DNA of 37,219 nucleotides from Candidatus Auribacterota bacterium (lineage in GTDB: Bacteria > Auribacterota > Tritonobacteria > UBA1439): assembly GCA_026392015.1 (NCBI GenBank), contig JAPLCW010000116.1:1-37219 (forward strand), read 5' to 3'. Shown here piece after piece: positions 1-37,219 of the stretch; position 1 is the first letter of the stretch; each line of letters starts with the position of its first letter. Below the pieces are notes generated by a model. That model ran no database searches, was not told the DNA's origin, and saw only the letters and a list, made by a program, of their open reading frames with translations. Made by a program: the position numbers and the translations under genes.

Positions 1-142
1 GGAGATGGTGATGCCGGGAGATAATGTATCGGTGGAGTGCGACTTGATCACGCCGATAGCGATGGAGAAGGGATTGCGGTTTGCGGTGAGGGAGGGCGGA
101 CGCACGGTGGGAGCGGGAAGGGTAGCGGAGGTCATAAAATAA
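1..142 (+). CDS. tuf: Elongation factor Tu, C-terminal end (partial)
   Basis: Only the last 46 codons are present, read from base 2 to the TAA at 140-142. The peptide matches the end of EF-Tu domain 3: it contains [20 protein letters not shown] and then [23 protein letters not shown]-Tu delivers aminoacyl-tRNA to the ribosome. A tuf gene directly before rpsJ is the classical str-S10 junction, which supports the call. The rest lies outside the window. Confidence 0.96.
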
Positions 143-212
143 CTCGTAACGGCGAGCCGGCGAGCCGGCGTGTCGGCGAGCACGAGCATCAGGAATAGAA
201 GAGAGGCGTTAG

Positions 213-521
213 ATGGCAAAGCAGAGGATCAGGATAAGGCTCAGGGCGTATGATCACAGGGTTCTCGATCAATCGACGGAGGAGATTGTCGAAACCGCAA
301 AGAGGACGGGTGCGAAGGTGTGCGGCCCCATCCCTCTTCCGACGGAGATCGAGCGCTACACGGTGTTACGGTCGCCCCATGTGGACAAGAAATCGAGAGA
401 GCAGTTTGAAATCCGCACGCACAAGAGGCTCCTCGATATTTTGGATCCTACTGCGAAAACGGTGGATGAACTCAAAAAGCTCAACCTGCCTGCGGGCGTT
501 GACATCAAGATAAAACTCTAG
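213..521 (+). CDS. rpsJ: 30S ribosomal protein S10
   Basis: 102 residues, the usual S10 length, starting [20 protein letters not shown] and carrying the conserved [20 protein letters not shown] segment (about residues 53-72) that binds 16S rRNA and NusB. It opens the S10 operon. The present TAG stop at 519-521 is a product of a repeat insertion: removing the element at 521-713 restores a TAA stop at the same codon, five bases before the rplD ATG at 728. Confidence 0.98.
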
Positions 522-721
522 TAACTGCGCAGAAGCCAGAATTCAGGAGCCAGGAGTTAGAATGAGGACGTCAGCGATGACATTTGAGGACTTGGGATAC
601 GGCAATGTTTCCGAGTTAATGCAGTTATTCGAAGAGGTCAGTAAGCTACCGGAAGCTTATGCGCGATCCATTATGGATTCTGGCTCCTGGCTTCTGACTA
701 CCTGAGTAGTTACAAACTCTA
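513..721 (+). mobile_element. IS66-type MITE with stutter arms and 8-bp target duplication
   Basis: The element proper is 521-713. It begins GTAACTGCGCAGAAGCCAG and ends in the complement of GTAACTACTCAGGTAGTCAG. Its arms (about 521-562 and 675-713) are imperfect palindromes built from CAGGAG, CCAGAA and TTCAG words. It is flanked by the identical octamer AAACTCTA at 513-520 and 714-721, a perfect 8-bp target duplication. No transposase is encoded. GTAA ends with 8-bp duplications are characteristic of the IS66 family, so this is probably a non-autonomous IS66-type element. It sits exactly at the stop codon of rpsJ. Confidence 0.85.
562..705 (+). CDS. Small ORF inside the MITE (47 aa), doubtful
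   Basis: An ATG-to-TGA frame of 47 codons fills the loop and right arm of the element at 521-713. A CAGGAG at 551-556, five bases before the ATG, could be a ribosome site. The middle (MTFEDLGYGNVSELMQLFEE, then VSKLPEAYARS) looks like an amphipathic helix; the end (SGSWLLTT) is read from the repeat arm. I recognise no family. It may be a gene fragment carried by the element, or chance. Confidence 0.25.
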   Translation: MRTSAMTFEDLGYGNVSELMQLFEEVSKLPEAYARSIMDSGSWLLTT

Positions 722-736
722 AAGGATATGCAAGCG

Positions 737-1360
737 ATGGATAAGGTAAATGTGGTGGATCGAGAGGGCGGAAAAGTGGGCGAGGCTGCTGTATCTCAGA
801 AACTCCTGGATTGCCGTGCCGACGCGCAGCTCATCCACGATGTTATTGTAGGCTACCAGCGAAACCAGCGAAAGGGAAGCGCCTCAACGCTCACCAAGGG
901 AGAGGTAAGAGGATCGGGGATCAAGCCGTGGCGGCAGAAGGGAACGGGAAGGGCGAGAGCCGGGATGCGCCGTTCTCCGCTCTGGCGCGGGGGCGGGGTC
1001 ACATTCGGCCCGAAGCCGCGGGATTTCTTCAGGGAAATACCCAAGGCGATGCGGGGGAAAGCGCTCGCGGCGCTATTTGCAGATAAGATTCGCAGCGGAA
1101 ACGCGGTGATTGTCGAGCAGATAGGGGCTCCCGGAGGGAAGACAAAGGATTTTGCGCTCTGGCTCAAGAAGATCGACGCAGGGAGAAAACCGTTGATGAT
1201 CATGAAAGAGCGCAATGAGGAGGTGGCGCGGGCGGCGAGGAATATCCCCGGAGCGGATGTGGTGACGAGAGGCATGCTGAGCGCGTGGCTTCTCGCAGCG
1301 CATGACAAAATAGTGATGGAGAAGGGTGATTTTGAAGCCTTTCAGGAGCAGTTGGGATGA
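737..1360 (+). CDS. rplD: 50S ribosomal protein L4
   Basis: About 207 residues, normal for L4. The extended-loop motif KPWRQKGTGRARAGMRRSP, typical of L4, is clear. I prefer the ATG at 737 because AAAGGA at 721-726 is ten bases upstream; the in-frame ATG at 728 would be only one base from it. L4 also represses its own operon in some bacteria. rplC, which normally precedes this gene, is absent. The stop overlaps the rplW start (ATGA). Confidence 0.97.
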   Translation: MDKVNVVDREGGKVGEAAVSQKLLDCRADAQLIHDVIVGYQRNQRKGSASTLTKGEVRGSGIKPWRQKGTGRARAGMRRSPLWRGGGVTFGPKPRDFFREIPKAMRGKALAALFADKIRSGNAVIVEQIGAPGGKTKDFALWLKKIDAGRKPLMIMKERNEEVARAARNIPGADVVTRGMLSAWLLAAHDKIVMEKGDFEAFQEQLG

Positions 1361-1641
1361 GGGACATACGCAACATCATCAAAAGCCCGATCATCACCGA
1401 GAAAGCCAGCGGGAAGATGGAATCGGAGGGCAAGTACAGCTTTGAGGTCGATCGTCGGGCGAATAAGATCGAGATAAAGGCGGCCGTGGAAAAGGCGTTC
1501 AAGGTTTCCGTGACACAGGTGAATACGGTGAGCATGCGGGGCAAGAACAAGAGAGTACGCTGGCAGATCGGGAAGACGCCGGAGTGGAAGAAAGCCATTG
1601 TGACGCTCAAGAAGGGCGAGAAGATAGAATACGGAACGTAA
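1357..1641 (+). CDS. rplW: 50S ribosomal protein L23
   Basis: 94 residues with the L23 hallmarks IIKSPIITEKAS near the N-terminus and VNTVSMRGKNKRVRWQIGK in the centre. L23 lines the peptide exit and docks trigger factor and SRP. It overlaps rplD by four bases and has a CAGGAG ribosome site inside the rplD end. A TAAG/GTAAGC stutter (about 1641-1676) follows directly. Confidence 0.97.
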   Translation: MRDIRNIIKSPIITEKASGKMESEGKYSFEVDRRANKIEIKAAVEKAFKVSVTQVNTVSMRGKNKRVRWQIGKTPEWKKAIVTLKKGEKIEYGT

Positions 1642-1677
1642 GTAGCAGTAAGGAGTAAGCCGTAAGCGGTAAGCGCA
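1641..1677 (+). repeat. TAAG/GTAAGC stutter repeat
   Basis: Immediately after the rplW stop the sequence runs through AAGTAGCAGTAAGGAGTAAG and then CCGTAAGCGGTAAGC, an imperfect stutter of GTAAG words. It is a single arm here; palindromic two-armed versions occur at 5320-5428 and 6185-6272. Confidence 0.7.
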
Positions 1678-1738
1678 ATGTTTGTAGCGGATATTAAATC
1701 TATTTTGAATTTGAGTAAATAGCAAGTGGAGCAGAAAT

Positions 1739-2590
1739 ATGGGCATCAGGAAATATAGTCCTACAACACCGAGTCGGCGCTGGACCACGGGGTACGACTT
1801 CAACGAAATCACGAAACGTACCCCGGAGTGGCGATTGACGCTCGCCATGAGAAAAAAGGCCGGACGCAACTTCATGGGGCGGATCATGGTGCGGCACCGC
1901 GGAGGGGGACACAGGCGGCGCTACAGGATCATCGACTTCAAGAGGGACAAGATCAATATCCCGGCGCGGGTGGCTGCGATCGAATATGATCCGAACCGTT
2001 CGGCCAGGATTGCCCTCCTGCACTATGCGGACGGCGAGAAGAGGTACATCCTCGCGCCAATGGGACTTGCGGTCAACGACACGGTGGTTTCGGGAGAGGG
2101 GATCGAGAGTAAGATTGGCAATTGCATGCTGCTTAAGGAGATACCGCTGGGAACGATACTGCACAATATTGAACTATCCGCGGGAAAGGGCGGCATCCTC
2201 GGTCGAAGCGCCGGCTCGGCGGCGGAGCTCATGGCGCGGGAGGGCAGCTACGCGCACCTCAGGCTCCCCTCGGGAGAGGTGAGGCGCGTGAATGTGAATT
2301 GCCGGGCGACCGTCGGACAGATAGGCAATACAGAACACGAAGCGCTGAGCCTCGGCAAGGCAGGGCGCAGCAGGTGGCTCGGTCGCAGGCCGAAGGTGCG
2401 CGGTGTGGCGCAGAATCCTGTGGATCATCCGATGGGTGGAGGAGAGGGGAGATCGTCGGGGGGGAGACACCCCTGTTCCCCTACAGGCAAGCTGGCGAAG
2501 GGGGGCAAGACCCGTGGGAAGAGGAAGCCCACCTACTATATCGTTAAGCCGCGGATGAAGAAGAAAAAAGGTGCGTCAACCGCGGTGTAA
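1739..2590 (+). CDS. rplB: 50S ribosomal protein L2
   Basis: 283 residues, near the standard 275. It shows [20 protein letters not shown] in the N-terminal OB domain, [12 protein letters not shown] in the middle, and the catalytic-centre-proximal [20 protein letters not shown] near the C-terminus with the conserved His. L2 is needed for subunit association and peptidyl transfer. GGAG precedes the ATG by six bases. Confidence 0.98.
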
Positions 2591-2652
2591 AGCGGGGAAT
2601 CCGGGGCGGGAAGCCCGCTACGGTTCAAAGTTGAAAGTGTAAAGTGTAAGGC
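2591..2652 (+). repeat. Hairpin plus GTGTAAAG stutter
   Basis: Two short repeat words lie between rplB and rpsS: a GGCGGGAAGCCCGC hairpin (about 2606-2619) and a TTGAAAGTGTAAAGTGTAAG stutter (about 2630-2650). A related GTGTAAAG word recurs before rplF (7592-7612). Confidence 0.55.
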
Positions 2653-2681
2653 AGAAAAGAAATATACGTTGAGGAGAAGAC

Positions 2682-2966
2682 ATGGCGAGATCATTGAACA
2701 AGGGGCCGTATGTGGATGAGAAGCTGCTCAAGAAGATCGAGCGGCTGAACCGGCTGAACGAGCGGGGCGCGGTCAAGACCTGGGCGAGGAGGAGCACGAT
2801 TGTTCCGGATTTTGTCGGCCACACCTTCTCGGTTCACAATGGGAAGAAGTTCATCCCCGTATTTGTGACGGAGAGCATGGTCGGGCACAAGCTGGGGGAG
2901 TTTGCTCCCACACGAACCTTCAGGAAACACGGTGCGCATACGGAAAAGGCAGTAGCGGTTAAGTAG
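2682..2966 (+). CDS. rpsS: 30S ribosomal protein S19
   Basis: 94 residues, full length. [20 protein letters not shown] and the [20 protein letters not shown] / [10 protein letters not shown] signature are diagnostic. S19 forms the 30S head with S13. A GAGGAG site precedes the ATG by five bases. Confidence 0.98.
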
Positions 2967-3014
2967 TAACACGGCAATCACGTAATCGAGCGATCGAGAA
3001 CAGAGGATGACGGA

Positions 3015-3458
3015 ATGAAAGAGGCGAGGGCTATTGCGAACTATATCCGGCTTACGCCGCGGAAGGCGCGGCTTGTTGTGGATCTCATCCGCGGGCTTAC
3101 GACCGGCGATGCATTGAACGCCCTCTCTCTTTGCAGGAAGAGGGCCGCGCTGATTGTAAGGAAGGTCCTTGTTTCAGCGATAGCGAATGCGGGCGCGAGG
3201 GAGAAGCAGGAGGCGATGGTGGTGAGCAGGGTATATGTAGACGAGGGGCCCACCCTCAAGAGGTATATGCCGCGTGCAATGGGTCGCGCCACACCAATCA
3301 AAAAGAGAACGAGCCGGATCACGATAGTTTTGAGGGAGCAGGAAGCGAAAAAGCAAGAGGGGAAGCCGGTGAAGCGTCCCTCGCGCGGCGCGGCGGCGAC
3401 TCCCGCGGAAGAGAAAAAGGCCGGGGGTAAAAATAAGGGTACCCGAAAAATGGCGTGA
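3015..3458 (+). CDS. rplV: 50S ribosomal protein L22 with basic C-terminal tail
   Basis: 147 residues. Residues 1-110 are the L22 fold (ANYIRLTPRKARLVVDLIRG; the exit-tunnel hairpin runs through VDEGPTLKRYMPRAMGRATP). Residues about 111-147 are an extra Lys/Ala/Gly-rich tail not found in the 110-residue canonical protein. The TGA stop is followed at once by a palindromic repeat. Confidence 0.97.
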   Translation: MKEARAIANYIRLTPRKARLVVDLIRGLTTGDALNALSLCRKRAALIVRKVLVSAIANAGAREKQEAMVVSRVYVDEGPTLKRYMPRAMGRATPIKKRTSRITIVLREQEAKKQEGKPVKRPSRGAAATPAEEKKAGGKNKGTRKMA

Positions 3459-3537
3459 GCCACAGAGGACACAGAGAGCACCGAGGAAGCAGTGCTGTTA
3501 AGAATGTAGCCTCTGTGATCTCTGTGAGCTCTGTGGC
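3459..3537 (+). repeat. CACAGAG/CTCTGTG palindromic repeat
   Basis: It begins GCCACAGAGGACACAGAGAG directly after the rplV stop and ends CTCTGTGATCTCTGTGAGCT followed by CTGTGGC, so the two stutter arms are reverse complements around a short loop. Related copies lie at 32901-32986 and, degenerate, at 24331-24440. Confidence 0.85.
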
Positions 3538-3560
3538 AAAAATTGAAGGGGAGGTACGTA

Positions 3561-4232
3561 GTGGGTCAAAAAGTAAATCCGATCGGATTGAGACTCGGCA
3601 TAAATCAGGAGTGGCGTTCAAAGTGGTACGGCACAAAGCGCGACTTCGGGACAATGCTCAACGAGGATATCAAGTTACGCGCACACATCAAGGAAAGGCT
3701 CAATTTTGCCGGGGTGGCGCGGATATTGATCGAGCGATACGGCAAGAAGATCCGGGTGACGATATGGAGCGCCCGTCCGGGCATCGTGATCGGGCGGAAG
3801 GGATCCGAGGTGGACAAGCTGCGCGACGATCTCATGGTGATGACAGGGCGGGAGGTTGTTCTTGATGTGAGCGAAATCAAGAGGCCCGAGCTTGAGGCGC
3901 AGCTCGTCGCGGAAAACGTGGCGCAGCAACTGGTGAAAAGAGTTTCCTTCCGGCGGGCCATGAAGAGGGCGTTGCAGCTCACAAGGGATGCCGGCGCTGA
4001 GGGAGTGAAGATTCGCGCTTCGGGCCGTCTCGGCGGGGCGGAGATTGCACGGTCGGAAGAGTACCGGGATGGGAAGGTCCCGCTCCACACATTGCGGGCA
4101 AATATCGACTATGGCTTCACGGAGGCGCGCACATCGTACGGGCAGATCGGAGTGAAGGTGTGGATATACAAGGGCGAGAAATTGACTATGGGGGAGGTCT
4201 CTGAGCATGGTACTCCAACCCAAAAAAACTAA
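3561..4232 (+). CDS. rpsC: 30S ribosomal protein S3
   Basis: 223 residues from a GTG start at 3561, chosen because GGGGAGG lies seven bases upstream and S3 proteins begin [13 protein letters not shown]; the upstream TTG at 3543 would lack this context. The KH domain motif [13 protein letters not shown] (about residues 74-86) is present. S3 lines the mRNA entry site. It overlaps rplP by 26 bases, implying translational coupling. Confidence 0.97.
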
Positions 4233-4626
4233 GTATAGGAAGCAGCAGCGCGGCAGAATGAAGGGGAACGAAACCCGGGGGCTCTCGGTCAGCTTCGGCG
4301 AATACGGGCTTCAGGCCCTCGCCAGCGCGTGGATCACTACTTCGCAGATCGAGGCTGCGCGAGTTGCGATTATGCGACACCTGAATCGACGCGGCAAGGT
4401 GTGGATCAGGATCTTTCCGGACAAACCGATAACCAAGAAGCCCGCGGAGACGAGGATGGGAAAGGGAAAGGGCGCCCCAGAAACGTGGGTGGCCGTCGTG
4501 AGAAGGGGAAGGATTCTTTTTGAGATCGAAGGGGTTACAGAGGCGATGGCCCAGGAGACCCTTAGTCGAGCAGCATCAAAGCTCAATATCAAGACGAGGT
4601 TCGTGTCGCGGAGCAGAATGATATAA
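4207..4626 (+). CDS. rplP: 50S ribosomal protein L16
   Basis: 139 residues. It starts [20 protein letters not shown], inside the last codons of rpsC, and shows the [20 protein letters not shown] signature and [13 protein letters not shown]16 helps position A- and P-site tRNAs. Confidence 0.98.
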
Positions 4627-4629
4627 CTG

Positions 4630-4701
4630 CGTGATTTGTGAATCGTCGCGCGTGAATCGTCGCGCGAATCACGAACCACGATTCACGAACGACGATTCAC
4701 G
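4630..4701 (+). repeat. CACGAATCACGATTC stutter palindrome
   Basis: A short stretch between rplP and rpmC is made of GTGAATCGTCGCGC and GATTCACGAACGACGATTCAC words in opposite orientations, giving a strong hairpin. The same words recur between rplO and secY. Confidence 0.75.
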
Positions 4702-4708
4702 GAGGTTG

Positions 4709-4936
4709 ATGGTGAAGGCGAAGGAGATTAGGGAAAAAACAACGGAAGAGTTGAATCATCTCCTCACCCAGTGGCGAGGGGAGATTTTCACGCTCAACGT
4801 TCAGGCGGTAACCGGACAGACCGGACAGTACGGGCGTGTGAGGGCGCTCAAGAAGAATATAGCGCGGGCACTCACCATTCTGCAGGAACAGGAGGGCGTG
4901 GCTACGGCACGGCGGGAGGAGAGAGAGGCATCATGA
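4709..4936 (+). CDS. rpmC: 50S ribosomal protein L29
   Basis: 75 residues from the ATG at 4709 (GGAGG four bases upstream). It is the expected coiled-coil hairpin: MVKAKEIREKTTEELNHLLT, then YGRVRALKKNIARALTIL. The frame is open further upstream but that part is repeat sequence. The stop overlaps rpsQ. Confidence 0.95.
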   Translation: MVKAKEIREKTTEELNHLLTQWRGEIFTLNVQAVTGQTGQYGRVRALKKNIARALTILQEQEGVATARREEREAS

Positions 4937-5355
4937 CAGTGAAGGGGAGGGGTAAGAAAAAGTTGCGCCAGGGCACAGTTGTGTCCGATAAGATGAAAAA
5001 GACTTTGGTCGTGGATGTTGAGAGATCCTACCGGCATCCGCGGTATGCAAAGGTGATACGGGCGATATCTCGCTGTTACGTCCACGATGAAAAGGGAGAG
5101 GCGCATCAGGGGGACATTATCCGCATTGTGGAGTGCAGGCCATTGAGCAAGCTCAAGAGATGGCGCATGCTCGAGATTGTGAAGAAGGGGAGAGGCCTGC
5201 AGGACCGGACGAAGAGCGAAGAAGAAGTGCGGGAGCTCCATGAGGAGCTGCGCGAAGATTCCGCCGAGGCCTTGCCCGCGACAGAAGAAGCGCAGGATAC
5301 AGCACAGGATGAGGTGAAAATAAATTCAGAATATCCGGATAGCGATAAGGCTTAA
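4933..5355 (+). CDS. rpsQ: 30S ribosomal protein S17 with long acidic tail partly encoded by a repeat
   Basis: 140 residues against about 85 for typical S17. Residues 1-85 hold the OB fold with GTVVSDKMKKTLVVDVERSY and the conserved GDIIRIVECRPLSKLKRWRM. The rest is a Glu-rich tail; its last twelve or so codons (INSEYPDSDKA, 5319-5355) are read from the same repeat family that lies wholly downstream of rplX, so the natural C-terminus was replaced or extended by repeat sequence. The start is fixed by the ATGA overlap with rpmC. Confidence 0.95.
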   Translation: MTVKGRGKKKLRQGTVVSDKMKKTLVVDVERSYRHPRYAKVIRAISRCYVHDEKGEAHQGDIIRIVECRPLSKLKRWRMLEIVKKGRGLQDRTKSEEEVRELHEELREDSAEALPATEEAQDTAQDEVKINSEYPDSDKA

Positions 5356-5428
5356 GCCGTACGTGATACAGATAATGCTTAGTACTTACCGCTTACCACT
5401 TAGGGCTGATTTTGAATTTTGAATATTA
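5320..5428 (+). repeat. AATTCAGAAT / GTAAGC palindromic repeat, copy 1
   Basis: Reads AAATTCAGAATATCC, then ATAGCGATAAGGCTTAAGCC, a loop, then inverse words CTTAGTACTTACCGCTTACC and ACTTAGGGCTGAT. The first 36 bases lie inside rpsQ. Copy 2 at 6185-6272 has the same order of modules. Confidence 0.8.
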
Positions 5429-5440
5429 TGGGGTGGATGT

Positions 5441-5809
5441 ATGATACAGCTTCGCACAAGATGTGAAGTAGCGGATAACACAGGGGCGCGGCTCATTTCC
5501 TGCATCAAGGTGCTGGGTGGATCCGGCCGCCGCTATGCCCACGTGGGGGATGTCATTATCGCAAATGTCAAAGAGGCGACTCCGGACGGTATCGTAAAAA
5601 AGGGCGAAGTGGTTCGAGGAGTCGTGGTGAGGACACGCCAGCCGATCCGCCGCGAGGACGGGTCACTGCTCCGATTTGACAGGAATGCGATCGTGATCAT
5701 CGATAATCTGAACAACCCGAAGGGGACGAGAATATTCGGCCCCGTGGCGAGGGAATTGAGAGAGAAGAATTTCATGAAGATCATTTCTCTCGCTCCGGAA
5801 GTCATATAA
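5441..5809 (+). CDS. rplN: 50S ribosomal protein L14
   Basis: 122 residues, exactly the standard length. [17 protein letters not shown] and [16 protein letters not shown] are diagnostic. L14 forms an intersubunit bridge. GGGTGGA lies upstream of the ATG. Confidence 0.98.
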
Positions 5810-5845
5810 ACAAGTAGTCAGTAGTTAGGGAACAGAGGTAAAGAC

Positions 5846-6181
5846 ATGCAGGCAAAAACGCGGATCAAAAAAGAAGATATTGTCATCGCAACGTCGGGGA
5901 AAGAGCGCTTCGCAAGAAAAACGGGAAGGGTCCTCAAAATCTTCCCGGAGAAGGGAAGAGCGATTGTGGAGGGCTTTAATCTTGCGAAGAGGCATATGCG
6001 TCCCACGCAGAAGAATCCGAAGGGGGGAATTGTCCAGCGCGAGGGGTCGATAAACCTCTCGAATATCATGCTCTATTGCCCGAGATGCCAGAGGGGGACT
6101 CGCGTGGGAAACCGGTTGCTCACCGATGGGACAAAGGTGCGGTACTGCCGGAAGTGTGAGGAAGTTATTGGAAAGACGTAA
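5846..6181 (+). CDS. rplX: 50S ribosomal protein L24, zinc-ribbon form
   Basis: 111 residues. The KOW segment is at residues 7-40 (KKEDIVIATSGKERFARKTG), followed by VEGFNLAKRHMRP. The C-terminal half has CPRC (78-81) and CRKC (101-104), a zinc ribbon found in many but not all bacterial L24 proteins. L24 initiates 50S assembly. Stop codons TAA TAA are followed by repeat copy 2. Confidence 0.97.
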   Translation: MQAKTRIKKEDIVIATSGKERFARKTGRVLKIFPEKGRAIVEGFNLAKRHMRPTQKNPKGGIVQREGSINLSNIMLYCPRCQRGTRVGNRLLTDGTKVRYCRKCEEVIGKT

Positions 6182-6184
6182 TAA

Positions 6185-6272
6185 AAATTCAGAATTTCCA
6201 GATAGCAATAAGGAGTAAGCCGTAAGCTATAAGCAAGATACTTACTGCTTAGCGCTTACAACTTAGGGCTGA
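6185..6272 (+). repeat. AATTCAGAAT / GTAAGC palindromic repeat, copy 2
   Basis: Same modules as 5320-5428: AAATTCAGAATTTCCAGATA, GGAGTAAGCCGTAAGC, then inverse TTACTGCTTAGCGCTTAC and ACTTAGGGCTGAT. It fills the rplX-rplE gap and stops just before the rplE ribosome site. Confidence 0.8.
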
Positions 6273-6284
6273 TAAAGGTGATAT

Positions 6285-6833
6285 ATGTCACGATTGCTCG
6301 ATAAATATAGAAATGAAATTACGCCCGAGTTGATGAAGCAGTTCGGGTACACGAATCGTCTCCAGGTGCCGCGGCTCAAGAAGATCGTGATCAATATGGG
6401 TGTGGGCGAAGCCACCCAGGATAGCAAGATCCTTGACGATGCTGCGGCGGATCTTGCTCTTGTCTCTGGGCAGCGTCCCATGTTGACAAAATCGACCAAG
6501 AGCATATCAAACTTTAAATTGCGTATCGGACTGAAAGTCGGATGCAAGGTAACGCTCAGGGGAAAGATGATGTATGAGTTTCTCGATCGCCTTGTGAGTG
6601 TGGGGCTTCCCCGGATACGCGATTTCAGGGGGGCGTCGCTAAAATCGTTTGATGGGAGGGGAAACTACTCCCTCGGACTTTCGGAGCAGATTGTATTCCC
6701 CGAGCTGGATCTGGACAAGGTGAAAAGGGTCCAGGGTATGGATATCGTGATGGTGACGACCGCGAAGACGGATGAGGAGGCGAAGGCATTGCTCCAGCTC
6801 ATGGGGATGCCGTTTACGAAAAAGCAGGCATGA
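6285..6833 (+). CDS. rplE: 50S ribosomal protein L5
   Basis: 182 residues, full length. [20 protein letters not shown], the P-site loop region [25 protein letters not shown] and a C-terminal [17 protein letters not shown]-like segment identify L5, which binds 5S rRNA and contacts P-site tRNA. Confidence 0.98.
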
Positions 6834-6840
6834 GTCCGAG

Positions 6841-6886
6841 GGACATACGACGTAAGATCTAAGACGTAAGACATAAGACGAGAGAA
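6841..6886 (+). repeat. GACGTAAGAC stutter
   Basis: Between rplE and rpsN the sequence reads ACATACGACGTAAGATCTAA and then GACGTAAGACATAAGACGAG, a direct stutter of (A)GACGTAAG with no inverted partner. Confidence 0.65.
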
Positions 6887-6895
6887 GAGGAGTTT

Positions 6896-7081
6896 ATGGC
6901 AAAGAAATCGCAGGTAGTGAAGTCGCAGCGCGAGCCGAAGTTTATGGTGCGCAAATATCACCGCTGTTTGAAGTGTGGGCGAAGGAGAGGGTATTTGCGC
7001 AAATTTCAGCTATGCAGAATATGTTTTCGGCTTCTTGCCTCGAAAGGGGAGATCCCCGGGGTTGTGAAGGCCAGTTGGTAG
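6896..7081 (+). CDS. rpsN: 30S ribosomal protein S14, zinc-binding short form
   Basis: 61 residues, the short S14 type Z. Zinc ligands are CLKC (24-27) and CRIC (40-43); [14 protein letters not shown] is the standard end. GAAGAGGAG lies five bases from the ATG. Confidence 0.97.
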
Positions 7082-7087
7082 GAAGAG

Positions 7088-7156
7088 CGAAGGAAACCGC
7101 TGAGAACACTGAAGTCACTGAGGATCTGATTCGCAGTTCAGTGTCTTCAGTGGTGT
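7088..7156 (+). repeat. CACTGAAG / CTTCAGTG palindrome
   Basis: Directly after rpsN, AACCGCTGAGAACACTGAAG and TCACTGAGG are answered by CAGTTCAGTGTCTTCAGTGG, giving an imperfect hairpin of CACTGA words. Confidence 0.7.
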
Positions 7157-7174
7157 GAAGGGAAAGGTAACGAT

Positions 7175-7573
7175 ATGACAATGACTGACCCGGTAGCAGA
7201 TATGCTCACCAGGATTCGAAATGCGAACAAGGCGCGGAATGAATACGTGGATATACCGAGCTCCAAAATCAAGCTGAACCTCACCCGGCTTCTCAAAAGC
7301 GAGGGATATATAGAGGATTTTAAGGTTGTCGATATAGGGCTCCAGGGAGTCCTGCGGTTGTTCCTCAAGTACACGCCGGAGGGAGAGAGGGTGATCACCG
7401 GATTGAAGAAGATCAGCACTCCGGGGGGAAGAAGGTATGTGGGTGTGAAGAAGATGACTGCACCGTTGGGAGGATTAGGAATTGCTGTTCTCTCCACTCC
7501 CAAAGGGATGATGACGGATCGCCAGGCGCGCGACGCGGGTGTCGGGGGCGAGGTGCTCTGTTATGTATGGTAG
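7175..7573 (+). CDS. rpsH: 30S ribosomal protein S8
   Basis: 132 residues beginning MTMTDPVADMLTRIRNANKA, and ending GLGIAVLSTPKGMMTDRQAR and GGEVLCYVW, all standard S8 features. S8 binds the central 16S domain and in E. coli represses the spc operon. Confidence 0.98.
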   Translation: MTMTDPVADMLTRIRNANKARNEYVDIPSSKIKLNLTRLLKSEGYIEDFKVVDIGLQGVLRLFLKYTPEGERVITGLKKISTPGGRRYVGVKKMTAPLGGLGIAVLSTPKGMMTDRQARDAGVGGEVLCYVW

Positions 7574-7631
7574 TAACTACGGCAAATAAGTTTGAAGTGT
7601 ACGGTGTAAAGAAAAACAAAGGAAACAGACT

Positions 7632-8180
7632 ATGTCGAGGGTGGGAAAGAAGCCGGTTGAATTAGTTGAGGGGGTTCAGGCGAAAATCGAAGGGCGCCGG
7701 GTTATCGTGAAAGGCCCCAAGGGTGAGCTAAGTCTGAATATGCACGAAAATATCTCCGCCGCACTGGAGGGGCAAAAGATCCTCGTGGGGTGCGCGGCCG
7801 ACACGAAGGGCTGCAGCGCGTTGCAGGGCGTGACGCGAACGCTTATCGCGAATATGGTGCAGGGAGTTACCCAGGGTTATGAGAAGGTGCTTCAGATCGT
7901 GGGTGTGGGGTATAAGGCCAAGGTTGAGGGGCAAAGCCTTGTGCTGCAACTCGGATTCTCCCATCCCATCAGCTACCCGATCCCCCCGGGGATAAAGATT
8001 GTGCCTGGCAAAGAGAACACGTTGACGGTTTCCGGGTGTGATAAGCAGGTCGTGGGATTGGTGTCCGCGGAAATCAGGGGCTTCTATCCGCCCGAACCGT
8101 ATAAGGGGAAAGGCATACGCTACAAGGACGAGTGGGTCAGGCGCAAGGCAGGCAAGGCGGTTGCGACTACGGCGTCCTAG
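7632..8180 (+). CDS. rplF: 50S ribosomal protein L6
   Basis: 182 residues with two L6 repeats. MSRVGKKPVELVEGVQAKIE starts it; LQLGFSHPISYPIPPGI and PYKGKGIRYKDEWVRRKAGK are diagnostic. The stop TAG is the first base triplet of a repeat that also abuts the stop of the gene at 33276. Confidence 0.98.
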   Translation: MSRVGKKPVELVEGVQAKIEGRRVIVKGPKGELSLNMHENISAALEGQKILVGCAADTKGCSALQGVTRTLIANMVQGVTQGYEKVLQIVGVGYKAKVEGQSLVLQLGFSHPISYPIPPGIKIVPGKENTLTVSGCDKQVVGLVSAEIRGFYPPEPYKGKGIRYKDEWVRRKAGKAVATTAS

Positions 8181-8264
8181 CCTGGATTATTCACGAGGCG
8201 CACGTAGTAAAAGGGGCATAACCACTGAGGGCACTGAGTATTTGGACGCAGATTTGCGCAGATC
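8178..8264 (+). repeat. Mosaic repeat: TAGCCTG-ATTATTCACG, CACTGAGGGCACTGAG, GGACGCAGATTTGCGCAG
   Basis: Three modules in fixed order after rplF. The same three modules in the same order occur on the opposite strand at about 33893-33997. Only one orientation of each is present here, so it is not a self-contained hairpin. Confidence 0.75.
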
Positions 8265-8323
8265 AACAAAAGAAGCAGATTGAACCCTTGAGGTTTTAAC
8301 CACAAGCTGTATTTGTATAAACA

Positions 8324-8683
8324 ATGATCGGAAAAAAGGATGCGCGCTGGAGAAGGAAGATGCGCATACGAAAGAAGATACACGGGGCGCCCGAGAGGCC
8401 CCGGTTAAGCGTCTACAGGAGCAATCTGCATATCTACGCGCAGCTCATCGACGACCGTAATGGCGTTACCCTTGCCGCGATATCGACTCTCTCTCCGCAG
8501 TACAAGGAGAGGCAAAAAGACAAGGAAAAGAAAGACGCGGCAAAGATCGTCGGCGCGCTGATCGCGGAACTGGCGAAGGCGAAAGGGATTGAGCAGATCG
8601 TGTTCGACAGGAATCGTTACCGCTACCACGGACGGGTGCGCGCCCTCGCCGATGGAGCGCGAGAAGGCGGGCTGAAATTTTAA
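8324..8683 (+). CDS. rplR: 50S ribosomal protein L18
   Basis: 119 residues, typical of L18. [20 protein letters not shown] and HIYAQLIDD mark the N-terminal part; [25 protein letters not shown] the C-terminal. L18 binds 5S rRNA. The ribosome site before the ATG at 8324 is poor, because the 5' gap is repeat-derived; I keep it since the peptide starts like other L18 proteins. Confidence 0.96.
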
Positions 8684-8726
8684 GGCATCGAGCAGTTTAT
8701 TTATTCGGGGATGATATATTTTCCCC

Positions 8727-8766
8727 TAATACCTAACTACTCACTACTAGCTACTAACTGCTGCTG
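8727..8766 (-). repeat. GTAGTTAGTAG-type stutter, one arm
   Basis: Before rpsE the + strand reads CCCCTAATACCTAACTACTC and CTAGCTACTAACTGCTG, i.e. the CTAACTACT words in one orientation. Two-armed versions are at 11235-11300 and 33748-33887. Confidence 0.65.
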
Positions 8767-8787
8767 CATGGTTAAAAGGAGGAATAA

Positions 8788-9273
8788 GTGGCGGAGGTAA
8801 AATTCGCGGAAGCGCCGGAATTTGCGGAGAAGGTGGTGACCATCGACCGTTGCGCGAAGGTGGTGAAGGGAGGGCGCCGTTTCAGTTTCAGGGCCCTTGT
8901 GGTGAATGGCGACGGGCGTGGGCATATCGGCTACGGGCTCGGCAAGGCGAACGAGATCGCCGATGCCATCAGAAAGGCATCCGACGCTGCGAGAAGGCAG
9001 TCGATCTTTGTCGAGAAGAGGGGAGTGACCATCCCGCATGAGACGATCGGGATCTACGGCGCCGCGAAAGTTCTTTTGAAGCCTGCGGCACCGGGGACGG
9101 GTATCATTGCCGGGGGGGGCGTGCGGATCGTACTGGATATGGCGGGTGTGAAGGATGTGCTGGCAAAATCGCTCAAATCCAATAACCCGATCAATGTGGT
9201 CAAGGCGACGTTTGACGCCCTCAAGAGGCTGAGGACCAAAGAGCAGGTAATGAGGGCGAGGGGGATAGACTGA
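8788..9273 (+). CDS. rpsE: 30S ribosomal protein S5
   Basis: 161 residues from a GTG at 8788 with AAAAGGAGG five bases upstream. [20 protein letters not shown] and [14 protein letters not shown] are the S5 signature; [20 protein letters not shown] follows. S5 secures decoding fidelity. rpmD, which often follows, is absent: rplO starts two bases later. Confidence 0.98.
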
Positions 9274-9274
9274 G

Positions 9275-9796
9275 GTGAAACTGGATACGTTGCGAAATAA
9301 CCCGGGTGCCAGAAAGAGAAGAAAGCGCCTCGGGCGGGGGCCTGGATCGGGCCATGGGAAGACCAGCTGTAAAGGGCACAAGGGGCAGTGGGCGCGCTCC
9401 GGAGTCAGCATACGGGCGGGGTTTGAAGGCGGCCAGATGCCGCTTATCCGAAGAATCCCCAAGCGTGGCTTCCGCAGCCCGCGGCGGGAGCGGGAGCGCA
9501 TGGAGACGGTAAACGTCGAGCAGCTCAACATTTTCGATGAGGGGGCGGTGGTGGATCCGCAAGCCCTCGCAGCAAGAGGCCTGATACGAAACCGGAATAC
9601 GGGCGTCAAGATCCTCGGGGGGGGCGAGCTCACGAAGAGGCTTGAGGTGCTCGCGGATGCGTTCAGCGCCTCTTCGAGAAAGAAGATCGAGGATGCCAAG
9701 GGAGTTGCGAAAGTGCGTGAAGCGGGGAACGTGAAGTCTGAAGAGGGAAGCGCGAAGCCCGAAGCGGCGAGCAAGCCTGTCGGCGAACAGGCGTGA
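9275..9796 (+). CDS. rplO: 50S ribosomal protein L15 with extra C-terminal tail
   Basis: 173 residues from GTG at 9275, one base after the rpsE stop. RLGRGPGSGHGKTSCKGHKG and FEGGQMPLIRRIPKRGF are diagnostic. The L15 fold ends near residue 145; the last 30 or so residues are an Ala/Glu/Lys-rich tail not needed for the fold. Confidence 0.97.
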   Translation: MKLDTLRNNPGARKRRKRLGRGPGSGHGKTSCKGHKGQWARSGVSIRAGFEGGQMPLIRRIPKRGFRSPRRERERMETVNVEQLNIFDEGAVVDPQALAARGLIRNRNTGVKILGGGELTKRLEVLADAFSASSRKKIEDAKGVAKVREAGNVKSEEGSAKPEAASKPVGEQA

Positions 9797-9873
9797 AGCG
9801 CAATAATTATCTTATACGCTTCACGAGTGACGCTTCACGAATTTTTGGAGTTTCACGAGCGACGATTCACGAA
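9793..9873 (+). repeat. CTTCACGA / CGATTCACGAA stutter
   Basis: GTGAAGCG at the rplO stop is answered by CGCTTCACGAGTGACGCTTC, followed by TTTCACGAGCGACGATTCAC. It belongs with the repeat at 4630-4701. Confidence 0.65.
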
Positions 9874-9897
9874 TAACAAATTTTGGAGTAATAAAGA

Positions 9898-11232
9898 ATG
9901 ATTGCTGCATTCAGGGACATGTTCAGGATCAGTGAGCTGAGGAGCAGAATCCTCTTCACTCTCGGACTGATTATTGTGTATCGCCTTGGCACCTACGTAC
10001 CGACCCCGGGGGTTGATGCGAAAGCGCTCAGTTCCTTCTTCGAGGAGATGGCGCGCCAGCAGGGAGCGGGAGGGAACCTTTTCGGGATGATGAATATGTT
10101 TTCGGGGGGAGCCCTGAGCAACTGCACGATCTTCGCCCTCGGGATCATGCCGTATATCAGCGCGTCGATCATCCTTCAACTCCTCACGGCGGTCGTCCCC
10201 ACGCTGGAGAGGCTCGCCAAGGAGGGTGAGGCGGGGAGGCGCAAGATCAACCAGTACACGCGCTACGGGACGGTGATCCTCTGCCTCTTCCAGGCTTCCA
10301 TGATAAGCCGTTTTCTTGAGAATCCGGCGAGCTTTGGCGGGAGGGTTATCATCCCCCATCCAGGCTGGGCGACGAGGTTGATGATCATGGTTACCATCAC
10401 CACGGGCACCATCTTTATAATGTGGCTGGGGGAGCAGATCACCGAGAACGGGATCGGGAACGGCATTTCGCTGATCATCACTGCGGGGATTGTCTCGCGT
10501 ATCCCGAGCGCGGGTTACCAGGTATACGAGCTTGTCACGACCAATATGCTGCGTCCTTACGCGGTGGTGGGGATGGCGGTGCTGATGGCGCTCGTGGTCG
10601 CCGCGGTGGTGCTCGTGACCGAGGGGCAGCGGCGGATACCGATCCAGAGGCCGAAGCAGATCAGGGGCAGGAAAATCTACAGCGCCCAGAGTACCTACAT
10701 CCCCCTGAGGGTCAACCAGGCCGGTGTGATACCGATCATTTTTGCATCGTCGATCCTGCTCTTTCCCGCAACGATCGGGAGCTTCGTTCAGAATGAATGG
10801 CTCAAGTCGGCGATGGGGTTACTCCAGCCCGGCGCGCTCCCCTACACGATACTGGAGGTGGTGCTCATAGTATTTTTCTGCTATTTCTACACCGCGATCA
10901 CATTCAATCCGATCGATCTGGCGGACAATATGAAGAAGAGCGGGGCATTCGTGCCGGGCATCCGTCCGGGGAAGCCCACCGCCGAGTTTTTTGAGAGAAC
11001 GATGAACCGCATTACACTCCCCGGCGCAGTCTTCCTTGCTGCGATCGCCGTGTTCCCGAGCGTGATCGCGGGATACATGAATGTGAACTACACGATTTCG
11101 CAGTTTTTCGGCGGGACCGGCCTTCTCATCATCGTCGGCGTAATGCTGGACACGATGCGCCAGATAGAATCACATCTTGTCATGAGGCACTATGAGGGGT
11201 TCATGAGGAAAGGCCGGATTCGCGGAAGGTAA
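9898..11232 (+). CDS. secY: Protein translocase subunit SecY
   Basis: 444 residues with ten hydrophobic segments. Family motifs include RLGTYVPTPGVD near TM1, MNMFSGGALSNCTIFALGIM PYISASI (TM2), GNGISLIITAGIVSRIPS (TM5), and FNPIDLADNMKKSGAFVPGIRPG in the cytoplasmic loop before TM9. SecY is the channel for Sec export and membrane insertion, and the proteases at 28578 and 30043 carry Sec-type signals. Its place after rplO is standard. Confidence 0.98.
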   Translation: MIAAFRDMFRISELRSRILFTLGLIIVYRLGTYVPTPGVDAKALSSFFEEMARQQGAGGNLFGMMNMFSGGALSNCTIFALGIMPYISASIILQLLTAVVPTLERLAKEGEAGRRKINQYTRYGTVILCLFQASMISRFLENPASFGGRVIIPHPGWATRLMIMVTITTGTIFIMWLGEQITENGIGNGISLIITAGIVSRIPSAGYQVYELVTTNMLRPYAVVGMAVLMALVVAAVVLVTEGQRRIPIQRPKQIRGRKIYSAQSTYIPLRVNQAGVIPIIFASSILLFPATIGSFVQNEWLKSAMGLLQPGALPYTILEVVLIVFFCYFYTAITFNPIDLADNMKKSGAFVPGIRPGKPTAEFFERTMNRITLPGAVFLAAIAVFPSVIAGYMNVNYTISQFFGGTGLLIIVGVMLDTMRQIESHLVMRHYEGFMRKGRIRGR

Positions 11233-11234
11233 AT

Positions 11235-11300
11235 GCAGTAGCTAGTAGTCAGTAACTGGTAGTCAGGGAACTGCATTTCCCCTAACTACTAACTACTGTC
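11235..11300 (+). repeat. CAGTAGCTAGTAG / CTAACTACTG palindrome
   Basis: Starts three bases after the secY stop. The left arm (11235-11270) carries GCAGTAGCTAGTAGTCAG and GGTAGTCAGGGAA; the right arm (11277-11300) reads TTCCCCTAACTACTAACTAC. The arms pair around a short loop. No target duplication is visible. Confidence 0.75.
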
Positions 11301-11331
11301 GCAGAGAGTAGACGATTAGAAAAGGTGTCAC

Positions 11332-11985
11332 ATGAGATTGATACTATTAGGGCCGCCCGGTGCGGGGAAGGGATCACAGGCGAAGGTGTTGTGCGAGAAG
11401 TTCAAGACTCCGCATATCTCGACCGGGGACATGTTTCGGGATGCCTACAAAAAGGGGAGCGAACTCGGCCGTATGGCCCATGACCGGTACTGGGGGCACG
11501 GTGCGCTGGTTCCGGACGATATCACGATAGGGCTTGTAAGGGATAGGCTTTCCCAGAACGATTGCAGGGAAGCCGGTTTTGTTCTGGACGGCTTCCCGAG
11601 AACGGTCCCACAGGCTGAGGGACTGGAAAAAATCGTGGGGGAGCTCGGCCAGCGGCTTGACAGGGTGATCTACATGAAAACCTCGCAGGAGGTGATCCTC
11701 CAGCGCCTGGGGGGGAGAAGGGTGTGCAAGGTGTGTGGCGCAAACTACCACACGATAAACATGGCTCCCCGTGTTGACGGGGTATGCGATACATGTGGAG
11801 GGGCTCTCCACCAGAGGCCCGACGACACTGAGGAGACGATCCTGAATCGCTTGCGCGTGTACGAGGCGCAAACCGCGCCGCTTGTGAGCTACTACAACGG
11901 GAAGAACCTCCTTGCCACGGTCAACAGTGACACCCCCGTGCAGGGAACGTACGTCCAGGTGCTGAAGGTGCTCGGTGTGCAATGA
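11332..11985 (+). CDS. adk: Adenylate kinase, zinc lid
   Basis: 217 residues. P-loop GPPGAGKGSQA at 7-17, TGDMFR at 31-36, DGFPRT at 86-91. The LID domain carries CKVC (132-135) and CDTC (152-155), a structural zinc site common outside Gammaproteobacteria. The enzyme interconverts AMP+ATP and 2 ADP. It overlaps map by four bases. Confidence 0.97.
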   Translation: MRLILLGPPGAGKGSQAKVLCEKFKTPHISTGDMFRDAYKKGSELGRMAHDRYWGHGALVPDDITIGLVRDRLSQNDCREAGFVLDGFPRTVPQAEGLEKIVGELGQRLDRVIYMKTSQEVILQRLGGRRVCKVCGANYHTINMAPRVDGVCDTCGGALHQRPDDTEETILNRLRVYEAQTAPLVSYYNGKNLLATVNSDTPVQGTYVQVLKVLGVQ

Positions 11986-12743
11986 TTATTATCAAGTCGA
12001 CGAGGGAGATTGAGAAGATGCGCGTGAGCTGCGGAATCACCGCGGAGATCATGGAGAATCTGGGAAGAATGGTGGAGCCCGGAGTCGCGACGGGTGATCT
12101 GGAGCGGGAGGCTGCCCGGTTCATTCAGGAAATGGGAGTGCATTCGGCATTCAAAGGATATCGCGGATACCCCGCCCACATCTGTGTCTCTGTCAACGAA
12201 GAGGTGGTGCACGGGATCCCCGGAGAGAGGGTGCTCGCCGCAGGCGATATTGTGAGTATTGATGTGGGGATAGAGGTGGATGGGTACTACGGTGATATGG
12301 CGCGTACCTTTCTCGTAGGAAAGGTGAACGGGGAGAAGGCGCGCCTCGTGGAGGTTACGCGCCTGGCGCTCGAGGATGCGGTAGAGAAGACGCGGGAAGG
12401 AAACAGGCTCTTTGATGTTTCTCATGCGTTTGAGAGTCGAGTGGTTTCCCAGGGGTTTTCGGTGGTGCGCGACTACGTGGGGCATGGCATTGGCATGAAG
12501 CTCCACGAAGACCCGCAGATCCCCAATTTTGGGACGCCCCACACCGGTCCCAGGCTCAAGCCCGGCATGACTTTTGCTTTGGAAGCGATGGTCAATAGCG
12601 GGACGGAAGCGGTAAAGGTTCTTCCCGACGGTTGGACGGTAGTCACGCGGGACAAAAAGGCATCCGCTCACTTCGAGGATACGGTTGCCATCACAGGAGA
12701 GGGGCCAGAGATACTGACATGCCCAAGAAAGAAGAAGCAATAA
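11982..12743 (+). CDS. map: Methionine aminopeptidase, type I
   Basis: 253 residues. M24 metal ligands are all present: D94, D105, H168, E201 and E232; H77 is the usual substrate-site His. The enzyme removes initiator Met from nascent proteins. Start is fixed by the ATGA overlap with adk, and the end overlaps infA by 25 bases, so adk-map-infA are probably translationally coupled. Confidence 0.97.
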
Positions 12744-12940
12744 GAGTCGAAGGGACTGTCGCGGAGGTACTGCCCAATACGATGTTCAAGGTGGACCTCC
12801 AGAACGGGCACCGCGTGCTCGCGCACATATCGGGGAAGATGAGGCTGCACTTTATCAGAATTCTCCCCGGAGACAAGGTGTTGCTAGAGATGTCGCCTTA
12901 TGACCTCACAAAGGCGAGGATCGTGTACCGCGTCAAGTGA
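12719..12940 (+). CDS. infA: Translation initiation factor IF-1
   Basis: 73 residues, a complete S1-type OB fold: [20 protein letters not shown] and [20 protein letters not shown]. It starts inside map. The GGAG at 12696-12699 is rather far, so coupling to map translation is likely. IF-1 occupies the ribosomal A site during initiation. Confidence 0.97.
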
Positions 12941-12972
12941 GGATAGGATCTCGGAAACGGAATGGATGCGCA

Positions 12973-13086
12973 ATGAAAGTCAGGGCTTCTGTTAAGAGAA
13001 TTTGCGAAAAGTGTAAAGTTGTCCGCCGAAAAGGGGTGGTGCGCGTCCTCTGCACAAACCCCAGACACAAACAACGGCAGAAATAA
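12973..13086 (+). CDS. rpmJ: 50S ribosomal protein L36
   Basis: 37 residues: [20 protein letters not shown], then [17 protein letters not shown]. Zinc ligands C11, C14, C27 and H32 are present (the C+ form). It sits in its usual place between infA and rpsM. Confidence 0.97.
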
Positions 13087-13093
13087 AGGGGAA

Positions 13094-13212
13094 GCAGGAT
13101 TAAGGATTAAGTACTAAGGATTAAGCGATACAACTTCAAAGCATATAGGGTTTTGCTTAATGCTTACTGCGTAATCCTTACCGCTGGAATGGGCTTAATC
13201 CTTAGTGCTGTT
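13094..13212 (+). repeat. GGATTAAG element with conserved core, copy 1
   Basis: Left stutter GCAGGATTAAGGATTAAG; core ACAACTTCAAAGCATATAGG and GTTTTGCTTAATGC (13130-13163); right inverse stutter with GAATGGGCTTAATCCTTAG. Copies at 17632-17704 and 18226-18364 share this core, so it is one dispersed element, not chance low complexity. Confidence 0.85.
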
Positions 13213-13243
13213 CGTATGACCTCTGGGAAGGAGAACGGGAGTT

Positions 13244-13642
13244 ATGCCACGTATTGTAGGTGTTGATATACCAAAGGAGAAGAGAATCGAAGTGTCGCTG
13301 CGTTATATTTACGGCATCGGGCCGTCGCTCTCATCCCGGATACTTGTGAAGGCAGGGGTGAATCCTGATACGAGAGCCAAAGACCTGACGGAGGAAGAGG
13401 TTGCCAAGATCACCTCCGTGATACAGAGCAGTCTCAGGGTGGAGGGGGATCTCCGGCGGGAGGTTTCCCAGAATATCAAGAGGCTGATGAGCATCGGCTG
13501 CTACCGCGGGATACGTCATCGGCGTGGATTGCCCGTGCGAGGCCAGCGGACGAGCACGAACGCGCGCACCAGAAAGGGACCGAGAAAAACCGTCGGTGTA
13601 AAGCGCAAGGCGAGCATGAAAAAACAGGGCGAGGGTGAATAA
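13244..13642 (+). CDS. rpsM: 30S ribosomal protein S13
   Basis: 132 residues. [34 protein letters not shown] and the C-terminal [20 protein letters not shown] are diagnostic. S13 contacts the P-site tRNA and S19. Confidence 0.98.
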
Positions 13643-13664
13643 TTGCTTCACCTAAGGAGAAAAG

Positions 13665-14186
13665 ATGGCACAGGATAGCGAGCACAAGGTAGAGCAGAAG
13701 GTTGACCAGAAGGCCGAGCAAAAGACGGAGCAGAGGGTTGACCAGAAGGCCGAGCAAAAGACGGAGCAGAAGGCCGAGCAGGTTGACCAGAAGGCTGAAC
13801 AGAGGGTGTCGAAGGGCCCGAAGAAAAAGGCCATGAGAAGCGGCCCGAGAGGCATTGCGCACGTCATGGCGACGTTTAATAATACCATCGTGAGCATTAC
13901 GGATCCGAAAGGCAACGTCGTTGTCTGGGCGAGCGCGGGATCTTCCGGGTTTAAAGGAGCCCGAAAGAGCACTGCCTTTGCCGCGACAGTGGTGGCGACC
14001 AACTGCGGCAAGCGCGCGCTCGCGCAGGGGATGCGGGAAATTGAGATAAATGTGAATGGGCCTGGGGCGGGACGAGAGTCGGCGGTGCGGGCGCTTCAGG
14101 CAGCGGGGCTCCGTATCGCGGCGATACGCGATGTAACCCCCGTTCCACACAACGGGTGTCGTCCGCCGAAGAGAAGAAGAGTTTAA
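13665..14186 (+). CDS. rpsK: 30S ribosomal protein S11 with tandem-repeat N-terminal extension
   Basis: 173 residues against about 129 usually. The S11 fold starts near residue 57 ([20 protein letters not shown]) and ends with [20 protein letters not shown]-like sequence. Residues about 8-47 are a charged repeat: [24 protein letters not shown], then AEQ and VDQKAEQR. At DNA level the 36-base unit is repeated almost exactly (13701-13736 and 13737-13772). AAGGAG precedes the ATG, so the extension is probably translated. Confidence 0.97.
13701..13805 (+). repeat. 36-bp in-frame tandem repeat in rpsK
   Basis: Unit 1 (13701-13736) and unit 2 (13737-13772) start GTTGACCAGAAGGCCGAGCA and differ by one base; a shorter third unit follows at 13782-13805 after nine bases. 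It encodes a Gln/Lys/Glu-rich, probably helical or disordered segment. Confidence 0.9.
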
Positions 14187-14230
14187 GAAGCTATCAAGCT
14201 ATCGAGGAATAAAGGGAGGTTTATAAATAT

Positions 14231-14857
14231 ATGGCGAGGTATACAAGTCCTGTATGCAGGCTCTGCCGCCAGGAGGGCATGAAGCTTTTCCTGAAGGGCG
14301 CGCGTTGTGAGATGGCCAAGTGCGCCATCGAGCGCGGCAGGCCGATCCCCGGGATGCATGGGGCGCGGAGGCGAAAAATATCAACCTACGGTGAACAGCT
14401 GAGGGAGAAACAGAGACTGCGTCGTCTTTATGGTCTGATGGATAGTCAGTTCCGAATTCTCTTCAAGAGGGCGCTGAAGAAGCGGGGAGTCACCGGTGAC
14501 AACCTACTCAAACTGCTGGAGACGAGACTCGACAATGTGGTATTCCGCTTCGGATTTGCCACATCCAGGGCTCAGGCAAGGCAGATGGTCAACCACGGAT
14601 ATTTCAGGATCGGTGAGCGTATCGTCACGATCTCCTCTTTCCAGGTAAAGACCGGCCAAGTCATCGCCGTGAAATCCAGAGAAGGGTGCCAGAAGGCGGT
14701 CGCAAAGTGTCTGGAATATACCGAGAAGAGGGAGGTTCCGTCCTGGCTCTCCGTGAACCGCCAGGAACTTAAGGGCGAGGTACTACGGCTGCCGGAGAGA
14801 GCGGATATTACAGTACCGGTCAACGAGCAGCTCGTCGTCGAGCTCTTTTCAAAATAA
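14231..14857 (+). CDS. rpsD: 30S ribosomal protein S4, zinc form
   Basis: 208 residues. N-terminal Cys9, Cys12, Cys26 and Cys31 (CRLC and CEMAKC) form the zinc site of C+ S4. The S4 RNA-binding domain is at residues 98-160 (RLDNVVFRFGFATSRAQARQ, VNHGYFRI). GGGAGG lies upstream of the ATG. Confidence 0.97.
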   Translation: MARYTSPVCRLCRQEGMKLFLKGARCEMAKCAIERGRPIPGMHGARRRKISTYGEQLREKQRLRRLYGLMDSQFRILFKRALKKRGVTGDNLLKLLETRLDNVVFRFGFATSRAQARQMVNHGYFRIGERIVTISSFQVKTGQVIAVKSREGCQKAVAKCLEYTEKREVPSWLSVNRQELKGEVLRLPERADITVPVNEQLVVELFSK

Positions 14858-14910
14858 TCGCCCCTCCGCGGGAGGGAGAATAGCATCGTAAGCAAAGAGA
14901 GGTGACAACC

Positions 14911-15909
14911 ATGGTAATACGATTGGGAAGATTTGAGATGCCCAAACGCTTGACTCTTGAAGAGGGTAGTTCAACGGACACGTACGGGAGGTTCATCGCC
15001 GAACCGTTTGAGCGCGGGTACGGACATACGCTCGGCAATGCGCTGCGCAGGGTCTTGCTCTCCTCGCTCGAGGGAGCAGCAATAACGACGATCAAGATCG
15101 GTGGCGTGCTCCACGAGTTCGACACGATTGATGGCATAGTGGAGGATGTGACCGAACTCATACTCAACCTGAAGAAGGTGCTCCTGATATCTCACAGCAG
15201 AGAGCCCAAGAAGATCGAGCTCAAGGCTGATAAAAAGGGGGAGGTCACCGCAGCGGATATTATCACGGATGGAACGATAGAGGTGGTCAACCCCACGCAC
15301 CACATCGCCCAGCTCAATAAGAAAGTCGCGCTGGAGATCGAGATGGAGGTGGAGGTCGGGAGAGGATACCGGCATGCGGAGATGAATAAGAAAGAGGGTC
15401 AGCCGATCGGCGTCATTCCGATGGATTCGATATTCACGCCGGTGAGAAGGGTAGCCTATCATGTCGAGGACACCCGCGTGGGCCGGATCACGGAGTTCGA
15501 CAAGATGATCCTTGAGGTATGGACAGACGGGAGGATAAAGCCGGTGGACGCCCTCGTACAGGCGGCGCTGATCCTGAGGGAGCATCTCTCGGCGTTTGCG
15601 GATTACGAAAAGACGCCTCTCCGGATCGAAGAGGAGGAAAAGGAGGAACGCGATAAGAAGAAGGAGGAGGAGTTGGACCATCTCCTCACCATGAGCATCA
15701 ACGAGATAGAGCTATCGGTTCGCGCGGCAAACTGCATCAATGCCGCGAATATCAAGTCAATCGGCGATCTTGTGCAGAGGAGCGAAGCGGAAATGCTCAA
15801 GTATAAAAACTTCGGGAAGAAATCACTGAACGAGATCAAGGCAATCCTCACTGGTATGGGATTGTCTCTGGGGATGAAACTCCCGGAGAAGAAGGAGTTG
15901 CTGCAGTAG
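14911..15909 (+). CDS. rpoA: RNA polymerase subunit alpha
   Basis: 332 residues from ATG 14911 (GAGAGG eight bases upstream; a GTG at 14902 is the alternative). The N-terminal assembly domain shows FERGYGHTLGNALRRVLLSS and AITTIKIGGVLHEFDTIDGI. The linker (about residues 235-255) is unusually acidic/basic: EEEEKEERDKKKEEE. The C-terminal DNA-binding domain carries LSVRAANCINAANIKSIGDL and FGKKSLNEIK. Confidence 0.98.
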   Translation: MVIRLGRFEMPKRLTLEEGSSTDTYGRFIAEPFERGYGHTLGNALRRVLLSSLEGAAITTIKIGGVLHEFDTIDGIVEDVTELILNLKKVLLISHSREPKKIELKADKKGEVTAADIITDGTIEVVNPTHHIAQLNKKVALEIEMEVEVGRGYRHAEMNKKEGQPIGVIPMDSIFTPVRRVAYHVEDTRVGRITEFDKMILEVWTDGRIKPVDALVQAALILREHLSAFADYEKTPLRIEEEEKEERDKKKEEELDHLLTMSINEIELSVRAANCINAANIKSIGDLVQRSEAEMLKYKNFGKKSLNEIKAILTGMGLSLGMKLPEKKELLQ

Positions 15910-15938
15910 ATCTCCCGGGAGGATAGAGGGGTATCCGA

Positions 15939-16352
15939 ATGAGGCATAGGAAAAACACACTTAAACTGAATCGAAAACCCGCACACATGCGCGCGATGCT
16001 CGCGAACGCCGTGTGCAGCCTGCTGACTCGGGAACGGATTCAGACAACCGAGGGTAAGGCGGGAGCCGTCTGCCAGCTCGCGGAGAAAATGATCACGCTT
16101 GCAAAGCGCGGTACTCTCCACAGCAGGCGCCATGCATTAAGCATCATGCGTGACAGGGACGCCGTGGCAAAACTTTTCAAGGAGCTGGGGACGCGCTACG
16201 CGCAGAGGAACGGCGGCTATACGCGCATTATCAAAACTGCCTTTAGGAAAGGCGATGGCGCCCCTATGGCTGTCTGCGAACTGGTCGATACGCCCGTGCC
16301 GATCAGGGTGCGGAAGGTCAAGAAAGACGAGAAGAAGAGGCCAAGGGCCTGA
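15939..16352 (+). CDS. rplQ: 50S ribosomal protein L17
   Basis: 137 residues. MRHRKNTLKLNRKPAHMRAM, LLTRERIQTTEGKA and YARIIKTAFRKGDGAPMA-like sequence identify L17. It is the last gene of the alpha operon; 76 bases follow before moaC. Confidence 0.98.
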   Translation: MRHRKNTLKLNRKPAHMRAMLANAVCSLLTRERIQTTEGKAGAVCQLAEKMITLAKRGTLHSRRHALSIMRDRDAVAKLFKELGTRYAQRNGGYTRIIKTAFRKGDGAPMAVCELVDTPVPIRVRKVKKDEKKRPRA

Positions 16353-16401
16353 TCCCCCTTCTCCCGACTATCCCCTTGGCGCCCGCTGCGTGTTTCTCCC
16401 G

Positions 16402-16422
16402 TTCTCCTCCTCGACAGGAGAA
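16402..16422 (+). promoter_or_regulatory. Hairpin covering the moaC ribosome site
   Basis: TTCTCCT (16402-16408) can pair with AGGAGAA (16416-16422) around a seven-base loop. The second arm is the Shine-Dalgarno of moaC, eight bases before its ATG. The hairpin would hide the site. Whether it is regulatory is inference; C/T-rich sequence just upstream could also compete. Confidence 0.45.
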
Positions 16423-16428
16423 TGAAAA

Positions 16429-16905
16429 ATGGGACCACGATTGAGTCACCTGGACGACACAGGCCATATCCGCATGGTCGATGTCACGTACAAACCGGAG
16501 AGCCTCAGGGAAGCGGTGGCTCGCGGGGCGGTGATTCTCAGCCCGGTCACACTTTCGCTCATCTCGAGAGGGAGAATTACCAAGGGGAATGTGCTCACAA
16601 CCGCGCGTATCGCGGGCATCCTCGCCGCCAAGCGTGTCCACGAGCTTATCCCGTTAACTCATCCGCTCTCACTCTCTCACATCGCAGTTGATTTTGTTCT
16701 CCGAAGGCAGAAGAATCGCGCGCGCATCGAGATTGAGGCGAGTGTGCGTCTCCTCGGGAGGACGGGGGCGGAAATGGAGGCGCTTACCGCGGTTGCGGTC
16801 GCGGGCCTCACGGTGTACGATATGTGCAAGGCCGTTGACAGCGCGATGAGGATCACGGATATTCACCTGGTGAGAAAATCCGGAGGAAAGACAAAGCCTG
16901 TTTAA
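16429..16905 (+). CDS. moaC: Cyclic pyranopterin monophosphate synthase MoaC
   Basis: 158 residues. Catalytic residues equivalent to E. coli K51, H77, D128 and K131 are K52, H78 (in LTHPL), D131 and K134 (in VYDMCKAVDSAM). MoaC makes cyclic pyranopterin monophosphate, the first stable molybdopterin precursor, together with MoaA, which is not in this window. The next two genes are also of molybdenum-cofactor type. Confidence 0.96.
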   Translation: MGPRLSHLDDTGHIRMVDVTYKPESLREAVARGAVILSPVTLSLISRGRITKGNVLTTARIAGILAAKRVHELIPLTHPLSLSHIAVDFVLRRQKNRARIEIEASVRLLGRTGAEMEALTAVAVAGLTVYDMCKAVDSAMRITDIHLVRKSGGKTKPV

Positions 16906-16935
16906 ACCACTGAAGACACTGGGAACACTGAGCTG
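16906..16935 (+). repeat. ACCACTGAAGACACTGGGAACACTGAG stutter
   Basis: Begins one base after the moaC stop with ACCACTGAAGACACTGGGAA. It is one arm only and belongs to the CACTGAG word family of 7088-7156 and 8178-8264. Confidence 0.6.
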
Positions 16936-16978
16936 TATCTCGTTGGATGTGCTTCATTCCCTCAGCACGCAAAGGGTT

Positions 16979-17169
16979 ATAACCGCGGGTTGCGCGGATT
17001 AGGCGGATTAGAGGAACGTAGAGAATAGTAGATAGGGATGAACATCGATGAATACGGTAAGAATGATGAAGCTGTGTTAACCCGTGTTCATCCATGATTA
17101 TGGTGAAGTTTTCCCAAAAACTGCAGATGGACAACTTAAATCCGCATAATCCGCATAATCCGCGGTTAA
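16979..17169 (+). repeat. Nested palindrome: GCGGATTA arms around GATGAACA arms
   Basis: Outer arms are ATAACCGCGGGTTGCGCGGA plus TTAGGCGGATTA (16979-17011) and AATCCGCATAATCCGCATAA plus TCCGCGGTTA (17137-17169). Inside them a second inverted pair carries GATGAACA (17038-17045) and TGTTCATC (17085-17092). Each pair is a different word family. Confidence 0.75.
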
Positions 17170-17184
17170 AGACGTTATTCTCTC

Positions 17185-17640
17185 ATGGGTAAGATCGAAT
17201 CAATCAATATCAGCAAAGGCAAGGGAGGCCCCAAGTATCCTGTCGCCGAGGCTCGCCTCATTGAGAATCGGGGGATTGAGGGCGATGGGCACGGGGGGCC
17301 GGGTCCGCGGCAGGTGAGCCTGCTCTCCTGGGAGAGCGCGCTCATGATGAAGAATGCAGGGGCGGATATCGGATTTGGCTCATTTGGAGAGAATATCACC
17401 ACCTCCGGCCTTCCCTCGCGGGGCGTGGGTGTGGGGCACAGGTTCACGATGGGCGAGAGCGCGATAATCGAGGTAACCGCGGTCGGCAAGAACTGCCCAT
17501 CTCCCTGCAGTATATTTCGCCGGGTCGGGCGCTGCATCATGCCGGATGAGGGAATCTTCTGCAAGGTGGTCGTGGGGGGAGTGATCAGGGCGGGGGACGC
17601 CATTCACCCTCTCGTGAGGAAGGCGGGTAACGAGGATTAA
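17185..17640 (+). CDS. MOSC domain protein
   Basis: 151 residues, a single MOSC domain (the fold of molybdenum-cofactor sulfurase C-termini). Visible features: GIEGDGHGGPGPRQVSLLSW, FGSFGENITTSGLP, and the conserved Cys in KNCPSPCSIF. Stand-alone MOSC proteins beside moaC and mog genes are common and are thought to handle Mo cofactor or sulfur; the exact reaction is unknown. The TAA stop lies inside a GGATTAAG repeat. Confidence 0.9.
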   Translation: MGKIESINISKGKGGPKYPVAEARLIENRGIEGDGHGGPGPRQVSLLSWESALMMKNAGADIGFGSFGENITTSGLPSRGVGVGHRFTMGESAIIEVTAVGKNCPSPCSIFRRVGRCIMPDEGIFCKVVVGGVIRAGDAIHPLVRKAGNED

Positions 17641-17704
17641 GGATTAAGCATTACAGCTTCAAAGGATATGGGGTTTTGCTTAGTGCTTAATCCTTACTGC
17701 TGAC
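17632..17704 (+). repeat. GGATTAAG element, copy 2
   Basis: GAGGATTAAGGATTAAGC, core TTACAGCTTCAAAGGATATG and GGGTTTTGCTTAGTGC, inverse arm TTAATCCTTACTGCTG. It supplies the stop codon of the MOSC gene. Confidence 0.85.
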
Positions 17705-17720
17705 TGTTTATCCGTGATTC

Positions 17721-18248
17721 ATGCATATGGAAAAAATAAGTGTCGGGATTGTGGTGGTGAGCGATAGCGTTGCCGCGGGGAGGCGGACGGACGGCTGCGT
17801 CGCCGCGCTCGAAAAGGTTTTTCCACCCGGGGAGGCTTCCGTCGCTGCCCGCGTGATTGTACCCGATGAAATCGGCGCGATACGGAAGGCCGTCCGGCGT
17901 ATGACCGACAGGGAGAAACTGGAGCTTGTCCTCACCGCCGGAGGTACAGGGCTCGGTCCGCGCGATGTGACCCCCGAGGCGCTCGCGGCTCTTATCGAGA
18001 AGAACGTTCCGGGGATTGCAGAGGCGATGCGCGGCGAGGGACGGAAGTCGACGCCGACGGCGATCTTAAGTCGTTCGCTCGCAGGCTCCAGGGGAAAATC
18101 ACTGATCATCGCCCTGCCGGGCAGCCCACACGGAGCGGCGGAGAGTCTCTCGTGTGTGTGGCCGGTGATACCGCATGCCCTGGAAATCCTGCGGGGGGAG
18201 GGGAAGGAATGCGGCGGAAAAAAGCCAGGATTAAGGTTTAAGCGCTAA
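17721..18248 (+). CDS. mog: Molybdopterin adenylyltransferase-type protein (MogA/MoaB family)
   Basis: 175 residues. The MogA/MoaB signature is present: GIVVVSDSVAAGRR near the N-terminus, TAGGTGLGPRDVTPEA (about 74-89) and ALPGSPHGAAE. The family adenylates molybdopterin before metal insertion. The start could be 17721 or 17727. The last eight or so residues (KPGLRFKR) are read from a GGATTAAG repeat, so the native C-terminus has been overwritten. Confidence 0.92.
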   Translation: MHMEKISVGIVVVSDSVAAGRRTDGCVAALEKVFPPGEASVAARVIVPDEIGAIRKAVRRMTDREKLELVLTAGGTGLGPRDVTPEALAALIEKNVPGIAEAMRGEGRKSTPTAILSRSLAGSRGKSLIIALPGSPHGAAESLSCVWPVIPHALEILRGEGKECGGKKPGLRFKR

Positions 18249-18364
18249 GGATTAAGAAAAGCAGGATTAAGGATTAAGCAGTACAACTTCAAAGAATATC
18301 GGATTTTGCTTAGTGCGTACTGCTTAATTCCTACCAATGGAATGGGCTTAATCCTTACTGCTGG
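18226..18364 (+). repeat. GGATTAAG element, copy 3
   Basis: Begins inside the mog coding end. GGATTAAGGTTTAAGCGC and GCAGGATTAAGGATTAAGC; core ACAACTTCAAAGAATATCGG and ATTTTGCTTAGTGC; inverse arm GAATGGGCTTAATCCTTACT. The longest of the three copies. Confidence 0.85.
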
Positions 18365-18387
18365 ATTTAGCATTTGAAAGGTTAATA

Positions 18388-18948
18388 ATGGTCAACATTG
18401 GAATGAATCGTGCCGTTCACCTTGCGCGGAGAGACGCGCATTACCGCTGCTACATCGAGCTCCTGGAGAAACGGTTTGAGGAAGCCTCACTGGCGAAGCG
18501 AAGGGAGAGGATCGCGAAGATGTTGGGCCACCTCGAGGAGACGCGCCACGAGGCGATATGCGCCCTGCGGGGGACAAGCGGATGGAGAGCGGAAAAGATG
18601 TTTGTCAAATATCTGAACCTGATCTGCGACGCGGCTCTGGCAGCGCAAGTCATGATTCACCATGAGGCGCTTCTCAGGGAGGATAAAAGCTTTTTGAAAA
18701 AATTTCTCCGGGGAGGGATGGAGAAGATCCTTCAGTTCGAGGAGAGGAGCAGGAGCATGGCGGGAGAAATCATCGATACCATGGCGCAGCTCGTGCTCTA
18801 TGCGGGTTCGATTTACAGTGAGCTTAAGACCGCGAATTTGGAATCGCTCTCGCCCAATGACAGGATACGCTACCGTATCGCACACGATGTGGTGGCACCC
18901 AACTATTCAAAGTACGGAGAGAAGCGTGAGAAAACCCAAGAGCCCTGA
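18388..18948 (+). CDS. Uncharacterised helical protein
   Basis: 186 residues, no family recognised. It lacks a signal peptide or membrane segment and is Arg/Glu/Leu-rich, predicted largely alpha-helical (LEKRFEEASLAKRRERIAKM). GAAAGG lies seven bases before the ATG. It overlaps the Minf_1886 gene by 23 bases, so the two are probably cotranslated. Confidence 0.85.
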   Translation: MVNIGMNRAVHLARRDAHYRCYIELLEKRFEEASLAKRRERIAKMLGHLEETRHEAICALRGTSGWRAEKMFVKYLNLICDAALAAQVMIHHEALLREDKSFLKKFLRGGMEKILQFEERSRSMAGEIIDTMAQLVLYAGSIYSELKTANLESLSPNDRIRYRIAHDVVAPNYSKYGEKREKTQEP

Positions 18949-19288
18949 TCAGATCGTTCGCGAGATTGTTGCCCGTGACCATAGGTATGCTCTGGATGCG
19001 TATCAGTTTGTGATGGAAGCCCTCGAGCGCACCTACCGGATTGTGGGAAAGAAGAGGCACGTTACCGGGCAAGAGCTACTCGAAGGCGCGCGGCGATGGG
19101 CCGTTGAACGGTACGGCCCGATGGCGAGGACGGTGCTCGCACATTGGGGGGTCAATTGTTGCGAGGATTTGGGAGAGGTGGTGTTCAATTTGGTGGAGAG
19201 CGGCGTTCTCAACAAAAGTGAGCGAGACAGCAGGGATGACTTTAAGTGCGGTTTTGATTTTAAGGAGGCATTTGATAGTGTGGATTGA
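18926..19288 (+). CDS. Minf_1886 family protein (Planctomycetes/Verrucomicrobia conserved)
   Basis: 120 residues from a GTG at 18926 (GGAGAG upstream). RDHRYALDAYQFVMEALERT, KRHVTGQELLEGARRWAVER, FGPLARTVL-like YGPMARTVLAHWGV, and EDLGEVVFNLVESGVL match the small family known from Minf_1886 and TIGR04138, seen mostly in PVC bacteria. No function is established. Its presence supports a PVC-allied host. Confidence 0.85.
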   Translation: MRKPKSPDQIVREIVARDHRYALDAYQFVMEALERTYRIVGKKRHVTGQELLEGARRWAVERYGPMARTVLAHWGVNCCEDLGEVVFNLVESGVLNKSERDSRDDFKCGFDFKEAFDSVD

Positions 19289-19345
19289 TTAAGTTTGTTA
19301 ACGATCACTCAATCACCGACTTGCTTTTTCTGTGGAGGAAATGTT

Positions 19346-19687
19346 ATGGAAAAGAATGGAAACAGCATTCATGATATGCGGTTCCTCTCTCTCGTTATGA
19401 GCCTTCATAGCTCTGCCTGGATTGCCCTGGGCAAGGTGGCAAATCCGATGACGGGAAAAATGGAGAGGGACCTGGCTGCCGCCCAGGCACACATCAATCT
19501 CCTTGAGACGCTCAAGGTTAAGACGAAAGGGAATCTGAGCCACGAGGAGGAAAAGATACTCTCCAATTATCTGAGCATGCTTCAGCTGAACTATGTTGAG
19601 GAGAGCTCTCGTACAAGTGAGAAGCCCCCGGAGGAGGCGGTACCTGACTCCGGCGACCCAAAAGAGGGCCCGGAGAAGAAAGCCTGA
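19346..19687 (+). CDS. DUF1844 protein
   Basis: 113 residues from ATG 19346 (GGAGG six bases upstream). MRFLSLVMSLHSSAWIALGK, NPMTGKMERDLAAAQAHINL and LETLKVKTKGNLSHEEEKIL match DUF1844, a small helical protein of unknown function widespread in PVC and deltaproteobacterial lineages. The C-terminal 25 residues are Pro/Glu-rich and probably disordered. Confidence 0.9.
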   Translation: MEKNGNSIHDMRFLSLVMSLHSSAWIALGKVANPMTGKMERDLAAAQAHINLLETLKVKTKGNLSHEEEKILSNYLSMLQLNYVEESSRTSEKPPEEAVPDSGDPKEGPEKKA

Positions 19688-19773
19688 CGCGCGTCGGAGG
19701 ACGATGCGACAGGTGCTCTCCCTTGCCCACCCAGGCTCTACATGGCATGGTGCGCTCCCCGCGCAGTAACCGT

Positions 19774-19802
19774 TTGATGTATTCCCCGCTCTGGAGTATA
19801 AT
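19774..19802 (+). promoter_or_regulatory. Sigma-70 type promoter
   Basis: TTGATG (19774-19779), a 17-base spacer, and a perfect TATAAT (19797-19802). It lies about 70 bases before the GTG of the Cys-rich gene at 19871 and is the best promoter match in the window. Confidence 0.65.
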
Positions 19803-19870
19803 GCCCTCCTGATGGTGAGCGGCTCGAAAACGGAACCCGCCAAACGCAAAAAGAGGTTCGGAGGGGGCGT

Positions 19871-20392
19871 GTGAAGAGCACCATGGAATGGGCAGGCCTG
19901 AAGCGCGCGGTGCGCTGTGTGCGCTGCGCCCGTAATTTTGAGGACCGCGAGGGATACTGCTCGATGCTCTTTATGGGAGGGGATGGACTGCTGCGCGAAG
20001 ATTATTGTGCACCCTGCTGGGATGGGGCCGACCAGGGGAGACGAGTTCAGGCAATTTCGCACTGGCTCGGACGCTTCAAGGCGGAGCCGCCGAAACAGAA
20101 GGAAGAGCCGATAGCGAAGAATGCGGTGGAGCGCCTTCTCAGAAAATATCTCGTTTCGAAAGAGCCGGCGCATATCAATTTCTGCTACATCCTTGCCCTG
20201 ATGATGGAACGCAAGAAGCGCCTGATGCCGAGAGACCGAGTCACAGAACCGGGAACGGGGAGGAGAATCATCGTATACGAGCTTGCCGAGAACGGCGAAT
20301 CTCTTTTTATCGAGGATCCCGGATTGCACGTCAGCCAGGCAAAGGAGGTCCAGAAACAGGTGAAGGAACTCCTGGATCAGGAGGGTGTGTAA
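19871..20392 (+). CDS. Uncharacterised protein with Cys-rich N-terminus
   Basis: 173 residues from GTG 19871 with GGAGGGGG upstream. The first 55 residues hold two Cys pairs, CVRCARNFEDREGYC and CAPCW, likely one zinc site. The rest is helical (KNAVERLLRKYLVSKEPAHI, MMERKKRLMPRDRV) and ends in a coiled-coil-like segment. I recall similar hypothetical proteins in PVC-type genomes but cannot name a family or function. Confidence 0.85.
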   Translation: MKSTMEWAGLKRAVRCVRCARNFEDREGYCSMLFMGGDGLLREDYCAPCWDGADQGRRVQAISHWLGRFKAEPPKQKEEPIAKNAVERLLRKYLVSKEPAHINFCYILALMMERKKRLMPRDRVTEPGTGRRIIVYELAENGESLFIEDPGLHVSQAKEVQKQVKELLDQEGV

Positions 20393-20505
20393 TAGTCCGT
20401 GACGAGACAGTACCTGTAAACTTTGCAAGGGATCGGTAATGGGGGATATTCCACCCCCGTGAGGCTGAGGCAGTACTAAACCTTAAACTTTTAATTGTAG
20501 TCCCC

Positions 20506-21465
20506 GTGTATACCAAATTCTATAACCTCAAGGAGCAGCCGTTCAGCCTCACACCAGACTCGCACTTCCTCTATCTTAGCGCACAGCACAGGGACGCCCT
20601 GGGGCATCTCCTCTACGGAATACGTGAACGTAAAGGCTTTATGCTCGTGAGCGGCGAGGTGGGGACAGGGAAGACCACGCTTTGCCGGGCCCTCATCAAA
20701 GAAATAGAGAGGGAGGCGGAGGTGGGCTTTATTCTCAATAGCTTTTTATCCGCCAAGGAGCTCCTCAAAGCAATCAATGAAGACCTATGCTGCCACCGCA
20801 GCGCAAAATCGAAGAAGGAGCTTGTCGATGAGTTGAATCAGTTCCTTCTCCAGCAGCACGGGACAGGCCGAACGGTCGTTCTCATCCTTGACGAGTGCCA
20901 GAACCTCCAGATGCCGGTGCTCGAACAGCTTCGGATGCTTTCGAACCTGGAAACGGAAAAGGAGAAGCTGCTCCAGATCATCATGGTAGGACAATCCGAA
21001 CTCATTGAGAAACTGGAGCGAGAGGAGCTGAGGCAGCTCGCCCAGCGTATCAGCGTGACATACCACCTTCAGCCCCTGGACTATCGCGAAACGGTCCATT
21101 ACATTTCTCATCGGATGAGGATCGCCAGTGGAACTGACGGCGGCGGGGACGGCGATGGAAAGGGCGCCCCATCGGTCCGGTTTACTCGCGCTGCCATGAA
21201 GAGAATATTTCTCTATGCAGAGGGAATCCCGCGGAAGATAAACATCATCTGCGATCGAGCCCTTCTCGTCGGTTACGTGAAGGGGAAGCGGCGGATATCG
21301 GATTGGGTCATCCGCCGCGCGCTTATGGAGATTCAGAAGCATCCCCGGGCCGCTCGCAAAAAGCGGCGCTACTCCCGATTATCAATTCTCCGGCGGGTTG
21401 GCTTGCTCTGTGCGGCGGGGGCGCTTGCATGGGGGTATTGCATGTCATGGGGTTGGATCAGATGA
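20506..21465 (+). CDS. GspA/ExeA-type AAA ATPase
   Basis: 319 residues from GTG 20506. It begins MYTKFYNLKEQPFSLTPDSH, the signature start of ExeA/GspA-like ATPases. Walker A GEVGTGKTT is at residues 50-58, Walker B VVLILDECQN near 124-133. A hydrophobic segment near residues 298-316 (GLLCAAGALAWGYCMSW) anchors it in the inner membrane. GspA works with GspB to help secretin assembly in type II secretion; the overlapping gspB-like gene supports this. No peptidoglycan-binding domain is present. It could alternatively serve a type IV pilus. Confidence 0.88.
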   Translation: MYTKFYNLKEQPFSLTPDSHFLYLSAQHRDALGHLLYGIRERKGFMLVSGEVGTGKTTLCRALIKEIEREAEVGFILNSFLSAKELLKAINEDLCCHRSAKSKKELVDELNQFLLQQHGTGRTVVLILDECQNLQMPVLEQLRMLSNLETEKEKLLQIIMVGQSELIEKLEREELRQLAQRISVTYHLQPLDYRETVHYISHRMRIASGTDGGGDGDGKGAPSVRFTRAAMKRIFLYAEGIPRKINIICDRALLVGYVKGKRRISDWVIRRALMEIQKHPRAARKKRRYSRLSILRRVGLLCAAGALAWGYCMSWGWIR

Positions 21466-21932
21466 GCACAATCCTCAGGGCATTAAAAAAAGCGGAAGAG
21501 AGCAGGGCGAGAGAGACGCTTCCGGGGAAGATATTCCCCGATGAAAGCGCATCGGTACGGTGGGGTGTTCGGATGCCGTTGCTTGTGGGAGGGTTCTGTA
21601 GTGTGTGTGTGTGTGTCGCCGTGATAGTGCTACTGCATCTGCGCAATCAGGGCACACAGCTTCCGGTGAATCCGGGAACCGCTTCCGCTCGGAGAGTGAG
21701 CGAACCGATACCTCAGGGCTCCGCCGCGGGAGCCCCGGAAACCCCGGTGCCGCTCCCTCCGAAGCTGCGCCTCTCCGGGATATTGTGGGATGAGTCGCAG
21801 CCGTTGGCGATCATAAACGGGAAGCCCTCGAGAACGGGGGCGGAGATCGATGGCGCAACGGTCGTCAGGATCGACAGGAACGATGTGCAGGTGCGCTGGA
21901 AAGAGAAAATCATCACCCTGAGTGTTGAGTGA
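21462..21932 (+). CDS. GspB-like membrane protein
   Basis: 156 residues, start fixed by the ATGA overlap with the ATPase. It opens MSTILRALKKAEESRA, typical of GspB/PulB proteins, has one membrane segment near 34-56, a Pro-rich periplasmic linker, and ends with LRLSGILWDESQPLAIINGK, the GspB/PilP-like periplasmic module that contacts secretin or peptidoglycan. A (GT)7 run at 21601-21614 encodes part of the membrane segment. Confidence 0.85.
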   Translation: MSTILRALKKAEESRARETLPGKIFPDESASVRWGVRMPLLVGGFCSVCVCVAVIVLLHLRNQGTQLPVNPGTASARRVSEPIPQGSAAGAPETPVPLPPKLRLSGILWDESQPLAIINGKPSRTGAEIDGATVVRIDRNDVQVRWKEKIITLSVE

Positions 21933-21960
21933 GATGATTGAATGACAAATGATAAAACCC

Positions 21961-21990
21961 GCAATAAGGATTAAGCTCTAAGAATTAAGC
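21961..21990 (+). repeat. GGATTAAG stutter, partial
   Basis: AATAAGGATTAAGCTCTAAG then AATTAAGC, between gspB and the TPR gene. It lacks the conserved core of the full elements. Confidence 0.6.
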
Positions 21991-22039
21991 TTTATCAAAA
22001 TCATAACACATTCACAAATTAGCGAAGGGAGTGAGAGAG

Positions 22040-23269
22040 ATGCACGCAGGCAGGAGGGCGACCGGAGGCGTAAGGGCTGTGGCAGTGTGGAGCGCATTCA
22101 TCATCACCTTGATCGCATCCACAGGCTCCATGGCGCAGGGCGATCGCAACACGGAGTTCTATGTGAGGCTTGGAAAGTCGTTCCTGGCGAGCGGACAGTT
22201 TGACCAGGCTCTTTCGATGTTCGAGAAGGCACAATCTATTGATAAGGAACTTGACCTCCATCAGGGAATTGCCGATGCGCATCGCGGCATCGCTGACGCG
22301 CTGCTTGCAAAGGGGGATTGCCGCGCCGCGGTTGCGCATTACGAGGCGGCGAAGAAACTCATGCCGGATCTCGATATCCGGCCGAAGCTGGGGGATGCAT
22401 ACACAAAGCTCGCTTCTCAGTGCCTCCAGGAAGGGAATCTCGAGGAAGCGATCGTGAACGCAGGCAAGGCGCTCGACTTCTCTCCCGGAGACGAGGGAAT
22501 TCTCAAAATAAAGGCGGAGGCCCTTCTCAAGAAGGGAGATTTTGCAGACTCCCTCAAACAGTTCAACGAGATTGTGAAAGAATTTCCCCAGGATCTAGAA
22601 GCCCGGATGAAGGTAGGATTGCTCAATGAGAGGTTGGGGAACGGAAAACAGGCGGTGCAGGCATACCAGTCTCTGATAGATCAGAATTCTCAATATGTGC
22701 CCGCCTATATCGCTCTGGGCGAATACTACGAGAAGAAGGCGAATCTCGGGAGAGCTGCGGAGATTTACCGGAAGGGTATCGAGAAGGCGCCCTCTGATGT
22801 TTCGCTCCACACCAATCTCGCCTGGATCCATATCGGCGAAGAGGACTTTCTGAACGCTTACAGGGAGTGCAAAACGGCTCTGGAGTTGGACCCGGGAAAC
22901 CCGTATGCCTATAACTACCTCGGTTTGATATTTACCCGCATTAATCAATTCCCGGAGGCGCGGGAGGCGTTCACAAAATCGCTCGCCGTGAAACCGGACT
23001 ATATCGGTGCCCGACTGAATCTCGCCTTCCTCTACAGTCTTATGAATCGTAACGAGGATGCGGTCAAAGAGTACAAGTCGGTACTGGAGCGGGATCCCGA
23101 GAATGCGGAAGCCCACTACAATCTCGGAAAAATCTACAAGAAAGATCGGAGATTTGTCCTGGCCCGGTATCATCTCGAGAGAGCTGCCAAGCTCTACGGA
23201 TATAGTTCCACGCTCGGTCAGAGAGCCCTAAAAAAATTAAATCAGCCCGACAAGGAGAAAAAGGAGTAG
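22040..23269 (+). CDS. Exported TPR protein
   Basis: 409 residues from ATG 22040 (AAGGGAG nine bases upstream; GTG 22031 is possible). A signal peptide is clear: AVAVWSAFIITLIASTGSMA, cleavage near residue 33. The rest is about ten tetratricopeptide repeats, e.g. NTEFYVRLGKSFLASGQFDQ ALSMFEKA, and NPYAYNYLGLIFTRINQFPE. It is probably a periplasmic scaffold. Its position after gspAB suggests, but does not prove, a role in the same envelope machine. Confidence 0.88.
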   Translation: MHAGRRATGGVRAVAVWSAFIITLIASTGSMAQGDRNTEFYVRLGKSFLASGQFDQALSMFEKAQSIDKELDLHQGIADAHRGIADALLAKGDCRAAVAHYEAAKKLMPDLDIRPKLGDAYTKLASQCLQEGNLEEAIVNAGKALDFSPGDEGILKIKAEALLKKGDFADSLKQFNEIVKEFPQDLEARMKVGLLNERLGNGKQAVQAYQSLIDQNSQYVPAYIALGEYYEKKANLGRAAEIYRKGIEKAPSDVSLHTNLAWIHIGEEDFLNAYRECKTALELDPGNPYAYNYLGLIFTRINQFPEAREAFTKSLAVKPDYIGARLNLAFLYSLMNRNEDAVKEYKSVLERDPENAEAHYNLGKIYKKDRRFVLARYHLERAAKLYGYSSTLGQRALKKLNQPDKEKKE

Positions 23270-23308
23270 GGGGTGATGGGTCAGTCTCGCGAGGTTTCAA
23301 ACCATATC

Positions 23309-23370
23309 CCCTCCCCCTCCGAAGGGGAGCCTGTGCTGAGCCTGCCGAAGCAAGGGTTGGGGTGGGGGTG
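23309..23370 (+). repeat. 62-bp direct repeat, copy 1
   Basis: Contains CCCTCCCCCTCCGAAGGGGA, GCCTGTGCTGAGCCTGCCGA and GGGTGGGGGTG. A nearly identical copy in the same orientation lies at 36151-36212. The ends (CCCTCCCCC and GGGTGGGGGTG) are mutually complementary. Confidence 0.85.
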
Positions 23371-23426
23371 CTCTATTCTTGGCAACCGAGCCGCTTTATA
23401 GCGAAGTCTCCTCAAGTGGGAGAAAG

Positions 23427-23459
23427 AAACAGGGGGCATCTTTTGGATGCCCCCTGTTT
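23427..23459. terminator. Bidirectional intrinsic terminator
   Basis: AACAGGGGGCATC (23428-23440) pairs perfectly with GATGCCCCCTGTT (23446-23458) around TTTTG. TTTT follows on + and an A-rich run (AGAAAGAAA) precedes, giving T-rich sequence on -. It separates the convergent TPR and bactofilin genes and can end both transcripts. Confidence 0.85.
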
Positions 23460-23491
23460 TCTGTGAATTCTATTCGCGATCGGGCGCGCAC

Positions 23492-24046
23492 CTACTCCGC
23501 AGCCACGGGTGATCCGATTTTCTCGCTGAGTCGCTCCTCTTTCCCCCTCTTGAAATCGGGGCGCGCGGATTTTTCCTGACGAGGCTGCTCCGCGGAGGAT
23601 TTCTGGGCGGTTACCGAGCACTTGCCCACGATGTTCACCCCTTCAGCAATGGTGAGGCGGGCGGCTTGGATATCGCCGAACATCTTCGCGGTCGACCGCA
23701 GTTCGATCTTATCCTCGCAGGTGACATTCCCCTCGATCTTTCCCTCCACGATGATGTTCCCCACGTGGATCTCGGCCTTGAGGGCACCGCTCCTGCCGAC
23801 GAAGAGCGTCCCCTGCGAATCAATCTCACCTTCAAAGTTGCCGTCAATTCGAAGAGAATCCTTGAATTTGAGAGACCCCTTGAATTCTGCGTCAGGGCTG
23901 ATGACCGTTTCCTTGAGCTCACTATGCGACATCGGCTGTTGCAGTTTGTCCTGAATAATCATTTTCTGAGCCTCCTCCCTGCCCGGGTAATTGGGGATAC
24001 TCGAGCCAGTTCCGTTCGTGCCAAGCCTCCTCAGAATATTGCTCAT
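23492..24046 (-). CDS. Bactofilin (polymer-forming cytoskeletal protein)
   Basis: 184 residues starting MSNILRRLGTNG at 24046, chosen because GAGGAGGTG precedes it. The DUF583 core (about residues 46-125) is a right-handed beta-helix with the spaced Gly/Ile/Val pattern: FKGSLKFKDSLRIDGNFEGE, GALKAEIHVGNIIVEGKIEG. Bactofilins form nucleotide-free filaments that position envelope machinery. The Lys/Glu-rich C-terminus is unstructured. Confidence 0.93.
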   Translation of the reverse strand: MSNILRRLGTNGTGSSIPNYPGREEAQKMIIQDKLQQPMSHSELKETVISPDAEFKGSLKFKDSLRIDGNFEGEIDSQGTLFVGRSGALKAEIHVGNIIVEGKIEGNVTCEDKIELRSTAKMFGDIQAARLTIAEGVNIVGKCSVTAQKSSAEQPRQEKSARPDFKRGKEERLSEKIGSPVAAE

Positions 24047-24109
24047 CACACCTCCTCTTCCCGCAGTACTCCACAACCGCAGGCAACGCACCTGTGACTT
24101 TAGGATGGC

Positions 24110-24138
24110 ATTCAAACATATTACCGCGCTATTGTCAA
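24110..24138 (-). promoter_or_regulatory. Promoter of the bactofilin gene
   Basis: On the minus strand a perfect TTGACA (24133-24138) is followed by a 17-base spacer and TTGAAT (24110-24115, four of six), about 65 bases before the start codon. A MITE is inserted 19 bases upstream of the -35 box. Confidence 0.5.
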
Positions 24139-24149
24139 GAATGAAAATA

Positions 24150-24300
24150 TCCAGGACGTAATGGGTCAGTCTTGGGGGGTATCCCTTTCACTTGTCATCC
24201 CCGCGAAAGCGGGGATCCACTATGAAACCTGGATTCCTGCTTTCGCAGGAATGACATATTAAGCAATGTACCCCCCATAAGTGACCCCTTACTCCAGGAC
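24150..24300. mobile_element. Palindromic MITE with 8-bp target duplication, intact copy
   Basis: The element is 24158-24292: it begins GTAATGGGTCAGTCTTGGGG and ends TGACCCCTTAC, with TIRs matching over GTAA-GGGTCA and TGGGGGGTA. It is flanked by TCCAGGAC at 24150-24157 and 24293-24300, a perfect 8-bp duplication. Inside are two hairpins: CCCCGCGAAAGCGGGG and CCTGCTTTCGCAGG. No coding capacity. GTAA ends and 8-bp duplication suggest IS66-type mobilisation. Confidence 0.87.
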
Positions 24301-24330
24301 TTTCCCCGTCTTTTTCAAAAGATTAATAGC

Positions 24331-24440
24331 TTACCGCAGAGGCGCAGAGCACGCAAAGAGCGATCGCAAAGAATAATTCATAATAGCCTTGTTTTCTGCA
24401 TGATTTATCATCTCTGTGTGCTCCGCGTCTCCGCGGTGAA
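24331..24440 (+). repeat. TTACCGCAGAGGCGCAGAGC palindrome
   Basis: Left arm TTACCGCAGAGGCGCAGAGC plus ACGCAAAGAG; right arm CTCTGTGTGCTCCGCGTCTC plus CGCGGTGAA. It takes up much of the 350-base gap downstream of the DUF155-like gene; the remainder (24441-24646) is AT-rich with no gene I can support. Confidence 0.75.
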
Positions 24441-24646
24441 ATATATAATCTCTTCTTTTTCCAAACTTGGAGTACTCCAGATGCTGAATTTTGTATCTGT
24501 CGGGTAATTCGTCAGTAATAAATTTAATGCTCAATATTTCGGGGAATCCCCTGTGAAAATATGGGGGGACTCATGAGTCAGAGGGTGTTAAAAATATTAA
24601 AAAGGTATACTCAAGGTTATGAACAGCGCGGGCGCGCGGGCCTGGA

Positions 24647-25756
24647 TCAGCGGGCTTTGGTGAACGCCATGACGATTTCGAAGAGGATGAGGAACACGAT
24701 CGTGAGCTCCAAAATAGTTGAGCGCAGGTTGTAGATCTTCATGCTGACCGCATCCGATATATCCCGCAGGGCGGCGAGTTTTCTGTCCAATCCTCTCTTC
24801 CATTCCTCCAGATACAGCCTCCTCCCGATCGCCCTGAATACCCTCGCGGCATAGAGCGTATCGATTGCCTTGAGCGAATTGTCGATCTGATCCACCACCC
24901 AGAGCACATCGGTCATCAAGAGCCTCGTTCGCTTGTCCAGCTGGCGATACCGGGCCGCCCTAAGAAAGGGTATTTTTGTCTTCTCCACCTCGAGGTTGGA
25001 GTAAAGGGTATCCAGTTCCCCGTCGAGCCAACGGTCGTAGTAGCGCATGTCGAGGAGCTGCGTATTCGCGAACTCGATGATGTGGATGTGGTCGTGATAG
25101 TCATCCCTGTCATAGAGGAATGCGCGATCCCAGTCGATGACGAGGAGATCCTCAGGGTAGTAGGAGATGCTGTCGGAGACCGCGTTATGGACCTCCTGCT
25201 CGCTCAGCGGGCGCTTCTCCGCGCGGAGAATCATGGTTATCTCGGGAGCGTACTTCTCCAGTATCCCCCTGCCGGTGAGCGGCTCGTCAATCTCCGAGAC
25301 GTGGAATATCTGGTAATCCTCCACAAGGTCGCTGTCGATAGGCCTGTGGAGCGCGGGAGCAACCAGTTTCTTCAGCTTTTTCAAATAGCGGTTTGCGAGG
25401 GCTGAAAAAACATCGCTCTCGGCGATCACTGCGGACTGTCCGGCGAGATCGTGAAAGGTTCCGCTGAACGGTATCACCAGACTGAGGCTCACCACGCCGA
25501 AATCAAATAGGCGCGCCTGTACGAGCACCGTCGTCGTGGAACCTAGAAGCGGGATCTGTTCCTCGCCGAGTTTGACGATGAGGGGGAAGCTCTCGAATCG
25601 GAGGTAGAGGCTCTGTGAACGGCGCATCGAGAGGACGCCCTCCGTGTCCTGCTTCCTCAGCAGCTGCTCAAGCTTGTCCACTTTCACGGAGTACGCGAGC
25701 TCATAACAGTAAAAGAGGTGGATATGGCCCTTTATAGTGGCTTCCTTGCCGCTCAT
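24647..25756 (-). CDS. DUF155/RMD1-like membrane protein (tentative)
   Basis: 369 residues from ATG 25756 (AAGGAGAAGG upstream; GTG 25759 possible). The overall plan resembles DUF155 (yeast RMD1/RMND1) proteins: an N-terminal mixed domain, a central segment with IEFANTQLLDMRYYDRWLDG, long helices with LEEWKRGLDRKLAALRDISD, and a single C-terminal membrane helix (LELTIVFLILFEIVMAF). No enzymatic motif is visible. The gene lies between two inverted copies of the same MITE, which may have mobilised it or promote its inversion. Confidence 0.7.
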   Translation of the reverse strand: MSGKEATIKGHIHLFYCYELAYSVKVDKLEQLLRKQDTEGVLSMRRSQSLYLRFESFPLIVKLGEEQIPLLGSTTTVLVQARLFDFGVVSLSLVIPFSGTFHDLAGQSAVIAESDVFSALANRYLKKLKKLVAPALHRPIDSDLVEDYQIFHVSEIDEPLTGRGILEKYAPEITMILRAEKRPLSEQEVHNAVSDSISYYPEDLLVIDWDRAFLYDRDDYHDHIHIIEFANTQLLDMRYYDRWLDGELDTLYSNLEVEKTKIPFLRAARYRQLDKRTRLLMTDVLWVVDQIDNSLKAIDTLYAARVFRAIGRRLYLEEWKRGLDRKLAALRDISDAVSMKIYNLRSTILELTIVFLILFEIVMAFTKAR

Positions 25757-25904
25757 CACCTTCTCCTTCTGGCTACAGTTGCGCGGACACCGGAGAGTTT
25801 ATCCCTTGCTGATGCGCGTGACATCCGTTCACCGGAGGATCACGTGAGGGAAGATCGATATGTATCTATTATATCAATATAATGACTTCTGGAAAAGGGG
25901 GGAT

Positions 25905-26039
25905 ATGAAAAAGAGAGAGCGCCTTCCCGGAGCGCCGGAAGGTGTGGATGATGGAGAACTAATGATCCGGTCCATGAGCGAACGGCTTCTTTTTGTAGGG
26001 GTTCGATTTATCGAACCCGTTCTTTACCAGGCAGATTGA
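25905..26039 (+). CDS. Small ORF (44 aa), doubtful
   Basis: ATG 25905 to TGA 26039, with AAGGGGGG just upstream and a TATAAT at 25878-25883 that lacks a convincing -35 box. It starts MKKRERLPGAPEGVDDGELM; the last 15 or so residues are read from a palindromic repeat. It may be a truncated gene or nothing. The rest of the 450-base gap 25757-26206 shows only the repeat at 25994-26067 and the promoter at 26154-26182. Confidence 0.2.
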   Translation: MKKRERLPGAPEGVDDGELMIRSMSERLLFVGVRFIEPVLYQAD

Positions 26040-26067
26040 TGCGGGCTTGATACAACAAGCCCCTACG
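25994..26067. repeat. TGTAGGGG palindrome with two internal hairpins
   Basis: Outer arms TGTAGGGG (25994-26001) and CCCCTACG (26060-26067). Between them lie two separate hairpins, GTTCGATTTATCGAAC and GGGCTTGATACAACAAGCCC, so the single strand can form a three-way junction. Confidence 0.75.
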
Positions 26068-26153
26068 GCGTGAATCGTATGAATCACGGTAATCCTTCAT
26101 GAGCCGCAAATGTCATTACGATAGAGTCGTTGACATATACATTATATAATGAC

Positions 26154-26182
26154 TTGCCTGATGACGTATTTCATGTTAAAAT
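26154..26182 (+). promoter_or_regulatory. Candidate promoter upstream of the M4 protease
   Basis: TTGCCT (26154-26159), 17-base spacer, TAAAAT (26177-26182). Transcription would run through the MITE copy into the protease gene. Confidence 0.4.
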
Positions 26183-26206
26183 ATACATAGAATAATATGA
26201 TGGAAA

Positions 26207-26350
26207 GCAAGGGGTCACTTATGGGGGGTACATTGCTTAATATGTCATTCCTGCACTTCGACTGCGCTCAGTGTAAACTCGAGCAGGAATCCAGGTTTCA
26301 TAGTGGATCCCCGCTTTCGCGGGGATGACAAGTGAAAGGGATACCCCCCA
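26207..26350. mobile_element. Inverted, truncated MITE copy with replaced hairpin loop
   Basis: Reverse complement of the element at 24158-24292. As far as I can read, 26209-26350 is identical to 24173-24290 except that the four-base loop of one hairpin is replaced by a 28-base sequence containing ACTTCGACTGCGCTCAGTG. The outer end is kept (GCAAGGGGTCA), but the 15 terminal bases on the protease side are missing and the protease frame follows directly. Confidence 0.87.
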
Positions 26351-26437
26351 GGCATCACTCTGTACAAGGATGGGAAACCGGTAGATCAGGCCGAGGCCGT
26401 TACAATAGGGAAGGCGCAGTCTCAGACTATAGACAAG

Positions 26438-28507
26438 ATGAATGGGGAGTCACAAGAGCCCCTCTCCGTGAAATACAACGAGAAGGGGGTGCCATTCATC
26501 GTCTCGGGAAGATTTGACCTGGGCGTCGGCGCAACGAAAGGCGGCGCGGGTGAAGAGACCGCGGTGCGCAGGTTCCTGAACGAGAACAAGGACCTTTTCC
26601 GCATGTCTGATGCCCATAGCGAGTTGAAGACCCGCAGCAACGAAACCGATCAGTACGGCCTGCGGACGATCAGATTTACACAGCAGTACAAAGAGATTCC
26701 CGTGTATGGCGGCGATCTCGTCGCGAGCCTTGACAGGGACGGCAGGCTCACCTCAGTCAATGGCAATTACCTGCCTGACATCTCCGTAACCACCGTGCCG
26801 CGCGTCTCCGCGGAAGAGGCACTCGCAATTGCCAAAGCCGTTCTCGGCATAGCCGATGAAAATGTGCGCACCATCATCGGCCCGGAGCTGATGATCTATC
26901 CGAAGGACGGCGTCTATCACCTCGCATGGTGCCTCACACTTGTCACCTCAAAGCCGTTCGCGGAGTGGAAATGTTTTGTGGACGCGCATGCCGGCGCACT
27001 TATCGATAAATGGAATGACGCGAAATATGCAGACGTTATGTTGACGGGTACCGGCGTCCTCGGAGAATCTCTAAATCTGCACGGCTGGAGCATGAACTAC
27101 ACATTTTGTTACTGGCTGGATATCCTTTACTTCGGTTCCCCGTGGTATGATCTGTATGGGGTGGGGGCCAACGGCAATTCACTCATTGACACAAGCAAAT
27201 CAATGTACAACCCCGCCACGCAAATAGGATACATAGATACCCGCAATCTGCTCGGAGGCGACGTGCTCTCAGGCTATTTCCCTACCCGCATGTGTGTGAC
27301 CTCCGTCACCACGAATTATAATTCCATCTATTACGGCTTTATGGCACGGAGCGATTTCTCGGGGCATCATCACGCGGGCATGATATACGATTACTTGAAA
27401 GAACATTTCGGGAGGAACAGCATTGACGGCAACGGCATGAATATGGTTATTAATGTTGATTGCATGTTCGGGTCCGATGCTACGAATGCTATGTGGTCGA
27501 GGGGCGTTGCGGGTCTCGAACAGGGCGCTACGTTTTTTGGCGGGGGTGATGGAGCCACTGCACGTTCACAGTCGGGCTCGCTCAGTTGTGTTACTCACGA
27601 GTTTACGCACGGTGTCACCAACTACACCAGCAACCTAGAATACAAGAACCAATCCGGCGCGATCAATGAGGGATTCTCCGATTCATTCGCGTATGCCCTT
27701 GAGGCGGGGCTGGGCTTCCCAAACCCGGAGCGGTACAATGGAGAGGGATGCTGGCTTGCCTCTCCGGGCTATTGCCGGAACCTTCAGGATCCGCACCAGG
27801 GATATAATCCCAATCCGTATTCGTTCGGCGCATGGCCTGCCACCATGGACGAGTACCAGAATGTTCCCGAGAGTCAGGACAATGGGGGAGTGCACATCAA
27901 CCAGTGCATCATCTCTCACTGCTTCTACCTGATCTGCCAGGCGATCGGCGTCGCAAAGGGCGAGCAGATATGGTACAAGACGCAGACGCAGAAATGCACG
28001 ACGACAACTAACTTCACGCAATTGAGAGAACTGGCGCTCAGCGCCTGCAGCGATCTCGGATACGGAATAGGGAGCGGCGAGTACTCCGCCGTAATGAACG
28101 CCTTTGCCTCCATCGGCATCGGCGGAATGGACGGAGGGGGTGGGGGTGGAGGCGGCGCGGGGACCGTCTACCACGCGGGCGATGCTCTTACGGTGACGGT
28201 CACGGTACCCGCGATATCCGGTTCCGCCATATTTGACGGTTACTCCGTGGCGCTCCTCCCCAGCGGAGGAGTGATGGCCGTTTGGAATAATGCGGTAACG
28301 CCATATAAGGCGCCGATCGCGACGAGAGTTCCCGGCTTCTCGGGAGGGACCTACACTCTTCTGAGCACCACAATCCCCCCGGGAACGCAGCCGGGTACCT
28401 ACACCTTCGTTGTAGCGCTCATCTACACGGGACAGAATCCGCGCAACTACAAGACAAGTCCCTCGACCGCGGTCTGGTACGCCGAGCGCGCAGTGAATAT
28501 TCAGTAA
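26438..28507 (+). CDS. M4 (thermolysin-type) metalloprotease, 5' end probably lost
   Basis: 689 residues from ATG 26438; the frame is open from 26336 and the bases 26351-26437 look coding (GITLYKDGKPVDQAEAVTIG), so the true start is missing. FTP and PepSY propeptide regions occupy about 13-190. Zinc site HEFTH (387-391) plus E411 in NEGFSD; active-site H486 in DNGGVHINQ. A Gly-rich hinge (near 566-575) leads to a C-terminal beta-sandwich module (577-689). No signal peptide remains: a truncated MITE abuts the coding sequence at 26350. It may be expressed without export or be a recent pseudogene. Confidence 0.93.
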   Translation: MNGESQEPLSVKYNEKGVPFIVSGRFDLGVGATKGGAGEETAVRRFLNENKDLFRMSDAHSELKTRSNETDQYGLRTIRFTQQYKEIPVYGGDLVASLDRDGRLTSVNGNYLPDISVTTVPRVSAEEALAIAKAVLGIADENVRTIIGPELMIYPKDGVYHLAWCLTLVTSKPFAEWKCFVDAHAGALIDKWNDAKYADVMLTGTGVLGESLNLHGWSMNYTFCYWLDILYFGSPWYDLYGVGANGNSLIDTSKSMYNPATQIGYIDTRNLLGGDVLSGYFPTRMCVTSVTTNYNSIYYGFMARSDFSGHHHAGMIYDYLKEHFGRNSIDGNGMNMVINVDCMFGSDATNAMWSRGVAGLEQGATFFGGGDGATARSQSGSLSCVTHEFTHGVTNYTSNLEYKNQSGAINEGFSDSFAYALEAGLGFPNPERYNGEGCWLASPGYCRNLQDPHQGYNPNPYSFGAWPATMDEYQNVPESQDNGGVHINQCIISHCFYLICQAIGVAKGEQIWYKTQTQKCTTTTNFTQLRELALSACSDLGYGIGSGEYSAVMNAFASIGIGGMDGGGGGGGGAGTVYHAGDALTVTVTVPAISGSAIFDGYSVALLPSGGVMAVWNNAVTPYKAPIATRVPGFSGGTYTLLSTTIPPGTQPGTYTFVVALIYTGQNPRNYKTSPSTAVWYAERAVNIQ

Positions 28508-28577
28508 CGATGATTGGGGAGAGGATTCACACGGATCGGAAAGGTGCTCTGCGGCTTGCATAGTGCGGAGGAGAGCC

Positions 28578-30011
28578 ATGAAAAAATTCTTGTCTCTGAT
28601 GGCTGTCATAAGCCTGCTCGGCGTATGTGGGGCGGAGAGTGAGCATGGAATCATGAGGCCCTCTCCCCAGCAGCTCAAGGAATGGCTTGAAGCATACAGG
28701 AATGCCCCGGCGGCGCCCATGGATAATGCGATTAAACCCCGCAAGGGATCCCTGAGCTTGCTGAACCATCTTCCCTATACTCCCGCCGAACGCGATCAGG
28801 GAATTTGCGGCAACTGCTGGACATGGGCGGGTACCGGCGTGATGGAGATCGCGCATTCGGTACAAAACGGAGTGCATGACCGTCTCTCCATCCAGTACAT
28901 AAATTCATGCGGGACCAACCCGGATGGAGATTATGTCTGCTGCGGGGGGCTGCTGGATTACTTCGCCCAGTGGTATGCGTCGCGGGGGATGGCGATTCCC
29001 TGGTCGAACTCGGGCGCTGCGTACGCGGATATGCACGCGGAATGCTACTATGGCTCCTCTTCCATATCCTGTTCCTCGATCTCGAAACAATCGCAGTATC
29101 AGATAAGCTCCGTAACAAATCAGACCATCAGTACCTTCGGCGTGGGACAAGCCACCGCGATTGCAAATATCAAGAATGTTCTGGATCAGAGCAAGGCCAT
29201 TTATTTCGGTTTTTATATGGCGGATGATGAAAGCTGGAATACATTCATAGACACATTCTGGGATGATTATTCCGAAAGCGCGCTCTGGGACTTTGACAAT
29301 ATGTCGCCCTATGGCGGGGCGGGGTCATCCTGCGGGCGTACGTGGGGAAACGGGGGAGGGCATGCTGTTTTGTGCGTCGGGTATAATGACAGCGATCCCA
29401 ATCCGGAAAATCATTACTGGATCATGGTGAATAGCTGGGGTGTGACCGGCAATCGTCCCAATGGCATATTCCACGTCAAGATGCAGACCGACTATGACTG
29501 CCAGTTATATGATTGGAGTGAGGGGTGGTTTCAAAGCCTGACCTGGGAGACTCTGGATATCAATTTCGGCGGCGCCTCGACACCAACGCCTGCTCCGCCA
29601 ACCCCCACGCCCACTCCCGTCCCTCCTCCGCCGTCGCCCTACTGTGTGACGGTGAGTGCCGACAGAAGCGATCTCTGGGCTTCCGGTGATTTGGTCAACA
29701 TGTGGGCCAATATTCCGGTGCCGATTGGATCGCCATGCTATCTATTTTTCCGGGTCGTTTCACCATATTACGGAACATACTACATTACCGCGGGGAGAGG
29801 TCTCGTCGGTTACCCGGCCCCTTATCTTCCGTCCCCCGTTGTCGTGTCTGAACCGGTAAGCGGCTATTATATGGGGCACCTCTGGTGGAACAACTTGTGG
29901 CCGGGGGTCTACTACCTGGAGGCGGGCGCCGTGAACGCGTACAATCCGCTAAGCCCCTCAGGATTTAACTATCTGTGTGACGTCTACTCACAGCCTCTTC
30001 TCTTCTGGTGA
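28578..30011 (+). CDS. Exported papain-like (C1) cysteine protease A
   Basis: 477 residues from ATG 28578 (GGAGGAG upstream; GTG 28563 rejected). Signal peptide MKKFLSLMAVISLLGVCGA. Catalytic set Q74, C80 (GICGNCW), H262 (GGHAVLCVGY) and N285 (MVNSWG). A Thr/Pro linker (about 334-355) leads to a C-terminal module (about 356-477) with PYYGTYYIT and PGVYYLEAGAVNAYNPL, shared with protease B. No long inhibitory propeptide is visible. The linker suggests a secreted or surface enzyme. Confidence 0.93.
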   Translation: MKKFLSLMAVISLLGVCGAESEHGIMRPSPQQLKEWLEAYRNAPAAPMDNAIKPRKGSLSLLNHLPYTPAERDQGICGNCWTWAGTGVMEIAHSVQNGVHDRLSIQYINSCGTNPDGDYVCCGGLLDYFAQWYASRGMAIPWSNSGAAYADMHAECYYGSSSISCSSISKQSQYQISSVTNQTISTFGVGQATAIANIKNVLDQSKAIYFGFYMADDESWNTFIDTFWDDYSESALWDFDNMSPYGGAGSSCGRTWGNGGGHAVLCVGYNDSDPNPENHYWIMVNSWGVTGNRPNGIFHVKMQTDYDCQLYDWSEGWFQSLTWETLDINFGGASTPTPAPPTPTPTPVPPPPSPYCVTVSADRSDLWASGDLVNMWANIPVPIGSPCYLFFRVVSPYYGTYYITAGRGLVGYPAPYLPSPVVVSEPVSGYYMGHLWWNNLWPGVYYLEAGAVNAYNPLSPSGFNYLCDVYSQPLLFW

Positions 30012-30042
30012 GGCAAAACTATTGAAGGAAAGGATATTTCTT

Positions 30043-31455
30043 ATGAGAGTATATACTATTGTTATCTGCGCTGCATTGCTCCTTGCCACGGCGCCACTGT
30101 CGGCGGTGGAGAAATCGGAACGCCCCCTCGCCTTCACAGATGGCGACACGCTGGAACTTTTACAGGCGAAAATACAGCATAATGGCTATTCATTCCGGGT
30201 CGGTCATAACTGGGTCTACGATATGCCGGCCGAGATGAAGGTGCAGTTTTACAGCCGCCACCCTGGCCGCTTTTCCGCTGCAGTGCCGGAAGATAACGGA
30301 CCGGTCGTGAAACACCTCGGCAATCCGCTTGCCTCTCAGTTCGACTGGAGAAACCGTGACGGCAAATCGTATATAGGACCCGTACGCAACCAGGGAATGT
30401 GCGGATCGTGCTACGCGTTCGGCGCCTGCGCGGCCGCCGAGGGGACATATAACTGGTCGAAGGCTCTCTTCAACGAGAGCTGCGCCGATTTCTCCGAGTC
30501 GTTCCTCGCGTGGTGCCTCGGATCTCTCCCTGAGTATGGCAGCCATTTCTTCGGGTGCGAGGGGGCGGATTTTGATTATCAGGAACTCCAGGCGCTTGTG
30601 GATAATGGTATCTGCGGAGAGCCTTCGTTCCCCTACTCCGACAGCTCGGCGCAAATGTGTCCTTCGGGGGCCTGGGGCGCGCAGAGGGTGAGGTTTGGAA
30701 GCTGGTACCGGGTCGGCTGCAGCGACATCGACGCAATTAAGGCGGCCATCATGAACTATGGGGTCGTCGATGCCGCGGTGGCGGTCTCATCCGCGTTCGA
30801 GGGGTATGCGGGCGGTGTATACGATGACACGAACACAAGCTGCGATGGGGTGCCATGCTACTATGCCCTTACCGATCACGCCATCGCATTGGTGGGTTGG
30901 GATGACAATCCTCCCGAGGGAGGAGGGGGGTGCTGGATATTGAGGAACAGCTGGGGGACGAGCTGGGGCGAGGGCGGCTACATGCGCATCCGATACACCG
31001 CGGCGCGCGTCGCGTGCGAGGTTGCCTATCTCTCCGATCCCTATACCTACGGTCCACCCGCTCCTATCCCCACGCCCGTACCGCCCGTGACCGTAAATAT
31101 AGGAAGGCGTAATTATTTTGCCTTCTCCGACTCCATGAATATCTATGCGAGCGCCGGCGTCATACAGTCCCCCTGCTACGTCTTCTTCCGCATCGTCACG
31201 CCGTACTACGGAACGCTTTACCTGACGTCGGACAACAAGCTGTATTCATCCCCGCAACCGTACATTAAGTATCCGATCACCATCCCCATGCAAATTTCCA
31301 GCTACCACCTTGCGTCGTTGCGGTGGGGTTTCGAGTTCCCGGGGATATACTGGATTGAAGCGGGGGCGGTGAATGCAGCCGCTCCGCTCGATGAGCAGGG
31401 GAACGTTAACTATCTGAACGGCACGTATGCCCGGGAGATATTCTCTCTTCAGTGA
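30043..31455 (+). CDS. Exported papain-like (C1) cysteine protease B
   Basis: 470 residues from ATG 30043 (GAAGGAAAGG upstream). Signal peptide MRVYTIVICAALLLATAPLS. A short propeptide domain (about 30-75, LQAKIQHNGYSFRVGHNWVY) is typical of bacterial C1 enzymes. Catalytic Q118, C123 (CGSCY instead of the usual CGSCW), H279 (DHAIALVGW), N302 (RNSWGTSWGEGGY). A Pro linker (338-348) joins a C-terminal module (about 349-470) homologous to that of protease A. Confidence 0.94.
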   Translation: MRVYTIVICAALLLATAPLSAVEKSERPLAFTDGDTLELLQAKIQHNGYSFRVGHNWVYDMPAEMKVQFYSRHPGRFSAAVPEDNGPVVKHLGNPLASQFDWRNRDGKSYIGPVRNQGMCGSCYAFGACAAAEGTYNWSKALFNESCADFSESFLAWCLGSLPEYGSHFFGCEGADFDYQELQALVDNGICGEPSFPYSDSSAQMCPSGAWGAQRVRFGSWYRVGCSDIDAIKAAIMNYGVVDAAVAVSSAFEGYAGGVYDDTNTSCDGVPCYYALTDHAIALVGWDDNPPEGGGGCWILRNSWGTSWGEGGYMRIRYTAARVACEVAYLSDPYTYGPPAPIPTPVPPVTVNIGRRNYFAFSDSMNIYASAGVIQSPCYVFFRIVTPYYGTLYLTSDNKLYSSPQPYIKYPITIPMQISSYHLASLRWGFEFPGIYWIEAGAVNAAAPLDEQGNVNYLNGTYAREIFSLQ

Positions 31456-31491
31456 GCGGCGGGGGGCCGCAGCCCTGGGGCATACATTCTC

Positions 31492-32715
31492 CTACTCTGC
31501 CGTTTTTCCCTGAGGGGGAGTCTCCACAGGTTTTTCCGAGGACACTGTCGGAATGGCCTGCGATTTCTTTTGCTCCTCGCCCACGGTCACAAGGGGCTTG
31601 ATCCGTTCCAGGATTTTCTCGCCGATTCCGGGAATTTTAGTTAGATCATCCACCGATTTTAGCGGCCTTCTCCGGATGATATCCTCTGCCTTTGTTTTCC
31701 CGATCCGCGGGAGGGTCATGAGCTCTTCGAGCGTTGCGGTATTGAGGTTGATCTTATCCTGTTCCTTCACTATCGTGACCCGATCCCACCTCTTCTCCGG
31801 AGGCGGAGCCTCCCTCTCGGTTTTCACCTGGTATGTTTCGCCGTCGGTGGTGAGGGTGATGGTCCCCTCATAGTCCGTGCGGTAGATCTTTGCCCCCGTC
31901 TCTTCCAGCCGGTCCATGGCCTCTTTGAACGGGAGCTGGAAGACGTTTTTCTCTCCGACGCTGATCACCACGACCTCCGGCTTCACCATTTCGAGGAATT
32001 CGGCGCTCGATGACTTTGCCGATCCGTGGTGGCCTGCCTTCAACACGGTAGACTTGAGTTTGGGCCCGTAGTTCTTTATCATGTCCTTTTCCGCCTCAAG
32101 CTCCGCGTCGCCGGGCAGGATCATGGATACTTTTCCTTCGGTGAGTTTCAGCACTATCGAACAGCTGTTCGGATCCTTGTAGAGATGGTCCGGAGAAATG
32201 ATCTCGGCCGTTATCCCCTCACCCAGATCGAGTTTCTCTCCCCTTTTAGGATTGCGGTACCGTACCTCGGAACGTTTTTTCACCGCCTCCAACAGCTCCT
32301 GGTAAAGGTATGTGGAATGGGCCTGCCCCGGATCGAGGAACTCCTTGATCTCGAGCGGATAGTCGCTCCCTTTTTTCGTCTCGCTAAGCAGGTAGATGAG
32401 TCCACCGATGTGATCGAAGTCGGCGTGCGTCATAATCATGTAATCGATCGTTGATATCTTTTTCGTTTTCAGGAAGGGGAGTATCACTGTTTTCCCCTTG
32501 TCTTTTTTCTTGTAGCCGGATCCTCCCAGGCCGCCGTCGATGAGCACCGTTTTCCCGGAAGGGGCTACAATGAGTGTTGAGTCTCCCTGTCCTACATCAA
32601 GGACGTAGACAGCAAGCGGGGACTTCTCGGATGTCGCGCAGCTCGGGTTGAGGGTAATGACGAGTGCGAGAGAAAGGAACACAGTCACACGCAGCATCGC
32701 AAATGATAATCGCAT
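31492..32715 (-). CDS. ComEC-type metallo-beta-lactamase-fold hydrolase fused to ComEA-type HhH domain
   Basis: 407 residues from ATG 32715 (AAGGAGGTG upstream). Signal sequence ending in LNPSC (Cys26), a plausible lipobox. The MBL domain has LDVGQGDST (39-47), THADFDHIGG (96-105), GDAE (202-205) and GHHGS (228-232). After residue 320 come two helix-hairpin-helix motifs, INLNTATLEELMTLPRIGKT and IPGIGEKILERIKPL, as in ComEA. The pairing suggests extracytoplasmic DNA binding and degradation, perhaps for DNA uptake or scavenging. There are no ComEC membrane helices. Confidence 0.9.
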   Translation of the reverse strand: MRLSFAMLRVTVFLSLALVITLNPSCATSEKSPLAVYVLDVGQGDSTLIVAPSGKTVLIDGGLGGSGYKKKDKGKTVILPFLKTKKISTIDYMIMTHADFDHIGGLIYLLSETKKGSDYPLEIKEFLDPGQAHSTYLYQELLEAVKKRSEVRYRNPKRGEKLDLGEGITAEIISPDHLYKDPNSCSIVLKLTEGKVSMILPGDAELEAEKDMIKNYGPKLKSTVLKAGHHGSAKSSSAEFLEMVKPEVVVISVGEKNVFQLPFKEAMDRLEETGAKIYRTDYEGTITLTTDGETYQVKTEREAPPPEKRWDRVTIVKEQDKINLNTATLEELMTLPRIGKTKAEDIIRRRPLKSVDDLTKIPGIGEKILERIKPLVTVGEEQKKSQAIPTVSSEKPVETPPQGKTAE

Positions 32716-32900
32716 CGGTGCACCTCCTTGAGGGATGTTCCGTGGATCTTCCGGGACATCAGGCTTCGCTTCCCCTATCCCGGATCGGCAACTATTGTAG
32801 GCTACATCGAGGGGTATTATCAATTGCATTTTTCTTATTCATTGCTATACTGGCCGTTGGGCAGGGAACAGCGCCTGCTTCGGAATTTCAATAGATGTAA

Positions 32901-32986
32901 GCCACAGAGGGCACAGAGAAAATTCTATTCAGTGTCTGCAGTGTTACAGTGGAAATATTCTCTGTGATCTCTGTGCCCTCTGTGGT
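32901..32986 (+). repeat. CACAGAGGGCACAGAG palindrome
   Basis: Left arm GCCACAGAGGGCACAGAGAA, right arm TTCTCTGTGATCTCTGTGCC plus CTCTGTGG. Same family as 3459-3537. It occupies the divergent gap 32716-33027; nothing else is evident there. Confidence 0.85.
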
Positions 32987-33027
32987 CAACTATGAATAGC
33001 GATGCTCACTAAAGAGGGGAGGTTGCG

Positions 33028-33261
33028 ATGGCAGTATCGGCGTTCATCTTTGTTGAGACGACGCAGGGGAGGGCGATGGATGTTCGAGCAGAGGTCGCCA
33101 GGATCAGCGGGGTAAAGACGGCGAGCTCTGTCACGGGGCCATACGACATCATCGCCGTTGTCGAGGGGCGGGACGTGAACGAACTGGGTGAGTTCATTGT
33201 TTCAAAGATCCAGAATATCCCCGGCGTCCTGCGAACCATGACCAATATCATCATCGAGTAG
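33028..33261 (+). CDS. Stand-alone Lrp/AsnC-type ligand-binding (RAM) domain
   Basis: 77 residues, a single ferredoxin-like RAM domain: AFIFVETTQGRAMDVRAEVA, VKTASSVTGPYDIIAVVEGR, IQNIPGVLRTMTNIII. There is no HTH. Such SraA-like proteins bind amino acids or act as partners of full Lrp proteins; the ligand is unknown. GGGGAGG precedes the ATG. Confidence 0.92.
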   Translation: MAVSAFIFVETTQGRAMDVRAEVARISGVKTASSVTGPYDIIAVVEGRDVNELGEFIVSKIQNIPGVLRTMTNIIIE

Positions 33262-33275
33262 GGGGTCTCCGTCTC

Positions 33276-33695
33276 ATGAGGCGCGCGAGTTCTTTCCATC
33301 CTATGAGCGGGAGGACGTGTATACCGCCTTCCTCTATTGTCCTATGCTGCCTGGTGCTCGCCGTCGGGCTGTGCGGATGTGACAGGGTGAAGGAGCTTTT
33401 CGACAAACTGGCGGATAGCATACGCCCCTCTTCCGGCAGGAAAGCGGAAGTCAGCGACAAGGATAGGATCCTAAGAAAATTCGGGCAGCCGCGGGAGCGT
33501 CTGGGTGTGGGGAAAACCGTCCATACCGAAAACGGGATCCGCTACAACCGCAAATGGAACTACTACTACAGCGGTAAGTCGGGCGAGAAGCCGCTCATGC
33601 GGACAGTGTATTTTATAGATGATGCGTTCACCGGATCCGCGGTGCACCAGGCGGACGGAACGGTGAGAAAAGAAGACATTCGATTTGCCTACTAG
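33276..33695 (+). CDS. Putative lipoprotein, unknown function
   Basis: 139 residues. A hydrophobic stretch IVLCCLVLAVGLCGCDRVK contains a lipobox-like LCGC, so maturation at Cys35 is likely; ATG 33303 is an alternative start. The rest (FGQPRERLGVGKTVHTENGI, WNYYYSGKSGEKPLMRTVYF) is reminiscent of small outer-membrane SmpA/BamE-type folds, but I cannot support that from motifs. The TAG stop begins a palindromic repeat. Confidence 0.8.
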   Translation: MRRASSFHPMSGRTCIPPSSIVLCCLVLAVGLCGCDRVKELFDKLADSIRPSSGRKAEVSDKDRILRKFGQPRERLGVGKTVHTENGIRYNRKWNYYYSGKSGEKPLMRTVYFIDDAFTGSAVHQADGTVRKEDIRFAY

Positions 33696-33997
33696 CCTGA
33701 CCTATTCACCAACTCAAAACTGACATACCTGATCTTCATAAAAGAATAGTAGCTAGGAGTTAGTAGTTAGGTATTAGGGAGAATGCTATATTTCTGGGAC
33801 ATTATCCTTGGCACCCGGCTACTAATATCCAGCTGCCGCCTTTCAGTTTCACTTTCCCTAATCCCTAACTACTAGTCCCTAGCTACTGCTGTAATCTGCG
33901 TTCATCTGCGTAAATCTGCGTCCAAGCATTCAGTGTATTCAGTGCCCTCAGTGGTTATTCTCTTTGAATGCGACTGCCGCGTGAATAATCAGGGCTA
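33693..33997. repeat. Nested palindrome starting at a stop codon
   Basis: Outer arms TAGCCTGACCTATTCACC (33693-33710) and GTGAATAATCAGGGCTA (33981-33997). Inside lie the stutter arms AGTAGCTAGGAGTTAGTAGT (from 33748) and ATCCCTAACTACTAGTCCCT (to 33887). Between inner and outer right arms sits a one-sided block of ATCTGCGTTCATCTGCGT and ATTCAGTGCCCTCAGTGG words. The whole gap 33696-34027 is repeat. Confidence 0.8.
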
Positions 33998-34027
33998 GAA
34001 TAAAGACAGGAAACCGACGCCCTCTTC

Positions 34028-34534
34028 TTACTCAATCACGCCGGAATCGCCAAGATTCTTTTCTCCAGAGATGATCTCCGAGTCACTGCGCGGGGCAGGG
34101 GCCTGTTTACTCTCGGGGGCGGGCTCTCCCCTCGGGACAGTCACTGTTTCAGTCCTGATCTCCTGCTGCATCTGCTGGGGGGGGAGGACGAGCGGTATTT
34201 TGGAGACCTTCACCTTAAGGTCCTTCTTTTTACCGTCAGCGCCGATGAAGACCAGCTTGATCGAATCCTTTGGGGCAGCCTGGATCTGGATAAGGAAGCC
34301 GCCGTCGGGCATCACAGTGCCGGCCACAGCGCTATTGGCCTTTTTGTTCTGCGCGGTGATCTGAATCGGCTGCATTCCGAGAACAGCCCCCGGCGGAGCG
34401 GAGACTGTCACCAGTCCCTGCGGATCGACAGGGCTTACCGATACGGCGTCTTTGTTTACCTTGACATCCACTCCGCCCGCAACAGCCACGCAGGGGAGGA
34501 ACGTGAGTAAGAGAAAGAGAAAATAGGGTTTCAT
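34028..34534 (-). CDS. Exported protein, unknown function
   Basis: 168 residues. Signal peptide MKPYFLFLLLTFLPCVAVAG. The mature part is beta-rich to about residue 120 (VTVSAPPGAVLGMQPIQITA, IKLVFIGADGKKKDLKVKVS) and then Pro/Glu-rich and disordered. No family recognised; probably periplasmic. Confidence 0.8.
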   Translation of the reverse strand: MKPYFLFLLLTFLPCVAVAGGVDVKVNKDAVSVSPVDPQGLVTVSAPPGAVLGMQPIQITAQNKKANSAVAGTVMPDGGFLIQIQAAPKDSIKLVFIGADGKKKDLKVKVSKIPLVLPPQQMQQEIRTETVTVPRGEPAPESKQAPAPRSDSEIISGEKNLGDSGVIE

Positions 34535-34693
34535 CGCTCTGAGTCTCCTCTATTTGAAAGCATCCTGCCGGTAGCCACGCAATAAAGACGGGGGGCTCAC
34601 CGGCCGCCTTTTATAGAGTATACGAAATTGACTATCGGAGGCGCAAGGACGGAAGGTTATCGGAGTATTCCCTGATTTCGCTAAAAAAAATTC

Positions 34694-34941
34694 TACCACG
34701 AAGGGCACGAAGGTCACGAAGATACAGCACTACACGTAACGAACTGAATTATAATAACTACTCAGATAGTCAGGAGTCAGAATTCAGAAGACAGAATTTA
34801 GGAGACAGGAGATAAACTTTCCTTGAAATGCCGTTATTCTGCATTTTGCATTCTGTATTCTTGCTTTTCCATTCTGGCTCCTGACTTCTGAATTTTGACT
34901 TCTGAGCAGTTACAAATTATCTTCGTGTCCTTCGTGGTAAA
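34694..34941. mobile_element. Nested elements: CCACGAAGG palindrome containing a GTAAC-type MITE
   Basis: Outer arms TACCACGAAGGGCACGAAGG (from 34694) and CTTCGTGTCCTTCGTGGTA (to 34941). In its loop sits a second element, 34754-34913, starting ATAACTACTCAGATAGTCAG and ending in the complement of GTAACTGCTCAGAAGTC. The inner element is flanked by GAATTATA (34746-34753) and AAATTATC (34914-34921), an 8-bp duplication matching at six positions. It is a relative of 521-713. The rest of the gap 34535-35064 holds no gene that I can see. Confidence 0.8.
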
Positions 34942-35064
34942 AAAAATATTTCGGCTGCAGCCGCACGCAAGGGTTGCGCCGGGGTTGAATAATCAGGTCG
35001 GTCGCCGTATACTGTAGGGCCCGGTGGTGATATGCCGGGAGGGAAACAGACGGAGGGATTCCAT

Positions 35065-35742
35065 ATGGACGCACCCAAGCCAAAAGGGCTGGAAGAGATC
35101 GAAAAGAAGATGGGCCAGGTGGAGGGCGACTCGCTGCGCCACCATCTGCTTCAGCGGGCAAAGGAGTTCAAGTCATCATGGGTAGATCTCGGGAAGGCGC
35201 TCTACACGGTGTGGAAGGAGAAACGCTACAAGGGGTGGGGGTTTGTCACCTTCGATGCGTATACGGCTAAGGAGATAGGGATCCGGAAGCAGACCGCGCT
35301 CAAACTGCTGAGGTCGTATTTTTTTCTGGAGAAGGAGCATGCCCCCTACCTCCGCGATGGGTATCTGGGGACCGCTCCCGCCGCCGCGGTGCCCGGCTAT
35401 GAGTCGATCGACGTGCTCCGGCTCGCCAAGGACAGCGGAAGGCTTGACGATGCGGACCTCGCGCGGTTGACGCGGGATGTGTTTGAAAAGGGGAGGGATA
35501 CCCAAGAGATCAAGAGGGATGTCGCATCCCTGATGAGACAGAGACAGGAACTCGATCCGGAGGAGGCAAGGGAAAAGAAAAAAATGGAGATGGTAAGAAG
35601 GCTCCTCGGCACGCTGCGATCTCTTCACCGGGACGGCAAGGTGCTCCATCTTCTCCCCGCGCCTCTCCTTGAGGAGATCGGGACGGTGATCGAAAAACTG
35701 GAAGCGCAGGTGGGCGCGCACACGGGAGGAAATTCGGAATGA
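35065..35742 (+). CDS. Uncharacterised helical protein with HTH-like segment
   Basis: 225 residues from ATG 35065, chosen for GGAGGG eight bases upstream; ATG 35032 would add 11 residues. All-helical and charged. Residues about 65-95 (YTAKEIGIRKQTALKLLRSY) resemble a helix-turn-helix, so DNA binding is possible. The second half (LARLTRDVFEKGRDTQEIKR, MRQRQELDPEEAREKKKMEM) is coiled-coil-like. It overlaps the MazG-like gene by four bases. Confidence 0.82.
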   Translation: MDAPKPKGLEEIEKKMGQVEGDSLRHHLLQRAKEFKSSWVDLGKALYTVWKEKRYKGWGFVTFDAYTAKEIGIRKQTALKLLRSYFFLEKEHAPYLRDGYLGTAPAAAVPGYESIDVLRLAKDSGRLDDADLARLTRDVFEKGRDTQEIKRDVASLMRQRQELDPEEAREKKKMEMVRRLLGTLRSLHRDGKVLHLLPAPLLEEIGTVIEKLEAQVGAHTGGNSE

Positions 35743-36086
35743 GAGACGCGGCAACGACAGTCGCTCGCCTGAAGAGGCAGGTGGCGCTATTTATTAAGGA
35801 GAGAGATTGGGAGCAGTTTCACTCGCCAAAGAATTTGAGCATGTCCATCAGTATTGAATCGGCGGAGTTGATGGAGATATTTCAATGGATGGAGGTGAGC
35901 GAGGCCAGGTCCAAGTCGTCGCTCCCTAAGATGCGCGCGAAAATAGAAGAGGAGATCGCGGACATCTCCATCTACATACTCAGCCTCTGCCACGCGCTCG
36001 GTCTCGACCTGAGCTCCTGCATCGTCTCGAAAATCAAGAAGAACCGTAAGAGGTATCCCGTGGAGAAGTGCAAGGGGAAGTGGTAG
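35739..36086 (+). CDS. MazG-like nucleotide pyrophosphohydrolase
   Basis: 115 residues. FIKERDWEQFHSPKNLSMSI, the metal-binding ESAELMEIFQW (E40, E43) and EEEIADISIYIL (E72, D75), and KIKKNRKRYPVEK are characteristic of the MazG/RS21-C6 (dCTPase-like) all-alpha NTP pyrophosphohydrolases. Such enzymes cleave (d)NTPs to monophosphates, for pool cleaning or stress signalling. It starts within the stop of the upstream gene. Confidence 0.93.
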   Translation: MRDAATTVARLKRQVALFIKERDWEQFHSPKNLSMSISIESAELMEIFQWMEVSEARSKSSLPKMRAKIEEEIADISIYILSLCHALGLDLSSCIVSKIKKNRKRYPVEKCKGKW

Positions 36087-36150
36087 CGGACTATATCCAG
36101 TTTAATAAAAGGGCTCATGACAGATTACTGTGCGTCCTGAGAGTATCGAT

Positions 36151-36212
36151 CCCTCCCCCTCCGAAGGGGAGCCTGTGCTGAGCCTGCCGAAGCAAGGGCC
36201 AGGGTGGGGGTG
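36151..36212 (+). repeat. 62-bp direct repeat, copy 2
   Basis: Nearly identical to 23309-23370, differing at two adjacent positions before the final G-rich run. Confidence 0.85.
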
Positions 36213-36255
36213 TAAAGCCGTACTCCGGGGAAACACCCCTCACCAGACCGCCGCT

Positions 36256-37080
36256 GACCAATAGATTCTATAGTTCAACTTTTGTATCTGCGTACTCTGC
36301 GTTCATCTGCATCCTGAACAGCGTTTAGATTGGACGCAGATTGTCGCAGATGAACGCAGACTGTCTCCGTGCTCTCCGTGGTGAGACATTATTGCCCTCC
36401 CGTATTGAAATTTTACAAGGAAGATCTTATTTAATCCATCCCCAATTCCGTTGCGGATCAATAGATTCCATAGTTCTAATTTTATATCTGTGTACTCTGC
36501 GTTCATCTGCGTCCTGAACAGCGTTTAGATCGGACGCAGATTGTCGCAGGTGAACGCAGATAAGGTGTCACCATTGCGTGGCAAGGAATAGCCGTTATGT
36601 GGCCATGTGTCATTATTGTTATGGGGTGTTCGAGATATCCCACCTCACAACCTCCCCCTTCTGAGGGGGGAGGGAATAGCTAAAGTAATCCACACAAAAA
36701 TGGAAGAGAGCCTCAAATAATTGTATGGAAGATTTCATTTATTCCATTCCCCCTATCGCATTGCGGATCAACAGATTCTACAGTTCAATTTTTGTATCTG
36801 CGTACCCTGCGTTCATCTGCGTCCTATACAGCATTTAGATTGGACGCAGATTGTCGCAGATGAACGCAGATAAGATATCGCCATTACCTAGCGTAATGCG
36901 TCTAACACTTCTTTACATATTTACTGTTATTCCCGCGCAGGCGGGGATCCAGAAGAACAGCTCTGCGGCCTGGATCCCCGCTTTCGCGGGGATGACAAAG
37001 ATAAAGAGGCTTATGACGCACTACACTAGCAATGAATAGCCGCTACATGGCCATGTGTCATTAATATTACAGGGTGATCG
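36256..37080 (+). repeat. Three tandem copies of a TCTGCGTTCATCTGCG repeat block
   Basis: Copies at 36256-36362, 36417-36632 and 36721-37080. Each has ATAGATTCTATAGTTC-like sequence, then CTGCGTTCATCTGCGTCC, CAGCGTTTAGAT, and the inverse GGACGCAGATTGTCGCAGAT. Copies 2 and 3 also share flanks (TTGCGGATCAA before, GGCCATGTGTCATTA after). Copy 3 is split by another element. No protein-coding gene is supported in 36087-37219. Confidence 0.85.
36888..37030. mobile_element. 133-bp palindromic MITE inserted in repeat copy 3
   Basis: Element 36893-37025 begins GTAATGCGTCTAACAC and ends GGCTTATGACGCACTACA. It contains TCCCGCGCAGGCGGGGATCC and its inverted partner GGATCCCCGCTTTCGCGGGG. CTAGC flanks it on both sides (36888-36892 and 37026-37030). 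Removing the element plus one CTAGC gives a 23-base segment aligning base for base in length with the uninterrupted copy 2. Confidence 0.85.
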
Positions 37081-37219
37081 TGTTCTGCTCAACAGGAAAT
37101 TAGACTTTCTTCACAGCTCAGTTTTGTATGATCTCCCTCCATGGTCCTCATGGTTTGTGATCTCACACAGCGTCCGAGGTTAGCAGCCCTTCTCCTGTCT
37201 CTTGCATTCTGCAGCTTTC

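Follow-up and report, generated by a model that had tools for sequence, protein, structure and literature searches.

The closest described relatives of the hairpins analyzed here are the CGTC REPs, which are reported to have no transposase of their own and not to lie beside RAYT genes; the CGTC-1 family includes the Neisseria dRS3 repeats, and heterodimers are favored among CGTC REPs without an obvious explanation (Di Nocera et al. 2013, PMC3733652). The RAYT/GTAG REPs, recognized in E. coli by TnpA-REP, occur as dimers of short hairpins that bear a tag and in which unpaired bases have a function. In addition, IS1397, ISKpn1 and IS621 are insertion sequences that target REPs (PMC1525189).

The hairpins of the present locus share with CGTC-1 (PMC3733652) the TGTC/CGTC head, the 8-bp stem starting from A-T pairs, the 4-nt loop of the short form and the CCA tail, as well as the arrangement in dimers, with heterodimers favored and no flanking RAYT gene. 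Whereas CGTC-1 loops measure 4 to 5 nt, a large share here measure 26 to 38 nt and are mostly nested hairpins that include the bulge TAAACTC; furthermore, the REP dimer is here the cargo of an element with terminal inverted repeats (TIRs) and target duplications. This element resembles bacterial MITEs in its TIRs, its 8-bp duplications, its lack of coding capacity and its many near-identical copies. The RAYT/GTAG REPs are similar in their tags, unpaired bases and dimers; they differ in that the head of our main family is TGTC and not GTAG (one other family has GTAGTCAT at that place), and in that we found no Y1 gene flanked by these REPs in the manner of a RAYT gene. As with IS1397, ISKpn1 and IS621 (PMC1525189), a mobile unit lies inside a REP hairpin, but these are whole insertion sequences, whereas the module here comprises 26 to 28 nt and has no coding capacity.

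Two copies of one element differ at a hairpin loop

The window, i.e., the entire stretch of 37,219 nucleotides analyzed, contains two copies of one element in opposite orientations, which were aligned after reverse-complementing copy A. Their features, with the basis of each assignment, are as follows.

24158..24292, minus strand (chosen to read like copy B): MITE copy A, 135 bp, intact, tetraloop in both hairpins (TIRs, length, alignment)
24150..24157, no strand: left 8-bp target duplication of copy A, TCCAGGAC (exact match)
24293..24300, no strand: right 8-bp target duplication of copy A, TCCAGGAC (exact match)
24195..24219, plus strand: C-type REP hairpin of copy A, TCATCCCCGC-GAAA-GCGGGGATCCA (alignment, pattern search)
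24230..24254, minus strand: T-type REP hairpin of copy A, TCATTCCTGC-GAAA-GCAGGAATCCA, loop at 24241-24244 (alignment, pattern search)
26207..26350, plus strand: MITE copy B, truncated on the right and lacking a target duplication, with a 28-nt tip in the T-type hairpin (alignment)
26245..26293, plus strand: T-type REP hairpin of copy B with nested tip (alignment, stem score)
26255..26282, plus strand: 28-nt tip of copy B in the GAAA position (alignment)
26254..26273, plus strand: inner hairpin of copy B, CACTTCGACTGCGCTCAGTG (pair counts of homologues)
26274..26280, plus strand: conserved bulge TAAACTC of copy B, GAGTTTA on the other strand (conservation in homologues)
26304..26328, minus strand: C-type REP hairpin of copy B with tetraloop (alignment)

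In agreement with the original prediction, the copies differed solely at one loop, with both flanks identical in the alignment: the four bases GAAA of copy A (TTTC on the plus strand) are replaced in copy B by the 28 bases ACTTCGACTGCGCTCAGTGTAAACTCGA. The palindromic word that the prediction had noticed within these 28 bases, CACTTCGACTGCGCTCAGTG (26254-26273), was confirmed, except that it starts one base earlier, in the stem. Likewise, the description of copy B as otherwise identical holds for both loop flanks, but its right end has been lost and it has no target duplication. The frame of an M4 (thermolysin-type) peptidase (26350-28507) is open up to this truncated end, upstream of the first start in the list of reading frames. 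Either the 5' end of the peptidase gene may have been removed by the element, or the two sequences may have been joined wrongly during assembly. A third REP hairpin pair in the window (36925-36998) is not of the main MITE family.

The element is a MITE carrying two REP hairpins

The genome, apparently metagenome-derived, comprises 3.85 Mb in 216 contigs. We analyzed 60 stretches totaling 1.0 Mb, including the window, which were picked at known elements and Y1 genes and are therefore enriched for both. In this sample, 200 hairpins matched the search pattern, and there were 68 paired elements, of which 61 had the main spacing. The element is a MITE because it ends in TIRs (GTAAKGGGTCA.. in the genome sample) and is flanked by 8-bp target duplications, which were exact in 27 of 36 testable copies and had one mismatch in another 3, as compared to 0 of 1,260 mismatched pairs in the control. 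Intact copies measure 135 to 193 bp, a length set mainly by the tips.

The MITE interior consists of two inverted CGTC-type REP hairpins. Genome-wide, the core CTTCGACTNCGCTCAG occurs 163 times and the outer-hairpin pattern requiring ATCCA, and with it the CCA tail of CGTC REPs, 336 times; both figures are far above chance, since the reversed or control patterns gave 0 matches in each case. Chance occurrence and dispersal of the word outside hairpins were ruled out by these control counts and by the placement in hairpins of the copies in the 1.0-Mb sample. The main-family hairpins inspected have a TGTCAT head; in other families, the head of some hairpins is AGTC. The stems ATTCCTGC/GCAGGAAT and ATCCCCGC/GCGGGGAT measure 8 to 9 bp and start with A-T pairs, as in CGTC REPs. 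A loop of 4 to 5 nt was present in 85 of the 200 hairpins, and tips of 25 to 38 nt in about 109.

The ends of IS66 elements read GTAA, as do those of the present element. With the one IS66 family profile tried, a single PF03050 match below the cut-off was obtained and no cognate transposase was found; an IS66 transposase was provisionally set aside as the enzyme of the MITE. The element had no match in phage or plasmid records and the tips none in viral contigs, which speaks against carriage by phages or plasmids. Rfam returned two sub-threshold microRNA matches between 24000 and 26500, both outside the elements. Nested tips recur in a second species of the genus (L109/L193), the element at L193 being the one of the same-genus genome G001 (L109).

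Tips are discrete, and the long ones share a nested structure

The original prediction had described one loop swap; however, such swaps are common across the genome. The tips fell into discrete types and not into a gradual series, namely, tetraloops (85 of the 200 hairpins of the 1.0-Mb sample), 28-nt tips (59), 26-nt tips (42) and 38-nt tips (8). Each of the first three types occurs on more than one stem, the 28-nt tip being found on C-type, T-type and TGTCCTGAG..CCGAAGGAT stems. As foreseen, the inserted word is a feature of hairpins: judged by their flanks, all 86 copies of the 27-base word (at most one mismatch) in the 1.0-Mb sample lay in two REP hairpin types. An outer stem of at least 5 pairs was present in 79 of them, using a score for contiguous stems that allows tandem G.A pairs and was adopted after a first score had saturated without separating sites from controls.

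What had been overlooked initially is the conserved structure of the long tip. The tips of 26 and 28 nt are not random loops but consist of an inner hairpin and a nearly invariant bulge, TAAACTC, which was exact in 87 of 101 such tips of the genome sample, with TAAA in 100 and TAAACTT in many of the others. On the GAGTTTA strand, the outer stem is followed by a bulge whose last bases are GAGTTTA, then by the inner hairpin and finally by the outer stem again. This is the probable folding strand, because its T.G wobbles correspond to C.A mismatches on the other strand. Within the phylum, the outer stem plus TAAACTC was detected in 8 of 43 genomes, including that of the window, and not in the reversed control, although two of these genomes (G011 and G015) have one match each that lacks a clear inner hairpin and may be due to chance. 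The inner hairpins vary among the genomes and include CCCTCGCGAAAGCGGGGG, TCCCTTACAAGATAAGGGG and TCCTCGACTCCGATCGAGGA. In an alignment of 22 distinct sequences, 91.3% of the cells were paired, as compared to at most 49% when slid, and covariation amounted to 0.412 versus 0.159 ± 0.020 for shuffles. Compensatory changes were seen in 7 of 13 pairs, and pair-preserving changes in both stems; the sequences were gathered by requiring TAAACTC and outer-stem letters, which partly builds in the invariance of the bulge but not the covariation of the inner stem.

The conserved bulge and the covarying stems imply constraint, and it could be argued that selection is the sole cause of the pattern: both tips would be alternative working forms of a single regulatory structure, in RNA or DNA, that selection keeps or removes, and exchange would be rare and incidental. 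Selection, however, cannot generate a change of tip without a change of flank, and many copies look recent, with identical backbones and exact duplications, so that we regard this explanation as very improbable.

Tip exchange is confined to the hairpin

Three backbones, b1, b2 and b3, were named after the linker base. In the first hairpin, tetraloop and 28-nt tip are both present on each backbone; in the second, tetraloop, 28-nt and 26-nt tips are all found on each. Nine copies with an identical loop-flanking backbone (113 columns) show four tip combinations. Markers to the left of loop 1, between the loops and to the right of loop 2 were completely linked (V = 1.00), and left and right alleles agreed in 54 of 54 scorable copies, whereas V between loop state and flank markers was 0.31 to 0.47. 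Around the first hairpin, the interval between the nearest markers amounts to about 25 bp plus the loop: V was 0.95 between left32 and linker58, as compared to 0.20 between loop 1 and left32 and 0.32 between loop 1 and linker58. On a backbone tree, 13 and 12 tip changes contrasted with 4 for the linker SNP, counts that are rough since the tree is weakly resolved. Because spanning markers never recombine and the main tips nevertheless occur on every backbone, exchange is restricted to the hairpin: tips reassort among copies as discrete modules, and flanking sequence is not exchanged. The exchanged piece sometimes includes part of the stem, as the stem variant CCCGG accompanies the 28-nt tip in the first hairpin (V = 0.73) on all three backbones.

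These data bear on the possibility that ordinary recombination among old MITE subfamilies, by gene conversion or crossing over, reshuffled old loop variants, with nothing special about the hairpin. Long identical flanks common to the copies, the weak linkage of both loop states to the backbone and the existence of mosaic backbones (5 copies combine b1 flanks with the b3 linker) are compatible with such recombination. It is nonetheless unlikely in our view, since the concordance of the markers spanning both loops leaves no marker-long tracts to set against some 25 tip changes on the tree, and since it does not account for the same tips on other element families, stems and phyla.

Blending of loops during short-read assembly of near-identical repeats was also considered. 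The assembly has 216 contigs, several of which end inside elements, and the truncated end of copy B runs in frame into the peptidase gene, as might be the case in a misjoin. On the other hand, informative markers lie within roughly 65 nt of each loop in either direction, a distance shorter than a typical read; in this assembly, loops and bracketing markers are within one read length, and two-tip combinations with outer flanks are less secure, as is, given the many contigs, the assignment of tips to loci. Moreover, tip-backbone combinations recur on separate contigs with exact target duplications, and nested tips occur in independently assembled genomes, including the second species of the genus and other phyla. 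We regard an artefact as very improbable.

The 28-nt tip was not found in both hairpins of any of the 61 elements, as compared to 5.7 expected after shuffling within backbones (P = 0.0001, a value that is optimistic because the copies are related by descent). Two 28-nt tips in one element would constitute a longer inverted repeat.

Other repeats show comparable variation. A family at 23309-23370 and 36151-36212 of the window has the short tip CTTCGGCAGGCTCAGCACAGG, and relatives (e.g., G000:C4:9927) have at that place a long tip containing CCCTTCGACTGCGCTCAGGG; judging from these sequences, tip exchange perhaps extends beyond CGTC-type REPs. In a third family (G000:C25:4363, C26:13481 and C12:9709), CTTCGGCAAG + CTCA + GGACAAG alternates with CTTCGGCAAG + GTCCCTTCGACTTCGCTCAGGGTCTTCGACA + GGACAAG, the short form reading CTTCGGCAAGCTCAGGACAAG. 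Another genome of the phylum (G016, e.g., C24:38405 and C53:71126) harbors the short AGGCTTCAA and the long AGGCTTCAACGAAATAGCCCCTGTGGGGTAA tip on one stem, without TAAACTC. An odd tip, GAAACTTGTCCTCACGAAAGCGGGGA, at G000:C63:22539-22585 (minus strand) resembles a hybrid of tip types and may be the trace of an exchange.

Related tips in other phyla

The exact 27-mer CACTTCGACTNCGCTCAGTGTAAACTC was found in 18 stretches from Patescibacteria, Bacteroidota, Spirochaetes, Chloroflexota, Ignavibacteriales, Auribacterota and one unclassified bacterium. It mostly occupies the CGNA-tip position of REP-like stems, for example, GTCATTCTGAG[M]CGCGAAGAATC and GCCCTGAG[M]CGTCGAAGGGC, where M is the 27-mer. 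A contiguous outer stem of at least 5 pairs was present in 14 of the 18 stretches, as compared to 6% of random sites; L199 and L203 have practically no outer stem, and the stretches from Bacteroidota are the least convincing. Uninterrupted tips, GAGCGNAGNCGA, were abundant in the 13 host genomes tested. With a looser pattern, Patescibacteria gave 21 matches in 14 of 287 genomes versus 9 in the reversed control, so that some are due to chance; about two thirds of the matches have an inner hairpin, of several kinds, and REP-like outer context. One spirochaete contains three different inner hairpins, each with TAAACTCCG. As judged by sequence pattern and predicted stems, the 27-mer, or TAAACTC with other inner hairpins, caps REP-like stems in Patescibacteria, Spirochaetota, Chloroflexota and Ignavibacteriales and, less surely, in Bacteroidota.

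Six module sequences had no occurrence in the literature searched, and the REP literature examined does not describe the nested tip. A bolder proposal would be that a hitherto undescribed class of REP tip is common to bacteria, composed of inner hairpin and TAAACTC bulge, and that it is recognized by a dedicated factor and passed from tip to tip via folded single strands, whatever the stem and across phyla; we consider this doubtful.

Candidate enzymes and mechanism

The original prediction had proposed exchange targeted to the hairpin by a REP/RAYT (TnpA-REP) or IS200-like enzyme. Confinement to the hairpin is borne out by marker linkage, the backbone tree and the presence of one tip on many stems, but the link to a RAYT/Y1 enzyme is not. 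The genome does encode Y1 transposases, 14 in total, but none is flanked by these REPs in the way expected of a RAYT. In the stretches read, one MITE lay 53 bp from a Y1 gene (C102:35690), and the other Y1 genes had none within 1.7 kb; ten Y1 proteins had no relative in module-bearing loci of other genomes. Neither analysis revealed an association with a RAYT.

A single-strand HUH/Y1 RAYT-like enzyme that inserts or swaps the GAGTTTA-plus-hairpin module at tips would agree with several features besides the number of Y1 genes: on one strand the module consists of tail plus hairpin, like a tagged REP, its orientation relative to the TGTC head was constant in the copies examined, and E. coli TnpA-REP recognizes unpaired bulges and a tag in folded single-stranded DNA (PMC8266576). 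We judge its involvement improbable, given that these REPs do not flank Y1 genes, that the copies examined were all in hairpins with no free-standing module seen, and that four bases were replaced rather than sequence merely added.

Our preferred reading, to which we assign a probability of about 0.5, is that the MITE carries an inverted pair of CGTC-type REPs whose tips are copied from hairpin to hairpin, that it is amplified by a TIR-directed process, and that TAAACTC is recognized. Synthesis would stall or break at an extruded hairpin and would then take the hairpin of another copy as template, primed by the stem and flank that the copies have in common, and would thus leave everything but the tip unaltered. 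New tip combinations would subsequently be multiplied by TIR-directed transposition, and the long tip would be retained since some factor would recognize TAAACTC in the nested fold, as single-stranded DNA or RNA.

Several points speak against hairpin-confined copying. The conversion tracts, at about 25 bp plus the loop, barely reach or fall short of the homology that RecA usually needs, and differing stems (TCCTG, CCCCG and CTGAG) offer little homology for priming; stem priming does not account for tip movement between very different stems or between phyla. Exchange is not always limited to the loop, as the CCCGG variant moves with the 28-nt tip. The obvious hairpin nuclease, SbcD (TIGR00619), had no match in the palindrome-rich window genome, which is 94% complete, whereas 13 of 14 control genomes matched; it is either absent or was missed, and SbcCD was set aside as the trigger of exchange. 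A genome devoid of SbcD may be more tolerant of palindromes.

Implications

CGTC-type REPs are widespread and have no known transposase, and here they are carried as cargo of an element with TIRs and target duplications. The change of tips without a change of flanks makes hairpin-confined exchange directly testable, and the conserved motif in a covarying long tip provides a concrete probe for a binding partner. The exclusion of two identical long tips from one element bears on the preference for heterodimers that was described as unexplained (PMC3733652).
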